Origin: Flavobacterium aerium
Lineage (GTDB): Bacteria; Bacteroidota; Bacteroidia; Flavobacteriales; Flavobacteriaceae
DNA: 64,000 nucleotides
Assembly: GCF_030766725.1 (NCBI RefSeq)
Contig: NZ_JARQWR010000002.1
Location: 248,001-312,000, forward strand
Direction of reading: 5' to 3'
Position numbers and translations under genes: made by a program
Shown here: positions 1-64,000 of the stretch, in pieces
Layout: each line of letters opens with the position of its first letter
Position numbering within the stretch: the stretch's first letter is position 1
Notes under the pieces: generated by a model
Told to the model about the DNA's origin: nothing
The model's input: only the letters and a program-made list of their open reading frames with translations
Database searches by the model: none

Positions 1-434
1 TTGGAATCAAGCCAGTAGGATTAGCAGCACGTGATACTTTACGATTAGAAATGGGCTTCTGTTTGTATGGAAATGATATCAATGATACCACTTCACCAAT
101 TGAAGCAGGTTTAGGATGGATTACAAAATTCGATAAAGATTTTGTGAATGCAGAAGACATTAAAAGCCAGAAAGAGAACGGTGTAGCACGTAAATTAGTT
201 GGTTTTGAATTAACAGAAAGAGGAATTCCACGTCATGATTATGAAATCGTAGACGCAGCTGGTACAGTTATTGGGGTAGTAACTTCAGGAACAATGTCAC
301 CTTCCTTAAATAAAGGAATTGGATTAGGATATGTACCTACTGCATTAAGTAAGGTAGATTCTGAGATTTTTATCCGTATTAGAAAAAATGATATCCCTGC
401 TAAAGTGGTGAAATTACCTTTTTATAAAAAATAA
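1..434 (+). CDS. gcvT: Aminomethyltransferase (glycine cleavage T protein), C-terminal part
   Basis: This is the 3' end of a gene that begins before the window; about 143 residues are visible in the frame starting at base 3. The segment reads [18 protein letters not shown], the conserved substrate/folate-domain region of GcvT, followed by the linker [14 protein letters not shown] and the C-terminal barrel with [12 protein letters not shown] and GIGLGYV. GcvT transfers the methylene group of the aminomethyl-lipoyl H protein to tetrahydrofolate and releases ammonia, in cytosolic glycine catabolism and one-carbon supply. The stop is followed after 20 bases by the S41 protease gene on the same strand, so the two may be co-transcribed. 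The family assignment is firm; nothing can be said of the missing N-terminal part. Confidence 0.95.
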
Positions 435-454
435 ACAACAATTTAAAGTATTTG

Positions 455-2500
455 ATGAATAAGCTACCCCTATTTTTACTCTTATCTTCCTTTGCGCTAT
501 TTGGGCAGAATAGTGATAAAGCTTGTGATTTAATTACTAAAATAAATAAGCTCATTAAAAAAGAGCACTTTAAGCCTAAACCGATAGATGATAGTCTATC
601 GGTTTATGTTTTTGATTCTTTTATTAATACAATGGATTCAGAGCGTAATATTTTTTTGAAAACAGAATATGAAGCTTTAACAAAACATCGTCTTTTATTA
701 GATAATTATATATTGAGAAAAGACTGTTCATTTTTTGAAGATTTTGTATCAACATATAAAAAGGCATTACTAAGAACAAAAGCTTCCATTGAAAAAATTG
801 ATAAAGAAAAATTTGATTACGCTTTAAAAAGTGATACCATTCGTTTTACGAAAGATGAAGTTGCTTTTTATGTAAAAGAAAATGATGTTGATCGGGTTTG
901 GCGCAAGCGTTTACGCTATGATGTTTTGGAAGATATTTCAAAAATGAGCACTAAGTTAGATTCTTTAAAACAGAATTTTTCCACATTCGAAAAAGCATCT
1001 AGAACGAAGATATTTGAAACAAATCTGTGTAAAATAAGCAGTATACTAGATAGTTCAGAAGGAATTGAAGAATATTTACACAATACATTTTATTCCATTT
1101 ATTGCTCTTATTTTGATCCTCATACCACCTATTTTTCTTACGATGATAAATCATCTTTCTTTTCTTCATTATCTACCGATACATATTCATTAGGGTTGTA
1201 TGTGAGCTTGAATGAAAATGAAGAGATTATTGTTGATGAAGTTGTTCCGGGTGGTCCTGCAGCACAAACCAATAAAATTGATAAAGAAGATCAGATTATA
1301 AAAGTAACAAATGGTTTGAATGAAAGCTACTGGGTTTCATGTGTAGCTATGAAAACCATTGGAGATATTTTCTTTTCTGATACCTATAAAAATGTAGAAT
1401 TGACCTTGCGAAAAAAAGACGGAACAGTCTATGACGTTCAGTTGGAAAAGCAAATCATGAAAGCCGATCAAAATACGGTTTATAGTTTTGTAGTTGAAAA
1501 AGAAGCGCGTTTAGGATATATTAAAATCCCTAGTTTTTACAGTGATTTTGATGGTAATAATGCGACAGGATGTGCAGACGATGTTGCTAGAGAAGTTATT
1601 AAACTACAAGAAGATAAAATTGATGGTTTAGTGATTGATTTACAGTACAACGGTGGTGGCTCTATGGATGAAGCAATTAAGCTATCGGGAATGTTTATCG
1701 ATCAAGGGCCAATTTCCTTTTTATTGAATAATAAAAACAAACAAACCGTAGTAAATGACTATAACCCAGGATCGTTATACAATGGGCCTATTATTATCTT
1801 AATAAATGGCTATACAGCTTCTGCTAGCGAGTTTTTTGCTGCAGTAATGCAGGATTACAACCGTGCGGTTATTATGGGGACTACTTCATTGGGGAAAGCA
1901 ACAATGCAAACGGTTATTCCTTTGGGAAAAGTAGAACAAGATTTTGTGAAAGTAACCATTGAGAAATTTTATAGAGTTACAGGGAAGAGTCATCAGAAAA
2001 TAGGGATTACTCCCGATTTAATTGTACCTACTTTATTTGATACTTTAGTTAGTCGTGAAAGTAGCTATAAAACAGCCTTGAATAATGATATTATTTTTCC
2101 AAAAGCAAAATTCAGTCCTTACGCAAATACGATATATCCACCAGCTGTAGAGCGTAGTAAAGTAAGAGTTGAGAACGATTCCTTGTTTAAAGAGATAAGC
2201 AATGTAAATGATAGAATTAATATCGTTTATAAAGCGCCAAAAGCACCTTTAGTTGTGGATTTTGAAAATGTATTTGAATACACACACAGTTCAGATAAGA
2301 TTTGGGAAGATATTAAAGTAATTACCGAAAGAGTGAATGATGTAGAGATTAGTAATAATTCTTATGATGAAAAGATTATCGCAAATGATATTTTTCAAAA
2401 AGAAATAAATGAATTTAAATTGAAAAGCCTTCGAACGAATCCTTATATTGAGGAAAGCGTAAGGTTAATAAAAGATGTTGATGGAATCTTGAAACAATAA
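455..2500 (+). CDS. S41 family C-terminal processing (tail-specific) protease
   Basis: This is a secreted or periplasmic serine protease of the Prc/CtpA family, 681 residues, which degrades or trims proteins from their C termini. A signal peptide is visible (MNKLPLFLLLSSFALFGQ). An N-terminal helical region is followed by a PDZ domain around residues 245-330 (SLGLYVSL ... VVPGGPAA) and the protease core. The catalytic serine is S456 in TASASEFFAA and the general-base lysine is K481 in LGKATMQ; the 25-residue spacing is that of E. coli Prc. The C-terminal extension after the core is also Prc-like. I chose the ATG at 455 because the upstream in-frame codon at 452 is a TTG directly preceding it. 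The gene lies 20 bases after gcvT and precedes a separate yebC promoter. Confidence 0.93.
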   Translation: MNKLPLFLLLSSFALFGQNSDKACDLITKINKLIKKEHFKPKPIDDSLSVYVFDSFINTMDSERNIFLKTEYEALTKHRLLLDNYILRKDCSFFEDFVSTYKKALLRTKASIEKIDKEKFDYALKSDTIRFTKDEVAFYVKENDVDRVWRKRLRYDVLEDISKMSTKLDSLKQNFSTFEKASRTKIFETNLCKISSILDSSEGIEEYLHNTFYSIYCSYFDPHTTYFSYDDKSSFFSSLSTDTYSLGLYVSLNENEEIIVDEVVPGGPAAQTNKIDKEDQIIKVTNGLNESYWVSCVAMKTIGDIFFSDTYKNVELTLRKKDGTVYDVQLEKQIMKADQNTVYSFVVEKEARLGYIKIPSFYSDFDGNNATGCADDVAREVIKLQEDKIDGLVIDLQYNGGGSMDEAIKLSGMFIDQGPISFLLNNKNKQTVVNDYNPGSLYNGPIIILINGYTASASEFFAAVMQDYNRAVIMGTTSLGKATMQTVIPLGKVEQDFVKVTIEKFYRVTGKSHQKIGITPDLIVPTLFDTLVSRESSYKTALNNDIIFPKAKFSPYANTIYPPAVERSKVRVENDSLFKEISNVNDRINIVYKAPKAPLVVDFENVFEYTHSSDKIWEDIKVITERVNDVEISNNSYDEKIIANDIFQKEINEFKLKSLRTNPYIEESVRLIKDVDGILKQ

Positions 2501-2570
2501 ATTTCATCGATAATTAGAATAAAAAGAAGTTCTTATGGTTGAAAAATAGACTAAAAGAATGAAAATAGAT

Positions 2571-2601
2571 TTGATAAAAATATAGAATAAACTTATTTTT
2601 G
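2571..2601 (+). promoter_or_regulatory. Bacteroidota-type promoter of yebC
   Basis: TTG at 2571-2573 and TATTTTTG at 2594-2601 match the -33 (TTG) and -7 (TAnnTTTG) elements of Bacteroidota sigma factors with a 20-base spacer. It would give a short untranslated leader before the ATG at 2621. Confidence 0.7.
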
Positions 2602-2620
2602 TACCGATAAAAAAATAATC

Positions 2621-3340
2621 ATGGGTAGAGCGTTTGAATTTAGAAAAGCGAGAAAAATGAAACGTTGGTCAGCAATGGCCAAAACATTTACCAGAATAGG
2701 TAAAGATATTGTAATGGCAGTTAAGGATGGAGGACCAAATCCAGAGGCTAACTCCCGTTTAAGAGCTGTAATACAGAATGCTAAGGCTGCAAATATGCCT
2801 AAAGAAAATGTAGAACGTGCCATTAAAAAAGCATCCGATAAAGATTCTGCAAACTTTAAAGAAGCATTATTTGAAGGATATGCACCACATGGGATTGCTA
2901 TTTTAATTGAAACAGCATCAGATAATAATAACAGAACAGTAGCAAATATCAGAAGTTACTTTAATAAATGTAACGGAAGTTTAGGTACACAAGGTTCTGT
3001 AGAATTTATGTTTGATCATACTTGTAATTTCAGAATTACAAAAGGAGATATAGATACAGAAGAGTTAGAATTAGAATTAATTGACTTTGGTGTAGAAGAA
3101 GTTTTTGAAGATGAAGACGGAATATTGATATATGCGCCTTTTGAGAGCTTTGGAGCGATTCAAAAAGAATTGGAGCACAGAAGTATGGAAATCCTATCTT
3201 CGGGCTTTGAGCGTATCCCACAAGTGACAAAACAACTTACTGCGGAGCAAGTAGCAGACGTTGAAAAGCTTTTAGAGAAAATTGAAGAAGATGATGACGT
3301 TCAAAACGTATATCACACAATGGAAGAATCGGCGGAATAG
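2621..3340 (+). CDS. yebC: YebC/PmpR family (TACO1-like) protein
   Basis: A 239-residue cytosolic protein of the YebC/TACO1 family. It opens with MGRAFEFRKARKMKRWSAMAK, the flavobacterial form of the family signature, and continues with RIGKDIVMAVKDGGPNPEANSRLR, NMPKENVERAIKKA and YAPHGIAILIETASDN. Members have been described as DNA-binding regulators (PmpR), and more recent work links YebC to relief of ribosome stalling at proline-rich stretches; the sequence does not separate the two. The length is normal. It is transcribed alone: a consensus promoter lies upstream and a strong hairpin terminator follows. Confidence 0.95.
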   Translation: MGRAFEFRKARKMKRWSAMAKTFTRIGKDIVMAVKDGGPNPEANSRLRAVIQNAKAANMPKENVERAIKKASDKDSANFKEALFEGYAPHGIAILIETASDNNNRTVANIRSYFNKCNGSLGTQGSVEFMFDHTCNFRITKGDIDTEELELELIDFGVEEVFEDEDGILIYAPFESFGAIQKELEHRSMEILSSGFERIPQVTKQLTAEQVADVEKLLEKIEEDDDVQNVYHTMEESAE

Positions 3341-3360
3341 TTCTATTTCTTTCTATAAAT

Positions 3361-3390
3361 AAAAAAACCATTCTGAAAAGAATGGTTTTT
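3361..3390. terminator. Intrinsic terminator after yebC, possibly bidirectional
   Basis: AAACCATTCT pairs with AGAATGGTTT around a GAAA loop and is followed by a run of T; an A-run precedes the left arm. It can therefore also serve the convergent cysteine synthase-type gene ending at 3444. Confidence 0.85.
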
Positions 3391-3443
3391 TTATGCTTAA
3401 AACAAAAACGGAAAGAATTTACTCTTTCCGTTTGTATATAGTA

Positions 3444-4484
3444 TTATTTGATAAATTCAATTTTCTGAGCTTCTTCAAGATTAATGCTATCGAAGAAACC
3501 TTGCTCGTTCATCCAGTCATCACTGAATACTTTACTCATGTAACGAGAACCATGATCTGGGAAAATAATTATAACATTACTGTTTTCATCAAATTCTCCA
3601 TTTTCAGCATACTGTTTTACTGCTTGAATAGCAGCACCGCTAGTATATCCTACAAATAAGCCTTCTTTTTTTGCAATCTCGCGAGTAGTATGTGCACTAT
3701 CTTCATCAGATACTTTGATGAACTCATCAATTACGTCAAAGTCAGTAGCTGTAGGGATTAGATTTTTACCAAGACCTTCAATACGGTAAGGGTAAATTTC
3801 ATTATTATCAAACTCCTTTGTTTCATGGTATTTCTTAAGGACAGATCCATAAGCATCAACACCTAGAATTCGGATATTTGGATTTTTTTCTTTTAAATAT
3901 TTTGCCGTTCCAGAAATTGTTCCTCCTGTACCACTACAAGCTACTAAATGGGTAATTTTACCATTCGTTTGTTCCCATATTTCAGGACCAGTAGATTTGT
4001 AATGAGCGTCAACGTTTAATTCATTAAAATATTGGTTAATGTACACAGAACCTTTCGTTTCTTCGTGTAACCTTTTTGCTACATTGTAATAAGAGCGAGG
4101 ATCATCTGCAGAAACATGTGCTGGGCAAACATAGACTTTAGCGCCCATGCTGCGAAGCATATCAATTTTATCTCGTGATGATTTTGAACTTACGGCCAAT
4201 ACACAGTCATATCCTTTAATGATACTCACCATAGCAATACTAAAACCTGTGTTACCAGAAGTAGTTTCTATGATTGTATCACCTGGTTTAAGAATACCTT
4301 TTCTTTCTGCCTCTTCGATGATGTATAAAGCAATCCTGTCTTTTGTTGAATGCCCAGGATTGAAAGCTTCGACTTTCGCGTAATAATTTCCTTTAAAACC
4401 TTCTGTTACTCTGTTAAGTTTAATAAGGGGTGTATCCCCTATTAATTCTAATACATTATTGTAGGCTTTTATTTCTTCTTTCAT
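3444..4484 (-). CDS. PLP-dependent cysteine synthase / cystathionine beta-synthase family protein
   Basis: A 346-residue fold-type II PLP enzyme of the cysteine synthase/CBS family, acting in sulfur amino acid metabolism. Visible motifs are [11 protein letters not shown], the PLP lysine K48 in NPGHSTKDR, the phosphate/substrate loop TSGNTG (residues 75-80), the glycine-rich loop SGTGGTISG and YTSGAA. There are no CBS regulatory domains, so it resembles the catalytic core of CBS or a CysK. Which of O-acetylserine sulfhydrylase and cystathionine beta-synthase it performs cannot be decided from sequence. The start at 4484 ([10 protein letters not shown]) is preferred over in-frame codons up to 4535 because a TAAATTTG -7 element ends only a few bases before that longer start. 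Confidence 0.9.
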
Positions 4485-4542
4485 AAAAAATAAGTTAATC
4501 AAGGTAAAACTCTTGCAAAGTTTTGTCCACCTCAAATCTCTG

Positions 4543-4550
4543 CAAATTTA
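4543..4550 (-). promoter_or_regulatory. Candidate -7 element for the cysteine synthase-type gene
   Basis: Reading on the minus strand, TAAATTTG fits TAnnTTTG and would start RNA near 4535, leaving a leader of about 50 bases. No clear -33 TTG is visible at the right distance, so this is a half-site call. Confidence 0.45.
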
Positions 4551-4565
4551 ACAAAAAATATCTAA

Positions 4566-6701
4566 TTACTTTTTAATTCCTTCTAAATCTAGTAAAAAAC
4601 TATATTCTTTAGCAACTTCTTTTAGTGCTTCAAAACGTCCTGAAGCCCCGCCATGACCCGCATCCATGTTAGTTTCGAGTAATAATAAATTTTCACCAGT
4701 TTTTTTAACTCTCAATTTTGCAACCCATTTTGCCGGTTCCCAGTATTGTACCTGAGAATCATGTAAACCTGTGGTTACGAGCATGTTTGGGTATTGTTGA
4801 GCTATTACGTTATCATAAGGCGAGTAAGACTTCATATAGTCATAATATACCTTATCATTCGGATTTCCCCATTCATCGTACTCTCCCGTTGTTAATGGAA
4901 TAGTATCATCTAGCATGGTTGTTATTACATCTACAAAAGGAACCTGAGCAATTACACCTCGGTATAAATGAGGCGCAATATTTACAATTACACCCATTAA
5001 TAATCCTCCTGCAGAGCCTCCTTCGGCATATAAATGCTGTTGAGAGGTGTATTTTTGATCAATTAAAAATTTTGAACAATCTACGAAATCTGTGAATGTG
5101 TTTTTCTTTTTTAACAGTTTACCATCTTCATACCATTTTCTACCCATGTCTTCTCCTCCTCTTACGTGCGCTATAGCATAAATAAATCCTCTGTCTAGAA
5201 GACTTAAGCGCGATGAAGAGAAATAAGCATCCATTGTAGCACCGTAAGAACCATAGGCATACAGTAAAAGTGGGTTTTTACCTTTCTTTTCCATTCCTTT
5301 TCTATAAACAATAGAAATAGGAATTTTTGTTCCGTCAGCAGCTGTTGCCCATACTCTTTCGGAATGGTAATTGTCTTTGTTAAATTTACCACCTAGAATT
5401 TCTTGTTCTTTTTTTACTTCTTTCGCTTTCGTTTTCATATTGAAATCGATAATAGAGAAAGGTGTATTTAAGGTTTGGTATCCATAACGTAAAATATCAG
5501 TATCAAAATCAACATTTGAAGTCGTACCTACAGTATACGTTTCGCTATCAAAAGGTAAATAATATTCTTTATCGCCATTCCATGGCATAATACGGATTTT
5601 ATTTAATCCATTAGAACGTTCTTCAACAACTAAATAATTCTTGAAAATTTCAATATCTTCCAGTAATACATCTTCACGATGTGGAATAACATCTTTCCAG
5701 TTTTCTTTTGAAGTTGCCGATTCTGGTGTTTTCATCAACTTAAAGTTGGTTGCATCATCTTTATTAGTAGTAACGTAAAAATTAGTACCATAGTGTGAGA
5801 TGCTATATTCTAAACCACGAACTCTAGGTTGAAAAATTTTAAACTTTTCATTTGGAGTATCTGCATTTAAGGTTTGATATTCAGATGTTAAAGTGCTAGA
5901 TGAACCAATAACAATGTATTTTCTAGATTTTTCTTTATATACATAAAGATTAAAAGTATCATCTTTTTCATGATAAATTAATGCATCATTTTTTGGATCG
6001 TCGCCAATGATGTGTTTGTAAACTTTATCGGAGCGTAATGTAACTTTATCTTGTCGAGTATAGAAAATTGTTTTGTTATCATTTGCCCAAACAGCACCAC
6101 CAGAAGTATTTTCGATTTTATCTTTTAGAATTTCACCCGTCAGTAAATTTTTGATTTGCAAAGTGTAAATTCTTCTACTTACTGTATCTACAGCAAAAGC
6201 ACCCCATTTGTTATCAGGACTTATACTTAGCCCAGATAATTTGAAATAAGAATGACCTTTAGCCATAATATTACAATCGAATAATATTTCTTCTTTTGCT
6301 TGAAGATTCCCTTTTTTTCGAGAATATATTGGATAATCTTTTCCCGTTTCATAACGAGTAATATAATAGTAACCGTTTAATAAATAAGGAACAGAAGAAT
6401 CATCTTCTTTAATTCTTCCTTTCATTTCTTCAAACAAATCATTTTGTAATGTTTTTGTATGAGCAGTCATCTTCTCATAGTATTCATTTTCTTTTTTGAG
6501 ATATTCAATGACTTCAGGATTTTCTCTATTATTAAGCCAGTAATAATCGTCAGTTCTGACGTCACCGTTTTTTTCAAGAGTTTTGGATTTTATGGATGCA
6601 ATTGGAGGTTGTATATTGTTCAGCATTGTACGTTCTTTATTTTGAGAATACGATGTTGCAAAAATAATACAAACACTACAGATTAAGGTGGTATTTCTCA
6701 T
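4566..6701 (-). CDS. ptrB: S9 family peptidase, oligopeptidase B type
   Basis: A 711-residue prolyl-oligopeptidase-family serine peptidase; oligopeptidase B cleaves short peptides after basic residues. The N-terminal half is the seven-bladed propeller and the C-terminal part is the alpha/beta hydrolase domain. The nucleophile is in GGSAGGLLMG (about residue 564), the acid in TTGLHDSQVQYWEPAKW and the histidine in MDAGHGGASGR. Unlike E. coli PtrB, the protein begins with a signal-like stretch (MRNTTLICSVCIIFATSYSQ), so it is probably exported. It is convergent with nothing on its 3' side except the cysteine synthase-type gene upstream in coordinates, 31 bases beyond its stop. Confidence 0.92.
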   Translation of the reverse strand: MRNTTLICSVCIIFATSYSQNKERTMLNNIQPPIASIKSKTLEKNGDVRTDDYYWLNNRENPEVIEYLKKENEYYEKMTAHTKTLQNDLFEEMKGRIKEDDSSVPYLLNGYYYITRYETGKDYPIYSRKKGNLQAKEEILFDCNIMAKGHSYFKLSGLSISPDNKWGAFAVDTVSRRIYTLQIKNLLTGEILKDKIENTSGGAVWANDNKTIFYTRQDKVTLRSDKVYKHIIGDDPKNDALIYHEKDDTFNLYVYKEKSRKYIVIGSSSTLTSEYQTLNADTPNEKFKIFQPRVRGLEYSISHYGTNFYVTTNKDDATNFKLMKTPESATSKENWKDVIPHREDVLLEDIEIFKNYLVVEERSNGLNKIRIMPWNGDKEYYLPFDSETYTVGTTSNVDFDTDILRYGYQTLNTPFSIIDFNMKTKAKEVKKEQEILGGKFNKDNYHSERVWATAADGTKIPISIVYRKGMEKKGKNPLLLYAYGSYGATMDAYFSSSRLSLLDRGFIYAIAHVRGGEDMGRKWYEDGKLLKKKNTFTDFVDCSKFLIDQKYTSQQHLYAEGGSAGGLLMGVIVNIAPHLYRGVIAQVPFVDVITTMLDDTIPLTTGEYDEWGNPNDKVYYDYMKSYSPYDNVIAQQYPNMLVTTGLHDSQVQYWEPAKWVAKLRVKKTGENLLLLETNMDAGHGGASGRFEALKEVAKEYSFLLDLEGIKK

Positions 6702-6713
6702 TCTAATTTTTTA

Positions 6714-6744
6714 TTGAAATTAACTATGCAATTTAGTAAATTTG
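6714..6744 (+). promoter_or_regulatory. Bacteroidota-type promoter of ybaB
   Basis: TTG at 6714-6716 and TAAATTTG at 6737-6744 with a 20-base spacer. The predicted RNA start lies about 20 bases before the ATG at 6772. Confidence 0.7.
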
Positions 6745-6771
6745 TAATGGAAAAAATTAAAATTTATCAAC

Positions 6772-7095
6772 ATGTTTGGAGACATTATGGGAATGATGGG
6801 TAAACTCAAGGAGACCCAACAAAAAATTGAAGAAACAAAGAAGAGATTAGATACTGTTTTAATAGACGAACAAAGTAATGACGGTCTATTAAAGGTAACA
6901 TTAACAGCAAATCGTGTAATAAAAAACATTACAATAGACGATAGCTTATTGTCTGATAAAGAGCAATTAGAAGACTATCTATTGTTAGTTATTAACAAAG
7001 CTATTGAGAAAGCAACAAATGTTAATGAGGCAGAATTAGGTGCTGTTGCACAAGATGGTATGCCTAATATACCAGGAATGGATTTATTCAAATAA
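6772..7095 (+). CDS. ybaB: YbaB/EbfC family nucleoid-associated protein
   Basis: A small cytosolic DNA-binding protein of 107 residues that dimerises into a tweezer-like fold and is usually counted as nucleoid-associated. It begins [19 protein letters not shown], followed by the two-stranded core ([19 protein letters not shown]) and the C-terminal helix and tail rich in Gly/Met/Pro ([14 protein letters not shown]). Length and arrangement match the family. It is usually found beside dnaX/recR in many bacteria; here it stands alone with its own promoter and a bidirectional terminator. Confidence 0.92.
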
Positions 7096-7100
7096 TAATA

Positions 7101-7139
7101 ATTTTCGCCTTTTGCTTAAAAGAGTAAAAGGCGAAAAAT
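7101..7139. terminator. Bidirectional intrinsic terminator between ybaB and the threonine aldolase gene
   Basis: TTTTCGCCTTTT pairs with AAAAGGCGAAAA around a 12-base loop, symmetric enough to work on both strands. It sits between two convergent stop codons. Confidence 0.85.
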
Positions 7140-7142
7140 TAT

Positions 7143-8168
7143 TTAATATACAAACTTGCTAAGTGTTTCAATTACATAAGTATGCATAACTTCTCTGTAA
7201 TCTAAATGAGTCACAATTCTAAGTTTACCTTTACCCATTGAACTAATGTGAATATTGCGTTGTTTTAATTTTTCAATTAATAAACCTTCATTCAAATGAT
7301 CCTGAATAGAGAAAATTAGAATATTTGTCTCTACAGGTTCTACACGCTTTATCCACGGTAATTTTTGAAGTAAATTACCAATTTCTTTTGCTCTTCGATG
7401 ATCCTCAGCTAAACGGCTAATATTGTTTTTTAAAGCATAAATACCAGCAGCGGCTAAATAACCAGCTTGACGCATACCACCTCCGAAGATTTTTCGAATA
7501 CGTAAGGCTTTGTCAATATGTTCTTTGTCTCCTACTAATAATGATCCAACTGGAGCACCCAAACCTTTTGATAAACAAACCGATATAGTATCGAATAATT
7601 CACCATATATTTTAGGACTCTGGTTTTTGGCTACTAATGCATTCCATAAACGAGCACCATCCAAATGGTATTTTAAACCATGATCGTCACAAACTTGTCT
7701 TATTTTCTTGAGTTCTTCAATATCATAACAAGCTCCTCCTCCTTTATTAGTAGTGTTTTCAATACTAACAAGGCTAGATAAAGGACTATGGTAAAATTCA
7801 GGTGGATTTATTACCTCTTTTATTTGCTCCGCTGTAATCATACCGCGATCACCATCCAATAAAGAACAAGATACGCCACTATTAAATGCAGCTCCACCTG
7901 CTTCGTACAAATAAACATGAGACCATTTGTCACAGATTATTTCTTCGCCAGGTTGTGTGTGTATTTTTATAGCGGTTTGATTGGCCATAGTGCCCGAAGG
8001 AAAAAACATGGCAGCTTCTTTTCCAAATATATCAGCAACGATAGCTTCTAGCTCGTTAACTGTCGGGTCTTGTTTATATACATCATCCCCTACTTTTGCA
8101 TGCATCATATACGATAGCATTTCTGTAGTGGGTTTAGTGACTGTGTCGCTAATTAAATTTATTTCCAT
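7143..8168 (-). CDS. ltaE: Low-specificity L-threonine aldolase
   Basis: A 341-residue fold-type I PLP enzyme that splits L-threonine or allo-threonine into glycine and acetaldehyde. Motifs: INLISDTVTKPT at the start, VGDDVYKQDPTVNELE, FFPSGTMANQTAI, the aspartate in YHLDGARLWNA, and the Schiff-base lysine at about residue 200 in SVCLSKGLGAPVGS, followed by RKIFGGGMRQAG. All key elements are present and the length is normal. It is divergent from prfB with about 50 bases between the two starts. Confidence 0.93.
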   Translation of the reverse strand: MEINLISDTVTKPTTEMLSYMMHAKVGDDVYKQDPTVNELEAIVADIFGKEAAMFFPSGTMANQTAIKIHTQPGEEIICDKWSHVYLYEAGGAAFNSGVSCSLLDGDRGMITAEQIKEVINPPEFYHSPLSSLVSIENTTNKGGGACYDIEELKKIRQVCDDHGLKYHLDGARLWNALVAKNQSPKIYGELFDTISVCLSKGLGAPVGSLLVGDKEHIDKALRIRKIFGGGMRQAGYLAAAGIYALKNNISRLAEDHRRAKEIGNLLQKLPWIKRVEPVETNILIFSIQDHLNEGLLIEKLKQRNIHISSMGKGKLRIVTHLDYREVMHTYVIETLSKFVY

Positions 8169-8186
8169 AATTTAAAAATGAAAGCT

Positions 8187-8194
8187 TATTTTTG
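8187..8194 (+). promoter_or_regulatory. Candidate -7 element of prfB
   Basis: TATTTTTG fits TAnnTTTG and ends 23 bases before the prfB ATG at 8217. A -33 TTG is not obvious at the expected distance. Confidence 0.5.
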
Positions 8195-8216
8195 CGGGTA
8201 TAAAACTACAATAATT

Positions 8217-9315
8217 ATGATAAATACCGAACAAATTAAAGGTATTATAGAGCGCCTTGGTGCGTTAAGGAGGTATCTTTGACGTCGATAAGAAATTAAT
8301 CGAAATTACGAACGAAGAAGAGAAGACCTTTGCACCCGACTTTTGGAATAACGCAAAAGAAGCGGAATTAATTGTGAAGAATCTCCGATCTAAGAAAAAA
8401 TGGGTTGAAGATTACGAAAAAGGCAATGCCATGGCCGATGAACTTCAGATAGCCTATGAGTTTTATAAAGAAGGTGAAATCACTGAAGAAGAACTAGATC
8501 AGCAGTATTATTTAACCAATAGTCACATTGAGGGATTAGAATTTAAAAATATGCTTTCTGATGAAGGTGATAGCATGAGTGCAGTATTACAGATTACAGC
8601 AGGTGCCGGTGGTACCGAAAGTTGTGATTGGGCAGAAATGCTGATGCGTATGTATATGATGTGGGGCGAAAAGTCGGGATATAAAATCAAAGAATTGAAC
8701 TTTCAAGGTGGTGAGGTAGCCGGAATTAAAACGGTAACATTAGAATTTGAAGGAGATTATTCATTTGGTTATTTAAAAGGTGAAAATGGTGTACATCGAT
8801 TAGTTCGTATTTCTCCTTTTGATAGTAATGGTAAACGACATACTTCATTTGCATCTGTATATGTATATCCTTTGGCTGATGACACTATTGAAATTGAAAT
8901 TAATCCATCAGATATTTCGTGGGAAACGATGCGTTCGAGTGGTGCTGGGGGACAAAATGTAAATAAGGTAGAAACGGCAGTGCGTTTGCGCCACCACCCT
9001 ACTGGTATTATTATTGAAAACTCTGAGACGAGATCTCAACTCGATAACAAAACAAAAGCGATGCAATTATTGAAATCGCAATTATTTGAAATTGAATTGA
9101 AGAAACGTCAAGCCAAACGAGATGAGATTGAAGCCAATAAAATGAAAATCGAATGGGGTTCTCAGATTCGTAATTATGTAATGCATCCCTACAAATTAGT
9201 TAAAGATGTACGTACACAACATGAAACGAGTGATGTAGATGGTGTGATGAATGGTGAAATTGACGAATTCCTAAAAGCATTTTTAATGATGATGGGACAA
9301 AAAAGTGAAGAATAA
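8217..9315 (+). CDS. prfB: Peptide chain release factor 2, expressed by programmed +1 frameshift
   Basis: RF2 recognises UGA and UAA stop codons and triggers peptide release. The coding region is in two frames: codons 1-21 from ATG 8217 end at an in-frame TGA (8280-8282), and the protein continues in the +1 frame from GAC 8281. The junction AGG AGG TAT CTT TGA C is the classic RF2 autoregulatory site, with an SD-like hexamer three bases before the CTT slip codon. After the shift the protein reads [17 protein letters not shown] and totals 365 residues, the same as E. coli RF2. The stop-recognition motif SPF (RISPFDSNG) and the catalytic GGQ ([11 protein letters not shown], about residue 245) are present. 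Annotating only the downstream ATG frame would lose about 52 residues. Confidence 0.96.
8268..8283 (+). promoter_or_regulatory. Programmed +1 frameshift signal of prfB
   Basis: AGGAGG (8268-8273), spacer TAT, slip codon CTT (8277-8279), stop TGA with following C (8280-8283). When RF2 is scarce, the ribosome pauses at TGA and slips one base forward so that more RF2 is made. Confidence 0.95.
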
Positions 9316-9753
9316 ATAAGATTACAATTTGTAATATATTGAAAGCTACTAAGTGAAAATTTAGTAGCTTTTTTTGTAAAATGGTTACAATTGTTTTGGT
9401 TATGATTAAGAAAGTATTAAAAAATGTTAATTAATGATTTGCCATGAAATAAATAAGCAATATTAGAGTTATGAGTTATTATCGTCTAAACGGTTTTAGA
9501 AAATATTAATCGGTATTAAATGTTAAATATAGTAAGATTTGAACCGAACAAAAAGTATTAAAAATAGAGTTAAAGCTCTATTATTGACCAATTTAAAATA
9601 TAAAAAGGAATCAGATTTAAAGTTGTCTTTTATATTGATCATAAGTTAATTATTTGGATATTGACTAGTAAAACACTTTATTTGATGACAATTCGTTAAT
9701 TCATCCAGATTATGGAACTAGGATGGCTAATATTTTAATAAGATCAACACTAC
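9316..9753. other. Long intergenic region before lpxD
   Basis: After the prfB terminator, about 380 AT-rich bases contain no reading frame I would call a gene. A small inverted repeat AATAGAG/CTCTATT is at 9563-9582. The sequence GATTTGAACC near 9537 resembles a tRNA T-loop in reverse, but the flanks do not pair. No clear promoter for lpxD was recognised; a TTG at 9661 and a near-match TTTATTTG at 9677-9684 are too close together. Confidence 0.6.
9342..9376 (+). terminator. Intrinsic terminator after prfB
   Basis: AAAGCTACTAA pairs with TTAGTAGCTTT around an 8-base loop and runs into a T-tract. Confidence 0.88.
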
Positions 9754-10749
9754 ATGAAGTCATTCACAATCAATGAAATCAACGAAATACTTAAAGGTAT
9801 TTTAATCGGTACTACCACAAACTGTATTACAGGTCCCGAGCAACTCGAGCGAGCAAAAAACAATCATATTACTTTTATAGGTAGTAAGAAATATGTTCAA
9901 TATTGGGAAGGTTCTAATGCTACAGCTGCAATTATCAATGAAGATATCGAAGTATTGCCAGGAGAAAACCGCGCTTTAATACGTGTGAAGAATGCCGATT
10001 TGGCAATGGCTCAATTATTAGAGCTTTTTGCTCCAAAAGCGCCAACGTTCGATTGTGATATTCATGCTTCTGCAAATGTTGATTCTACTGCAATAATTGG
10101 AACAGGATGTAAAATTGGAGCCGGTGTTTATATCGGAAAAAATGTAACTATTGGTGATCATACAATATTATATCCTAATGTTACTGTATTAGATGATTCT
10201 ACGATTGGAAGTCATAGTGTATTATGGTCAGGAACTGTAATTCGTGAGCGTTGTCATATTGGTAGTCATTGTATTCTACAGCCTAATGTAACTATTGGTG
10301 CTGATGGATTTGGATACCATTTTTGTCCTGACTTAAAAATGTTAGTGAAAATTCCACAAATTGGAAATGTAATTATTGGTAATGGAGTAGAAATTGGTTC
10401 AGGATCTTGTGTAGATCGTGGAAAATTTAGCGCTACAATATTAGGTGACGGAACGAAAATAGATAATCTAGTTCAAATTGGACATAATAGTGTATTAGGG
10501 AAATGTTGTATTATGGCTGGAAACAGTGGACTTGCAGGTTCAGTAACTTTAGGTGATGGTGTTGTTATTGGAGGAAGTGCTTCTATTAAGGATCACGTAA
10601 CTATTGGTGATGGAGCGATGGTTGGTGCTGGTTCAGGAGTAATTGCTGATATTCCAAGCGGTAAAAAAATGTTAGGATATCCTGCTGTTGAATCACGTGA
10701 AGCATTAAGACAATGGGCAGCAATTAAAAGATTGACAAAACAAGCATAA
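9754..10749 (+). CDS. lpxD: UDP-3-O-(3-hydroxyacyl)glucosamine N-acyltransferase
   Basis: The third enzyme of lipid A synthesis: it moves a 3-hydroxyacyl chain from acyl carrier protein to the 2-amino group of UDP-3-O-acylglucosamine. The 331-residue protein has the N-terminal uridine-binding domain (about residues 1-100, with ITFIGSKKYVQYW) and then a long left-handed helix of hexapeptide repeats (IIGTGCKIGAGVYIGKNV and onward). The catalytic histidine is about residue 244 in NLVQIGHNSVLG, and GADGFGYHF is the conserved acyl/UDP-contact segment. In flavobacteria lpxD commonly sits with lpxC-fabZ and lpxA; here it stands alone, so it could be a second copy or a dispersed gene. A terminator follows. 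Confidence 0.93.
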   Translation: MKSFTINEINEILKGILIGTTTNCITGPEQLERAKNNHITFIGSKKYVQYWEGSNATAAIINEDIEVLPGENRALIRVKNADLAMAQLLELFAPKAPTFDCDIHASANVDSTAIIGTGCKIGAGVYIGKNVTIGDHTILYPNVTVLDDSTIGSHSVLWSGTVIRERCHIGSHCILQPNVTIGADGFGYHFCPDLKMLVKIPQIGNVIIGNGVEIGSGSCVDRGKFSATILGDGTKIDNLVQIGHNSVLGKCCIMAGNSGLAGSVTLGDGVVIGGSASIKDHVTIGDGAMVGAGSGVIADIPSGKKMLGYPAVESREALRQWAAIKRLTKQA

Positions 10750-10769
10750 ATTCTATATAATAATATTTT

Positions 10770-10806
10770 AAACCTGGAAAATTGAATAGTTTTACAGGTT
10801 TTTTTA
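10770..10806 (+). terminator. Intrinsic terminator after lpxD
   Basis: AAACCTG pairs with CAGGTTT around an 18-base loop and is followed by a T-run. Stem is short. Confidence 0.65.
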
Positions 10807-10832
10807 TGTTTACAAACTAAATCAATCTCCAA

Positions 10833-11369
10833 ATGAATTATAAATATGTTGCCCTATTAAGAGGAATAAATGTAAGCGGACAGAAAATCATTAAGATGGA
10901 AGTGCTTAAAAAGATGTTTGAACGTTTGAATTTCGAACAAGTGAAAACATACATTCAAAGCGGCAATGTTATTTTTGAAAGCAATATCTTAGAAACAAAT
11001 AAATTAACCGAACGCATTATAGAAGAAATTGAAATTGAATTTGGTTTTCAGGTTCCAGTATTAGTTAAGAAAATATCCGAATTAGAAGAAATAATCAATC
11101 ATAACCCCTATTCCAATCTCAATGAAGATGAATTAAAGCGTTTGTACATTGTTTTATTAAAAAATCCTGCGGAGCAATTCCTTATAGAACAATTGAATTC
11201 AATTGATTATGCTCCAGAAGAATTTCATATTACAGAAAAAGCAATTTACTTTTATTGCCCAAGTGGTTATGGAAAATCCAAAATAGACAATAACTTTTTT
11301 GAGAAAAAATTAAAAGTAGTAGCAACTACTAGAAATTGGAAAACCATGAATGCTTTGGCCGGTTATTAA
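10833..11369 (+). CDS. DUF1697 domain-containing protein
   Basis: A 178-residue soluble protein of the DUF1697 family, recognised by the opening YVALLRGINVSGQKIIKMEVLK, the segment VKTYIQSGNVIFES and the closing ATTRNWKTMNALAGY. The family folds as two ferredoxin-like halves and has no established biochemical function. Length is normal. It lies after the lpxD terminator and is convergent with the phospholipase gene, whose stop is two bases away, so it is probably a single-gene unit. I can support the family but not a role. Confidence 0.88.
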   Translation: MNYKYVALLRGINVSGQKIIKMEVLKKMFERLNFEQVKTYIQSGNVIFESNILETNKLTERIIEEIEIEFGFQVPVLVKKISELEEIINHNPYSNLNEDELKRLYIVLLKNPAEQFLIEQLNSIDYAPEEFHITEKAIYFYCPSGYGKSKIDNNFFEKKLKVVATTRNWKTMNALAGY

Positions 11370-11371
11370 TA

Positions 11372-12292
11372 CTACAACCATTCGATTAATGATATACCCA
11401 ATCCGAAAATAGTTTGACGATTGTTGTAATCAATTAAAGTTTCTCCATAACCATGAGAAAACTGCATTCGAGCTTTTAAATTTCCTGAAATTGGATAAGA
11501 CCAGTCAAATTCAATCAATCCACGACTATTGGAGTTAAAATTCAGGTTATGACGCCCTGTAAAGGATAATACATTCCCCTTATAGGTATAAACAACGGTC
11601 ATTTCTCCCCTACCCATATAATCGACTATTTTAGGATTTTCATCATCGGAATCCGGTAAACGAAACCAAGGACGAAGATAAACGCTCCAGTTATCACGTT
11701 CCAATCCAGCTTGTAGAATGACACGATTCCAGCTTCGGGATATATTTCCACCACGACCATTGGATTCATGATTGAATGAAATGCCCAACATCCTCGTTTT
11801 AAAGCCTAATACATTAAAATTTGTCGCAAAATTCAAGATTACCTCAGGCTCGTAATTAACTTCTCTAAAAGGTCTCGATAAGCTTTTGTTATAAACCTGC
11901 CAGTTTGATTTTTGAGAATAAGCAATCCATAAATCACCATTCCCCCAAAATAACCCTTGAAATGTCTTTACTTTAAAACTTAATTGAAATTTAGCTTCGT
12001 AATTATTCAGGTTTACAGCTTCATCTTCTGGAACAGAATAAGCGGGATTATCACTTTGAGGTCTTTCATTAGGATGACTAGACCAACGTGTAGGTAGTAT
12101 ATAAATAGGTTTATAAGGAGTAATCAAAAAAGTCCCTTTTCTAGAAGTAGAATCTAATTCCCAACGTTCCGTAAGGGTTCTATATTGCTTATAATTATCA
12201 AACAATGTATTTAATTGAGCCTGTACTTTTGTCGTAGAAATTCCAAATAATAGGACGTAAAAAAGTAAAATACAGTTTTTATTTATAAACAT
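11372..12292 (-). CDS. pldA: Outer membrane phospholipase A (OMPLA)
   Basis: A 306-residue outer-membrane beta-barrel phospholipase that hydrolyses phospholipids when they appear in the outer leaflet. A signal peptide is present (ending near TKVQA). The catalytic block LGISFNHESNGRGG (about residues 166-180) carries the histidine and serine of the OMPLA triad (family motif NHxSNG). Alternating hydrophobic strands and a C-terminal aromatic-rich strand (IFGLGISLIEWL) fit the barrel. Stop codon is two bases from the end of the convergent DUF1697 gene. Family assignment is secure; substrate range is inferred. Confidence 0.9.
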   Translation of the reverse strand: MFINKNCILLFYVLLFGISTTKVQAQLNTLFDNYKQYRTLTERWELDSTSRKGTFLITPYKPIYILPTRWSSHPNERPQSDNPAYSVPEDEAVNLNNYEAKFQLSFKVKTFQGLFWGNGDLWIAYSQKSNWQVYNKSLSRPFREVNYEPEVILNFATNFNVLGFKTRMLGISFNHESNGRGGNISRSWNRVILQAGLERDNWSVYLRPWFRLPDSDDENPKIVDYMGRGEMTVVYTYKGNVLSFTGRHNLNFNSNSRGLIEFDWSYPISGNLKARMQFSHGYGETLIDYNNRQTIFGLGISLIEWL

Positions 12293-12357
12293 ATTGATGG
12301 TTGATTACTAATTAGTGATTATAAATATATTCATTTTTTTGATAAAATGAGGCAATA

Positions 12358-12390
12358 AAAAAAGCACAGAATTTTAAAATCCTGTGCTTG
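12358..12390 (-). terminator. Intrinsic terminator of the DUF47-Pit operon
   Basis: On the minus strand AAGCACAGGATT and its complement form a stem with a small AT-rich loop, followed by a T-run. It lies between the Pit gene end (12417) and the pldA start. Confidence 0.85.
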
Positions 12391-12416
12391 TATAGTTTAT
12401 TGTCTGAAAATAATAT

Positions 12417-13475
12417 TTAAGACAAGAAGAAACTTAATATATAATAGAGTATTGCGGCTAATGTAGCTGAAATTGGAATAGTTAATATCCATGCCCAAAC
12501 TAAACTAATAGTGAAGCCCCAACGTACTGCAGAAACGCGTTTTGATAATCCAACCCCAATGATAGCACCAGTTATGGTATGTGTTGTTGAAACAGGAATT
12601 TTTAAAGCTTCAGTTAAAAACAATGTAATCGCACCAGCTGTCTCAGCAGCAAATCCTTCAATAGGTGTTACTTTAGTAATCTTAGACCCCATTGTTTTTA
12701 CAATTTTCCAACCACCACTCATTGTTCCTGCAGCAATTGCAGAGTAACATGCTAAAGGTACCCAGAAAGGAGGGTTATTAATTTTCACCTTCCCATCAAT
12801 AATTGAATAATCAAGGTGTAACCATGCAGGTATTTCTGATATTTCAAGATGCGTTTGTGTCAAATAAACCACAATTGCAGCCGAGATAATACCCATTACC
12901 TTTTGAGCATCATTACCACCATGTCCAATACTGAAGATTGCAGATGATAACAATTGTAATTTTCTAAACCACCATTCCGCTCGAGACGGGTTTGCTTTTT
13001 TACAAATATGCAGTATGAGGACTGTTATTAAATAGGCGACTAAAAGTCCAATAACAGGAGCTAGTATAATAAATAAAGCGATTTTTCCAATAACATAAAG
13101 ATTCACTACACTCAATCCGCCATGTGCAACAGCTGCTCCGGCAAAACCACCAATTAAAGTATGAGATGATGAAGAAGGAATTCCAAGTGCCCAAGTAAGT
13201 AAACTCCATGTGATTGCTGCTACAATACCAGCAAGGATCACGACTAAATTAATTTGAAGTGTATCGGCTGTTTTTGCAACCGTATCCGCAATATTTAAAT
13301 GGAAAATCCAATAAGCCAAAAAGTTAAAGAATGCTGCCCAAACTACTGCTTGGAAAGGTGTCAAAACTTTTGTAGATACAATAGTTGCGATAGAATTGGC
13401 TGCATCATGAAAACCATTGATATAGTCAAATATCAGTGCAAAACCAATAATTATTAAAAGTAAAATGTAATCCAT
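12417..13475 (-). CDS. pit: Inorganic phosphate transporter, PiT family
   Basis: A 352-residue inner-membrane phosphate permease of the PiT family with about ten hydrophobic segments. The two inverted family repeats are visible: NGFHDAANSIATIVSTKVLTP near the N terminus and GHGGNDAQKVMGI in the middle, plus PVSTTHTITGAIIGVGL in the second half. The family co-transports metal-phosphate or proton-phosphate. It follows the DUF47 gene by 32 bases on the same strand, the usual Bacteroidota arrangement in which the PhoU-like protein accompanies the carrier. A terminator follows. Confidence 0.93.
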   Translation of the reverse strand: MDYILLLIIIGFALIFDYINGFHDAANSIATIVSTKVLTPFQAVVWAAFFNFLAYWIFHLNIADTVAKTADTLQINLVVILAGIVAAITWSLLTWALGIPSSSSHTLIGGFAGAAVAHGGLSVVNLYVIGKIALFIILAPVIGLLVAYLITVLILHICKKANPSRAEWWFRKLQLLSSAIFSIGHGGNDAQKVMGIISAAIVVYLTQTHLEISEIPAWLHLDYSIIDGKVKINNPPFWVPLACYSAIAAGTMSGGWKIVKTMGSKITKVTPIEGFAAETAGAITLFLTEALKIPVSTTHTITGAIIGVGLSKRVSAVRWGFTISLVWAWILTIPISATLAAILYYILSFFLS

Positions 13476-13507
13476 AAAATAGTATTTCCTAAATGAATTA
13501 GAATAAA

Positions 13508-14152
13508 TTAAGTGTGTTTTACTGAAATTGATTCTAATACATTAGCTGCATTCTTACATTTATCAGTTGCTGTTTCTAATGCAGATAAAACCTCTTTATA
13601 TTTCATGATGTTTTTTGCATCACTTTCATTTTCAAATAAATCCGCTACGGCTCTATCAAAAACATAATCGGCTTTATTTTCTAACTTATTTATTTTAGTA
13701 CAAGCTGTAGTAATATTTTTTACGTTTTTTAAATTCTTAAGCTCCTTTACTCCTATTTCTAGGTACTTACAAGCATCAAGATTAATTTCCGTTAGTTTTC
13801 GGATTGGTTTAGTGATTTTGTCTACTTGATATAAACGCATTCTACTACCTGCACCATGCAAATAATCGGCTACATCATCCATTGCTGTTGCAAGAGAATA
13901 AATGTCTTCTCTATCGAATGGAGTAATGAAGTTTCTACTCAATTCTAAATAAGTTTTGTGGGTAACATCATCACACTTTTGCTCTAATTCTTCGATGTAT
14001 AAGAAAAGTTTCTCTCTTTCACCTAAAGGAGCATTTACAGCTTCGTGTAATGTTTCTGCTAGTTTGATTAAATTACCTGCCATTTCTTCGAAAAGAGGAA
14101 AGAACTTTTTATCTTTCGGCACCAAAAACTGGAAAATTGTATTTAGAGACAT
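13508..14152 (-). CDS. DUF47 / PhoU-like accessory protein of the Pit transporter
   Basis: A 214-residue all-helical cytosolic protein of the DUF47 (TIGR00153, PhoU-related) family. It begins FLVPKDKKFFPLFEEMAGN, and has the metal-ligand-like acidic stretch EELEQKCDDVTHKTY and FDREDIYSLATAMDDVADYL typical of the family. Such proteins are thought to control or assist PiT phosphate uptake. It is the first gene of a two-gene operon with the phosphate transporter. A TACATTTG -7 element lies about 20 bases upstream. Confidence 0.9.
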   Translation of the reverse strand: MSLNTIFQFLVPKDKKFFPLFEEMAGNLIKLAETLHEAVNAPLGEREKLFLYIEELEQKCDDVTHKTYLELSRNFITPFDREDIYSLATAMDDVADYLHGAGSRMRLYQVDKITKPIRKLTEINLDACKYLEIGVKELKNLKNVKNITTACTKINKLENKADYVFDRAVADLFENESDAKNIMKYKEVLSALETATDKCKNAANVLESISVKHT

Positions 14153-14170
14153 ATTTGTGTTTTAATGGTG

Positions 14171-14178
14171 CAAATGTA
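14171..14178 (-). promoter_or_regulatory. Candidate -7 element of the DUF47-Pit operon
   Basis: TACATTTG on the minus strand fits TAnnTTTG and lies 19 bases from the ATG at 14152. No good TTG at the -33 position. Confidence 0.5.
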
Positions 14179-14392
14179 TTCTTTCAATGTTAAGAAAAGA
14201 TTAAGTTAACATCAAATGGCGGTTACCAAAAGAGGTTTTTTTGCCTGTAATTTCTCAAAAAGCAATACTCTTTTATTTCAATCGTTTTCGTAATTTAGCG
14301 AACCAAACACCAACTAAATAAAAACAAGCATTCTTTAGATGAAATTTACAGTGTAAATACAAAGAATGCCTAATATAATAGATAAGATAAAC

Positions 14393-16021
14393 ATGGACAT
14401 TAACTTCAACAAAAACGAAGATTTCAACAAATTATTAGTATCAGATTTAAAGCAGAAACTTACCGTTGTAAAACAAGGCGGTGGTGAAAAGCGTATTGCC
14501 AAATTACACGGTGAAGGAAAAATGACTGCCCGTGAACGTATTGACTATTTATTAGATCCCAAAAGTAAGAGTATCGAGATTGGTGCTTTTGTTGGAGATG
14601 GTATGTATAAAGAACATGGTGGATGCCCATCAGGTGGAGTTATTGTAAAAATAGGATATGTAAAAGGAAAACAATGTATCGTCGTGGCTAATGACGCTAC
14701 TGTAAAAGCCGGTGCCTGGTTCCCTATCACAGCAAAAAAGAATTTACGTGCGCAGGAAATCGCAATGGAAAATAAATTACCAATTATCTACTTGGTAGAT
14801 AGTGCAGGAGTTTATTTGCCTTTACAAGATGAGATTTTCCCGGATAAAGAACACTTTGGTCGTATTTTTAGAAATAATGCTATTATGAGTAGTATGGGAA
14901 TCACTCAGATTGCTGCTGTAATGGGAAGTTGCGTTGCAGGTGGTGCCTATTTACCTATTATGAGTGATGAAGCATTAATTGTAGATAAAACAGGAAGTAT
15001 TTTTCTAGCAGGAAGTTATTTGGTAAAAGCTGCGATTGGAGAAACTATAGATAATGAAACTTTAGGAGGAGCAACAACACATTGTGAAATTTCTGGAGTG
15101 ACTGATTACAAAGCGAAGGACGATAAAGATGCATTAGATAAAATTAAAAATATCGTTGATAAAATAGGTGATTTTGATAAAGCGGGATATAGCAGAGTTA
15201 AAGCGGTAAAACCAGCATTAGAAGAAAGCGATATTTATGGAATACTACCAAAATCACGTTCGGAGCAATACGATATGATGGAAATCATCAAGCGTTTAGT
15301 GGATAACAGTGAATTTGAAGAATACAAAGAAGGATACGGACAAACGATTATTACAGGATATGCTCGCATTGATGGATGGGCTGTTGGAATTGTTGCAAAC
15401 CAAAGAAAAGTGGTAAAAACCAAAAAAGGTGAAATGCAGTTTGGTGGTGTAATTTATTCTGATAGTGCAGATAAAGCAACTCGTTTCATTGCAAATTGTA
15501 ACCAAAAGAAAATTCCATTAGTGTTTTTACAAGACGTTACTGGATTTATGGTAGGAAGTAAAAGTGAGCACGGAGGAATTATCAAAGACGGTGCAAAAAT
15601 GGTAAATGCTGTCAGTAACTCAGTAGTACCGAAATTCACAGTTGTGGTAGGAAATTCATATGGTGCAGGAAATTATGCAATGTGTGGAAAAGCCTATGAT
15701 CCAAGATTGATTTTTGCATGGCCAAGTGCAGAATTAGCAGTAATGGGTGGAACGCAAGCAGCAAAAGTATTAATGCAAATTGAAGCCTCTTCTTTGAAAG
15801 CAAAAGGAGAAACAATTACAGCAGAGAAAGAAACAGAAATGTTTGATAAAATAAAAGCAAGATACGATGCACAAGTTTCTCCGTATTATGCAGCTTCTCG
15901 TTTATGGACTGATGCTATTATTGATCCTTTAGATACTAGAAAATGGATTTCATTAGGGATTGAAGCAGCCAATCATGCTCCGATTGAGAAGCAATTTAAT
16001 TTAGGTGTAATCCAAGTTTAA
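14393..16021 (+). CDS. Acyl-CoA carboxylase beta subunit (carboxyltransferase), methylcrotonoyl-CoA carboxylase-like
   Basis: A 542-residue carboxyltransferase subunit of a biotin-dependent acyl-CoA carboxylase. Crotonase-fold halves are visible: ERIDYLLD, HGGCPSGGVIVKIG, NDATVKAGAWFPITAKKNLRAQEIA, VDSAGVYLPLQDEIFPDKEHFGRIFRN, VMGSCVAGGAYLPIMSDEA and, in the second half, FLQDVTGFMVGS and GNSYGAGNYAMCGKAYDPR. Size and the AYLP/DEIFPDKEHFGR segments favour methylcrotonoyl-CoA carboxylase (leucine degradation) over propionyl-CoA carboxylase, but substrate is inferred. No biotin carboxylase or biotin carrier gene is nearby, so the partner must be elsewhere. The start MDINFNKNED at 14393 is preferred over an in-frame ATG at 14366. 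An M1 peptidase follows after 12 bases. Confidence 0.88.
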   Translation: MDINFNKNEDFNKLLVSDLKQKLTVVKQGGGEKRIAKLHGEGKMTARERIDYLLDPKSKSIEIGAFVGDGMYKEHGGCPSGGVIVKIGYVKGKQCIVVANDATVKAGAWFPITAKKNLRAQEIAMENKLPIIYLVDSAGVYLPLQDEIFPDKEHFGRIFRNNAIMSSMGITQIAAVMGSCVAGGAYLPIMSDEALIVDKTGSIFLAGSYLVKAAIGETIDNETLGGATTHCEISGVTDYKAKDDKDALDKIKNIVDKIGDFDKAGYSRVKAVKPALEESDIYGILPKSRSEQYDMMEIIKRLVDNSEFEEYKEGYGQTIITGYARIDGWAVGIVANQRKVVKTKKGEMQFGGVIYSDSADKATRFIANCNQKKIPLVFLQDVTGFMVGSKSEHGGIIKDGAKMVNAVSNSVVPKFTVVVGNSYGAGNYAMCGKAYDPRLIFAWPSAELAVMGGTQAAKVLMQIEASSLKAKGETITAEKETEMFDKIKARYDAQVSPYYAASRLWTDAIIDPLDTRKWISLGIEAANHAPIEKQFNLGVIQV

Positions 16022-16033
16022 ATCATTAAAGCT

Positions 16034-17659
16034 ATGAAATGCAAGATTTTATTAGGTTTAATTTGTGGTATTACTTTTAGTGCAACAGCACAAAAAGAAG
16101 TCTATACAAAAGCAGATACACTTCGGGGAGCATTGCGTCCCGAACGAACTAATTTTGATGTATTGCGATATGATTTGAATATTAAAATTGATCCAAAAGA
16201 ACGCTCTATTGTAGGGTATAATGATGTTACTTTTAAGGTTCTAGGAGCTACTGATAAAATACAATTGGACTTGTTCGAAAATATGAAGGTTGATTCTATT
16301 GTATATAAGAATCAGAAATTAGCTTATAAAAGAGAGTTCGATGCTGTATTTGTCAATTTTAAAAAAGCTTTAGGAAAAGGAAATACAGAAAAAATACGAT
16401 TTTATTACTCAGGTAATCCTATAATAGCTAAAAATGCACCTTGGGATGGAGGCTTTGTTTTTTCAAAAGATTCAAGCGGGAAAGACTGGATTGGTGTAGC
16501 GGTACAAGGAACTGGAGCTAGTTTATGGTATCCAGTAAAAGACCATCAAAGTGACGAACCAGATCAAGGAGCTACCATTAAAGTAGCTGTTCCGAATGGC
16601 TTAATGAATGTCTCAAATGGACGATTATTAGGTAGTGAAGACCTTAAAAATGGATATACACGCTGGGATTGGGAAGTGAAATCGCCAATTAACTCCTATG
16701 ATATTACGGTTAATATTGCCGATTATGCTCATTTTGGAGAAACCTATAAAGGATTAGACCTAAATTATTATGTATTAAAAAGTAATTTAGAAAAGGCAAA
16801 AGTTCATTTTGAAGAAGTAAAACCTATGATGGATTGCTTTCAGAGTAAATTTGGAAAATATCCGTTTGGAGAAGACGGTTATAAATTAGTTGAGACACCT
16901 TATTTAGGAATGGAGCATCAAAGTGCTGTAGCTTATGGAAACAAGTACCGAAAAGGATATTTAGGAAATGATATATCGGGTACTGGAATAGGTTTATTAT
17001 TTGATTTTATTATTATCCATGAAACAGGACACGAATGGTTTGGAAATAGTATTACATCAAAAGATATTGCCGATATGTGGATTCATGAAGCATTCACAAC
17101 TTATACTGAAACGGTATTTTTAGAATGTCAGTTTGGACATGATAAAGCTATAGAATACATTAATGGTCAGAAAAAAAATGTCCGTAATGATCGAGCAATT
17201 ATTGGTGATTACAATGTAAATAAAGAAGGCTCTGGTGATATGTACAATAAAGGAGCTTTATTACTGAATACTTTACGTAATGTAATCAATGACGATGCAA
17301 AATGGTGGAAATTATTATTCGATTATGCTGAAACATACCGTCATCAGATTATAGACACTGAAACGGTTATTGCTTATTTTAATAAAACATCAGGATTGAA
17401 CCTCACTCCTATTTTTGATCAATATTTACGATATAAAAATCTTCCTGTATTAGAATTACGTAAAAAGAAAGGACAATTAGAATACCGTTGGAAAACGGAT
17501 GTAACTAATTTTAAAATGCCTATTGATGTACTATTTAATACTAAAGAAATTAGGTTAGAAGGAACAAACGATTGGCAAAAATCGACTTTTAAAATCAAAA
17601 ATATAAATGACGTAACCGTAAAGGAAAATGAATTCTATATTAAGGTGAATTTACTTTAA
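16034..17659 (+). CDS. M1 family metallopeptidase, exported
   Basis: A 541-residue zinc aminopeptidase of family M1 with a signal peptide (MKCKILLGLICGITFSATAQ). An N-terminal beta-domain (about residues 35-210) precedes the catalytic domain. The exopeptidase motif is YLGMEHQSAVAYG (about residue 290), the zinc site is HETGHEWFGNSIT (about 329) and the third ligand glutamate is in WIHEAFTTYTE, about 19 residues later. GMEHQ replaces the common GAMEN. Short total length suggests the large C-terminal helical domain of PepN is missing. It lies 12 bases after the acyl-CoA carboxylase gene, probably in one transcript, and ends in a strong terminator. Confidence 0.9.
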   Translation: MKCKILLGLICGITFSATAQKEVYTKADTLRGALRPERTNFDVLRYDLNIKIDPKERSIVGYNDVTFKVLGATDKIQLDLFENMKVDSIVYKNQKLAYKREFDAVFVNFKKALGKGNTEKIRFYYSGNPIIAKNAPWDGGFVFSKDSSGKDWIGVAVQGTGASLWYPVKDHQSDEPDQGATIKVAVPNGLMNVSNGRLLGSEDLKNGYTRWDWEVKSPINSYDITVNIADYAHFGETYKGLDLNYYVLKSNLEKAKVHFEEVKPMMDCFQSKFGKYPFGEDGYKLVETPYLGMEHQSAVAYGNKYRKGYLGNDISGTGIGLLFDFIIIHETGHEWFGNSITSKDIADMWIHEAFTTYTETVFLECQFGHDKAIEYINGQKKNVRNDRAIIGDYNVNKEGSGDMYNKGALLLNTLRNVINDDAKWWKLLFDYAETYRHQIIDTETVIAYFNKTSGLNLTPIFDQYLRYKNLPVLELRKKKGQLEYRWKTDVTNFKMPIDVLFNTKEIRLEGTNDWQKSTFKIKNINDVTVKENEFYIKVNLL

Positions 17660-17673
17660 TAAAATTATATAAT

Positions 17674-17710
17674 AAAAAGGGTATCTGATTTAAACCAGAT
17701 ACCCTTTTTT
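17674..17710 (+). terminator. Intrinsic terminator after the M1 peptidase gene
   Basis: AAAAAGGGTATCTG pairs perfectly with CAGATACCCTTTTT around a 7-base loop, followed by T-run; 14-bp stem. Confidence 0.92.
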
Positions 17711-17992
17711 ATTGGATTAAAAATGCTCTATAGAACTAAGTAGCCATCAGCTTTCATTATTAAAACGAACCTCTTCGGAAGTCAATTATAGAAAGAATTT
17801 TGCTACTTCTTAAGGTGTATTATTTTTAAGTTAGACAGGCATATAAATTTTAAAATAATCTATATAATTCATTTTCATCTAGTCAAACCTACTATTTACC
17901 AAGTATAGTTAAGTGGAAAATGAATAAATTTTACTTTAGCAGATATAATAATTAATTATTCAGATAGCTATAGAAGTACTGATGTTGCTTAT
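17711..17992. other. Non-coding or decayed stretch before the 89-residue frame
   Basis: About 280 bases without an intact reading frame. An ATG at 17920 opens a frame that stops after eleven codons; the neighbouring frame from 17924, one base shifted, is open and runs into the frame described at 17993. This looks like a decayed gene start rather than a regulatory region. Confidence 0.45.
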
Positions 17993-18262
17993 TTGTACAA
18001 ATCAACAACAAGTATAGACAGTATAAATAAGCATTTACAAACTAATATATATGAAGGGATTTACAAAGACATTCTTGGTAAAACAAGAAGTTCAATTCAA
18101 GTATACAGATATTTTATCTTATCAGCATTATCTTTAGAGCAGAAATTATATGCAATAAAAGCAATAGCAGAAGCAATGAAATTTAAGGGTAATGATTATC
18201 TTAAAGATTTTGATTCGTTTCCAAAAATATATTTACCCAATACGGTAATTAAAAAGCAATAA
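17924..18262 (+). pseudogene. Unrecognised reading frame, probably a gene remnant
   Basis: The open frame from 17924 to the TAA at 18262 codes for about 112 residues but has no ATG; the first near-start codon is a TTG at 17993, which would give 89 residues. The text (STDVAYLYKSTTSIDSINK ... FILSALSLEQKLYAIKAIAEAMKFKG) has normal amino-acid composition, predicted helices and no recognisable motif. An ATG at 17920 lies one base out of frame (MNKFYFS before a stop), so a single frameshift could have separated the start from the body. There is no promoter-like element that decides the question. I do not recognise the family; it may be the C-terminal piece of a lost accessory gene. Confidence 0.4.
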
Positions 18263-18296
18263 AAAATTCTATCAATATAACTTTTTCTAGAAAATT

Positions 18297-19346
18297 TTAT
18301 AATGAATCTAAGGTTTTTTTACGTTGAAGTTTTCCTGATTCTGTTTCTTGAAATTTTGGAGAAAATAAAATTTCTTTCGGTTGTTCGTATTTTCCTAAAT
18401 CAGAAAATATAGCATGGTCTATTGGGAATTCAGTTCCCTCAATTACCAAGACAAGCTTCTCTCCTAATGTATGGTCTTGCTTACCTACAACGAAAAAACG
18501 AGCATTTATTTTACCTTGTAATTTTTCTTCAATTTTCTCAGGAATGAGTTTGATTCCACCACTATTAATCACGTTATCAAAACGACCTAACCAAATAAAT
18601 TGATGATCATTTAAAATCTCAACAAGATCATTTGTTACAACTTTTTCGGAAGCTATTGTAGGAGCGTCAATAACTAAACAGCCTCTTTCATCTTGCGCAA
18701 TAGTAACATGTGGTAAAAGATCGAATGCCTCTACTCCTATTTTTTTTACTGCAATATGAGTAATTGTTTCGGTCATAGCATACGTTTCGTAAACAGCAGT
18801 TTTTGGTAAATTCATTAATTGCTGTTGAAGAGAATCATTTACTTTTGCCCCACCAATGATTAGAATCTTTATAGCATCTAATTCTTTTAATGAATTTTGT
18901 GCCTGCAAAGGAACCATGGCACAGAATTTATATTCCGTTTCATTATTTTCCAGAGGATTAGAACTTGGCGCAACCAAATCTAATTCAAGGCCTAATATAA
19001 AGGCGCGAACAAACATCATTTTACCAGCAATATACTGCGTTGGTAAACAATGTAATGCTTTATCGCCAGGACCTAAATCAAAAAAGTTACCTGTAGCCAA
19101 AGCAGAATGCACCATCGCTTGTTTATCAATCTGAATTAATTTTGGATCACCTGTAGTGCCTGAAGTATTCAGTTCAATAAATGATTTCTCATCAAACCAG
19201 TTTAAGATAAAATCACCAATATACTTTTCGTATTGTTCTCCTTCTTTGATGAAACTATAGGCAACAGTACATAAATCATCCTTCGTCAGATGTGCACCGT
19301 TCAGTTTGAAATAATTGTGGACATTTTGATACGTAGGGATGTTCAT
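18297..19346 (-). CDS. menE: AMP-binding enzyme, O-succinylbenzoate-CoA ligase type (menaquinone synthesis)
   Basis: A 349-residue adenylate-forming enzyme, much shorter than E. coli MenE (451) but of the length seen in Bacteroidota. The adenylation signature is FIELNTSGTTGDPKLIQIDK (about residues 55-75), followed by YETYAMTETITHIA, WLGRFDNVINSGGIKLIPEKIE and the C-terminal lysine in SGKLQRKKTLDSL. It would activate o-succinylbenzoate to its CoA ester in menaquinone synthesis. The gene starts 13 bases after the stop of the CPBP protease gene on the same strand, so they form an operon; other men genes are not in the window. The enzyme family is certain; the MenE role rests on length and flavobacterial parallels. 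Confidence 0.8.
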   Translation of the reverse strand: MNIPTYQNVHNYFKLNGAHLTKDDLCTVAYSFIKEGEQYEKYIGDFILNWFDEKSFIELNTSGTTGDPKLIQIDKQAMVHSALATGNFFDLGPGDKALHCLPTQYIAGKMMFVRAFILGLELDLVAPSSNPLENNETEYKFCAMVPLQAQNSLKELDAIKILIIGGAKVNDSLQQQLMNLPKTAVYETYAMTETITHIAVKKIGVEAFDLLPHVTIAQDERGCLVIDAPTIASEKVVTNDLVEILNDHQFIWLGRFDNVINSGGIKLIPEKIEEKLQGKINARFFVVGKQDHTLGEKLVLVIEGTEFPIDHAIFSDLGKYEQPKEILFSPKFQETESGKLQRKKTLDSL

Positions 19347-19359
19347 GTGAATTTAGATT

Positions 19360-20295
19360 TTAGGTTACATTTTCCTGCTCGATATGAATTTTACCAGTCA
19401 GTTTTTCTTTCCAATTAGTCCATTGGTAACGTTTCCCAAAAATAATTAAAAGAATTGGAAAAATCACAAATACTGGAATAATAACATCAAGGCCGGCAGT
19501 AGGCTCAGCAGTACTTTTTAAAACAGAATGTGTTTGAAAAACTGTCCATTCTGAAGTAACCAATAAAGCCGTGAATAAATTATTTGCAGCATGGAAACCT
19601 AAAGCCAGTTCAAGTCCTTCATCCATTAGCGTAATAACCCCTAAAAATAATCCTGTACCAATATAATATACCAGTATAATGTATCCCATTTTTGCTACCT
19701 CAGGATTGAATATATGCAATGAACCAAAAATAAGTGAAGTCATAAGTAAAGGAAACCATCTGTTTTTTGCTAATAAGGCAAATCCTTGCATTAAATAACC
19801 TCTAAATACATATTCTTCTACACTAGTTTGAATAGGAACCAATATGATAGCAATTACTGCCAATATAGCAAAAGGGATCGGTTTGAAGTTCAATTCATAT
19901 TCTTCTGGACTACTGTAGTAACCAACAATAGTAGAAAGAATAACAATTATCCCCCATATTGAGAAAGAGAAAAATATACGCTTCCAATCTATTTTTTTTC
20001 TAGAAGTAGTTATTTCTAAAAGTGTTTGTTTATGAAGATAACGAACAACCAGTATTATAGCAAAAAAGGCAAAAACAAAACTAATCATGATTAAGAAAAA
20101 GGTCAAATTAGACTCTAAAACAAGCATGAGTTCATTTTGATCCGTTGGAAAAGGAATACCATCACTTAGACATTTAAAAAAAATACCAATTCCAAGAGGA
20201 ATTTGGCCAACAAATGAAGCTGAAATGATTAATACAGATCCGATTAAATATTTAAAAAAATCATTATTAGGTTTAAAAGCGTTTTCTAAAAACAT
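19360..20295 (-). CDS. CPBP family intramembrane glutamic endopeptidase
   Basis: A 311-residue inner-membrane protein of the CPBP (CAAX protease/bacteriocin-processing, Abi) family with about eight hydrophobic segments. The catalytic motifs are the EExxxR form TSVEEYVFRGYLMQG (about residue 167), the FxxxH form FGSLHIFNPE and the third-motif histidine in GFHAANNLF. Family members cleave substrates in the membrane; bacterial roles are mostly unknown. It is the first gene of an operon with the menE-type gene. Length is normal. Confidence 0.9.
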   Translation of the reverse strand: MFLENAFKPNNDFFKYLIGSVLIISASFVGQIPLGIGIFFKCLSDGIPFPTDQNELMLVLESNLTFFLIMISFVFAFFAIILVVRYLHKQTLLEITTSRKKIDWKRIFFSFSIWGIIVILSTIVGYYSSPEEYELNFKPIPFAILAVIAIILVPIQTSVEEYVFRGYLMQGFALLAKNRWFPLLMTSLIFGSLHIFNPEVAKMGYIILVYYIGTGLFLGVITLMDEGLELALGFHAANNLFTALLVTSEWTVFQTHSVLKSTAEPTAGLDVIIPVFVIFPILLIIFGKRYQWTNWKEKLTGKIHIEQENVT

Positions 20296-20412
20296 TTTGA
20301 TTGGGTTTTAATTATGATAATAAGTTGTCTAAATAAAGGTTTTGTTACAAATAATCCTAGATTTTATAGACAAATGATTTACTTTGTAAAAATACTTTAA
20401 AGAAATTTAAAA

Positions 20413-20754
20413 ATGATAAAAATATATCATAATCCCCGTTGTGGGAAGTCAAGAGAAGGTTTAACACTAGTAGAACAGTCTGGTAAACCTTTTGAAGTTA
20501 TTAAATATTTAGATCAACCCTTAACAGAATCCGAGCTGAATGATTTAATTGAGAAATTATCCATTAAACCAATTGATCTAGTACGCCAAAAAGAGGAAAT
20601 CTGGATAGAAAACTACAAAGGGAAAAAAATGACGGATAAAGAAGTTATTATGGCCATGGTAGAAAATCCGAAGCTCATTGAAAGACCGATTGTAATTAAT
20701 GGAAACAAAGCGGTTATAGGGCGTCCACCAGAAAAAATCATCACTATTATTTAG
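20413..20754 (+). CDS. arsC: ArsC family (glutaredoxin-type) reductase
   Basis: A 113-residue thioredoxin-fold protein of the ArsC/Spx group. The active cysteine is C10 in YHNPRCGKSREGL, and the arginines that bind arsenate in E. coli ArsC have counterparts at R58, R91 (ERPIVING) and R104 (IGRPPE). Glutaredoxin/glutathione-coupled ArsC reduces arsenate to arsenite. No ars operon genes are adjacent and many flavobacterial genomes keep such a solitary homologue, so an actual role in arsenic resistance is not shown by context. Spx-type regulation is less likely because the CxxC motif is absent. Confidence 0.8.
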   Translation: MIKIYHNPRCGKSREGLTLVEQSGKPFEVIKYLDQPLTESELNDLIEKLSIKPIDLVRQKEEIWIENYKGKKMTDKEVIMAMVENPKLIERPIVINGNKAVIGRPPEKIITII

Positions 20755-20790
20755 AATCATTATAGAGTCGTTTTAACAAGAATTTATGAT

Positions 20791-20818
20791 TTGCTGCTTA
20801 AACCAAAATCTACATTTG
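20791..20818 (+). promoter_or_regulatory. Bacteroidota-type promoter of the outer-membrane barrel gene
   Basis: TTG at 20791-20793 and TACATTTG at 20811-20818 with a 17-base spacer. The predicted RNA start near 20825 suits either start at 20842 or 20857. Confidence 0.65.
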
Positions 20819-20856
20819 CAGTCTAATCCTAACAAACTATAATGACTCTATTTAAC

Positions 20857-23286
20857 ATGAAAAACTTAAAATTCGCAATTACTCTTGTATTGCTATCACT
20901 TTCTTTCCTGTCGTTTTCCCAACAACGGCCTGCAGGTAAAAAAGTAAAAATTACCGGTAAGGCTATTGAAAAAGAAACCAATTTACCACTTGAATATGCA
21001 ACAATTATTATTGAAAACAGTACAACCAGTAAGGTTATTGGAGGTGGTATTACTGACGATAAAGGTGAATTTAATGTAGATGTTGAAGCAGGGACTTATA
21101 ACATAAAAGTTGAATTTATTTCATTTAAAACATTAGAAATAAAAGCACGCAAAATTGAAGAAAATACAAATCTTGGAATTTTAAAACTAGATTCAGACTC
21201 TCAGCAATTAGATGAAGTAAAAGTTGTTTTAGAAAAATCTACAGTAGAAATTAAACTGGATAAAAAAGTTTACAACGTAGGTTCAGATATGATGGTTAAA
21301 GGAGGAACAGTTAGTGATGTCTTGGATAATGTACCCTCAGTAAGTGTCGATGTAGAAGGAAATGTAAGTTTAAGAGGAAATGAAAATGTTAGGATATTAA
21401 TAGATGGTAAACCATCAGGATTAGCAGGAATTAATATTGCAGAAGCACTTCGTATACTACCAGCAGATGCAGTAGAAAAAGTAGAAGTAATAACAAACCC
21501 ATCAGCACGTTACGATGCTGAAGGTGGTGGAGGAATTATCAATATCATCCTTAAAAAAGGGAAAGCGCAAGGATTAAACGGCACCTTTACGGCTACTACT
21601 GGTAATCCAGATAATCATGGAATATCAGGAAATCTTAATTTCCGAAGTGAAAATTTTAATCTGTTTACAACCTCAGGATACAATTATAGAAAAGGTCCAG
21701 GAAATGCAATGACAAATTCAGAATTTCTTGATAATAATGGAAATGTAACTGGTTACACGGATGAACGTAGAAATAATGAAAGATTAAACAGAAGTTACAA
21801 CACTAATTTTGGTATGGAGTGGTTTGTTGCAAAATCAACTACTTGGACAAACTCTTTCAGTTATAGAAAAAGCAATGGAGAGAATCCAGACAATGTAAAC
21901 TACTTTAATTACGATGCAAACCGTAATTTCTTATCGACAAGAAACCGTTTCAATGATCAAAGAAGTGAAAGTGAAAATGTTGAATTTGCTTCAAACATAA
22001 CACACAAGTTCAAAAAAGACGGACATAAATTGACGATTGATGCTTCATTCTCTAAAAATAAAGACGAAGATGATGCCAATATTACTGATATCATTAATGA
22101 AAAAAACCTTTCAAATCAAGAGCAAAACAGAACATTAGTTCAAACAGATTACGTTTTGCCTATTGGAGAAAGCAGTCAATTTGAAGCAGGATATAAAGGA
22201 GATTTCAGTGAATTATTGACAAACTTCCAATCAAATCCAAATACAAACTTCAGTTATGTACTAGATTACAAAGAGAAAGTAAATGCTTTATACACACAAT
22301 TTGGATCAAAAATCAACAAGTTTTCTTATTTATTAGGACTACGTTGGGAAGATACAAACATCAATATCGATTTATTATCAGAGAATAATTTTAATACTAA
22401 AAAGTATAACAACTTCTTCCCTAGTGCCTTCTTAGCCTATGAATTTAGTGAAACCAGTAGTGCTTCCTTAAGCTATAGCCGCAGAGTTACTAGACCAAGA
22501 TCAAGATTCATTAATCCATTCTCTTCAAACTCAAGTAACATTAACCGTTTTCAAGGTAATCCGGATTTAAATCCATCTTTTACAGATGCAATTGATTTTG
22601 GATATTTAAAGAAATGGGATAAAGTAACCTTTAATACTTCGATGTATTTCAATGTAACGAAAGACGCGTTCCAATTCATTAGAAGAGAAACAGGAGAGCT
22701 TTTTGAAGGAAACCCTATTACAGTAAGTACACCAATTAACTTAGCTACAGAATACCGTTTTGGTTTTGAATTTACATTATCATATAATCCGTACAGATGG
22801 TGGAAATTAAATGGAAACTTTAATTTCTTCAGAAATCAAACTGATGGAGATTACTCTTATATCGATTCACAAACAAATCAAGAAGTAGTTCAGAATTTTG
22901 ATAAAACGGCTTACAGCTGGTTTACAAGAGTAAGTTCAAGAATCAATTTGCCTTATGGAATTGATTGGCAAACGAATGCTACTTATAATGCACCACAAAG
23001 TAATGCACAAGGGCGATCTAAAGGAATTGCTAGTGCTAATCTTGCTTTGAGTAAAGACGTATTGAAAGATAAAGCTACGATTGCTTTTAACATCAGCGAT
23101 ATCTTTAATTCAAGAAAGAGAATTACAGAAACCAATTTGGCTACAGTAAACTCTTATAGCGAAATGCAATGGAGAGAAAGACAAATTACATTGTCATTCA
23201 CATACCGATTCAATAAAAAGAAAACGGAAAGAGAGAAACAGCCGAAAAAAGAATCTGACGGAGGTTCAGATGAATATATGGGATAA
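20857..23286 (+). CDS. Outer membrane beta-barrel protein with carboxypeptidase-like regulatory domain (TonB-dependent receptor family)
   Basis: An 809-residue outer-membrane protein. A signal peptide (MKNLKFAITLVLLSLSFLSFSQ) is followed by a CarboxypepD_reg-like beta-sandwich (about residues 30-115, KITGKAIEKETNLPLEYATI), a plug domain (GGTVSDVLDNVPSVSVD, GNENVRILIDGKPSGL, VEKVEVITNPSARYDAEGGGGIINI) and a large barrel ending in a strand with terminal aromatic pattern before a charged tail (KKTEREKQPKKESDGGSDEYMG). It belongs to the flavobacterial OMP_b-brl family related to TonB-dependent receptors; the ligand is unknown. No SusD partner follows. The start at 20857 is chosen because it opens directly into the signal peptide; 20842 (MTLFN) is possible. 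Confidence 0.88.
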   Translation: MKNLKFAITLVLLSLSFLSFSQQRPAGKKVKITGKAIEKETNLPLEYATIIIENSTTSKVIGGGITDDKGEFNVDVEAGTYNIKVEFISFKTLEIKARKIEENTNLGILKLDSDSQQLDEVKVVLEKSTVEIKLDKKVYNVGSDMMVKGGTVSDVLDNVPSVSVDVEGNVSLRGNENVRILIDGKPSGLAGINIAEALRILPADAVEKVEVITNPSARYDAEGGGGIINIILKKGKAQGLNGTFTATTGNPDNHGISGNLNFRSENFNLFTTSGYNYRKGPGNAMTNSEFLDNNGNVTGYTDERRNNERLNRSYNTNFGMEWFVAKSTTWTNSFSYRKSNGENPDNVNYFNYDANRNFLSTRNRFNDQRSESENVEFASNITHKFKKDGHKLTIDASFSKNKDEDDANITDIINEKNLSNQEQNRTLVQTDYVLPIGESSQFEAGYKGDFSELLTNFQSNPNTNFSYVLDYKEKVNALYTQFGSKINKFSYLLGLRWEDTNINIDLLSENNFNTKKYNNFFPSAFLAYEFSETSSASLSYSRRVTRPRSRFINPFSSNSSNINRFQGNPDLNPSFTDAIDFGYLKKWDKVTFNTSMYFNVTKDAFQFIRRETGELFEGNPITVSTPINLATEYRFGFEFTLSYNPYRWWKLNGNFNFFRNQTDGDYSYIDSQTNQEVVQNFDKTAYSWFTRVSSRINLPYGIDWQTNATYNAPQSNAQGRSKGIASANLALSKDVLKDKATIAFNISDIFNSRKRITETNLATVNSYSEMQWRERQITLSFTYRFNKKKTEREKQPKKESDGGSDEYMG

Positions 23287-23294
23287 GGGAATAA

Positions 23295-23327
23295 AAAAAA
23301 GGAAGCTATTAAGCTTCCTTTTTTTTT
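23295..23327. terminator. Bidirectional intrinsic terminator after the barrel gene
   Basis: AAAAAGGAAGCT pairs with AGCTTCCTTTTT around ATTA. A-run and T-run on either side allow use on both strands, including for the minus-strand islet ending at 23326. Confidence 0.9.
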
Positions 23328-23427
23328 AAAGCTCTTGTTGAGCTTCTCTTCTTTTTTGTCTTTTCTCTTTGATTAATTCAATGATAGATCCGCCCAACCA
23401 ATATTGAACGAAACCTACTAAAAATAT
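23326..23427 (-). pseudogene. 3' fragment of a second copy of the small membrane protein gene
   Basis: On the minus strand this codes IFLVGFVQYWLGGSIIELIK and then EKRQKRREAQQEL and stop. It matches codons 25-45 of the intact gene at 24095-24250 (57 of 63 bases by eye), but codons 1-24 are missing and the sequence before it is the 3' end of the lipoprotein gene. The fragment is in the same frame as that gene: after the lipoprotein TAA the frame continues KLIFLVGFV. Five of the six base differences from the complete copy are synonymous, so the two copies diverged while both were functional. Confidence 0.75.
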
Positions 23428-23433
23428 CAGTTT

Positions 23434-24024
23434 TTATTTTTTTAAGCATTTTGTAAATGAACTATATGCATTCCAGCAGTTTGCTGTAAAGTATGTAAAT
23501 GCTTCTGCAGCACATATTGGATTTGTAAAACCATAATAGTTGCAACTTGCAAGACTTACTGCATAATCCATAGAGTTAGCCGCTAGGTCTGATGTATAAG
23601 TACCCCAACAATTATAACCTGCAGTTCTATTTATCTCATAATATACAGCATCAACTTCATTTGATATAGCATCAGTTAGCTGATCTGCAAAATATGAATT
23701 AAATAATCTTTCATCTCCACCATTAGACAGATATTCACTTTTAATGTTTAAATGAGCTTTGGCGATTTTATTTGCAATTTCTTGTTTTTCTTCTTTTGAT
23801 AAATTAGCCGGATCTGAAAAGGGGTCGATTTCAAATGTGTTTTTCCCATTTAAATCGCTGCTTTTTTTGAAAATTAATTTACCAAGCTCTGAAAACTTAT
23901 CAGTTTGGTTTAATTGTGTAGAGTTTAATTTCTCATCGTTATCAGAATTATCATTTGTACATGATACAATTGATAGAAATAACAGAACTAATAAAGAAAA
24001 TGACTTAATTGTAATAGACTTCAT
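23434..24024 (-). CDS. Unrecognised lipoprotein with a cysteine-rich C-terminal region
   Basis: A 196-residue protein with a lipoprotein signal peptide; the lipobox is LSIVSC (C22) followed by the acidic linker TNDNSDNDE, which in Bacteroidota often promotes surface export. The middle is charged and helical (LSKEEKQEIANKIAKAHLNI). The last about 65 residues carry five cysteines (NCWGTY, ASCNYY, NPICAAE, ANCWNAY, TKCLKK) and small/aromatic residues, suggesting a compact disulfide-linked domain. I do not recognise the family. It is embedded between a full and a truncated copy of a small membrane gene, which suggests it was inserted there. Function unknown. Confidence 0.75.
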   Translation of the reverse strand: MKSITIKSFSLLVLLFLSIVSCTNDNSDNDEKLNSTQLNQTDKFSELGKLIFKKSSDLNGKNTFEIDPFSDPANLSKEEKQEIANKIAKAHLNIKSEYLSNGGDERLFNSYFADQLTDAISNEVDAVYYEINRTAGYNCWGTYTSDLAANSMDYAVSLASCNYYGFTNPICAAEAFTYFTANCWNAYSSFTKCLKK

Positions 24025-24094
24025 AATTTATTATATTTATAAGTTAATACTTATAAATATAATAAATTATTACTAACTATTTAATATGATAATA

Positions 24095-24250
24095 CTATTT
24101 AGATCTGTTTTTTCTTTCTTTGATTAATTCAATAATAGATCCACCCAACCAATATTGGACGAAACATACTAGAAATATCATTAACCAAAATCCAATAGTT
24201 AATACTGTCAAGAAAAGCAAAAAGCCTAAATATTGTGTAAATTCAAACAT
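24095..24250 (-). CDS. Small single-helix membrane protein, 51 residues
   Basis: A short reading frame missed by usual length cut-offs. It begins MFEFTQYLGFLLFLTVLTIG, has one or two hydrophobic stretches (residues 8-32), then FVQYWLGGSIIELIKERKN and stop. Strong support for being a real gene comes from the truncated second copy 700 bases away: the shared codons differ almost only at synonymous positions. Related short proteins occur in flavobacteria, but I know no function. Its C-terminal tail (KERKNRSK) differs from that of the other copy (KEKRQKRREAQQEL). It is followed on its strand, after about 70 bases, by the cysteine-rich lipoprotein gene. Confidence 0.75.
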   Translation of the reverse strand: MFEFTQYLGFLLFLTVLTIGFWLMIFLVCFVQYWLGGSIIELIKERKNRSK

Positions 24251-24437
24251 GATTATAAATAATTTAAATACGTGTCAAATATAAGTGGAATATTCATTTT
24301 GACCAATAAAATAGCGAAAATAATTTTTAATTCGTTTTTTAAACCTACATATAATTCATATTTTTGGTCAGCTTTTATGAGAATCCTTTTTTCATTGATT
24401 TTGTTAGTGTAAAAAAGGATGCCACTGCAATCGGGGC

Positions 24438-24445
24438 TATTTTTG
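24438..24445 (+). promoter_or_regulatory. Candidate -7 element of fumC
   Basis: TATTTTTG fits TAnnTTTG and would start RNA near 24451, about 36 bases before the ATG at 24487. It lies downstream of the alternative long start at 24364 and so supports the shorter protein. No -33 TTG at the right distance. Confidence 0.5.
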
Positions 24446-24486
24446 AGAAAAGAACAAATCAATATAATATATTAACAACATACAAA

Positions 24487-25884
24487 ATGGAATACAGAAT
24501 AGAAAAAGACACGATGGGCGAAGTAAAAGTGCCAGCCGATAAATATTGGGGAGCACAAACAGAACGTTCACGTAACAACTTTAAAATCGGTGCACCAGCA
24601 TCTATGCCAAAAGAAATTATTGAAGGTTTTGCTATTCTTAAAAAAGCAGCCGCATATGCAAACTGTGATTTAGGAGTTTTACCAGCAGAAAAACGTGATG
24701 CTATCGCACAAGTATGTGATGAAATATTAGCAGGAAAACTAGACGATCAGTTTCCTTTGGTAATCTGGCAAACAGGTTCAGGTACACAAAGTAACATGAA
24801 CGTAAATGAAGTAGTTGCAAATAGAGCACAAGTACTAGCTGGAGGAAAAATTGGTGAAGGAGAACCAGTATTAAAAGCAAATGATGATGTGAATAAATCG
24901 CAATCTTCAAATGATACCTATCCTACTGGTATGCATATCGCTGCTTACAAGATGATCGTTGAAACGACAATTCCAGGTGTAACGCGATTAAGAGATACCT
25001 TAAAAGCAAAATCAGAAGCTTTCAAAAATGTAGTAAAAATTGGTCGTACCCATTTAATGGATGCTACTCCCCTTACCTTAGGACAAGAGTTCTCAGGTTA
25101 TGTATCACAATTAACACACGGATTAAAAGCTTTGAACAACACATTAGAGCATTTATCAGAATTAGCTTTAGGTGGTACAGCTGTAGGAACAGGAATCAAT
25201 ACACCAAAAGGATATGATGTAAAAGTGGCGGAGTATATTGCTAAATTCACAAACATTCCATTTATTACAGCAGAAAATAAATTTGAAGCACTTGCAGCAC
25301 ACGATGCTTTTGTAGAAACACATGGAGCTTTAAAACAATTGGCTGTATCTCTAAATAAAATTGCAAACGATATCCGTATGTTAGCATCAGGTCCACGTTC
25401 TGCCATTGGAGAAATCTTAATTCCAGAAAATGAACCAGGTTCTTCAATCATGCCAGGAAAAGTTAACCCGACACAATGTGAGGCTTTAACAATGGTATGT
25501 GCTCAAGTTATGGGGAATGATGTAGCCATCACAATTGGTGGTACACAAGGTCATTATGAATTGAATGTATTCAAACCATTAATGGCCGCTAACTTCTTGC
25601 AATCAGCTCGTTTAATTGGAGATGCATGTGTATCTTTTAGTGAACATTGTGCAGAAGGAATAGAACCAAACTACCCACGTATTAAAGAATTAGTAAACAG
25701 TTCATTAATGCTCGTAACAGCATTAAACACTAAAATTGGTTACTATAAAGCAGCTGAGATTGCTAATACGGCGCACAAAAACGGAACCACTTTAAAAGAA
25801 GAAGCAGTACGTTTAGGTTATGTAACTTCAGAAGAATTTGACGAATGGGTTAAACCAGAAGACATGGTAGGTTCATTAAAATAA
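24487..25884 (+). CDS. fumC: Class II fumarate hydratase
   Basis: A 465-residue iron-independent fumarase that interconverts fumarate and malate in the citric acid cycle. It starts [21 protein letters not shown], contains [14 protein letters not shown], the substrate-site [20 protein letters not shown] and the superfamily signature [15 protein letters not shown]. Length equals the standard class II enzyme, which together with a -7 element at 24438 rules out the 41 extra N-terminal residues of the longest open frame. It is monocistronic with a strong terminator. Confidence 0.96.
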
Positions 25885-25903
25885 GACTTACTTTTTAAAT
25901 ACG

Positions 25904-25942
25904 ATAAACCCTCGTTAAGACTTTTCTTAACGAGGGTTTTTT
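25904..25942 (+). terminator. Intrinsic terminator after fumC
   Basis: AAACCCTCGTTAAGA pairs with TCTTAACGAGGGTTT around a 4-base loop, followed by a T-run; one of the strongest hairpins in the window. Confidence 0.93.
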
Positions 25943-26206
25943 TATACTCATTATTGATGATTTATTTTTTAAGTATTGAAAATGAGTCCTAAAGTTTTGT
26001 AAAGTAGGCTTATTGTACTATAGATGTAATTTTTATAGATTTATTTTTATAGAAATATCGAGTATTTAAATACTATTAATATGAGTTAAATATGAAATAT
26101 CTTTTAATAACAATATTAATAAAAATGCTAAATTGAACGATTAAAGTAATTAGAAATATTTGGAGTGAGGAAGTGAAAAAGTATAATGTATAATAATTTA
26201 ATTTCT

Positions 26207-26866
26207 ATGAAAAAGACATTTTCTGTTATCGCGACAGTGTTGTTAATCAGTACACTTGGTATCTGCTTCGATAGAGGTTTTTATGGAGACAATGCCACAA
26301 ATAAAATTTTTGTCCAGAAAAATAAAATCCAAAATGGAGATCTAATTTTTCAAATCTCACTTTCACCTCAAAGCAAAGCAATTCAGTTGGCAACTCAATC
26401 CAAATATTCACATTGTGGTATAGTTTATAAAAATGGGGACCAATATGTTGTTTTTGAAGCCGTTCAACCTATAAAAAGTACACCCTTAGAGCAATGGATT
26501 GCAAAAGGTAAAAACAGGCATTATGTTGTAAAAAGATTGAAAAATTCAGAAGAAATACTAACTGATTCTGCTCTTGAGAAGATGAAAATTGTTGGAGCAG
26601 AATTTAAAGGTAAAAACTACGATTCATTTTTTGAATGGTCAGATGATAAAATTTACTGTTCAGAACTCATTTGGAAAATATATCAACGTGCTGTTGGTAT
26701 TGAAATTGGGGAAATTCAACAACTAAAAGATTTTGATTTAAGTAATCCTGCGGTGAAACAAAAACTAAAGGAACGCTATGGAGCGACTATTCCATTAAAT
26801 GAAAAAGTAATTTCACCAGCTAGTATTTTCAATAGCAATGCTCTAATTACAGTGTTGGAAAAATAA
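26207..26866 (+). CDS. YiiX/YebB-like NlpC/P60-family cysteine hydrolase
   Basis: A 219-residue protein with an N-terminal hydrophobic signal or anchor (MKKTFSVIATVLLISTLGIC) and a permuted papain-like (YiiX/DUF830) domain. Visible elements are IQNGDLIFQIS, the SKYSHCGIVY segment with the conserved histidine, VFEAVQP, and the catalytic cysteine in DKIYCSELIWKIYQRA. Such enzymes are thought to cleave amide or thioester/lipid-linked bonds, possibly at the cell envelope. ATG at 26207 starts the signal directly; an in-frame ATG at 26186 would add seven residues. It is convergent with corA and has no operon partner. Confidence 0.85.
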   Translation: MKKTFSVIATVLLISTLGICFDRGFYGDNATNKIFVQKNKIQNGDLIFQISLSPQSKAIQLATQSKYSHCGIVYKNGDQYVVFEAVQPIKSTPLEQWIAKGKNRHYVVKRLKNSEEILTDSALEKMKIVGAEFKGKNYDSFFEWSDDKIYCSELIWKIYQRAVGIEIGEIQQLKDFDLSNPAVKQKLKERYGATIPLNEKVISPASIFNSNALITVLEK

Positions 26867-26872
26867 TTGAAA

Positions 26873-27949
26873 TTAAAACCACTTTTTTTGTTTGAAATAA
26901 TAAATCATTCCTACAATTATAGCAAGCATTACACCCAATACGATGAAATAACCATTGCGGTGATGTAATTCTGGAATGTTGTCAAAATTCATCCCATATA
27001 CTCCTACTATAAAGGTTAGCGGAATAAATATTGCCGAAACAATAGTAAGCGTCTTCATAATTTCATTCATCTTATGACCCTGCGAAGAAAAGAAAAAACT
27101 AGAAGTACTATCCAATGAAGTCATATCGTATTCAATTTGATCCAAAAGTTCGAGGCATTTTTGATGCAATCGAGAGAAAAAACTAATGTTAGAACGCCCT
27201 ATATAGTTTGCTTCATCCTCATGATGAATATTTTTAATATTGAAAAGAGCATCTTTCAGAGGCGTTACAGACCGTTTCAAAAAGTTCATATTCTCACGAA
27301 GCTTTTCAATATCCTCTAGAATTTTACGATCATCACTAGTTTTTGCAATGAGCATTAAATCCTCAATTTTATCTTCATTACTTTCAATCGTAATATAGAA
27401 GTTTTCCATTACAGCTTCTAACATGAGATACAATAAGTAATCGGCTTTCTTTTTTCGTACAATACCGCTGTGTGTACGGATTCGCTCTCGAATGTGGGTG
27501 AAAAAGTCCCCTCTTTTTTCCTGAAAAGAAACAAGAATATTATCTTTTAATAAAAAACTGATTTGCTCCATCTGGATGCTATCATCATTTTTATTATCAT
27601 CTGGTAAAATAGATTTAATACTGAAAAATAGAATATCGTTTAGACTTTCCATTTTAGTCCTACGCGTTGTATTCAGGATATCCCCTATTACATAACTTTC
27701 GACCTCTAGAAATTCTCCTATTTTTTGTATTGTATTGGCATCATTCAAACCATGAATGTTGAGCCACATAATTTTATCCGATTTGATTCGATCAGGAACC
27801 TCACTCAGTTTTAAATCCTTGTATTCCTTATAATCTTCCTCATCATACACAAATAATTGTATTTCAGTAGGATGATCCTTATAGATACCCGTGTACTCGT
27901 AATTACTAGGTTGAACTTTCTTTACCTTTCTATATTTTATCCTTCTCAA
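26873..27949 (-). CDS. corA: CorA family magnesium/cobalt transporter
   Basis: A 358-residue inner-membrane divalent cation channel. The large cytosolic N-terminal domain is followed by two C-terminal membrane helices; the first ends with the signature YGMNFDNIPELHH (about residue 320), the pore motif of CorA. The protein ends in a basic tail (YFKQKKWF). The start codon is TTG at 27949 (MRRIKYRKVKK); an in-frame stop lies a few codons upstream and the next in-frame ATG is too far inside the conserved domain. It is divergent from hutI. Confidence 0.93.
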   Translation of the reverse strand: MRRIKYRKVKKVQPSNYEYTGIYKDHPTEIQLFVYDEEDYKEYKDLKLSEVPDRIKSDKIMWLNIHGLNDANTIQKIGEFLEVESYVIGDILNTTRRTKMESLNDILFFSIKSILPDDNKNDDSIQMEQISFLLKDNILVSFQEKRGDFFTHIRERIRTHSGIVRKKKADYLLYLMLEAVMENFYITIESNEDKIEDLMLIAKTSDDRKILEDIEKLRENMNFLKRSVTPLKDALFNIKNIHHEDEANYIGRSNISFFSRLHQKCLELLDQIEYDMTSLDSTSSFFFSSQGHKMNEIMKTLTIVSAIFIPLTFIVGVYGMNFDNIPELHHRNGYFIVLGVMLAIIVGMIYYFKQKKWF

Positions 27950-28018
27950 GCTAACAGATTTTTATATAAAAATAAGGGTTTTTAATATTTCCACTCTATT
28001 TTTACAAAAAAATATTAC

Positions 28019-29257
28019 ATGAAAACCTTAATAATAAATATCAAAGAGCTTATTCAGGTTCGTGACACTGTTATTTCGAAGCTGTCTGGGTCAGAAATGA
28101 GCGTACTTCCAACTTTAAAAAATGCTTATTTACATATAATTGATGATTCGATTGCAGGTTATGGATTGATGGAAAATCTTCCAAAACTTGAAGCAGATGA
28201 AACGATAGATGCGATAGGGAAATCCGTTTTACCAACATGGTGTGATAGCCATACGCATATAGTTTATGCTGGAAATAGAGAACAAGAATTTGTTGATCGT
28301 ATCAATGGATTGAGTTATGAGGAAATAGCCAATCGTGGTGGCGGAATATTAAATTCTGCTAAAAAATTACAGGAAACATCCGAAGAAGACTTATACAAAC
28401 AGTCCAAAGGACGCTTGGAAGAAGTAATGCGTTTAGGAACTGGAGCTGTTGAAATTAAGTCAGGCTATGGATTAACGCTTGAAGCAGAAATGAAAATGCT
28501 TCGTGTAATTCGAAAATTAAAAGACAACTACCCTATTGCTATTAAAGCAACTTTTCTAGGAGCGCATGCATTTCCATTAGAATACAAAGAAAATCATCAA
28601 GGTTATATCGATTTGATTACCGAACAGATGATCCCTGCAATAGCCAAAGAAGAATTGGCAGATTATATTGATGCTTTCTTGGAAACAGGATATTTCTCAG
28701 TTGCAGAAACAGAACAAATTATGGATGCAGGAAACAAATACGGATTACCGGCTAAAATTCATGTGAATCAATTCACGATGATTGGCGGTATTGAAGCCTG
28801 TGTGAACAAAGGAGCTTTAACAGTTGATCATTTAGAAGTGGTGAATGATGCTGATATTGAAGCATTGAAAAATTCTTCTACTATGGCAGTAGCATTACCA
28901 ACATGTTCATACTTTATTAGTATCCCATATACGCCTGCTCGAAAAATGATTGATGCTGGATTACCTTTAGCGCTAGCTTCAGATTTTAATCCTGGAACAA
29001 CTCCTACAGGTAATATGAATTTTGTGGTGGCAACAGCCTGCATCAAAATGAAAATGACACCAGAAGAAGCTATAAATGCAGCTACGATAAATGGTGCTTA
29101 TGCTATGGATTTATCCCATTCACACGGTAGTATTACCGTTGGAAAAAAAGCAAATATCATTATTACAAAAGAAATACCATCCTATTATTTCATTCCGTAT
29201 GCTTTTGCAACCGATCATATTGATCGCGTGATGATTGAAGGAAAATTTATTAAATAA
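28019..29257 (+). CDS. hutI: Imidazolonepropionase
   Basis: A 412-residue metal-dependent amidohydrolase that opens 4-imidazolone-5-propanoate to N-formimidoyl-L-glutamate, the third step of histidine degradation. The metal ligands are in PTWCDSHTHIVYAGNR (H78, H80); other motifs are GGGILNSAKK, GTGAVEIKSGYGLTLEAE, the histidine in TVDHLEV and ASDFNPGTTPTGNM near the C terminus. Full length. It is followed by a terminator, then an oppositely oriented coiled-coil gene and the formimidoylglutamase gene, which acts on its product. Confidence 0.95.
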   Translation: MKTLIINIKELIQVRDTVISKLSGSEMSVLPTLKNAYLHIIDDSIAGYGLMENLPKLEADETIDAIGKSVLPTWCDSHTHIVYAGNREQEFVDRINGLSYEEIANRGGGILNSAKKLQETSEEDLYKQSKGRLEEVMRLGTGAVEIKSGYGLTLEAEMKMLRVIRKLKDNYPIAIKATFLGAHAFPLEYKENHQGYIDLITEQMIPAIAKEELADYIDAFLETGYFSVAETEQIMDAGNKYGLPAKIHVNQFTMIGGIEACVNKGALTVDHLEVVNDADIEALKNSSTMAVALPTCSYFISIPYTPARKMIDAGLPLALASDFNPGTTPTGNMNFVVATACIKMKMTPEEAINAATINGAYAMDLSHSHGSITVGKKANIIITKEIPSYYFIPYAFATDHIDRVMIEGKFIK

Positions 29258-29286
29258 AAAAAGGAGCTATTAAGCTCCTTTTTTAT
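29257..29286. terminator. Intrinsic terminator after hutI
   Basis: AAAAGGAGCT pairs with AGCTCCTTTT around ATTA with A- and T-runs on either side; it begins right at the hutI stop and can also serve the convergent gene ending at 29304. Confidence 0.85.
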
Positions 29287-29303
29287 GATTGAATTTTATT
29301 TGA

Positions 29304-30197
29304 TTATCTCAAAGAAAAACTTGTTTTAGAAACCATTTCTTTTCCGTCAAAAACGTTTACAAAGTAATTTCCTTTTTCGAAAGCTTCAGTTCCAGTTAAG
29401 TATTCACAAACATCAGTAGTTTTGTTGTCATATTTAACGACAGTTGTAAAGCTGTATGTTAAGTTTTGAGAACCAAAATTGATGATTTTTTTCTCACCTA
29501 AAACATTGTTTTTGCTATCAATGATTTGAACATAATATGTTTTGTCACCAGACTTAGCAATTTTGTTTTCAGCAATTGTGAAACAAACTTTTAATTTGTC
29601 AGCTCTACGAGCTTTTTCTGTAACGATTTGTTTTCCAGAAGAACGCTCTTTGATTGCTTCTGTTTTTAGGTTTAAGATAGAAAGAGCAGAAGCTTTCTCA
29701 ACAGTTTTAGATAAGTTCTCGTTTTGAACTACTAAAGTATCGTTGTAACGTTTTGTATCTGTTAAAACTGCTTGAGTACTATCTCTTTGTGTTGTTAATG
29801 CAGCATTTTGTTGTTTCAAAATGTCATTTTCTTTAATAAGGCCTTTCATGTCACGTTCTAATTTAACGTACTGATCTTTGTATTTTGCCATTGAAGCAGC
29901 ATCACCTTTGGATTTTTTTAAGTCCTCCATCAATTTAGTAACCTTATCACGCTCAGCAACCAATTCACTTGAAAGAGAAGTGTTTTCTGCAATTGCAGTA
30001 TCATACGTTGCTTTAAGAGTTTCTAAATCTTTTAAAACTGTTTCTTTCTCAGTCATAAGAGTATTCTCTTTTGTAGCTGAGTCATTACTCATTTTATACA
30101 TGTACGCTAAACTTCCTACTAGTAAAATAGCAAGGATAATAATAATCGCCTTCAGGCTTGAATTACTCTTTTGGGAGTCTAAATTTTGATTTTCCAT
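29304..30197 (-). CDS. Membrane-anchored coiled-coil protein of unknown function
   Basis: A 297-residue protein with a short polar N terminus, one membrane helix (SLKAIIIILAILLVGSLAYMY, about residues 15-35), a long heptad-like coiled coil (about 40-180, LETLKATYDTAIAENTSL onward) and a C-terminal beta-rich domain (about 195-297) with KVCFTIAENKIAKSGDKTYY and GNYFVNVFDGKEMVSKTSF. Homologues in flavobacteria are often labelled chromosome partitioning protein ParA, but no Walker motif is present here, so that name is wrong. The likely topology is an inner-membrane anchor with a periplasmic coiled coil. It sits between hutI and hutG but on the opposite strand; no functional link is evident. Confidence 0.8.
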   Translation of the reverse strand: MENQNLDSQKSNSSLKAIIIILAILLVGSLAYMYKMSNDSATKENTLMTEKETVLKDLETLKATYDTAIAENTSLSSELVAERDKVTKLMEDLKKSKGDAASMAKYKDQYVKLERDMKGLIKENDILKQQNAALTTQRDSTQAVLTDTKRYNDTLVVQNENLSKTVEKASALSILNLKTEAIKERSSGKQIVTEKARRADKLKVCFTIAENKIAKSGDKTYYVQIIDSKNNVLGEKKIINFGSQNLTYSFTTVVKYDNKTTDVCEYLTGTEAFEKGNYFVNVFDGKEMVSKTSFSLR

Positions 30198-30273
30198 GGT
30201 GTAAAATTTTTTATAAAAATAAATTAAATTGGGTAAATAGTTTAAGCATTAACGTAATTTTATATAAATATAG

Positions 30274-30281
30274 TATTTTTG
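30274..30281 (+). promoter_or_regulatory. Candidate -7 element of hutG
   Basis: TATTTTTG fits TAnnTTTG and lies 18 bases before the ATG at 30299. This supports the short start rather than the open frame that extends to 30158. No -33 TTG is seen. Confidence 0.45.
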
Positions 30282-30298
30282 AACTCTATAATTTTAAC

Positions 30299-31348
30299 AT
30301 GGAAAAACTTATTCGTTTTACAATCGCCGATTTAGCTAAGATTACCAACTACCGAAATGGTGAAATTAAATTTGGTGAAAGAATAGAAACTATACCCCCA
30401 GGTTCCGAAATATTGGATTATCTAACTGAATCTGAGGCTAAATATGTTTTATTTGGAATACCAGAAGACATTGGAATTCGCGCAAATTTAGGCCGTCCTG
30501 GCGCTGCAACGGCTTGGGATAGTGCTGTAAAATCAATTGTCAATATTCAAAACAATAAATTTTGTAAAGGAAGTCAACTCCTTATATTAGGTCATATTGA
30601 TGTAGCTGAAGAGATGACTCAGGCTGCTTCTTTAGACTTTAATGATAAAGATGAGCGCAAATTGCTCTTTAAATTAGTAGAAAAAGTAGATAAAGATGTT
30701 TCGCATATTGTCTTTAACATTATTAAAGCAGGAAAGATACCTATAATAATAGGTGGCGGACATAATAATGCCTACGGAAATATAAAAGGTGCTGCATTGG
30801 CAAATGGAAAACCCGTTAATGCAATTAATTTTGATGCCCATTCTGATTTCAGAATACTAGAAGGAAGACACAGTGGAAATGGATTCTCTTATGCATTTGA
30901 AGAAGGTTTTCTAAAAAAGTACTTTATCTTTGGCCTACATGAAAGCTATACCTCAAAGAGTGTATTGGATATCATGAAAAAAACAGAAGATCGCGTTCGC
31001 TACAATACGTATGATGAAATAGGAATTCGAAAAGAAAAACACTTCGAACAAGAAATGTTTCAAGCTTTGAATTTTATAAAATCTGAAAATTATGGTATCG
31101 AAATCGATTTGGATGCTATTCCAGGAATTGCGAGTAGTGCAATGACATTAAGTGGATTTTCAGTAGAAAATGTTCGTCAGTTTATACACTACTTTGGTCA
31201 AAACACCAATGCATCCTATTTGCATATCTGTGAAGGAGCACCAAATTTAGGAGAAGAAAAAAACAGCCATTTGGTTGGGAAATTAATAGGCTATTTAGTG
31301 ACCGATTTTATGAAATCTCACCAAGCTGCTTATGCAAAAATAGTATAA
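30299..31348 (+). CDS. hutG: Formimidoylglutamase (arginase/ureohydrolase family)
   Basis: A 349-residue ureohydrolase-family enzyme; by neighbourhood with hutI it most likely hydrolyses N-formimidoyl-L-glutamate to glutamate and formamide. The dimetal-site motifs are IIGGGHNNAYG, NFDAHSDFR and EIDLDAIPG, the equivalents of GGDHS, DAHxD and SxDxD of arginases. GGGHNN in place of GGDHS is typical of the Bacteroidota branch. Start at 30299 (MEKLIRFTIADLAK). The response-regulator gene follows after 13 bases on the same strand, so readthrough into it is possible. Confidence 0.85.
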   Translation: MEKLIRFTIADLAKITNYRNGEIKFGERIETIPPGSEILDYLTESEAKYVLFGIPEDIGIRANLGRPGAATAWDSAVKSIVNIQNNKFCKGSQLLILGHIDVAEEMTQAASLDFNDKDERKLLFKLVEKVDKDVSHIVFNIIKAGKIPIIIGGGHNNAYGNIKGAALANGKPVNAINFDAHSDFRILEGRHSGNGFSYAFEEGFLKKYFIFGLHESYTSKSVLDIMKKTEDRVRYNTYDEIGIRKEKHFEQEMFQALNFIKSENYGIEIDLDAIPGIASSAMTLSGFSVENVRQFIHYFGQNTNASYLHICEGAPNLGEEKNSHLVGKLIGYLVTDFMKSHQAAYAKIV

Positions 31349-31361
31349 AGAAAGTTAGATT

Positions 31362-32036
31362 ATGAATGTATTACTCATTGAAGACGATAATAGAATTAGT
31401 GATTTTGTTGTAAAAGGATTAGAAGAAAATGGTTTTTCTGTAACCTTAGCTACAACAGGTGAATCTGCTAGAGAAGTCATTGCCGAAAATGAGTGGGATA
31501 TTATTCTAATGGATATAATGCTTCCGGGAATAGACGGAATACAATTGACAAAATTGATTCGTTACAAAAAGAACCACACCCCTATTCTGGTTCTAAGTGC
31601 CTTGGGTGATGCCGATGATAAAGTGGCAGCATTAGATAGTGGCGCCGATGATTACCTTGTCAAACCTTTTCATTTTAAAGAGTTGATTTCCAGAATTAAT
31701 GCGTTAACCCGCAGAACTAAATTTAATTATCAGGAAAAAGAACAAATCTATTTCTGTGACACATTAAAAGTCAATTTGGAAGAACATCTGGTAACAAGAG
31801 ATGATGTGGTGATTGACTTGTCACCAAGAGAATACCGTTTATTACTCTTTCTTTTAGAAAATAAAAATAAAGTATTATCCCGAACACAAATCTTAAATAC
31901 CGTGTGGGGAATTAATTATGATAACAATACCAATGTTGTTGATGTATATATATCCTATTTGAGGAATAAAATTGATGAAAACTCAAAGAAATTAATACAG
32001 ACAATCAAAGGAACAGGTTATATGATTAGAGATTAA
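31362..32036 (+). CDS. OmpR-family response regulator of the adjacent efflux operon
   Basis: A 224-residue two-component response regulator. The receiver domain has the acidic pair EDD (residues 7-9), the phospho-acceptor D51 in DIILMDIMLPGIDG and the conserved lysine in DYLVKPFHFKEL. The C-terminal winged helix (about 130-224) ends with VVDVYISYLRNKID and IQTIKGTGYMIRD, typical of OmpR/PhoB. It is followed by its sensor kinase (37 bases) and then a heavy-metal-type RND operon, so by analogy with CusR/CzcR it probably controls that operon. Three direct repeats with 22-bp phasing upstream of the efflux genes are the candidate binding site. Confidence 0.93.
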   Translation: MNVLLIEDDNRISDFVVKGLEENGFSVTLATTGESAREVIAENEWDIILMDIMLPGIDGIQLTKLIRYKKNHTPILVLSALGDADDKVAALDSGADDYLVKPFHFKELISRINALTRRTKFNYQEKEQIYFCDTLKVNLEEHLVTRDDVVIDLSPREYRLLLFLLENKNKVLSRTQILNTVWGINYDNNTNVVDVYISYLRNKIDENSKKLIQTIKGTGYMIRD

Positions 32037-32073
32037 ACCTTTCTGAATACGATTACATTAAAATAGATTTATT

Positions 32074-33432
32074 ATGAAAATTAGGCACCGATTAACCCTA
32101 ATATCGTCCTTGACTTTTGGAATTGTTTTTACAATTGCCTCTATCATAATATATTTTGTTTTTTATAATAGTTCAGAGAAAATAATCTTTAATGAGTTGC
32201 AAAAAACGACACTTTTAACGGCTGTTTTTTATCTTGAAGAAGATGAATTACCAAAGAGTGAACACAAAGAAATTAAGCAACAATTTAAAGAAAATGTGCA
32301 AAAAGCACAGGTCAAAATCTACGATGAAAACGATAATATAAAATTTGGAAATAAAGAAAAAGACACCATAATTTCAGTTAAAGTATTAGATAAAGTAAGG
32401 AAGCATAAAAAGATATATTTCAAAGCAAATCAGTTTTATTATTACGGTATATTTTATCCAGATAACCAAGGTGATTTTGTGGTTTTTTTGAAATCCCATA
32501 ATGAGTTTTTTCACTCCCAGAGTAATCAACTTTTAATAATATTAGTTACGGTATTAATTGTCGGTTTATTGATTATTTTTCTACTCAGTCATCGATTGTC
32601 AAATATTGCCTACCGCCCTATTACAACGATTATCAACCAAGTAAATTCCATTGAACCGGAATCCCTAAATAAACCCATAATATCATCCAATACGAATGAT
32701 GAAGTACAAGATTTGATTAATACATTCAATAACCTTTTACTCCGTTTATCCGATACGTTTGTGATCCAGAAAAATTTCATCAATTATGTATCGCATGAAT
32801 TTAAAACACCATTAGCTTCGATCTCTGGGAATTTGGAAGTATTTGCTTTGAAGGATCGTACGACAGAAGAATACCATCAGGTAGCCAATGAAGTATTGGA
32901 TAATGTATATCATATAGAAGAAATATTGAATACATTAATGATGATTTCAGGACTGAGAACTGTGAATACAGAAAAAGAGCACTTCAGAGTTGATGAATTA
33001 ATATGGGACATCATTGAAAAATTAGCAGAATCCCATCCTATCGAGAAGAACAAGATTCAGGTTTTAATTGAAATTGAACAACAAGATTTGTTAATAGTAA
33101 AAGGAAGCAGCATGCAAATCCAGCTAGCTTTGTACAATTTGATTGAAAATGCAAAAAAATATTCCGATCAGAAGCCTATTAAGATTAGTTTGTCCGAAGT
33201 AGATAACCAATTGAGAATTAGTATTCAAGATTATGGTAAAGGTATTAGTGAAGAAGAACTGCGTTTTATCCAACAACCTTTCTATAGAGGAAAGAACGTT
33301 GGAAACATAAAAGGAAACGGAATAGGTCTATCACTAGCGACATTAATCTTTAAACAGAATAATATTTCTTTCCAAATAACCTCCGAAGAAAATAAGGGAA
33401 CTCTGATACAATTGATATTCCCAAAACTCTAA
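32074..33432 (+). CDS. Sensor histidine kinase of the adjacent efflux operon
   Basis: A 452-residue membrane sensor kinase. Two membrane helices (about residues 10-30 and 152-172) bracket a periplasmic domain of about 120 residues that has no recognisable metal-binding cluster. A HAMP-like linker (YRPITTIINQVNSI) follows, then the phospho-acceptor H241 in NYVSHEFKTPLASISGN, the N box LYNLIENAKKYS and the G boxes DYGKGIS and GNGIGLSLA. It is co-transcribed with the response regulator. The signal it senses is inferred to be a heavy metal from the neighbouring RND genes only. Confidence 0.92.
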   Translation: MKIRHRLTLISSLTFGIVFTIASIIIYFVFYNSSEKIIFNELQKTTLLTAVFYLEEDELPKSEHKEIKQQFKENVQKAQVKIYDENDNIKFGNKEKDTIISVKVLDKVRKHKKIYFKANQFYYYGIFYPDNQGDFVVFLKSHNEFFHSQSNQLLIILVTVLIVGLLIIFLLSHRLSNIAYRPITTIINQVNSIEPESLNKPIISSNTNDEVQDLINTFNNLLLRLSDTFVIQKNFINYVSHEFKTPLASISGNLEVFALKDRTTEEYHQVANEVLDNVYHIEEILNTLMMISGLRTVNTEKEHFRVDELIWDIIEKLAESHPIEKNKIQVLIEIEQQDLLIVKGSSMQIQLALYNLIENAKKYSDQKPIKISLSEVDNQLRISIQDYGKGISEEELRFIQQPFYRGKNVGNIKGNGIGLSLATLIFKQNNISFQITSEENKGTLIQLIFPKL

Positions 33433-33437
33433 TCGTT

Positions 33438-33492
33438 TTCTAATGTAGACTTAAAGTACTTCTAATGTAGGTCAAATAAGGTTGTAATCTAT
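33438..33492 (+). promoter_or_regulatory. Candidate response-regulator operator: three direct repeats in 22-bp phase
   Basis: TTCTAATGTAG occurs exactly at 33438-33448 and 33460-33470, and a degenerate copy (TTGTAATCTAT, 8 of 11 identical) at 33482-33492. Start-to-start distance is 22 bases each time, two turns of the helix, as expected for tandem OmpR-family dimers. The array lies directly upstream of a -7 element and the TolC-like gene. Confidence 0.7.
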
Positions 33493-33498
33493 CTGTAA

Positions 33499-33506
33499 TA
33501 GATTTG
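33499..33506 (+). promoter_or_regulatory. -7 element of the RND efflux operon
   Basis: TAGATTTG fits TAnnTTTG. The nearest TTG (33482-33484, 14 bases away) is inside the third operator repeat and is closer than usual, consistent with an activator-dependent promoter. Confidence 0.55.
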
Positions 33507-33528
33507 TACCAATTAAAAAAGACTTATT

Positions 33529-34818
33529 TTGAAACGTATTTTTATTAGCGCATTGCTTCTCGTTGCAGGGCTAAATCATTTGGGAGCACAAACGTTGCAA
33601 ACCAGTGATACCTTAACGTATACCCGAGCACAAGCAGAGACGGTTTTTCTAAAACAAAATTTAAAATTAATTGCAGAAAAACTGAATATTGATCAGGCTG
33701 AAGCACAAGTGATTCAGGCAAAATTATGGCCTAATCCAAATTTATCAGTCAGTGAAATTAATCTTTGGAAAAACTCTACTGCAGAACAACTCCCTCCTAT
33801 TTCTGGAAACTTTGGTAAAACCTCAGAGATCTCTGTTGGTTTAGAACAGCTAATTATTACAGCTGGAAAGAGAAAGAAAATGGTGGCTATGGAAAAAGTA
33901 GCCGTTGAAAAGACAAAACAATACTTTGAAGATTTTCTTAGAAATCTGAAAATTGAATTTAGAAATAATCTGACTAAACTTCAATATACTCAGGCAGAAC
34001 AAGCAGTTTATTCTAAACAATTGGCTTCAATTCAAAAATTACTGAATGCCTATAACAATCAGTTAAAGCAAGGAAATATCAGTAAAAGCGAATACATCCG
34101 ATTGAAAGCCTCAGAATTAGAATTCCTTAAAGAAATTAGCGATCTACAAAAAGATAACAATCAAGTTCAAAAGGAATTGAAAGGCTTAATGAATTTACCT
34201 GCAAATAGTTTTATTAAGATTAGTGAAGAAGGTTTTGTTCCCGATCTAACTAAAATTGAGCATTTAAACATCGTAACACTTACACAAGAAGCTTTAAAAA
34301 ACAGACCGGATGTAAAAGCATCTGTATTAGAACAAGAATACAGTAATAACCTCTATAAATATGAACGTGCCCAAAGAACACCGGATGTTACTTTGCAAGC
34401 TAGTTATGATCGTGGTGGTAATATTATGAGAGATTTTGTTGGATTTGGATTTGCAATGGACTTACCCTTTTTTAGTCGTAATCAAGGTAATATAAAGTCA
34501 GCCAAAGTAAGTATTGAGAAAAGTAATATCATGGCTGAACAGAAAAATAACGAAGCACAATCAGAAATAATGCAAAGTTATCAGGATTTATTAATTACAG
34601 AAAGACTGTATAAAAGTGTCGATAGTACGTATGAATCAGACTTAGACAAATTATTAGAAAGTCATTTAAAAAACTTTGCACAAAGAAACATCAGCATGCT
34701 TGAATACCTTGACTTTGTGAATGCCTATTTAGAAAACAAAAAAATCATTTTAGGCAGTAAAAAAGAATTGAACGAGCATTTTGAAGAATTACAGTTCAAT
34801 GTTGGAAAAGAATTATAA
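33529..34818 (+). CDS. TolC family outer-membrane efflux protein (CzcC/CusC-like)
   Basis: A 429-residue outer-membrane channel subunit with signal peptide (FISALLLVAGLNHLGAQ), two repeats of long coiled-coil helices (IDQAEAQVIQAKLWPNPNLSV in the first; EQEYSNNLYKYERAQRTPDV in the second) and the short barrel strands between them. It forms the outer part of a tripartite RND pump with the next two genes. The start codon is TTG at 33529; no ATG lies between the promoter and the signal peptide, so TTG is well supported. It is the first gene of a three-gene operon under the phased operator. Confidence 0.9.
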   Translation: MKRIFISALLLVAGLNHLGAQTLQTSDTLTYTRAQAETVFLKQNLKLIAEKLNIDQAEAQVIQAKLWPNPNLSVSEINLWKNSTAEQLPPISGNFGKTSEISVGLEQLIITAGKRKKMVAMEKVAVEKTKQYFEDFLRNLKIEFRNNLTKLQYTQAEQAVYSKQLASIQKLLNAYNNQLKQGNISKSEYIRLKASELEFLKEISDLQKDNNQVQKELKGLMNLPANSFIKISEEGFVPDLTKIEHLNIVTLTQEALKNRPDVKASVLEQEYSNNLYKYERAQRTPDVTLQASYDRGGNIMRDFVGFGFAMDLPFFSRNQGNIKSAKVSIEKSNIMAEQKNNEAQSEIMQSYQDLLITERLYKSVDSTYESDLDKLLESHLKNFAQRNISMLEYLDFVNAYLENKKIILGSKKELNEHFEELQFNVGKEL

Positions 34819-34860
34819 TAAAGGCCTATATAACTTATACAGTATTTAAAAATCAAAGAA

Positions 34861-35952
34861 ATGAAATATACGATAACCTCAATTTCCTTACTCGCTATAC
34901 TATTCCTTCAAAGTTGTCAACATAAAGAGGAAAAAGCTCCTGTAGAGGATAAAAAATTCTGTATCGATGCAGAACTGAAAAGTAAGATTAAAATTGATAC
35001 ATTAACAAAATCACCTATTACAGAAACCCTGACGCTAACAGGTAATGTAACTTACAATACAGATAACATGGTTCAGTTTGTAAGTTTAATCAGTGGTGTG
35101 GTAACCAATACTTATTTCTCATTAGGAGATTATGTAAAAAAAGGACAAGTTTTAGCGGAAATTAAAAGTACAGAATTAAACGGACTGCAATCGGAAAGCC
35201 GTTCGCTACAATCTCAATTGCAAGTAGCACAAAGACAATTGGCAGCAACAAAATCAATGTTTCAAGATGGAATTGCATCACAAAAAGATTTGCTTTCTGC
35301 CGAAAATGATGTGAATGTATTGAAATCATCTTTAGAAAACACTCGAGAGAATTTATCGCTATATAGCGCTAGTGCAGAGAAATCAGTGTTTCAGATTAAA
35401 GCACCAACAGATGGTTATATTGTTGAAAAAAAGATGAGTTCTGGAATGCAAATTTCTTCAGAAACAGAATCACTGTTTACAATATCAAATCTAAATGAAG
35501 TATGGGTAATGGTTAATATTTACGCAACAAACATGCAGAATATTAAAGAGAATATGGAAGTCAAGATTAAGATGTTAGCTTATCCAGATGAAACATTTAC
35601 GGGTAAAATCTCATCATTGTCAAATGTATTTGATTCTGAAGAACGCGTTTTAAAAGCTAGAATTGTGATGAAAAATCCAAATCTAAAATTAAAGCCAGGA
35701 ATGTCTGCTGATATTATTATCGATAAAGAAATATCACATGAACAAGCAATTGCTGTACCAAACAAAGCTGTGATATTTGATGATAATCGCAACTACTTAT
35801 TGTTCTACAAAGACGATTGTAATCTTGAAATTAGAGAAGTAGAACCTTCAGCTAAAAATGATGAAGTAGTTTATTTTGATAAAGGGATTCAGGAAAATGA
35901 AAAAATCATTACGAAGAATCAGTTGTTAATTTACGAAAGACTCAAAAATTAA
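34861..35952 (+). CDS. Efflux RND transporter periplasmic adaptor (CzcB/CusB-like lipoprotein)
   Basis: A 363-residue membrane-fusion protein. The signal peptide ends in a lipobox (LFLQSC, C19), so it is lipid-anchored. Domain order is beta-barrel/lipoyl half (GDYVKKGQVLAEIKS), alpha-helical hairpin (LNGLQSESRSLQSQLQVAQR), second lipoyl half (FQIKAPTDGYIVEKKMSSG) and membrane-proximal domain (LKPGMSADIIID, AVPNKAVIFDD). It links the pump to the TolC-like channel. There is no His-rich N-terminal metal-binding extension as found in some CzcB proteins. It sits 42 bases after the channel gene. Confidence 0.92.
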   Translation: MKYTITSISLLAILFLQSCQHKEEKAPVEDKKFCIDAELKSKIKIDTLTKSPITETLTLTGNVTYNTDNMVQFVSLISGVVTNTYFSLGDYVKKGQVLAEIKSTELNGLQSESRSLQSQLQVAQRQLAATKSMFQDGIASQKDLLSAENDVNVLKSSLENTRENLSLYSASAEKSVFQIKAPTDGYIVEKKMSSGMQISSETESLFTISNLNEVWVMVNIYATNMQNIKENMEVKIKMLAYPDETFTGKISSLSNVFDSEERVLKARIVMKNPNLKLKPGMSADIIIDKEISHEQAIAVPNKAVIFDDNRNYLLFYKDDCNLEIREVEPSAKNDEVVYFDKGIQENEKIITKNQLLIYERLKN

Positions 35953-36046
35953 TACAATATCGCGCTATAGAATACAGTCTTCTGATGGGAAAACTACAGA
36001 AGCAATTTGGTAATGCGATAGATTTTAAACTTTAAACAAAATACAA

Positions 36047-39000
36047 ATGCAAAAATTTGTTCAAAATATAGTTGCGTTTTCGCTTAAAAACTCGTTGATC
36101 GTGTTTTTTGCAACCGCTTTATTACTTGCAGGAGGAATTATTAGTTATATCCACACGCCTATTGAGGCATTTCCAGATGTAACGAATACTCGTGCTCGAA
36201 TTATTACCCAATGGCCTGGGCGAAGTGCTGAGGAAGTAGAGAAATTCATTACACTTCCTATTTCAAAACAAATGAATACGATTCCAAAAAAATCAGAAGT
36301 ACGTTCGATTTCGCTTTTTGGATTATCGGTAGTTACTGTTTTATTTGATGAAGATGTAGAAGATTTTTACGCACAACAGTATGCTTCAAACCGTTTGAGT
36401 GGTATAGAATTACCAGCGGGAAGTGAAGTAGCGATAGATCCACCGTATGGAGCAACAGGAGAGATTTTTCGTTATGTTGTAAAAGGAGATTTACCAATTA
36501 AAGAATTAACCGCAATTCAGGATTGGGTAATTGAACGTGAATTAGTTTCTGTTCCTGGTGTAGCGAATGTTGTGAGTTTTGGTGGAGAAGAAAAAACGTA
36601 TGAGATTAAAATTAACCCAACAGAATTGGTTAATTATGGTTTATCCCCTTTGGATGTATATGAAGCCGTATCGAAGAGTAATATTAACGTAGGTGGTGAT
36701 GTAATTCAAAAAGGAGATCAAGCCTATGTAGTACGTGGGGTTGGATTAATTGAAAATGTAGATGATATTGGGAATATCTTAATTAAAGCAAAAGGATCTA
36801 CTCCTATTTTGGTCAAGCACGTTGCCGAAGTGAAAATTGGAGCAAAACCTCGATTAGGACAAGTAGGATTAGATAATGATAAAGATTTAGTTGAAGGAAT
36901 TGTGGTTATGCTTCGTGGAGAGAACCCTAGCGAAGTAATTGATAAGTTAAAAACAAGAATTGAAGACCTTAACGAGCGTGTTTTACCAAAAGGTGTAAAA
37001 ATTGTACCGTTTATTGACCGTACAGAATTAGTAAACACGACCGTTCATACCGTTACAAAAAACTTAATTGAAGGCGTATTATTAGTATCGTTGATTGTAT
37101 TCATTTTCATGTATAACTGGAGAACAACAGTAATTGTTGCCTCAGTAATACCGCTGTCGTTTCTGTTTGCGATTGTAATGTTGAAGATACAAGGTCTGCC
37201 GGCCAACTTAATTTCGATGGGAGCATTAGATTTTGGTCTCCTCCTCGAAGGTACGCTCGTCATAGTCGAGCAGGTCTTCGTCTCACTCGAGAAGAAGGCC
37301 CACCAAGTCGGAATGAAGCGTTTCAATTCTATGTCAAAAATGGGATTAATTAAGAAAAGTGTTGGAAGTGTTGCAACCTATATATTCTTTGCCCTAATCA
37401 TTTTAATTGTAGCCTTACTCCCTATTTTCTCTTTCCAAAAAGTAGAAGGTAAAATGTTCTCACCGTTGGCATTTACGTTAGGATATGCTTTAGTAGGATC
37501 ATTAATATTGAGTTTGACATATGTTCCGGCAATGTGTAAAGTCTTATTGACGAAGAACATTGTAGAAAAAGAAAACATGATTTCTCGTTTTTTCAGAGAA
37601 AACCTATTCCGTCTTTTCAAATGGAGTGAATACCATAGAAAAGCCACTATTTATGGATTTATCGTTTTATTATTGGTTTGTTTTGGACGATTCATGTTCT
37701 ACGGATCAGAGTTTATTCCGAAATTAAATGAAGGAGCCGTTTATATTAGAGCAACACTTCCTAATAGTATCAACTTGGATGAATCAGTACGATTAACCAA
37801 TGAAATGAAGGCGAAGCTTCAAAAATTTGACGAAGTGAAATTCATTCTAACGCAAACAGGAAGACCAAATGATGGTACGGATCCAACAGGTTTCTTTAAT
37901 ATTGAGTTCCACATGGAGCTGAAACCAGAGAAAGAATGGAAGCGTAAAATGAAGAAGGAAGAACTCGTCGCCCAGATTAAAAAAGTATTGGAGGAATATC
38001 CCGGGATAAACTTTGGATTTAGCCAACCAATTCAGGATAATGTTGAAGAATATGTTGCCGGTGTAAAGAGTCCATTAGTAATTAAAATCTTTGGAGATGA
38101 TCTCTTTGAGCTAGAGCGCTATGCAAAGCAAGTAGCCAAATCGATTAAAGATGTAAAAGGAATTGAAGACATCAATGTGTATAAGAATATTGGACTACCA
38201 GAATTACGCATTCAGTTGCACGATTCAAAAATGGCTCGATATGCTGTAACAACGGCCGATGCACAAGCGGTAATCTCAATGGCTATCGGTGGACAAGCAG
38301 CTTCTACTTTCTATGACAATGAGAAGATGTTTGATATCCGTTTGCGTTTCCAAAAAGAGTACAGAGATTCCAAAGAGAAAATTGAGAATATATTAATCCC
38401 TACAATGGACGGTAAACAGGTACCATTGAAAGAGATTGCAACCGTAAGTTATAAAACGGGGCCAACTTTTATCTATAGAGAAGGAAACAGTCGATACATT
38501 GCAATTGGATTCAGTATTGAAGGAAGAGATTTAGGAAGTACGATTGCTGAAGCACAGAAAAAAGTAGCAAAAGAGGTTAAATTACCGAAGCAAAATACGA
38601 TGAAATGGGCTGGAGAATTTGAAAGTAAAGAACGTGCTTCAAAACAATTAGCGATGATTGTTCCGGTAGTATTATTGTTCATCCTATTCTTATTGTATTT
38701 CAACTTTGGAAACATGAAAGATACCTTGATTGCTACGAGTACAATACCTTATGCGTTTATTGGGGGATTCCTATCGCTGTGGCTCACGGGAACAGTATTT
38801 GGAATATCGGCTGGAATTGGATTTATTATCCTCTTTGGGGTCAATACCATAAATGGTATAATTCTGATTGCCGTCATGAAAGAAAATATGCGGAATAGGA
38901 TGCCGATAGAAAAGGCAATTTCCGATGGTGTATATAGTAGAATTAGACCTATTGTTATGATTGCTTTAATGGGATCATTAGGATTGTTACCCGCTGCTTT

Positions 39001-39154
39001 GTCAACCGGTATGGGATCTGAAATTCAAAAACCATTAGCAATTATGATTGTTGGAGGATTAGTATTCTGTATGATTCTATCCCTTGTGGTTCTACCACAC
39101 GTATTTTACTATGCCTATAGAAAACATGATAAACATCGTCCACTAGAAGAGTAA
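36047..39154 (+). CDS. Heavy-metal-type RND efflux pump (CzcA/CusA family)
   Basis: A 1035-residue inner-membrane proton-driven pump with the 1+5+1+5 helix layout of RND proteins. Family elements include EAFPDVTNTRARIITQWPGR near the N terminus, periplasmic porter domains, and the membrane helix 4 segment with DFG, LLLEG and VIVEQ. Compared with CzcA, whose helix 4 carries two aspartates and a glutamate needed for transport, the first aspartate and the last glutamate are kept while the middle aspartate is replaced by glutamate. Codons 37235-37312 in exactly this segment use GC-rich synonyms unlike the rest of the gene. Substrate metal cannot be read from sequence; monovalent or divalent metals are both possible. 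Confidence 0.92.
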   Translation: MQKFVQNIVAFSLKNSLIVFFATALLLAGGIISYIHTPIEAFPDVTNTRARIITQWPGRSAEEVEKFITLPISKQMNTIPKKSEVRSISLFGLSVVTVLFDEDVEDFYAQQYASNRLSGIELPAGSEVAIDPPYGATGEIFRYVVKGDLPIKELTAIQDWVIERELVSVPGVANVVSFGGEEKTYEIKINPTELVNYGLSPLDVYEAVSKSNINVGGDVIQKGDQAYVVRGVGLIENVDDIGNILIKAKGSTPILVKHVAEVKIGAKPRLGQVGLDNDKDLVEGIVVMLRGENPSEVIDKLKTRIEDLNERVLPKGVKIVPFIDRTELVNTTVHTVTKNLIEGVLLVSLIVFIFMYNWRTTVIVASVIPLSFLFAIVMLKIQGLPANLISMGALDFGLLLEGTLVIVEQVFVSLEKKAHQVGMKRFNSMSKMGLIKKSVGSVATYIFFALIILIVALLPIFSFQKVEGKMFSPLAFTLGYALVGSLILSLTYVPAMCKVLLTKNIVEKENMISRFFRENLFRLFKWSEYHRKATIYGFIVLLLVCFGRFMFYGSEFIPKLNEGAVYIRATLPNSINLDESVRLTNEMKAKLQKFDEVKFILTQTGRPNDGTDPTGFFNIEFHMELKPEKEWKRKMKKEELVAQIKKVLEEYPGINFGFSQPIQDNVEEYVAGVKSPLVIKIFGDDLFELERYAKQVAKSIKDVKGIEDINVYKNIGLPELRIQLHDSKMARYAVTTADAQAVISMAIGGQAASTFYDNEKMFDIRLRFQKEYRDSKEKIENILIPTMDGKQVPLKEIATVSYKTGPTFIYREGNSRYIAIGFSIEGRDLGSTIAEAQKKVAKEVKLPKQNTMKWAGEFESKERASKQLAMIVPVVLLFILFLLYFNFGNMKDTLIATSTIPYAFIGGFLSLWLTGTVFGISAGIGFIILFGVNTINGIILIAVMKENMRNRMPIEKAISDGVYSRIRPIVMIALMGSLGLLPAALSTGMGSEIQKPLAIMIVGGLVFCMILSLVVLPHVFYYAYRKHDKHRPLEE

Positions 39155-39160
39155 AAATTG

Positions 39161-39200
39161 AGAATCAGAGTAAGTTCATTGGGGCTTACTCTGATTTCTT
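39161..39200 (+). terminator. Hairpin after the RND operon
   Basis: AATCAGAGTAAG pairs perfectly with CTTACTCTGATT (39163-39174, 39185-39196) around a 10-base loop. The T-tract after it is weak (TTCTTAT), so it may attenuate rather than fully terminate; a second hairpin follows at 39268. Confidence 0.65.
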
Positions 39201-39267
39201 ATGACTAACTTTTAGGACATAACTGATATAAAAGTCTGTTCGTAGTTAATATTAATTCACTGTTACT

Positions 39268-39300
39268 AAAAGCTTCCTAATTTTTAAGGAAGCTTTTGTT
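39268..39300 (+). terminator. Second hairpin terminator after the RND operon
   Basis: AAAAGCTTCCT pairs with AGGAAGCTTTT around an 8-base loop, followed by TTTT-G-TTT. It ends just before the ankyrin protein gene. Confidence 0.8.
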
Positions 39301-39345
39301 TGTAATACACTTTTGAAAAATAAACCGATTGTAAATAAGACGAAC

Positions 39346-39609
39346 ATGAATGAAAAAAGCCATATAAATCAAGAGGTTATCCCTAAAATACCCACTACGA
39401 TAACCATAAAAGAATTGGGCAATACAGCCAATACCCTACTTCATTTAGCCTGCGAATGGCAATTAGAAGAAGTAGTTCGACATTTATTATCCAAGAAAAT
39501 AGGAATTAATACATTGAATGATAAAGGAGAAAGCCCATTACAAATTGCTTCTCGCAATGGTAATTATGTGATTGTGAAAATGCTAAATGATGTAGCGTGT
39601 ACTTTATAA
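39346..39609 (+). CDS. Short ankyrin-repeat protein
   Basis: An 87-residue soluble protein with about two ankyrin repeats: NTLLHLACEWQLEEVVRHLL and GESPLQIASRNGNYVIVKML, each showing the helix-turn-helix consensus (TxLHxA, VVxxLL). The N-terminal 30 residues are unstructured. Two repeats alone are fewer than usual for a stable ankyrin fold. ATG 39346 is chosen over a TTG at 39313. Role unknown; ankyrin proteins usually bind other proteins. It is separated from the RND operon by two hairpins and does not seem part of it. Confidence 0.75.
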   Translation: MNEKSHINQEVIPKIPTTITIKELGNTANTLLHLACEWQLEEVVRHLLSKKIGINTLNDKGESPLQIASRNGNYVIVKMLNDVACTL

Positions 39610-39725
39610 AAAAGGATATTAAATTGAATGATTTAAAGTTAAATTAAAGGTGATTTTTGGATGTGATATACAGTAGAGAACTTAAGGCTTATGGTCAATT
39701 AATATAATATATCAGATTTTAGAAC

Positions 39726-39733
39726 TACCTTTG
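39726..39733 (+). promoter_or_regulatory. Candidate -7 element of the DEAD-box helicase gene
   Basis: TACCTTTG fits TAnnTTTG. It overlaps a TTG at 39731 that could be read as a start, so the ATG at 39782 is the better start and the leader is about 45 bases. Confidence 0.5.
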
Positions 39734-39781
39734 TCGAAATTAATTTTAAAGAGTTGTTATATAACGACCTACCCTATTTTT

Positions 39782-41035
39782 ATGTTATTTGAGAATTTAT
39801 CACTTTCTAAAAGTATACAAAGAGCTTTAATCGATCAAGGTTATACAGCTGCTACTCCTATTCAAGAACAAGCCATTCCTACTATTTTAAAAGGGAATGA
39901 TTTAATTGGATGTGCGCAAACTGGTACAGGTAAAACTGCTGCTTTTGCTATTCCGATTATTAATATATTACACCATAAAATTGGCTCTTCAAAAAAAGCA
40001 AAACAAATCCGTGCTTTAATTGTAACCCCTACGCGTGAATTAGCAATCCAAATTGGAGAAAGCTTTGATGCATACGGTAAATATACCAACTTGCAACAAC
40101 TTACCATTTTTGGTGGAGTTTCGCAAGTACCACAGGTGGATGCTATTAAAAAAGGAATTGATATTCTAATTGCTACACCAGGAAGATTATTGGATTTACA
40201 CAAACAAGGTTTTATCGATTTAGACCATCTACATACTTTAGTATTGGATGAAGCTGATCAAATGTTGGATATGGGATTCATTAACGATGTCAAAAAGATT
40301 GTGAAATTAACACCTCCAAATCGACAAACGTTATTGTTCTCTGCAACAATGCCTATGGCTATTAGAGAATTAGCAGATGCTTTTCTAACGAAGCCAGAAT
40401 ATGTAACAGTTTCTCCAGTATCTTCTACTGCTGAAACGGTAGAACAAAGAGTCTATTTTGTAGAAAAAGAAAACAAAAGACAATTATTATTTCATTTAAT
40501 TAAAAATGAAGATTTAAGCAATGTATTGGTTTTTTCAAGAACTAAACACGGAGCAGATAATGTTGCCAAAGCCTTAAAAAAACAAGGGATTAATGCTGAA
40601 GCGATTCACGGAGATAAATCTCAGAATGCAAGACAAAGAGCTTTAGAGAATTTTAAAACAAAAGAAGTAAGTGTATTGGTTGCTACGGATATTGCAGCTC
40701 GTGGTATTGATATAGACCAATTACCTTATGTTATCAATTTTGATTTACCGAATATTCCTGAAACCTATGTACACCGTATTGGTAGAACAGGACGTGCAGG
40801 TAATGGAGGTATATCAATCTCTTTTTGTGGAAAAGACGAAAAGAACTATTGGAAAGATATTGAGAAACTTATCAAAGTAAAAGTGACAACAGTTGAAGAT
40901 CATCCTTTCCCTTGGACAGGTGGAGAATCTAGTCCAGCTGCTGCAACTGCACCTAAAAATTCTAATCGAAGTAAAGGAGCGCATAAATCCAGAAAATCGG
41001 ATAATGCTAAGAAAAATAAAAAACGCTGGTACTAA
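39782..41035 (+). CDS. DEAD-box RNA helicase, RhlE type
   Basis: A 417-residue ATP-dependent RNA helicase. The motifs run in order: Q motif (MLFENLSLSKSIQ ... TPIQEQAIP), Walker A AQTGTGKTAA, PTRELA, TPGRLLDL, DEAD in LVLDEADQMLDMGF, SAT, and in the second RecA domain VFSRTKHGADNVAK, ATDIAARGIDID and HRIGRTGRAG. The C terminus is a basic, low-complexity RNA-binding tail (NSNRSKGAHKSRKSDNAKKN). Such helicases remodel RNA during ribosome assembly, decay or cold adaptation. The stop codon overlaps the stop of the convergent hybrid kinase inside a terminator loop. Confidence 0.94.
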   Translation: MLFENLSLSKSIQRALIDQGYTAATPIQEQAIPTILKGNDLIGCAQTGTGKTAAFAIPIINILHHKIGSSKKAKQIRALIVTPTRELAIQIGESFDAYGKYTNLQQLTIFGGVSQVPQVDAIKKGIDILIATPGRLLDLHKQGFIDLDHLHTLVLDEADQMLDMGFINDVKKIVKLTPPNRQTLLFSATMPMAIRELADAFLTKPEYVTVSPVSSTAETVEQRVYFVEKENKRQLLFHLIKNEDLSNVLVFSRTKHGADNVAKALKKQGINAEAIHGDKSQNARQRALENFKTKEVSVLVATDIAARGIDIDQLPYVINFDLPNIPETYVHRIGRTGRAGNGGISISFCGKDEKNYWKDIEKLIKVKVTTVEDHPFPWTGGESSPAAATAPKNSNRSKGAHKSRKSDNAKKNKKRWY

Positions 41036-41048
41036 CCAGCGTTTCTTT
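41021..41048. terminator. Bidirectional terminator with two overlapping stop codons in its loop
   Basis: AAACGCTGGT (41021-41030) and ACCAGCGTTT (41035-41044) form a perfect 10-bp stem with the loop ACTA. The helicase stop TAA is 41033-41035 and the kinase stop TAG occupies 41032-41034 on the other strand. A-rich bases precede and T-rich bases follow the stem, so it can end both transcripts. Confidence 0.88.
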
Positions 41049-43236
41049 TTATATAAATTTGTTTGGTGATAATCTCGAATAATTTGGCAGAGATAAAAGG
41101 TTTAATGATAATATCATCAATCCCAGAATCGACAGCTTCTTTCTGAATTTCATCCTTATCAAAAGCTGTTAATGCAATAACAGGCAGCATCATTCCTTTC
41201 TGGCGGATTAGCTTTGTGGTTTCAAATCCATTAATCAAAGGCATGTTGATATCCATTAATACAACGTCAAAATCTTCTTTTTCTAATAATTCTAAGGCAA
41301 GATAGCCATCATCTACAATCAGGCAGGTATAATTATTCTTTTCAAGGATTTTACGCGTCACCATTTGATTGATTTTGTTGTCTTCTACAACCAATACCTT
41401 AAAGGAAGGATTATTGGCTTCAGTAAGCTTAGAATGAACCGCAGTCTCTTTTTCTTCCACTGTATCCAGGTCAAAACCAATAGTGAATGAAAAGGTAGTA
41501 CCTATATTTTTTTCACTATTTACAATGATTTCACTATCAAAAAAGGTAATCAATCCTTTTACAATCGAAAGGCCTAATCCTGTTCCCTGATAATCATCAT
41601 TTTTGCGGTCAATCTGAACAAATTTTTCAAAAATCATAGATTGATTTTCTGAAGCAATTCCACAGCCATTATCAATGACTTGGAATTTGATAAAACAGGT
41701 ATTTTCTTTTTGATTTAAAAATTCAGCTTTTAAAATGATCTGGCCATTATTCGTGAATTTTAAAGCATTATTTGTTAAGTTTAATAGTATTTGTGAAAGT
41801 CTTATTTTGTCTCCTTTTAAATGCTTGGGTATATTTGGGTCAATTTCTAGTACTAGATTATTATTATTTTTCATGGCAATAAAATGTAATCCTTCTTTAA
41901 TTTTATTAAATTCTTCAGCAATAATGAAAGGGAGTATTTCTAATACTACATTTTTATCTTCGATTTTATTAATCTGAAGGATATCGTTAACCAAAGTTAA
42001 CAAATATTGAGCCGAAAATTTTAATGACTTCATATCCTCACTGTTATCTAGCTCTTTATGTTTATCTATCAACATATCGGTAATTCCTACTACCCCGTAT
42101 AAAGGCGTTCTTAATTCGTGACTAATGGTTGAAATAAATTGACTTTTTAATTTTGAAGATTCTTCTGCATGTTCTTTGGAACGTATGAGCTCTTCATTTT
42201 TGGCGAGGAGAAATTCATTGAGTTTTCTTTTCAAGTTATTATTTCGATAAAGCGTTAGTAAAAAGAGCAGCAGGATTATAAAAACAACTAGAAAAAGAAT
42301 CACAATAAGTTTGGACATTTTCAAGTTTTGTAGCTGTGCTTCCTTTTCCACCTCTACCTTTTCCACCTCTCTTTTAAATTCATCAACTTCAATTTTTACT
42401 CCAGCAATTTGACCACTTTTAATTTGTTCCTTATTATTGATTTCTTGCTTTATCTTCTGAAATAATTCGAGATTCTGAAAGGCTTCTTTGAAATTCCCAA
42501 TCGAAGCGAGATATTGATAATAACTTTGATAAGAACCCGCTAATTCTGTTTTGTTATTCGTTGATATAGCGGTATTTATAGATTTTAAAAACCGCTCTTT
42601 GGCTTGAGCATACAGTTTTTTATTAGCATAGTATAAACCATAGAGTTTATTTATAATAATTTTAGATTCTACATCACCATAACGTTTTATATAAAGATCA
42701 GAATCCAAGAGAAAAGGGAGACCACTTTCGAAGTCTTTTTTATTAAAATACGCTTCCGTTAAATTTAATTTTGTAAACAGAATTTGAGTAGTATCGGCAA
42801 TCTTTTCAGCGAAGGTTAATGATTTTTTAAAGTACTTAATACCGTTCAAATAATCTTTTTTACCAAAAGAATATGCGTGACCAATGTTATTATAAAGGAT
42901 GTCTTTTATAGTATCATTATTTGTTTTGTTCGCATAATGTAATGCCTTGTTATAATAATTTATAGATTGGTTAACGTCCGATAGTTCACCATGCGAACTG
43001 GCGATATTGTTGTACGCGAGTGCAATCAGGTCATTATCCTTAAGTTTAATGGCGTTTTTTAGAGCTACGTTAGAGAGCTCCAGAGATTCTTTAAAATTTA
43101 GATTAATTAGTAGGCTATCAGAATGTAATATCAATTTATAAACATCATTTCTATTAGGAGATTTGGATTGTCCGAATGAAAAAAACGTCAAAAAAAAGGT
43201 TGTAATTAATACTAAAATTATTCTAGTAAGGGGCAT
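41032..43236 (-). CDS. TPR-containing hybrid sensor histidine kinase/response regulator
   Basis: A 734-residue signalling protein. After a signal peptide (ending FFSFGQ) come TPR-like helical pairs (about 25-280, for example YNNIASSHGELSDVNQSINYY), a coiled stretch, one membrane helix (about 305-325), then the kinase: H373 in ISTISHELRTPLYGVVG, the N box LLNLTNNALKFTNNG, DNGCGI and GTGLGLSIVKG. A C-terminal receiver domain has D662 in DVVLMDINMPL. This layout (periplasmic TPR, kinase core, attached receiver) is common in flavobacteria; ligand and output partner are unknown. ATG 43236 is preferred to a TTG at 43257, which lies in the -7 element. Confidence 0.92.
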   Translation of the reverse strand: MPLTRIILVLITTFFLTFFSFGQSKSPNRNDVYKLILHSDSLLINLNFKESLELSNVALKNAIKLKDNDLIALAYNNIASSHGELSDVNQSINYYNKALHYANKTNNDTIKDILYNNIGHAYSFGKKDYLNGIKYFKKSLTFAEKIADTTQILFTKLNLTEAYFNKKDFESGLPFLLDSDLYIKRYGDVESKIIINKLYGLYYANKKLYAQAKERFLKSINTAISTNNKTELAGSYQSYYQYLASIGNFKEAFQNLELFQKIKQEINNKEQIKSGQIAGVKIEVDEFKREVEKVEVEKEAQLQNLKMSKLIVILFLVVFIILLLFLLTLYRNNNLKRKLNEFLLAKNEELIRSKEHAEESSKLKSQFISTISHELRTPLYGVVGITDMLIDKHKELDNSEDMKSLKFSAQYLLTLVNDILQINKIEDKNVVLEILPFIIAEEFNKIKEGLHFIAMKNNNNLVLEIDPNIPKHLKGDKIRLSQILLNLTNNALKFTNNGQIILKAEFLNQKENTCFIKFQVIDNGCGIASENQSMIFEKFVQIDRKNDDYQGTGLGLSIVKGLITFFDSEIIVNSEKNIGTTFSFTIGFDLDTVEEKETAVHSKLTEANNPSFKVLVVEDNKINQMVTRKILEKNNYTCLIVDDGYLALELLEKEDFDVVLMDINMPLINGFETTKLIRQKGMMLPVIALTAFDKDEIQKEAVDSGIDDIIIKPFISAKLFEIITKQIYIKRNAG

Positions 43237-43254
43237 AAAAGAATTATTTTCGAC

Positions 43255-43262
43255 CAAATATA
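43255..43262 (-). promoter_or_regulatory. Candidate -7 element of the hybrid kinase gene
   Basis: TATATTTG on the minus strand fits TAnnTTTG, with a short leader to ATG 43236. No -33 TTG is visible in the A/T-run upstream. Confidence 0.5.
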
Positions 43263-43280
43263 CATTTAAAAAATCGATAA

Positions 43281-43310
43281 AAAAAAATCCCGATTAATTC
43301 GGGATTTCTT
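43281..43310 (-). terminator. Intrinsic terminator after ettA
   Basis: On the minus strand AATCCCG pairs with CGGGATT around a 7-base loop and is followed by eight T. It separates ettA from the hybrid kinase gene. Confidence 0.85.
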
Positions 43311-43338
43311 AATTATTACTGAAAATTAAATAGATGTA

Positions 43339-45033
43339 TTAGTTTCTAATTAATTTCTTGTATTTAAGTCTTTTTGGAGTAAGATCACCACCCATTCTTT
43401 TCTTTCTGTTTTCTTCGTATTCTGAGAATCCTCCTTCGAAATAATAAACTTCAGAATCTCCTTCAAAAGCTAGAATGTGTGTGCAAATTCTATCCAAGAA
43501 CCATCTATCGTGAGAAATAACTACAGCACAACCAGCGAAGTTTTCAAGACCTTCTTCTAGCGCACGAAGTGTATTTACATCCAAGTCATTCGTAGGCTCA
43601 TCCAGTAAAAGTACGTTTCCTTCTTCTTTAAGCGTCATGGCTAAGTGTAAACGGTTGCGTTCCCCACCAGAAAGTGTAGAAACTTTTTTGTTTTGATCAC
43701 TTCCACCAAAGTTAAAACGACTTAAGTAAGCTCTTGAATTTACTTGACGACCACCCATCATAATTAATTCTTGACCATCACAGAAATTCTCCCAGATTGA
43801 TTTGTTAGGATCAATATTAGAGTGTGCTTGATCTACATAAGCAATTTTTACCGTTTCGCCGATTGCGAACTCACCACTATCTGGTTGTTGCTCTCCCATG
43901 ATCATTCTAAAAATAGTTGACTTACCAGCACCATTCGGTCCGATAACTCCAACAATTCCTGCTTGTGGTAAGGTGAAATTTAAATTATCATACAACAATT
44001 TATCACCAAAAGCTTTGGCTACATTTTTAGCCTCAATAACATTTGTTCCTAAACGTGGTCCGTTCGGGATATAGATTTCTAGATTCTCATCCAGTTGTTT
44101 TTGATCTTCATTCAATAATTTGTCGTAATTCTGTAAACGCGCTTTTTGTTTCGTTTGACGACCTTTTGCACCTTGACGTACCCAGTCTAACTCACGCTCT
44201 AAATTTTTACGACGTTTTGAAGCCACTTTTTCTTCAAGTGCCATTCTGCTCGATTTTTGATCCAACCAAGAAGAATAATTCCCTTTCCATGGGATACCTT
44301 CTCCTCTATCCAGTTCAAGAATCCAACCCGCTACATTATCCAAGAAATATCTATCGTGCGTTACAGCGATAACAGTTCCTGCATATTGTGCTAAATGTTG
44401 CTCTAACCAAAGTACACTTTCTGCATCCAAGTGGTTGGTAGGCTCATCCAGTAACAATACATCTGGTTGTTGTAATAACAAACGACATAAAGCAACACGA
44501 CGACGCTCTCCTCCAGAAAGGTTTTTGATTGGTGTATCTCCATCGGGTGTACGCAAAGCATCCATTGCGATTTCTAATTTTGTATCGATTTCCCAAGCTC
44601 CAAGTGCATCAATCTTATCTTGTAAAAGTGCTTGACGCTCCATTAGTTTGTCCATCTTTTCTGCATCTTCATACACTTCTGGCAAACCAAAACTATCATT
44701 GATTTTATTGAATTCGTCAAGAACTGCCATCGTTTCAGCTACACCTTCACGAACGATTTCAATTACTGTTTTATCATCATCTAATTGTGGTTCTTGTTCT
44801 AAATAACCCACAGTATATCCTGGAGCAAAAACTACATCTCCTTGATAATTTTTATCAACTCCGGCAATAATCTTTAAAAGTGAAGATTTTCCAGAACCAT
44901 TTAAACCTAAAATACCAATTTTTGCTCCATAAAAAAAGCTCAAATAGATATTCTTTAATACTTGTTTGTCGCTGCTTGAGTAAGTTTTACTCAATTTAGA
45001 CATCGAAAAAATTACTTTCTTATCGTCAGACAT
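43339..45033 (-). CDS. ettA: Energy-dependent translational throttle protein (ABC-F)
   Basis: A 564-residue soluble ABC-F ATPase with two nucleotide-binding domains and no membrane part. Walker A motifs are LGLNGSGKSSLLK and GPNGAGKSTIFR; signature motifs are NLSGGERRRVALCRLLL and TLSGGERNRLHLAMTL; Walker B motifs end LLLDEPTNHLDAES and LLLDEPTNDLDVNT. Between them is the interdomain linker (about 245-330) rich in Arg/Lys/Gln that enters the ribosome E site. E. coli EttA (555 residues) gates entry into elongation according to ADP/ATP ratio. Length and the order of motifs support EttA rather than other ABC-F members. Confidence 0.94.
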   Translation of the reverse strand: MSDDKKVIFSMSKLSKTYSSSDKQVLKNIYLSFFYGAKIGILGLNGSGKSSLLKIIAGVDKNYQGDVVFAPGYTVGYLEQEPQLDDDKTVIEIVREGVAETMAVLDEFNKINDSFGLPEVYEDAEKMDKLMERQALLQDKIDALGAWEIDTKLEIAMDALRTPDGDTPIKNLSGGERRRVALCRLLLQQPDVLLLDEPTNHLDAESVLWLEQHLAQYAGTVIAVTHDRYFLDNVAGWILELDRGEGIPWKGNYSSWLDQKSSRMALEEKVASKRRKNLERELDWVRQGAKGRQTKQKARLQNYDKLLNEDQKQLDENLEIYIPNGPRLGTNVIEAKNVAKAFGDKLLYDNLNFTLPQAGIVGVIGPNGAGKSTIFRMIMGEQQPDSGEFAIGETVKIAYVDQAHSNIDPNKSIWENFCDGQELIMMGGRQVNSRAYLSRFNFGGSDQNKKVSTLSGGERNRLHLAMTLKEEGNVLLLDEPTNDLDVNTLRALEEGLENFAGCAVVISHDRWFLDRICTHILAFEGDSEVYYFEGGFSEYEENRKKRMGGDLTPKRLKYKKLIRN

Positions 45034-45093
45034 ATTATAACTTGTTAATTTATTGAATTTTAACTACAAAAGGGAGTTCTCCTATCTGTAACG

Positions 45094-45101
45094 CAAATAT
45101 A
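45094..45101 (-). promoter_or_regulatory. Candidate -7 element of ettA
   Basis: TATATTTG on the minus strand fits TAnnTTTG and predicts a leader of about 55 bases before ATG 45033. Confidence 0.5.
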
Positions 45102-45248
45102 GCTTTAAATACAGAATATTAAAATGATTCGGTGTTTTAGATTGCTCTAAGGTGGTATAAAGTTAGCATAACCATATATCGTTCGAGCAAGGACTCTGTT
45201 AGCGTTTAAAAAACGAGGTAAATAATAATCTATATTTAATTAAAATAA

Positions 45249-45288
45249 AAACAGCTTACAAATAAATTAAATATCTGTAAGCTGTTGT
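45249..45288 (-). terminator. Intrinsic terminator after the 59-residue membrane protein gene
   Basis: ACAGCTTACA and TGTAAGCTGT (45251-45260, 45276-45285) form a 10-bp stem with a 15-base AT-rich loop; on the minus strand it runs into TTTTTATTTT. Confidence 0.8.
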
Positions 45289-45313
45289 TTTATAGTAGAT
45301 TCTGTTAATAGAG

Positions 45314-45493
45314 TTAAACTCGACCTTTAAGCGCATTAAAGACCCATGAAATAGCAAAAAAACCTATTCCTACTACTGAGAATCCAATGGCATAATCTTT
45401 ATATTTTAGGACTCCTAATAATACTAATGAAGTACCAATTAAAAACATTAAAAATGATGCCCATCCAAAAATGGAATTTTTATTCATTGCCAT
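45314..45493 (-). CDS. Small two-helix membrane protein, 59 residues
   Basis: A short gene easily missed by length cut-offs. It codes MAMNKNSIFGWASFLMFLIG, then TSLVLLGVLKYKDYAIGF and a second helix SVVGIGFFAISWVFNALKG, ending RV. Two membrane helices are separated by a short basic loop. It closely resembles a conserved flavobacterial family that I recall being catalogued as CAL67264 family membrane protein; I could not check this. The start may also be the methionine two codons later (45487). Own terminator. Function unknown. Confidence 0.75.
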   Translation of the reverse strand: MAMNKNSIFGWASFLMFLIGTSLVLLGVLKYKDYAIGFSVVGIGFFAISWVFNALKGRV

Positions 45494-45633
45494 AACTATA
45501 TTGTATTTTTACACTTACTCAAATAGCGGGTGCATTCTGAGTAAAATTTGAAGTGCAAATATCGTTAAATTTAATAGATATAACGGACAAAGAAATGATA
45601 AATAATCTTTGTCCTACAGGAATTTAATCGCAA

Positions 45634-46638
45634 TTAATTAAAAACCTTGTATAACATTTCACGCAATAGATCCGATTGTGACAAACTATTGGCACCCACT
45701 CCTTTACTTTTTATATCTACAGAACGCAAAGTAGAAATGATTTGACTCACTTTACGCATAGGGAAATTACGCAATGCTAAATCGTAATCCTTTAAGAAAT
45801 AAGGGTTTAATTTTAATACTTTGGCGACATTTCCAGGTGATTTGTCTTTTAATCCATGGTATTCTAATAATTGGGAGAAAAAACTAAAAATCATACTAGT
45901 TGTTACCACTAATGGATTGTCCTTAGGATTATCGGCAAAGTAATTGACAATCTGATAAGCCTTGAGTTGGTTGCGTTCACCTATGGCTTTACGCAATTCG
46001 AAATTATTATAGTCTTTACTGAATCCTATATTGTCTTCAATGACATTCGGCGTGATGGTGCTACCTTTTGGTAGAATAATCATTAGTTTATCCAATTCAT
46101 TGCTAATCTTGCTTAAATCTGTCCCTAAGAACTCTACGAGCATGATATTGGCTTTTGGTTCTATGTTATATCCTTTTCCAGAAAGTATACGTTTGATCCA
46201 ATCCCCTACTTGATTATCATATAATTTTTTACTGTGAAAAACCACTCCTTTCTGATCCAGAATTTTGGTCAGTTTTTTGCGTTTATCCAGTGTTTTGTAT
46301 TTATAACAGAAAACTAAAACGGTAGTAGGTTGAGGATTTTCAACATAACTCTCCAGTTTATCGATGGTACGGGATAATTCCTGTGCTTCTTTTACAATAA
46401 CAACCTGACGTTCGGCCATCATCGGGTAACGTTTTGCATTCGATACTACATCTTCAATCGTTACATCTCTACCGTATAAAACCATTTGATTAAAACCTCT
46501 TTCCTCTTCCGTAAGAATGTTCTTTTCGATGTATTCGGATAATTTATCAATAAAGTAAGCTTCCTCTCCCATCAAAAAATATATTGGTTTTATATTTCCC
46601 TGCTTTATATCGTTTACAATCTTTATAACTTCGTCCAC
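45634..46638 (-). CDS. holA: DNA polymerase III delta subunit
   Basis: A 334-residue AAA+-type clamp-loader subunit that opens the sliding clamp. It begins MDEVIKIVNDIKQGNIKPIYFLMGEEAYF, the delta signature, and continues GFNQMVLYGRDVTIEDVVSNAKRYPMMAERQVVIVKEAQE, FLGTDLSKISNELDKL and a helical collar domain. The start codon is GTG (46636-46638); no ATG is available before the conserved LMGEE segment. It is divergent from the HsdR_N-domain gene, an arrangement I recall as conserved in Bacteroidota. Confidence 0.93.
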   Translation of the reverse strand: MDEVIKIVNDIKQGNIKPIYFLMGEEAYFIDKLSEYIEKNILTEEERGFNQMVLYGRDVTIEDVVSNAKRYPMMAERQVVIVKEAQELSRTIDKLESYVENPQPTTVLVFCYKYKTLDKRKKLTKILDQKGVVFHSKKLYDNQVGDWIKRILSGKGYNIEPKANIMLVEFLGTDLSKISNELDKLMIILPKGSTITPNVIEDNIGFSKDYNNFELRKAIGERNQLKAYQIVNYFADNPKDNPLVVTTSMIFSFFSQLLEYHGLKDKSPGNVAKVLKLNPYFLKDYDLALRNFPMRKVSQIISTLRSVDIKSKGVGANSLSQSDLLREMLYKVFN

Positions 46639-46658
46639 TCTTTATCTAATTTTAAATT

Positions 46659-46686
46659 TTGAGTTTTAAATTTTAATTTAACTTTG
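46659..46686 (+). promoter_or_regulatory. Bacteroidota-type promoter of the HsdR_N gene, possibly giving a leaderless mRNA
   Basis: TTG at 46659-46661 and TAACTTTG at 46679-46686 with a 17-base spacer. The -7 element ends four bases before the ATG at 46691, so transcription would start at or next to the start codon. Confidence 0.65.
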
Positions 46687-46690
46687 CCTG

Positions 46691-47140
46691 ATGCAATCAC
46701 TCAATTTTCCTTCGTACCAGTTTCGATTCAAAAATAGCAAAAATAATGCAGCTATCTTTGATGAAATTCGTAAAAAGTTTGTTTTGATTACACCAGAAGA
46801 ATGGGTACGACAACATGTTGTTCATTATCTGATGAATGAGATGAAATACCCCAAATCATGGATTAATGTAGAAAAAGTCATCAAAATTAACGGCTTGACC
46901 AAGCGGTATGATGTGGTTGTTTTTAATCCAGATGGGACTATTTTTCTATTGGTAGAATGTAAAGCACCACAAGTAAAAATTACGCAAACCACTTTTGATC
47001 AGATTGCTCGTTATAATATGACTGTGAATTCAAAATATTTAATGGTTACCAATGGATTGAATCATTATTATTGTCAAATGGATTACGAACAAGAGAAGTA
47101 TCATTTTTTACCTCAATTACCACTGCACGACAAGTTTTAG
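46691..47140 (+). CDS. Type I restriction enzyme R N-terminal-domain protein (PD-(D/E)XK fold)
   Basis: A 149-residue protein equal to the HsdR_N (DUF4357-independent) nuclease-fold domain alone. The PD-(D/E)XK elements are visible as KRYDVVVFNPDGTIFLLVECKAP, with D (about 75) and the E-x-K pair in VECKAP, plus QIARYNMTVNSKYLMVTNG, which is shared with HsdR. There is no helicase domain and no hsdM or hsdS nearby, so it is not a restriction system; it is a widespread stand-alone Bacteroidota gene next to holA. The function is unknown; a DNA-processing role with the replisome is only an inference from the neighbour. Confidence 0.82.
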   Translation: MQSLNFPSYQFRFKNSKNNAAIFDEIRKKFVLITPEEWVRQHVVHYLMNEMKYPKSWINVEKVIKINGLTKRYDVVVFNPDGTIFLLVECKAPQVKITQTTFDQIARYNMTVNSKYLMVTNGLNHYYCQMDYEQEKYHFLPQLPLHDKF

Positions 47141-47184
47141 TGGTGCAAAATGAGATTGCCTAAAGAGTTAAACAAAATTATAGA

Positions 47185-48180
47185 ATGAAGAAAATCGCTG
47201 TTGTTATATTAAATTGGAATGGACAGAAATTGTTAGAGCAATTTTTACCCTCTATTGTAAAATACACTGAGGAAGCACAGATTTATGTAGCAGACAATGC
47301 GTCTACAGATAGTTCGATTGCATTTGTAAAAGAAAAATATCCCACCATAAAGATTATTCAGAATACAGAAAACTTTGGTTTTGCACAGGGTTATAATGAA
47401 GCCCTAGTTGCTGTAGAAGAAGAATATTATGCCTTAGTGAATTCTGATATTGAGGTTACTGAGAATTGGTTAACACCTATTATAGAAACCTTTGATAAGA
47501 GACCAGAAATTGCTATAATTCAGCCTAAAATACTAGATTATAAAGCAAAAGATTATTTTGAATATGCAGGAGCAGCCGGAGGCTATATTGATCAGTATGG
47601 TTTTCCTTTTTGTCGTGGACGCATTTTCAAAACAATTGAAAAAGACGTAGGACAATACAATGATGAAACTGAAATATTTTGGGCATCAGGAGCCTGTTTT
47701 TTCATTCGTAAAGATATATTTCGTAAATTAGAGGGATTTGATATTGATTTTTTCGCACATCAAGAAGAAATTGATTTATGTTGGAGAGCTATAAATAAAG
47801 GCTATAAGGTTTATTACAACAGCAAATCGACGGTATATCATGTAGGTGGAGCTACTTTACATGAGAGTAATCCAAAGAAAACATTTCTGAATTTCAGGAA
47901 TTCGTTATTTATGCTATTAAAAAATTTGCCAAAACAAGCGCTATTCCCTATTATCTTTTTACGATTAGTACAAGATGGAATGGCTGGAGTTCAATTAGTT
48001 ATGCAAGGTAAATTTGTACATTGTGTTGCAATTATTAAATCACATTTTGCCTTTTATGGTAGTTTTTCAAAATTTTATAAAAAAAGAGATCAGTTTCAGT
48101 CCAAAAAATACTACAACATAAAAAGTATCGTTTATCATTATTATCTTAAGAACGGCAAGGTTTTTGGAGATAAACTTTAA
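47185..48180 (+). CDS. Glycosyltransferase family 2 protein
   Basis: A 331-residue GT-A-fold glycosyltransferase resembling WbbL-type rhamnosyltransferases. The N-terminal VVILNWNGQKLLEQFLPSI and ADNASTDSS bind the nucleotide; the metal-binding DxD-equivalent is NSDIEV; the acceptor region shows WASGACFFIRKDIF and FFAHQEEIDLCWRA, with the ED/E catalytic acid in the latter. The C-terminal 70 residues are basic and partly hydrophobic. It would act at the cytosolic membrane face in polysaccharide or glycolipid synthesis. It follows the HsdR_N gene by 44 bases, likely in one transcript, although no functional link is obvious. Confidence 0.88.
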   Translation: MKKIAVVILNWNGQKLLEQFLPSIVKYTEEAQIYVADNASTDSSIAFVKEKYPTIKIIQNTENFGFAQGYNEALVAVEEEYYALVNSDIEVTENWLTPIIETFDKRPEIAIIQPKILDYKAKDYFEYAGAAGGYIDQYGFPFCRGRIFKTIEKDVGQYNDETEIFWASGACFFIRKDIFRKLEGFDIDFFAHQEEIDLCWRAINKGYKVYYNSKSTVYHVGGATLHESNPKKTFLNFRNSLFMLLKNLPKQALFPIIFLRLVQDGMAGVQLVMQGKFVHCVAIIKSHFAFYGSFSKFYKKRDQFQSKKYYNIKSIVYHYYLKNGKVFGDKL

Positions 48181-48223
48181 CAATAGTTTAGGCTTAAGTA
48201 CTGGGACTATTTTTAAAAAGTAT

Positions 48224-48231
48224 TAAATTTG
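48224..48231 (+). promoter_or_regulatory. Candidate -7 element of the OmpA-family gene
   Basis: TAAATTTG fits TAnnTTTG and lies 26 bases before the ATG at 48258. No -33 TTG. Confidence 0.5.
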
Positions 48232-48257
48232 TAATTAACAAAAAACCAGAAAAAAAT

Positions 48258-49112
48258 ATGAAAAAAGCGATTCTCGCGCTATCCCTGTTAGCGCTCTTAA
48301 CGACTTCGTGCGGATCTAAGAAAAAGATTACGGAACTAGAAAATAAGAATAAAGAGATTCAGGATTTATTAAATACAGCTACAATTAAGCTAAATACCTG
48401 TCTAACGGAAAAAGAAGCTATGGCTCATCAAAAAGATGCTTTAGCAAATCAGGTAGATTTCTTAAAGAAAAACAACTCTGATTTAATCAACAATATGGGG
48501 AACTTAACGACCCTATCTTCTAAAGGAGCAGAAAACTTAGAAAAATCTCTTGAAAGTATGAGAGAGAAAGATTTAAGAATCAAAACGATGCAAGATGCAT
48601 TAACGAAAAAAGATTCTGTTACCTTAGCTTTAGTTACAAGTTTAAAAGGAGCAATTGGTAATCTTGATGATAGTGATATCGAAATCAATGTAGAAAAAGG
48701 AGTAGTATTCATTTCTATCTCAGACAAATTATTATTCAAGAGCGGTAGCTACCAAGTAAGCGATAGAGCTAAAGAAATTTTAGGTAAAGTTGCTAAAGTG
48801 GTAAATAACAAACCAGATTTTGAATTCATGGTTGAAGGTCACACAGATGATGTGCCGATTAAGAACCCTGTATTACAAGACAACTGGGATTTGAGTGTAA
48901 AACGTGCAACTTCAGTAGTTAGAGTATTACAAAACGAATTCAAAGTTGATCCAAAAAGAATGACTGCTGCTGGACGTGGAGAATACATCCCATTAGCACC
49001 AAACAATTCTTCTGAAAACAGAGCAAGAAATAGAAGAACACGTATTGTTGTACTTCCTAAGATTGATCAATTCTATGATATGATCGAGAAAGAAATGAAG
49101 AAAAAACAATAA
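48258..49112 (+). CDS. OmpA family lipoprotein with coiled coil
   Basis: A 284-residue outer-membrane lipoprotein. The signal peptide ends in a lipobox (LLTTSC, C19). A long coiled coil (about 25-125, ITELENKNKEIQDLLNTATI) leads to an OmpA-like peptidoglycan-binding domain (about 145-265) with VEGHTDDVPIKN, DNWDLSVKRATSVVRVL and the C-terminal NRARNRRTRIVVLP, the family signature. It would anchor the outer membrane to peptidoglycan. Its own -7 element and a strong terminator suggest a single-gene unit. Confidence 0.92.
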   Translation: MKKAILALSLLALLTTSCGSKKKITELENKNKEIQDLLNTATIKLNTCLTEKEAMAHQKDALANQVDFLKKNNSDLINNMGNLTTLSSKGAENLEKSLESMREKDLRIKTMQDALTKKDSVTLALVTSLKGAIGNLDDSDIEINVEKGVVFISISDKLLFKSGSYQVSDRAKEILGKVAKVVNNKPDFEFMVEGHTDDVPIKNPVLQDNWDLSVKRATSVVRVLQNEFKVDPKRMTAAGRGEYIPLAPNNSSENRARNRRTRIVVLPKIDQFYDMIEKEMKKKQ

Positions 49113-49132
49113 TCTGATCTTCAGAAAATAAA

Positions 49133-49167
49133 TTAAAAGCATCCTAAATTTAGGATGCTTTTTTTAT
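49133..49167 (+). terminator. Intrinsic terminator after the OmpA-family gene
   Basis: AAAAGCATCCTAAA is followed directly by its complement TTTAGGATGCTTTT and a T-run; the inner AT pairs form the loop. Confidence 0.92.
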
Positions 49168-49196
49168 TGGAATCATTTTAGTAGACTGAAGTTACT

Positions 49197-49204
49197 TATA
49201 TTTG
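49197..49204 (+). promoter_or_regulatory. Candidate -7 element of the DinB-like gene
   Basis: TATATTTG fits TAnnTTTG, 29 bases before ATG 49234. The nearest TTG is 27 bases upstream, too far for a good match. Confidence 0.45.
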
Positions 49205-49233
49205 AATAAGTCAAAAATAAGTAGGACAACTCG

Positions 49234-49728
49234 ATGAATCCAAACCAAAAGCAGAATGCTGTACAAGCCATTTTAGGAGAATATGAAAAGACAATTGTTG
49301 AATTGCAACACGTCATACAAGATATGTCGGCGGATGATTTAGCTTATATTGTAGACCATGAAACACAAGATTCGGATTGTAAATCAATTCAAACTGTACT
49401 AGCCCATGTGGTAAGTGCTGGTTATTCGTATTGTATATACATCAAAACATTCAAAAATATCTTGGAAGAAAGGCCGACAAAGAAGATTCGTTTGTCAAGT
49501 GCCGAATATATTCAAGATTTAGACAATGTAATAGCATTTACACGAAATGCTTTTCTCACGATATACGACCATGAATTGGAAGTATATGATCAGGATAAAA
49601 AAGTACTGACTTCTTGGAAGCAAACCTATGACATAGAACAAATGATGGAACATGCTATTGTTCATGTTCTACGACATAGAAGACAAATTGAAAGATTTAA
49701 AACGATAGTAAGCAATAGACAAATATAA
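49234..49728 (+). CDS. DinB/YfiT-like putative metalloenzyme
   Basis: A 164-residue four-helix-bundle protein of the DinB/YfiT superfamily. The three metal-binding histidines fit H58 (QTVLAHVVSAG) and the C-terminal pair within MMEHAIVHVLRHRRQIERF (about 138 and 142). The superfamily includes thiol transferases and damage-inducible proteins; nothing here defines a substrate. The DinB name comes from B. subtilis and does not mean DNA polymerase IV. The next gene starts 11 bases after its stop, so the two share a transcript. Confidence 0.82.
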   Translation: MNPNQKQNAVQAILGEYEKTIVELQHVIQDMSADDLAYIVDHETQDSDCKSIQTVLAHVVSAGYSYCIYIKTFKNILEERPTKKIRLSSAEYIQDLDNVIAFTRNAFLTIYDHELEVYDQDKKVLTSWKQTYDIEQMMEHAIVHVLRHRRQIERFKTIVSNRQI

Positions 49729-49739
49729 TCCCCTATTCT

Positions 49740-50378
49740 ATGCAAGAGATTACCTGCCCATATACTTGGGATTGTGGAAAAACAATTGATATAAAACAGT
49801 TGAGTAAATATGATTTTTTACAATCCGCAATAAGTAAAAAAATGACCTTTATGTTTCTGGATTGCCCGGTATGTAATCGTGATTTCCAGTTTAATACTGT
49901 TACCTGGATGGCTACACCTACAATTCCCAATCCGAATATTGTAGTAATAAAGAAGAAAAAAACAGTGAAGCAACTGAATACTATTCTTGAAAAATCGAAA
50001 GTAAAAATTCCTTTACCCTATTTTGATTATTTGGTCAGTGATTCATTTGTTTCGGAAATCACAATCTTCAAAGACCAAGATAATTTTACACTATATGATT
50101 TAGAAGCGTTATGTGAGAAAGTCAAAGTTGAAAAAAAATCCTATTTGACCATTAAGCAATTAGAAGGATTTGTGGATACAGCCAAAGAAATATTTAATAC
50201 TACTGCTACTGAGAAAATAGATTTTTTATCCAGAGGATTGGTCATAGGATATGAGAATACACGAATATTATGTATTGATTCACAAGATAATTCGTTGTGG
50301 GTATTTCATTCTGGAGATGGTTATGATGTTGAGAAAGTAGACATCACTTTAGCCACGATATTAAAACAATCCATGTAA
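49740..50378 (+). CDS. Putative SUKH/SMI1-KNR4-like protein with an N-terminal zinc-ribbon-like motif
   Basis: A 212-residue soluble protein. The first 50 residues hold four cysteines in two pairs, TCPYTWDCGKT (C6, C12) and LDCPVCNRDF (C42, C45), which could bind zinc. The rest resembles SUKH/SMI1-KNR4 immunity proteins: KIPLPYFDYLVSDSF, LYDLEALCEKV, LSRGLVIGYENTRILCID and SLWVFHSGDGYDVEKV. SUKH proteins neutralise polymorphic toxins, but no toxin gene is present here. The combination with a zinc-binding head is unusual. It follows the DinB-like gene by 11 bases and ends convergent to another immunity-like gene 6 bases away. The SUKH call is by eye and moderate. Confidence 0.6.
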   Translation: MQEITCPYTWDCGKTIDIKQLSKYDFLQSAISKKMTFMFLDCPVCNRDFQFNTVTWMATPTIPNPNIVVIKKKKTVKQLNTILEKSKVKIPLPYFDYLVSDSFVSEITIFKDQDNFTLYDLEALCEKVKVEKKSYLTIKQLEGFVDTAKEIFNTTATEKIDFLSRGLVIGYENTRILCIDSQDNSLWVFHSGDGYDVEKVDITLATILKQSM

Positions 50379-50384
50379 ACAGTT

Positions 50385-50972
50385 TCACATGGATTGTTCT
50401 ATTGTTTGATAGGTTTGATTATTCTGATTGTAAAATATATAAGCATAGGCCTCATCGTTACGCATTTTAGCAATATCCAATTGTCCTATAAAAATTAAAG
50501 GAATGTCATTGTGAATTGGCCAGTAGGCGTCTTGTAACCAACGTGGTGGTTTATTTAAACTGATGAAATTCTTCTGTACATGATCTTTAATATAAGTATC
50601 AAATTCCTTTCCCTTCAATTCATGAGCACCCTTTCTAATGATATTGTATTGTTTGTCAGTAATGGATAACCATTTGGGTAATAGCTTCGCCTTTTCATGG
50701 AGAATATTTTGAAAATCATCTGATTTTTCTACAACAATACCTTGGCGGACTAATAGCTTTGACAAAACATCTTGTATGTTGAGCAAATCGGATGCAGAGT
50801 GATAATCCTGCGAGATTAAGTATAAATATAAATCCATATCCGAAGACCAAGAAGGTGCAGGTTCTTGAGAAAACAATGTATTCAGACTATCACTTTCATA
50901 TAATATATTTTCGAATTCTGAGGCTGTAATTTCCCCAGTAACAAATCCTGTGATTATGGTAATATCATCCAT
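50385..50972 (-). CDS. Unrecognised protein, immunity-like, with YwqG/DUF1963-like C-terminal segment
   Basis: A 195-residue soluble protein. The N-terminal half is helical (FVTGEITASEFENILYES, MDLYLYLISQDYHSASDLL), resembling the modular immunity proteins found beside polymorphic toxins. The C-terminal half has PPRWLQDAYWPIHND followed by IPLIFIGQLDIAKM, the pattern of YwqG/DUF1963 proteins (tryptophan-proline then a PLxFxxQI/L strand). I do not recognise a named family with certainty. It lies 21 bases after the YrdC gene on the same strand, at the end of a uvrD-yrdC unit, and converges on the SUKH-like gene. Confidence 0.55.
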   Translation of the reverse strand: MDDITIITGFVTGEITASEFENILYESDSLNTLFSQEPAPSWSSDMDLYLYLISQDYHSASDLLNIQDVLSKLLVRQGIVVEKSDDFQNILHEKAKLLPKWLSITDKQYNIIRKGAHELKGKEFDTYIKDHVQKNFISLNKPPRWLQDAYWPIHNDIPLIFIGQLDIAKMRNDEAYAYIFYNQNNQTYQTIEQSM

Positions 50973-50993
50973 TTAAAATGTAAAATTAGATTC

Positions 50994-51614
50994 TTATAAA
51001 ATATCTAACGAACCTTTTCCTTCACGAATTACTACAGGCTCACCATCTGATAAATCAATAACTGTTGAAGCTTGATTATCACCATATCCACCATCGATTA
51101 CGACATCAACGATATTTTGCCATTTTTCAAAGATTAATTCCGGATCAGTTGTGTATTCGATAACATCATCTTCATCTCGAATAGAAGTTGAAACAATGGG
51201 ACGGCCTAATTGACGTACAATTTCCAAAACAATAGAATTGTTGGGTACTCGTATTCCGACTGTATTTTTCTTTTTAAATTCTTTTGGAAGGTTATTATTT
51301 CCTGGTAAAATGAATGTATATGGACCTGGTAATGCTCTTTTTAATAGCTTAAAAACGGAAGTATCAATTTGTTTCACATAATCGGAAATATTGCTTAAAT
51401 CGTGGCAAACAAATGAAAAATTTGCTTTGTCTAATTTTACACCTTTAATCTTAGCAATTTTCTCTAAAGCTTTGGTATTAGAGATATCACAACCCAATCC
51501 ATAAACAGTATCTGTAGGGTAAATAACTAATCCTCCATTTTGCAATACCTTTACAACTTTAGCGATTTCTTTTTCACTGGGATTATCTTCGTAAATTTTA
51601 ATAAATTGAGCCAT
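50994..51614 (-). CDS. L-threonylcarbamoyladenylate synthase (YrdC/Sua5 family)
   Basis: A 206-residue enzyme of the YrdC/Sua5/YciO family that makes threonylcarbamoyl-AMP for the t6A modification of ANN-decoding tRNAs. Motifs: GGLVIYPTDTVYGLGCD, the basic KAKIKG-like IAKIKGVKLDKANFSFVC, PGPYTFILPG, VGIRVPN and PIVSTSIRDEDD. It lacks the C-terminal Sua5 domain, so it is the short YrdC/YciO form; YciO paralogues cannot be fully excluded. It is 37 bases downstream of the UvrD/PcrA gene on the same strand. Confidence 0.85.
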   Translation of the reverse strand: MAQFIKIYEDNPSEKEIAKVVKVLQNGGLVIYPTDTVYGLGCDISNTKALEKIAKIKGVKLDKANFSFVCHDLSNISDYVKQIDTSVFKLLKRALPGPYTFILPGNNNLPKEFKKKNTVGIRVPNNSIVLEIVRQLGRPIVSTSIRDEDDVIEYTTDPELIFEKWQNIVDVVIDGGYGDNQASTVIDLSDGEPVVIREGKGSLDIL

Positions 51615-51651
51615 CTTGTTAATTTTTAAGGTTATAGTATAACACTGTTAT

Positions 51652-53985
51652 CTAAGACAATATGTCTAATTTTGCAAAACGTAAAAGCAGCTTTTTAATA
51701 CCACCTACATCAAACTTAATCTCTGCTTTTTTATCACCACCAATTCCTTCGATATTCAATACAACTCCTTTACCAAAACGTTCGTGCATGACTACATTAC
51801 CAGTCAGTAATTTAGAATCGTTGACCGGTGATGAAGCAACTGGTCCACCACTCGTCATTGGTTTTAATTTACGGATTGTACTGGCAGTGGTTTCTGAATC
51901 ACCATAACTGCGGGGTGGTGTTCCATTTTTAGGTTTTTCAGAACGGAATTTTGATTTATCTGAATCATCAAATATATCCGAATCAATCATTGGTTTATAA
52001 CGACCACGTTCTGGTGGTGTCATATATTCTAAATATTTTCCTTCAATTTCTTCAATGAATCTTGATGGTTCAGAATCCACTAATTTTCCCCAACGGTAAC
52101 GCGATTGTGCATACGTTAAATAGGCTTGTTTCTCAGCTCTGGTTAAGGCTACATAGAATAAACGACGTTCCTCTTCCAGTTCGCTTCGGGTGCTCATACT
52201 CATTCCACTTGGGAAAAGGTCTTCTTCCATCCCAACGATAAATACATGGGGAAACTCTAGTCCTTTTGCTAAGTGAATCGTCATTAATGCTACACGATCA
52301 TCATCGCCCGTATCTTTATCTAAATCGGTAGCTAAGGCAACATCTTCTAAGAATTCAGATAAGGCTCCTCTTGCTCCATCAATTTCTTTTTGTCCTTCTG
52401 TAAAGTCTTTAATACCATTCAATAATTCTTCGATATTTTCAATTCGAGCTACACCTTCTGGAGTAGCATCTTTTTTTAATTCCTGAATTAATCCAGTCTT
52501 TTTACTGACATGGTCGGCGAGGTAAAAAGCATCTTGTGTTTCATTAATAACCTGAAAACTCTGTATCATTGTAACAAAGTCTTTTAGTTTATTTTTAGTT
52601 CCTGTATTTAATTTTAAATCAATCTTATCAATATGCTGCATTACTTCGAAAATCGAACGTTTGTAATGATTTGCAGTAATCGTTAATTTCTCTACAGTAG
52701 TATCACCAATTCCTCTGGCAGGATAGTTAATAACACGGACTAAAGCTTCTTCATCTTTGGGATTGACAATCAAACGCAGGTAGTAAATAACATCTTTAAT
52801 CTCTTTTCTTTGGTAAAATGATAATCCACCATAAATACGGTAAGGAATATCACGTTTGCGTAAAGCATCCTCCATAGCACGCGATTGTGCATTGGTACGG
52901 TATAAAATTGCAAATTGACCATTGGTCATTTGATTTTGCATTTTTTCTTCAAAAATTGTACTGGCTACAAAACGTCCTTCTTCCCCATCGGTTAAACTTC
53001 GGTGTACTCTAATCTTAGGACCATCATCATTCGCAGTCCATACGATTTTATCTAATTTCGTCTTATTCTTATCAATAATAGAGTTGGCTGCCTCCACAAT
53101 ATTTTTTGTAGAGCGGTAATTTTGTTCTAAACGATACATCTTCACTCCTTCATAATCCTTTTGGAAATTCAGAATGTTGTTGATATTTGCACCGCGGAAA
53201 GCATAAATACTCTGGGCATCATCTCCTACGACACAAATGTTTTGGAAACGATCGGATAAGGCGCGTACAATTAAATATTGGGAGTGATTCGTATCTTGGT
53301 ACTCATCTACTAATATATAACGGAAACGATCCTGATACTTCATCAATACCTCTGGGAATCGAGTAAGTAACTCATTGGTTTTTAATAATAAATCATCAAA
53401 ATCCATAGCACCCGCTTTAAAACAACGGTCTACATAATTCTGATAGATTTCACCCATACGTGGTTTTTTGGACATCGCATCGGCTTCCTGTAATTCAGGA
53501 TTATTGAAATAAGCTTTAACGGTAATCAAACTATTTTTATAGGATGAAATACGGCTAAATACTTGTTTTGGTTTATAAATATCTTTGTCCAGTTGCATCT
53601 CCTTGATGATGGCACCAATTAATCGAGCTGAATCCTGTGCGTCATAAATCGTGAAATTGGAAGGATAACCCAAATGGTCAGCTTCAATACGAAGGATTTT
53701 AGCAAAAATCGAGTGAAAGGTACCCATCCACAGATTTTTAGCTTCGGTATTACCAACGATATCAGCAATACGATTCTTCATTTCACGTGCTGCTTTATTC
53801 GTAAATGTCAAGGATAAAATATTGAATGGATCCACGCCTAAACTCATCAAATAAGCAATTCTTATCGTTAAAACCCTCGTTTTACCAGATCCTGCCCCTG
53901 CGATAATAATCATAGGACCATCTTTCTGTAATACGGGTGCACGTTGCGCTTCATTCAGCTGATTGATGTATTTTTGCATGTTCAT
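51652..53985 (-). CDS. ATP-dependent DNA helicase, UvrD/PcrA type
   Basis: A 777-residue superfamily 1A 3'-5' helicase used in repair and removal of proteins from DNA. Motif order: LNEAQRAPV (Q motif), Ia Walker A IIAGAGSGKTRVLT, LSLTFTNKAAREMK, the Walker B VDEYQDTNHSQY, VGDDAQSIYAFRGA, YRSTKNI and in the C-terminal half VALMTIHLAKGLEFPHVF and YVALTRAEK. The C-terminal tail (HERFGKGVVLNIEG) is the Tudor-like ribosome/RNA polymerase contact domain of PcrA/UvrD. It starts at 53985 (MNMQKYINQ) or two codons later. YrdC follows in the same transcript. Confidence 0.94.
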   Translation of the reverse strand: MNMQKYINQLNEAQRAPVLQKDGPMIIIAGAGSGKTRVLTIRIAYLMSLGVDPFNILSLTFTNKAAREMKNRIADIVGNTEAKNLWMGTFHSIFAKILRIEADHLGYPSNFTIYDAQDSARLIGAIIKEMQLDKDIYKPKQVFSRISSYKNSLITVKAYFNNPELQEADAMSKKPRMGEIYQNYVDRCFKAGAMDFDDLLLKTNELLTRFPEVLMKYQDRFRYILVDEYQDTNHSQYLIVRALSDRFQNICVVGDDAQSIYAFRGANINNILNFQKDYEGVKMYRLEQNYRSTKNIVEAANSIIDKNKTKLDKIVWTANDDGPKIRVHRSLTDGEEGRFVASTIFEEKMQNQMTNGQFAILYRTNAQSRAMEDALRKRDIPYRIYGGLSFYQRKEIKDVIYYLRLIVNPKDEEALVRVINYPARGIGDTTVEKLTITANHYKRSIFEVMQHIDKIDLKLNTGTKNKLKDFVTMIQSFQVINETQDAFYLADHVSKKTGLIQELKKDATPEGVARIENIEELLNGIKDFTEGQKEIDGARGALSEFLEDVALATDLDKDTGDDDRVALMTIHLAKGLEFPHVFIVGMEEDLFPSGMSMSTRSELEEERRLFYVALTRAEKQAYLTYAQSRYRWGKLVDSEPSRFIEEIEGKYLEYMTPPERGRYKPMIDSDIFDDSDKSKFRSEKPKNGTPPRSYGDSETTASTIRKLKPMTSGGPVASSPVNDSKLLTGNVVMHERFGKGVVLNIEGIGGDKKAEIKFDVGGIKKLLLRFAKLDILS

Positions 53986-53999
53986 TTTTAATTATTTCA

Positions 54000-54007
54000 C
54001 AAAATTA
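54000..54007 (-). promoter_or_regulatory. Candidate -7 element of the uvrD/pcrA gene
   Basis: TAATTTTG on the minus strand fits TAnnTTTG, about 15 bases before ATG 53985. No -33 TTG. Confidence 0.4.
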
Positions 54008-54100
54008 AGAATTTTGAAATTAGTATTCTTGTATTGTGTATTCGGAATCTAAATTTTATTCGTCTATTTTCAGACTATTTTTGGGAATCAAAGTCAATTA

Positions 54101-54871
54101 TTATTTTCCCCTGTAGACGTCGTAAGCAAATCGGATTAATGTTCCAATAACAACGACTAAAAAGAATATACGAATGAATTTATTCCCTTTGTTGATGGCT
54201 AGTTTTGCTCCTAGCCATGCTCCTACTGCATTGCTTGCAGTCATTGGCAAAGCAATCGCCCAGATGATTTTTCCTTTTAATAGAAAAAGAGTGATTGAAC
54301 CTAAATTGGTGGCCAGATTTACCATTTTGGCATTGGCGGAAGCATGTAAAAAATCAAACCCTAAGATAGTGATAAATGCGACAATTAAAAAACTTCCAGT
54401 TCCGGGACCTATAAATCCATCATAGAATCCAACTACTGAGCTGATTAGTATAGAATACAGGATTACTTTTTTCGGAGCGATGTTCTTTTCAGTATGTTGA
54501 CCAAAGTCCTTTTTAGTGTAAGTATATATTGCCAACAGGATTAATATGACTAGTAGTAAGGGTTTCATGAAACCATTGCTCACATGAATCAATAAGGTTG
54601 AACCTAAAAATGCACAGATGATAGCAGTGATTGCCATAATACCCAAAAGAGGCCAATTCATTTTTATTTTCTTGAGGTATTGATAGGCTGCAATACTAGT
54701 TCCACCAAATGAAGGAACCTTCAATGTCCCAATTACGGTAGCAACAGGCAAGTAGGGTAATAATATTAAACTGATTGGGGTTTGTATTAATCCACCTCCA
54801 CCTACAATGGCATCTATGAAACCAGCTGCAAATGCTGCAATACATAACAAGACAATGGTTGTCGTTTCCAT
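54101..54871 (-). CDS. TauE/SafE family membrane protein
   Basis: A 256-residue inner-membrane protein with about eight hydrophobic segments, of the TauE/SafE (sulfite/organosulfur exporter) family. The family repeat is visible twice: GFIDAIVGGGGLIQTPISLIL near the N terminus and GFYDGFIGPGTGSFLIVAFI in the second half, each with the glycine-rich turn. Substrates in the family include sulfite, sulfoacetate and taurine-derived anions, none predictable here. A single gene with a TATTTTTG element close upstream. Confidence 0.88.
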   Translation of the reverse strand: METTTIVLLCIAAFAAGFIDAIVGGGGLIQTPISLILLPYLPVATVIGTLKVPSFGGTSIAAYQYLKKIKMNWPLLGIMAITAIICAFLGSTLLIHVSNGFMKPLLLVILILLAIYTYTKKDFGQHTEKNIAPKKVILYSILISSVVGFYDGFIGPGTGSFLIVAFITILGFDFLHASANAKMVNLATNLGSITLFLLKGKIIWAIALPMTASNAVGAWLGAKLAINKGNKFIRIFFLVVVIGTLIRFAYDVYRGK

Positions 54872-54882
54872 TTTTTTTATTG

Positions 54883-54890
54883 CAAAAATA
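54883..54890 (-). promoter_or_regulatory. Candidate -7 element of the TauE-family gene
   Basis: TATTTTTG on the minus strand fits TAnnTTTG, 11 bases before the ATG at 54871; the leader would be very short. Confidence 0.45.
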
Positions 54891-54990
54891 GCTATATTAA
54901 TTCCCGTTAAATATAAAATTCACGCACTTTTTATATTTTTTATTCGTTTATTTGTGACCTAGACAAAACCTAAAAAATCAAATTATAAAA

Positions 54991-55512
54991 ATGGATTCTA
55001 CTAAAATTATAGAACTATTGAGTTACACTTTACCAGCTGTTATTACCGGAGCCACAGCTTATTATTTTTTCTACCAACATACTAGAAATGAAGAAGGAAG
55101 AAGACGTTATTTAATACAAAAACAAGCACAGAAAAATGCTTTGCCTATTCGCTTACAAGCTTATGAGCGTATGGCTTTATTTTTAGAAAGAATTAATCCT
55201 GCAAAATTATTAATCCGTATTGCTCCACATTCAAGTGATAAGTATGATTATGAAAGCTTGATTATCAATCATATTGAGCAAGAGTTTGAACATAATTTAA
55301 CGCAACAGATTTATATCTCTGACGAGTGTTGGAGTATTATTAATACAGCCAAAAGTGCTACGATTCAAATGATTCGCAAAGCGAATATGAGTGAGAAAGT
55401 AGACACAGCAAATAAACTGCGTGAAGTGATATTAAGTGACTTATTAGACAAACAATCACCTAGTAATGCTGCTTTGGCTTATATAAAAAGTGAGGTGAAC
55501 GAATTGTGGTAA
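54991..55512 (+). CDS. Conserved membrane-anchored protein of unknown function
   Basis: A 173-residue protein with one N-terminal membrane helix (about 8-28, LSYTLPAVITGATAYYFFY) and a cytosolic helical part beginning with the strongly basic HTRNEEGRRRYLIQKQAQKN, then ALPIRLQAYERMALFLERI and an acidic, helical remainder. The block with RLQAYERM is conserved in Bacteroidota; I recall homologues being listed as DUF7935 but could not confirm it. Arginine-rich sequence right after the helix suggests inside positive orientation, with the C-terminal part in the cytosol. Function unknown; monocistronic. Confidence 0.75.
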   Translation: MDSTKIIELLSYTLPAVITGATAYYFFYQHTRNEEGRRRYLIQKQAQKNALPIRLQAYERMALFLERINPAKLLIRIAPHSSDKYDYESLIINHIEQEFEHNLTQQIYISDECWSIINTAKSATIQMIRKANMSEKVDTANKLREVILSDLLDKQSPSNAALAYIKSEVNELW

Positions 55513-55546
55513 TCTCCTTATAAAATAAAATGAGTCAAATCCGGAA

Positions 55547-56452
55547 TTATAAATTTTTGATTTGGCTCATCAATTCACTCTTATTCTTCGCATATTCATA
55601 TCCTTCGAGCCACCATTCTAGCATTTTCTTTTTATTGAAAACCAAAGGATTATCTGTTAGCTTTGTTGGAGTATAGTAAAAATTAAGTTTTACATTATTG
55701 TTTTTGGCAGCTAATTTTCCAATAGTAATATCATGGTTTTCAACCTGATCCAGTAGTATTCCAAACAAATCTACCAATAGAGAAAATGGATTTTTCCCAA
55801 TAATACGGGAAGCTTTTCGATCTTCCGTTTCCAGGACAATAACATCGATTTCAGTAGCACCTCTTTTAATGGCTTCGTAAATAGGAACGACACTGGAAAA
55901 TCCACCATCGGCATATTCAAAATTATTACGGGTAACTAAACTCATAAATGGAATGTAGTTGCAGGATATCCATACCCAATCACAAAATTCATCGTAGGTA
56001 CAATCGAAAATCGATTTATATTCTACCATATTCTGTGTAATATTTGTGACCGCTACAATAATATTTTTTTTGGATTCTTTTAGAATAGCAAATTCAGCTT
56101 TGGTGAAATTTTTCTTGATATAATGTTTTAAACTCTTGCTTTCTCCAAAAGTACGCTTGCCTTTAATGAATTGTAGAATGAGATTAAAGTGGTTGATTGT
56201 GATTACCTCCTGCCCTTTTTTATGTTTGACAATGAAAGGGTTTAAACTGAAAATTTCAGACATATTTACGTTTGTATAAATGTCAAAAATCTTATTGTCT
56301 TTATTCAAGGCCAAATGTGGGATTAATAAACTCCCTGTAGAAGATCCAATGTAGATATCGTATTCGTGTTTTTTCTCCTGAATGAGATATTGTGCTACTC
56401 CTCCTCCAAAAGCCCCTTTACTGCCACCGCCTGAAATTACTAATGCCCGCAT
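55547..56452 (-). CDS. Patatin-like phospholipase
   Basis: A 301-residue soluble serine lipid hydrolase of the patatin family. The oxyanion hole is ISGGGSKGAFGGG (residues 7-17), the nucleophile is S38 in GSSTGSLL (GxSxG), and the dyad aspartate is in DGGFSSVVPIY (DGG). A long insertion between the two motifs is helical. Family members release fatty acids from phospholipids; some are effectors of defence systems, but no cyclase or sensor gene is adjacent, so a lipid-turnover role is more likely. It is convergent with the DUF7935-like gene and divergent from the methyltransferase gene. Confidence 0.9.
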   Translation of the reverse strand: MRALVISGGGSKGAFGGGVAQYLIQEKKHEYDIYIGSSTGSLLIPHLALNKDNKIFDIYTNVNMSEIFSLNPFIVKHKKGQEVITINHFNLILQFIKGKRTFGESKSLKHYIKKNFTKAEFAILKESKKNIIVAVTNITQNMVEYKSIFDCTYDEFCDWVWISCNYIPFMSLVTRNNFEYADGGFSSVVPIYEAIKRGATEIDVIVLETEDRKASRIIGKNPFSLLVDLFGILLDQVENHDITIGKLAAKNNNVKLNFYYTPTKLTDNPLVFNKKKMLEWWLEGYEYAKNKSELMSQIKNL

Positions 56453-56714
56453 GTATTTGAAATAAAAAAATGATAATTTTAAAATTAAGGGTTTTATTCT
56501 GAATAGAATGTAATTATAAGCTTTATTTATGATAAAATTTACACAAAAACTATTCTTGAATAATTGTTCTAGTTTACGATCAAGGATTTTTCTCTTATCA
56601 CGTTTTTAAGAATACATAATTTGTATGTTTTATCGGATTTTTGAATATTTAATGGGTAGATAGTATTTAAATAATTCCTATTATTGTTTTTATTATAAAA
56701 ATTAAATAGAGATA

Positions 56715-57527
56715 ATGGATTCAGAACATAATTATATAGAGATAAACCGTCAATCTTGGAATAACAGAACTGACACACATTTAAAATCAGAATTTTACGA
56801 CCTTCCTGGTTTTCTAAAAGGAAGAACATCATTGAATGATATTGAATTAAATCTATTGGGTGATGTAAAAGGCAAAACAATTCTACATTTACAATGTCAT
56901 TTCGGACAAGATTCAATTTCTTTGAGTCGACTTGGTGCTGAAGTTACTGGTGTTGATTTATCAGATAAAGCGATTGAAAGTGCAAAACAGATTGCAAAAG
57001 AGACCAACTCAAATGTAAATTTTGTTTGTTGTGATATTTACGATTTACCAAACCACTTAGATCAACAATTTGATATTGTTTATACGAGTTACGGAACGAT
57101 TGGTTGGTTACCGGATTTAGACAAATGGGCAAAAATTATTTCTAAATTTTTAAAGCCCAACGGAGAATTTATATTTGTTGAATTTCATCCTGTTGTGTGG
57201 ATGTTTGATGATAACTTCGATAAAATTGGATATAATTATTTTAATTCAGGAGCAATTTTAGAATCTGAAAGTGGGACTTATGCTGATAAAACTGCAACCA
57301 TAACACAAGAATATGTGATGTGGAATCATGGTTTAAGTGAAGTAATGAACAGTTTGATAAAAAATGGACTTGAAATAAATTCTTTGGATGAATATGATTA
57401 TTCTCCCTACAATTGCTTTAACAACATAATTGAATTTGAACCTAAAAAATTCAGAATAAAACATTTAGAGAATAAAATTCCAATGGTTTATTCTATAACG
57501 GCAAAAAAGAAAAAAGATAGCAACTAA
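56715..57527 (+). CDS. Class I SAM-dependent methyltransferase
   Basis: A 270-residue Rossmann-fold methyltransferase. Motif I is LHLQCHFGQDSISLSRLGA (residues about 56-74, with HFGQDS in place of the common GCGxG), motif II is VTGVDLSDKAIE, post-II NFVCCDIYDLP and motif IV FDIVYTSYGTIGWL. The substrate is not predictable; the FEFHPVVWMFDD segment resembles small-molecule methyltransferases. Codon use is like its neighbours. It stands alone between the patatin gene and a small membrane protein. Confidence 0.85.
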   Translation: MDSEHNYIEINRQSWNNRTDTHLKSEFYDLPGFLKGRTSLNDIELNLLGDVKGKTILHLQCHFGQDSISLSRLGAEVTGVDLSDKAIESAKQIAKETNSNVNFVCCDIYDLPNHLDQQFDIVYTSYGTIGWLPDLDKWAKIISKFLKPNGEFIFVEFHPVVWMFDDNFDKIGYNYFNSGAILESESGTYADKTATITQEYVMWNHGLSEVMNSLIKNGLEINSLDEYDYSPYNCFNNIIEFEPKKFRIKHLENKIPMVYSITAKKKKDSN

Positions 57528-57554
57528 GTAAACTTTATATAAGAGTTATCATCT

Positions 57555-57607
57555 AGCCTACACAGTTTTTGATTATCTATTAAGATTTATTGAGAATCGT
57601 GTAGGCT
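57555..57607. terminator. Long-looped hairpin between convergent genes
   Basis: AGCCTACAC (57555-57563) pairs with GTGTAGGCT (57599-57607) across a 35-base AT-rich loop; the right arm touches the stop of the minus-strand gene and is followed by T-rich sequence. Plausible bidirectional terminator, loop longer than usual. Confidence 0.55.
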
Positions 57608-57858
57608 TATTTTATATTTCTAGATTTTAATTCTTTCTCTAATGTTTGGGTTTCTTTTTTCCATTTGTTGGCTGCATAAAAAGCAAAAAACAAAGGTAAA
57701 AATGTAAAAAATCCAAAACCATGCTTTACAGCACTATAAACGGCAACACCTATTAGAAATCCCAAGATTGCAGCATTGATTGTAGTATTGGATTTTGCCT
57801 TTTTTCTTTTCTCCAATAATTCTTGATCCGTAAATTCAGTTAATTGTTTTTCTTGCAT
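57607..57858 (-). CDS. Small two-helix membrane protein of unknown function
   Basis: An 83-residue protein with a charged cytosolic head (KQLTEFTDQELLEKRKKAKSN) and two adjacent membrane helices (about 28-66, NAAILGFLIGVAVYSAVK and FFTFLPLFFAFYAANK) followed by a basic tail (KKETQTLEKELKSRNIK). The first part, with TDQELLEKRKK, is common in small Bacteroidota membrane proteins. No domain recognised. It is transcribed alone, toward the long-looped hairpin. Confidence 0.7.
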   Translation of the reverse strand: MQEKQLTEFTDQELLEKRKKAKSNTTINAAILGFLIGVAVYSAVKHGFGFFTFLPLFFAFYAANKWKKETQTLEKELKSRNIK

Positions 57859-57967
57859 TGGTCTAGTTTATTTTTATCTACAGCTAAATTATAAAAAAGC
57901 GAATATAAATAACATTAATTTTTATGTATTCTTTAGGAGACAAATTTTAATGTATAATTATTGAAAA

Positions 57968-60064
57968 CTACTCTTCTAATAATCGATCCAGTTGGTTTTT
58001 TTGACGCAATGGTAATTCAAGTTGTATTTTTTCGAGACGTTCACGGATTGATTTGTCTTTCAGTAAGGAACGAATAGTTTCTCTGCTGAACTTTGTAAAC
58101 TGCCATCTGTGACTCACTGTTCCATAAACAAGACTTTTGAGTACATCATCTGTGATTAATTTCATGGTCAGTAATTTGTCTAAAGCAATTTGACGAATAC
58201 CAGTATCATAATTTGTACCCGTATATTCCAAGAGTTTTTTGTAATTATCTTTTCGTTGTTCCTTGAATTCAGGAGTCATAATAGATAATGTTAAGTACAA
58301 AAGTTCAAGGTTTTTATTTTGGTACTGTTCCCATTTTTTTGCCGTTTCAATATAATGAACCCTTTCTTTTGGAAAAGCCTGCCACAAGTTAAATAAGGCG
58401 ATTTCTTTGGTGATATAGGATGGATCATCGAGTAAAGTTTCATAAGAAGATCTAAATTTCTCTGGAATTGGATTTAGCGAAACAGCAACAGCTTGACGAA
58501 CATGAACATCATTTGTTTTTAAGGCGAATGTCAGTAGCTTTTCTTTGTTTTCATAAGATTCAGCTGTTAGCTGGTATACAATGAGCTCTTTTATGGGGAA
58601 ATAAGAAGAACCTGTAAGCAATGATTCTAATTTTTTGCTCTTTTTGGCAAAAGGAATTTTTTCCATTGCCTGAACTTCCAGGTAATGCTTGATGAAGCTA
58701 TTCTTCTTTAAGATATCAAGGGCTTCTGCTTCAGGGAATCCTGTTTGTTCTAGCCATTTTTTACGGAAATTAACGGTATCAAAACGTGATACTTTATTGA
58801 TTTCTGCAAGAAAATCATCGGTAGTCACATTTTTAAAAGCATATTTTTCAAGATAATTTTTTACCGCCAAATTGAATGTCTTAGCGCCTATTGCTTCGCG
58901 TAAACTATGCAGGGCCCAAGCGCCTTTTTGATAAAAGGTTAGCGAGCTAGCTTTTTCATTCAGTAAAGGGATTGTATCAGTTTTTGAAGCTTGAAGTAAA
59001 AGCTGTGCATTCTTGTATAATTCGAAGTTGAAATAATCTTCTCCGTAAATATCTTTTTCAGCAAGTAAAGCATAATAGGTAGCAAAACCTTCTTGTAACC
59101 AATGATGTTGATTGGTCTTTGCCGTAATGAGATCACCAAACCATTGGTGGGCTAATTCATGAGCATTGACATTGGTGTACGTTTTATCATTACGTCCAAT
59201 AGTATCCACAACAAAATCTTTGGAGAATACGGTAGCCGTTGTATTTTCCATCCCCGCATATAAGAAATCTCGAACGGGAACTTGTTTGTATATTTTCCAA
59301 GGGTAAGCATAACCAATTTCTCTTTCTAGAAAATCAAATATCTGTTTGCTATAACGATAGGTCGGTTCAATTTTATTTAAATCTTCTTTTTCATAGTAGT
59401 ATTCCAATGGTACACCAGAACTGGAACTCTCGGTGTATTTATCAAAGTGCCCAATTGCCAACATAACCAAATAACTACTCATAGGATGATTCATTCGGAA
59501 TTGCCAACTTATTTCCTCTCCTTTTTCAGTTTTATTTTGAAGTAAACCATTTGATATGACAGTAAAACTTTTCTCAAAAGTTATGTTTAAATTGAAAATT
59601 ACTTTTTCATTGGGATCATCAAAACTAGGCAGCCAATGGCTTGTGTATTTTCCTTGTCCTTGTGTCCATATTTGTCCTTGAACTTCAACAGGAGTATCAA
59701 TGACATCTGTAAAATTCCAATTGACAAAATACATTGTTTGTTGAGGAATCGCTTCATAAGAGAAGGTTATTTCGTTTGTACCTACTTGATAGCCTTCATA
59801 TAATAGTAAAGCTTTATTATTGTTTTTATGCTGTACACTTTTGCCATTAATTTTTACTTCTGTAAAAGACATGCGTTGTGCATCGATACGAATGGTATCT
59901 ATGGGTTTTAATACATCAAAGGTATACTTGATATGGCCAACTACATTTTGCTGTACAGGATTTATATTGAGCGCAACATCGAGTGTTTTAAAATCAACAG
60001 CCTCTCTTTGTTGGCTGTAAGCTGAATGAATAAAGAAGAAGAAAAAAATGATATAGTATTTCAA
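57968..60064 (-). CDS. M1 family aminopeptidase, exported
   Basis: A 698-residue zinc aminopeptidase of family M1, larger than the one at 16034. A signal peptide (IIFFFFFIHSAYSQ) precedes the N-terminal beta-domain; the exopeptidase motif is LYAGMENTTATVF, the zinc site NAHELAHQWFGDLI (about residue 301) and the third ligand in HHWLQEGFATYYALL. The C-terminal half is helical, as in PepN-type enzymes. The start codon is TTG at 60062-60064; no ATG is found between it and the signal peptide. Divergent from recG. Confidence 0.92.
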   Translation of the reverse strand: MKYYIIFFFFFIHSAYSQQREAVDFKTLDVALNINPVQQNVVGHIKYTFDVLKPIDTIRIDAQRMSFTEVKINGKSVQHKNNNKALLLYEGYQVGTNEITFSYEAIPQQTMYFVNWNFTDVIDTPVEVQGQIWTQGQGKYTSHWLPSFDDPNEKVIFNLNITFEKSFTVISNGLLQNKTEKGEEISWQFRMNHPMSSYLVMLAIGHFDKYTESSSSGVPLEYYYEKEDLNKIEPTYRYSKQIFDFLEREIGYAYPWKIYKQVPVRDFLYAGMENTTATVFSKDFVVDTIGRNDKTYTNVNAHELAHQWFGDLITAKTNQHHWLQEGFATYYALLAEKDIYGEDYFNFELYKNAQLLLQASKTDTIPLLNEKASSLTFYQKGAWALHSLREAIGAKTFNLAVKNYLEKYAFKNVTTDDFLAEINKVSRFDTVNFRKKWLEQTGFPEAEALDILKKNSFIKHYLEVQAMEKIPFAKKSKKLESLLTGSSYFPIKELIVYQLTAESYENKEKLLTFALKTNDVHVRQAVAVSLNPIPEKFRSSYETLLDDPSYITKEIALFNLWQAFPKERVHYIETAKKWEQYQNKNLELLYLTLSIMTPEFKEQRKDNYKKLLEYTGTNYDTGIRQIALDKLLTMKLITDDVLKSLVYGTVSHRWQFTKFSRETIRSLLKDKSIRERLEKIQLELPLRQKNQLDRLLEE

Positions 60065-60195
60065 AATAATAGGTTTAGTGATCGTAACGTTTCAAATTTA
60101 CAAAAAATGTGAGTGCTACAAAGATTGAATTGTTATAATGCATCGTTTTTAAATTGATAATTTATGCCTTATCTTCGTCTTTTTAAATTAAATCG

Positions 60196-62301
60196 ATGCA
60201 GTCTAATCTTCTTCAAACCCCTATTGAATACTTAAAAGGTGTTGGCCCAAACCGAGGGGAGCTTTTACGCAAGGAATTAGGCATTCATAAATACCAGGAT
60301 TTAATCAATCTCTACCCCAACCGTTATATTGATAGAACACGATATTACACTATTAATGAGCTACACAGTACAACAGCTGAAGTTCAGATTGTAGGTAAGA
60401 TAATCAATATAAAAACTGTAGAGCAAAAACGTGGTAAGCGCTTAGTTGCAACATTTGTTGATGCTACAGGAGAAATGGAATTGGTTTGGTTTCAAGGGCA
60501 TAAATGGATTCGAGAAAGTTTAAAATTAAATACTACGTATGTCATTTTTGGAAAATGTACAGCTTATGGTTCGACATTCAATATGGCACACCCAGAAATG
60601 GAATTATTAGAGGAACATCAGCAAAATTTACGTTCTGCGATGCAACCCGTTTATCCTTCTACTGAAAAATTAACGCAACGCGGAATTACTAATCGAGTAA
60701 TCAATAAGTTGATGCAGCAGTTGTTTGTAGAAACACAAGCACTCTTTACCGAAACTTTGCCCGGTTATCTAATGGAAGAATTGAAGTTGATTCCGAAGAA
60801 TATAGCTCTTTTTAATATTCATTTCCCCAAAAGCACTGATTTATTATCACGTGCCCAATTCCGATTAAAGTTTGAAGAATTATTCTTTATCCAAATACAA
60901 TTAATTACGAAAAATCTAATCCGTAAGCATAAAATCAAAGGACATCCGTTTGAAAAAGTAGGTGATTATTTTACTAATTTTTACAATAATCATCTTCCAT
61001 TTGAATTGACTAATGCGCAAAAAAGAGTAATCAAAGAGATTCGAAATGACATGGGTAGTAATGCTCAAATGAATCGATTGTTGCAAGGAGATGTTGGTTC
61101 AGGAAAAACCATAGTCGCTTTTATAAGTATGCTATTAGCGTTGGATAATGGTTTCCAAGCTTGTTTAATGGCACCAACAGAAATCTTGGCAAATCAGCAT
61201 TTTTTAGGATTATCAGAATTAGCTAAAGAGATGAATGTCAATATAAAGATACTCACTGGTTCAACTAAAACTTCAGATCGTAGAATTATTCATGAAGAGC
61301 TTGAAAACGGTAGTTTAGATATCTTAATTGGTACCCATGCCTTACTGGAAGATAAAGTGAAATTTCATAATTTAGGTTTATCTGTAATTGATGAGCAACA
61401 CCGTTTTGGTGTAGAACAACGTTCTAAATTATGGAAAAAGAATACAATTCCACCACACGTTTTAGTGATGACCGCTACACCTATTCCTCGTACATTGGCG
61501 ATGAGTTTATATGGTGATTTGGATATTTCTGTGATTGATGAATTGCCACCGGGAAGAAAACCAATTCAAACGGTACATCGTTATGATAGTAATCGTTTAA
61601 GAGTATGGAAATTTATCCGTGATGAAATTGCTTTAGGACGTCAAATTTATATCGTATATCCGTTAATTCAGGAATCTGAAAAAATGGATTATAAAGATTT
61701 AATGGATGGTTACGAAAGTATTTCCCGTGACTTCCTATTACCCGATTATAGTATTAGTATTGTACATGGTAAAATGAAACCTTCAGAGAAAGAATCTGAA
61801 ATGCAACGTTTTGCACAAGGAAAAACGAATATTATGGTGGCTACCACAGTTATTGAAGTTGGTGTAAATGTACCCAATGCCAGTGTAATGATTATTGAGA
61901 GTGCGGAGCGTTTTGGATTATCTCAATTACATCAATTGCGCGGACGTGTAGGCCGTGGTGCGGAACAGAGTTACTGTATTCTTATGACCAGTCATAAATT
62001 GAGTAGTGATAGTAAAACTCGTTTGGAAACTATGACTCGTACGAATGATGGTTTTGAAATTGCAGAAGTAGATTTAAAACTGCGCGGTCCAGGAGATTTA
62101 ATGGGGACTCAACAAAGTGGTGTATTAAACCTTCAAATTGCCGATATTGTCCGTGATCGTGATATATTGCAATTAGCACGACATCATGCTGTAAAAATAC
62201 TTAAAGAGGATGCTCCATTGGCAAAACCAGAGCATACCTCTTTAAGACAGACTTTTATGTTATTATCACAGAAAAAGAATATCTGGAATTATATTAGTTA
62301 A
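60196..62301 (+). CDS. recG: ATP-dependent DNA helicase RecG
   Basis: A 701-residue branch-migration helicase that reverses stalled forks and processes Holliday junctions. The N-terminal wedge/OB domain (about residues 1-270) is followed by the SF2 motor: LTNAQKRVIKEI, Walker A LLQGDVGSGKTIVA, MAPTEILANQH, the Walker B VIDEQHRFGVEQR, TATPIPRTLAMS, TTVIEVGVNVPNAS and QLRGRVGRGAEQSY. It ends NIWNYIS. The last 21 bases of the gene recur 476 bases further on. Full length. Confidence 0.95.
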   Translation: MQSNLLQTPIEYLKGVGPNRGELLRKELGIHKYQDLINLYPNRYIDRTRYYTINELHSTTAEVQIVGKIINIKTVEQKRGKRLVATFVDATGEMELVWFQGHKWIRESLKLNTTYVIFGKCTAYGSTFNMAHPEMELLEEHQQNLRSAMQPVYPSTEKLTQRGITNRVINKLMQQLFVETQALFTETLPGYLMEELKLIPKNIALFNIHFPKSTDLLSRAQFRLKFEELFFIQIQLITKNLIRKHKIKGHPFEKVGDYFTNFYNNHLPFELTNAQKRVIKEIRNDMGSNAQMNRLLQGDVGSGKTIVAFISMLLALDNGFQACLMAPTEILANQHFLGLSELAKEMNVNIKILTGSTKTSDRRIIHEELENGSLDILIGTHALLEDKVKFHNLGLSVIDEQHRFGVEQRSKLWKKNTIPPHVLVMTATPIPRTLAMSLYGDLDISVIDELPPGRKPIQTVHRYDSNRLRVWKFIRDEIALGRQIYIVYPLIQESEKMDYKDLMDGYESISRDFLLPDYSISIVHGKMKPSEKESEMQRFAQGKTNIMVATTVIEVGVNVPNASVMIIESAERFGLSQLHQLRGRVGRGAEQSYCILMTSHKLSSDSKTRLETMTRTNDGFEIAEVDLKLRGPGDLMGTQQSGVLNLQIADIVRDRDILQLARHHAVKILKEDAPLAKPEHTSLRQTFMLLSQKKNIWNYIS
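62279..62299. repeat. Direct repeat, copy 1 (recG 3' end)
   Basis: A 21-base sequence ending GGAATTATATTAGTT that recurs at 62755-62775 with one mismatch (20 of 21 identical). It codes the last residues of RecG. Confidence 0.8.
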
Positions 62302-62694
62302 TTATTTTGCTTGTAAATGATATTGCTGTAGCGTAGTTACATCTCCACTGTAATAATAAAATTCTATTTGAGTTCTATCACATGGATTTCCAGAACTAGG
62401 AACCTTGTTTTTTATAACTTTTACAAGATTAGCACCATTGTCACGGGCTAATTTTCCTGCATGAATTAGATTAGAATCAAAATCACAATGATTAGGAGAA
62501 CCTAAATTCTCATACTTTGCATCCCCTATTTTCTCAACATTTGCTGGTAAAGCCTGCTGAACATCCAGAAAAGCAATTTTAATATCTGCAGGCAATGGTT
62601 TACCTCCATTTGACAAATCAAAAGTAACTTTAGAGCTGGTACAACTGGATAAGAATGCCACTATGGCTACGAGGGAGAATATTTTTTTCTTCAT
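62302..62694 (-). CDS. Lipoprotein with two conserved cysteines, RcsF-like, paralogue A
   Basis: A 130-residue lipoprotein with a lipobox (AFLSSC, C17). The mature part reads IAFLDVQQALPANVEKIGDA and ends with a DNGANLVKVIKNK block followed by CDRTQIEFYYYSGDVTTLQQ. Two cysteines (CDFDSN and PCDRTQ) frame the A-rich helix and the GANLVKV strand, as in RcsF-type sensors of envelope stress; the match is by pattern only. The protein is about half identical to the gene at 63262. ATG 62694 starts the signal peptide directly. The gene is bracketed by the 21-base repeat and stops one base before recG ends on the opposite strand. Confidence 0.65.
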   Translation of the reverse strand: MKKKIFSLVAIVAFLSSCTSSKVTFDLSNGGKPLPADIKIAFLDVQQALPANVEKIGDAKYENLGSPNHCDFDSNLIHAGKLARDNGANLVKVIKNKVPSSGNPCDRTQIEFYYYSGDVTTLQQYHLQAK

Positions 62695-62754
62695 AAATTT
62701 TAATGGATTGGTTATAGTATCCAAAAATATTACTTAATATAAAAATAACAATAG

Positions 62755-62775
62755 ATATTTGGAATTATATTAGTT
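62755..62775. repeat. Direct repeat, copy 2 (flanking the lipoprotein gene)
   Basis: Same 21-base sequence as at 62279-62299 with one C-to-T difference. It contains the stop codon of the PEGA gene. Confidence 0.8.
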
Positions 62776-63240
62776 TGCAGCTTTTTCCAATTGTCCCACT
62801 TTTTTCCAGTCAGCATCTATATTTAAAGCAACATTAATATAAATTTCATTATCATTCGTTTTTACTACTGCACCTTGTTTCATAGCAGCATTAATTTGTA
62901 CAGGCGTTAAATTATACATAGCCCCAGTAATAGGGTCAATAACTAAACCAATTATGCCTCCAGCCAGAATGTTTGCTAAATACCATCCGTTGAATTTTTG
63001 GGTTAAGTTCGTTTCATAGGTTTGATACCCTTCTAGTTTAATCATAACGTGATGTTCTTTTTTTCGAGCAAGCTTCAATTCCATTGGTGTTTTACCAACT
63101 TCGACTTCATCAATAAATATTGAAGCAGCAGAAGGTGTACTTGAAAATTTTACTTTTTGTTTTGAACCTGAAATGATTGTTGCACAGCTAGACAATAGCA
63201 ATGTTAAAATTAAAGAAGAAAGAATAATTGATTGTTTCAT
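62770..63240 (-). CDS. PEGA domain lipoprotein
   Basis: A 156-residue lipoprotein (lipobox LLLSSC, C19) with a PEGA-type beta-sandwich: FSSTPSAASIFIDEVEVGKTP, then KEHHVMIKLEGYQTYETNL, the repeat unit common in surface proteins. After it come a hydrophobic hairpin (LANILAGGIIGLVIDPITGAMY) that could be a membrane anchor and a C-terminal domain with KTNDNEIYINVALN. Such proteins are abundant in Bacteroidota with unknown role. It lies between two RcsF-like lipoprotein genes, all on the minus strand with gaps of 75 and 21 bases, so it is probably the middle gene of a transcription unit. Confidence 0.8.
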   Translation of the reverse strand: MKQSIILSSLILTLLLSSCATIISGSKQKVKFSSTPSAASIFIDEVEVGKTPMELKLARKKEHHVMIKLEGYQTYETNLTQKFNGWYLANILAGGIIGLVIDPITGAMYNLTPVQINAAMKQGAVVKTNDNEIYINVALNIDADWKKVGQLEKAAN

Positions 63241-63261
63241 TGTTTTAAGTATAATTGATAT

Positions 63262-63645
63262 TTAGTTAATTTGTAATTGGTACTGTTTAAGTTTGGTTAC
63301 ATCCCCTTCATAGTAATAAAATTCAACTTTTATTCTATAGCAACTACTCCATAGGTCTGGTGTCTTTTTTTCGATTACTTTAACGATATTGGCGCCATTT
63401 TGTCGAGCAAGTTTACGTGCACTCACTAAGTTTGTATATAAATCACAATTTGTTGAAAATCCTGTATCTTGATATCTAGCGTCTCCAATTTTTTTTACAT
63501 TTTCTGGAACTAAGTGTTGTATATCTAGAAAAGCAACTTTATCCTCAATTGTTAGTGACTTATTTTGACTAATTATATTCGAAGATATTTTTGAGCTACA
63601 ACTAGCTAAAAGAACAGATAATACTATAAATGTTATTCCTTTCAT
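63262..63645 (-). CDS. Lipoprotein with two conserved cysteines, RcsF-like, paralogue B
   Basis: A 127-residue lipoprotein (lipobox VLLASC, C16). Shared elements with paralogue A at 62302: VAFLDIQHLVPENVKKIGDA, the cysteine in TNCDLY, KLARQNGANIVKVIEKK, the second cysteine in SSCYR and VEFYYYEGDVTKLKQYQLQ. Conserved residues are the two cysteines, the GAN and the FYYY block, pointing to a folded disulfide-linked domain. The first gene of the three-gene minus-strand cluster; the family is not named with certainty. Confidence 0.65.
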   Translation of the reverse strand: MKGITFIVLSVLLASCSSKISSNIISQNKSLTIEDKVAFLDIQHLVPENVKKIGDARYQDTGFSTNCDLYTNLVSARKLARQNGANIVKVIEKKTPDLWSSCYRIKVEFYYYEGDVTKLKQYQLQIN

Positions 63646-63748
63646 AAGTTTTTAATTAAGAAGACAAAAGTATTCTTTTAAAATATATTTAACAATTATT
63701 TATTAGATAATATCTTACAATTAATTTAGTGAGAAAAGATTTTTAACA

Positions 63749-63785
63749 AAAAAAGAGACTCATGTGATTGAGTCCCTTTTTTATA
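63749..63785 (-). terminator. Intrinsic terminator of the acetyltransferase gene
   Basis: AAAAGAGACTCA and TGAGTCCCTTTT form a 12-bp stem with one mismatch and a 6-base loop, with T-runs on either strand. It lies between the GNAT gene stop (63816) and the lipoprotein cluster start (63645). Confidence 0.75.
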
Positions 63786-63815
63786 TAAATTTTAAAGTAA
63801 TATGAATATTGAAAT

Positions 63816-64000
63816 TTAGATTTCTTTTTCAAGAACAAAATCCTCCATTAAATAGCCATTTCCTATTTCAATATCTTCTTCAGCCACTTTTATGAACCCA
63901 ATTTTATCATAAAAATTAATTGCGCTATTAAAACGGTTTACATTTAAGGAGATGATATTGTTGTTATTCTGTTTAGCAATAGCTTCAATTTCAGAAAATA
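63816..64000 (-). CDS. GNAT family N-acetyltransferase, C-terminal part
   Basis: Only the last 61 residues are in the window; the gene continues past its right edge. It reads IISLNVNRFNSAINFYDKIG then FIKVAEEDIEIGNGYLMEDF and ends VLEKEI. The NVNRFNSAINFYDKIGF segment is GNAT motif B (acetyl-CoA-binding end of the fold, alpha4-beta6), typical of RimI-like or small-molecule acetyltransferases. Reading frame is open throughout. Substrate unknown. Confidence 0.85.
   Translation of the reverse strand, partial: FSEIEAIAKQNNNNIISLNVNRFNSAINFYDKIGFIKVAEEDIEIGNGYLMEDFVLEKEI

Follow-up and report, generated by a model that had tools for sequence, protein, structure and literature searches.

How did a lipoprotein gene come to lie between a complete and a truncated copy of the same small membrane-protein gene in Flavobacterium aerium, and does this arrangement mark a site at which such cargo is repeatedly received? 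The locus belongs to a window of 64,000 nucleotides (the whole stretch of DNA analysed here; contig NZ_JARQWR010000002.1, positions 248,001 to 312,000). Re-reading the sequence confirmed the coordinates and order given in a first-pass annotation made from the letters alone, namely a full small gene, the lipoprotein gene and a 3' part of the small gene without a start (Table 1). To us the locus looks like the outcome of one gene capture of an ordinary sort rather than a reusable docking site.

Table 1. Features of the locus, in coordinates of the 64-kb window
Feature	Position	Strand	Description
Small membrane-protein gene, full-length	24095..24250	-	51 aa; divergent, with Cys29 and an unusual tail
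Orphan lipoprotein gene	23434..24024	-	196 aa; weak matches at most in searches
Remnant (3' part) of the resident small gene	23326..23429	-	Start codon absent; resident-type tail
Hairpin with T-run directly 3' of the remnant	23293..23326	-	Inverted repeat; by eye, the putative resident terminator
Perfect 22-bp AT-rich inverted repeat	24023..24070	-	Extends into the lipoprotein start codon
Resident promoter region	24251..24364	-	Upstream DNA conserved; leader palindrome TTCCGGAA absent

The two copies of the small gene form a 69-nt repeat of 90% identity (23361-23429 and 24112-24180, an offset of 751), and this 10% divergence argues against an exact duplication of very recent date. Over the 21 shared codons (63 nt) there are six differences, five of them synonymous, as the annotation had counted by eye; a codon test bears this out, with a probability of 0.002-0.012 for at least five of six synonymous differences under random change (transition weights 1-8), and such a result is unlikely to be a chance product of unconstrained change. 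The full copy ends in ERKNRSK, which by alignment is the homologous tail with an early stop. The remnant keeps an open reading frame, with no frameshift and no stop ahead of its own. An intact start in this fragment would speak against the insertion model of the annotation; its sequence holds no in-frame ATG or GTG, and its sole in-frame TTG is internal. It is in the same frame as the lipoprotein ORF and downstream of its TAA, from which the TAA and two codons separate it (23326-23466); readthrough of that TAA would append a hydrophobic tail from the remnant.

Elsewhere in the genus, the small gene is usually found once. The small protein was matched in 82 of 100 genomes; among the 396 genomes of the genus, a profile built on its 3' half found a match in 375 (E<=1e-3, at most 19 candidates scored per genome). 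Both counts include the window genome. The profile matched 326 of the 331 genomes with at least 90% completeness and at most 5% contamination. Two matches were seen in 2 of the 396. One is the window genome; in the other, G046 (87% complete, 3% contaminated), both matches are near full length and lie on two contigs. Among up to 19 candidates scored in each of the 395 other genomes, there was no second case of a full and a partial copy. We also examined 149 further loci, drawn from 148 genomes as the best-scoring places of the small-protein searches, with near relatives over-represented and one locus (L157) misread; none has a partial copy, and short self matches (14-30 nt, E 0.002 or worse) occur in five. 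On one side of the gene, fumC is present in many of these loci, and on the other a receptor gene match starts 44-374 bp past the small gene's stop in 113 of the 149; the remaining 36 (L157 included) show no such match within the DNA read, which spans 1.5 kb or less in seven of them. The window's remnant, about 43 bp from its receptor match, falls at the low end of this range. Where the usual receptor match is missing or more than 240 bp off (42 loci), the first downstream ORF is on the same strand in five, and none of these looks like a lipoprotein by eye, judged from its first 38 residues. The single uninterrupted copies that the annotation had proposed to seek in relatives are present, with conserved neighbours, and lend support to its idea of an event at a resident gene that left the 3' part behind. 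The other cargo genes that it envisaged between a full and a partial copy did not turn up, either in the 395 genomes or in the 149 loci. The small protein itself has no match in NCBIfam or PADLOC, weak ones in Pfam (best E 0.059) and PHROGs (best E 0.024), and none in phage, viral and plasmid collections, where one scan reached close relatives only.

Several comparisons bear on which of the two copies is the resident. The remnant is closer to relatives than the 3' part of the full copy is at 84 of 148 loci, tied at 32 and further at 32, and TGT at codon 29, as in the full copy, is used at none of the 148. Of the six differing codons, the remnant has the commoner version at 27, 29, 31 and 36, and the full copy at 39 (21 v 19) and 45 (85 v 57). 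In a FastTree phylogeny of 130 sequences, both window copies among them, the remnant and the full copy pair together with a support of 0.936, and their branch lengths are near 0 and 0.159 respectively, which places the inferred change on the still-complete copy; the tree and the polarisation of changes both draw on 69 nt of sequence. The remnant, then, is ancestral-like and would seem to be the 3' end of the original resident gene, while the full copy is diverged. Since the two are each other's closest relatives, the newcomer would derive either from a close unsampled lineage or from a duplicate within the lineage. In its 5' half, the full copy is 0.818 identical to the five relatives that are 0.88-0.92 identical to the remnant, as against 0.919 expected from same-bin pairs of relatives (sd 0.044, 5th percentile 0.851), but across all 132 distinct relatives its 5'/3' residual sits at an unexceptional 12th percentile. 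The evidence leans towards replacement of the whole small gene, beyond its 3' part. Codon rarity is not informative about the copies: 17% and 18% of relatives score no higher than the 5' and 3' parts of the full copy, and 60% no higher than the remnant.

Ahead of the full copy, the DNA shares 85-87% identity with the corresponding loci of two relatives (G372 and G150) until 12 bases short of the ATG. Beyond this point, relatives commonly carry the 8-bp palindrome TTCCGGAA, which occurs within 40 bases before the small gene in 111 of 145 loci, always 2-6 bases before the ATG and at 3 bases in 93 of the 111; the exact motif is absent from the other 34, and it occurs 173 times in the 1.3 Mb of relatives' loci. 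The 64-kb window has no occurrence, including at 24251-24265 before the full copy. By eye, the upstream region contains TTATTGG and TATATTTG, which we take to be promoter boxes after the Bacteroidetes consensus. Further upstream, between fumC and the small gene, a sub-threshold match to the Rfam Flavo-1 RNA lies at 24361-24442 (-) (29.9 bits against a gathering score of 42; E 0.0006), in keeping with a flavobacterial origin.

The reading that we favor, at a probability of about one half, is a donor-anchored and in part illegitimate recombination by which the 5' end of the resident gene was replaced. The incoming DNA would have carried a diverged small gene along with the lipoprotein gene, probably from a close unsampled lineage, and would have undergone a single recombination with the resident small gene. 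Of the two joints, one would lie close to the resident promoter, some 12 bases ahead of the start codon, and the other, presumably illegitimate, at codon 24/25 of the resident gene. That gene would thereby have lost its leader and its first 24 codons and had its 3' end displaced downstream, leaving the new gene pair between the resident promoter and the resident terminator, where the two could be co-transcribed and the lipoprotein might bring some benefit. The argument for capture comes from the single copies with conserved neighbors in relatives as opposed to the full and partial copies found solely here; from the sister copies with change on the full one and a remnant closer to relatives; from the low 5'-half identity to the relatives nearest the remnant; and from upstream DNA that is conserved to 12 bases before the ATG, past which the palindrome is absent. 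Homology-facilitated illegitimate recombination expects a displaced remnant of the resident gene beside new DNA, and such a remnant is present. It would also make one joint in homologous DNA and the other without homology; here the upstream DNA is conserved to 12 bases before the ATG and changed beyond, and both joints as placed above are putative. Counting against capture, no donor for either gene emerged from our searches of genomes and of viral, phage and plasmid sets, and sister copies fit a duplicate within the lineage equally. The 5'/3' mismatch and the codon rarity of the full copy are, moreover, unexceptional over all relatives, the tree and polarisation draw on 69 nt, the full copy has the commoner codon at positions 39 and 45, and some relatives also lack the exact palindrome. 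Nothing on this locus appeared among the papers listed by literature searches.

The serious rival, which we nonetheless consider less likely, is duplication within the lineage. In this case the lipoprotein gene would have ended up between the two copies, of which the upstream one diverged under selection and the downstream one recently lost its 5' half by deletion. Copies that are sisters to the exclusion of all sampled species, the predominance of synonymous differences and the conserved upstream DNA all suit it. However, neighboring copies are seen in no relative among the 149 other loci and the 395 other genomes scored (the two of G046 being on separate contigs), change on the retained copy with none on the remnant is the opposite of what a long-standing remnant should show, and the lipoprotein gene would have to be captured separately.

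Some integrative elements enter the 3' end of a gene and restore it, leaving a complete gene at one end and a 3' fragment at the other, much as is seen here. A small circle could likewise have integrated by site-specific or Campbell-type single crossover with the 3' part of the gene as its attachment site, so that the upstream copy would join a resident 5' part to a donor 3' part and the downstream piece would be the resident 3' end. The repeat-cargo-repeat layout is the trace expected of such an integration, but we judge it improbable: the insert has no integrase-like ORF, the lipoprotein being the only sizeable ORF in it read as a gene, and, apart from short matches, it is unrepeated in its own genome. 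Furthermore, the small protein is unmatched in phage, viral and plasmid collections, the same site shows no second use in the 395 other genomes searched, and the full copy, with a tail of its own, appears changed in its leader and 5' half as well (if with a weak overall residual), in contrast to elements of this kind. For a recombinase to account for the locus, help would have to come in trans, which is conceivable, and the 5' half would have had to change. The usual marks of a recombinase-borne integrative element are lacking, as the insert shows no integrase or transposase gene and the site is unused in the relatives searched. Rejected were a repeated mobile unit (IS/MITE), the other matches of the insert in its own genome being 48 bases or shorter, and a viral, phage or plasmid source, neither protein being matched there, though some viral and contig scans reach close relatives only. 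The annotation's suggestion that lipoprotein cargo repeatedly docks at the small gene is scarcely credible and went unsupported, its sole case being the one in the window.

The proposed capture has a partial parallel in Vibrio cholerae, where homology-facilitated illegitimate recombination has been proposed for the insertion of type VI effector/immunity modules (PMC5361080). As proposed in that study, there too a module is anchored on homology and illegitimate at its far end, and the old gene is displaced with its 3' end shifted downstream; the Vibrio case involves a series of events, as against one here, where the displaced gene encodes a small membrane protein and the cargo is a lipoprotein without a known toxin or immunity role.

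The lipoprotein itself shows, by eye, a lipobox-like LSIVSC followed by a D/N-rich stretch and a Cys-rich C-terminus. The Cys and the ensuing polar/acidic stretch (CTNDNSDNDE) recall Bacteroidetes surface lipoproteins with an export signal, for which PMC5080379 gives the F. johnsoniae consensus SDDFE; the protein resembles these motifs without matching that consensus, and the signal is putative. None of the relatives found by sequence search is convincing: there are weak matches in 20 of 397 other genus genomes (E 8e-4 to 0.009), 16 of which begin within the first six residues, and three in a family search of 348 other genomes (E 4e-4 to 1e-3). No match was obtained in phages, plasmids, PADLOC, or viral and genome contigs (the contig scans reaching close relatives only); nothing in Pfam or NCBIfam met a curated cut-off, and PHROGs gave one match at E 0.12. 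Among solved structures, residues 43-91 matched two designed ankyrin proteins (E 3.4e-5 and 5.9e-5), which may merely reflect helical, charged sequence in our judgement; none of the remaining 13 matches was better than E 0.066. A single-sequence model has a mean pLDDT of 45, and a fold search with it, to which we gave no weight, returned no match at E<=0.001.

As for the hairpins, the single copy in relatives also has similar ones after it by eye, and a terminator consensus scan did not list the one 3' of the remnant. The 22-bp inverted repeat before the lipoprotein gene has a folding energy of -23.5 kcal/mol (z -5.2) and is the sole 100% pair among the nine listed with arms of at least 18 nt no more than 60 nt apart. 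It is conceivable, if a long shot, that the captured pair forms a new unit, in which an altered form of the near-universal small protein and an orphan surface lipoprotein are expressed from the resident promoter, the hairpin holds the lipoprotein start and loss of the palindrome has changed regulation.

Finally, the case is real and instructive, and its mechanism ordinary. It argues against the attractive idea of a genus-wide docking site, and instead offers an apparently recent, readable capture of an orphan gene without loss of a conserved one, in which the remnant and its replacement are both still present. It also draws attention to a small membrane protein, uncharacterised so far, that is single-copy in most sampled genomes of the genus and has a conserved leader palindrome.
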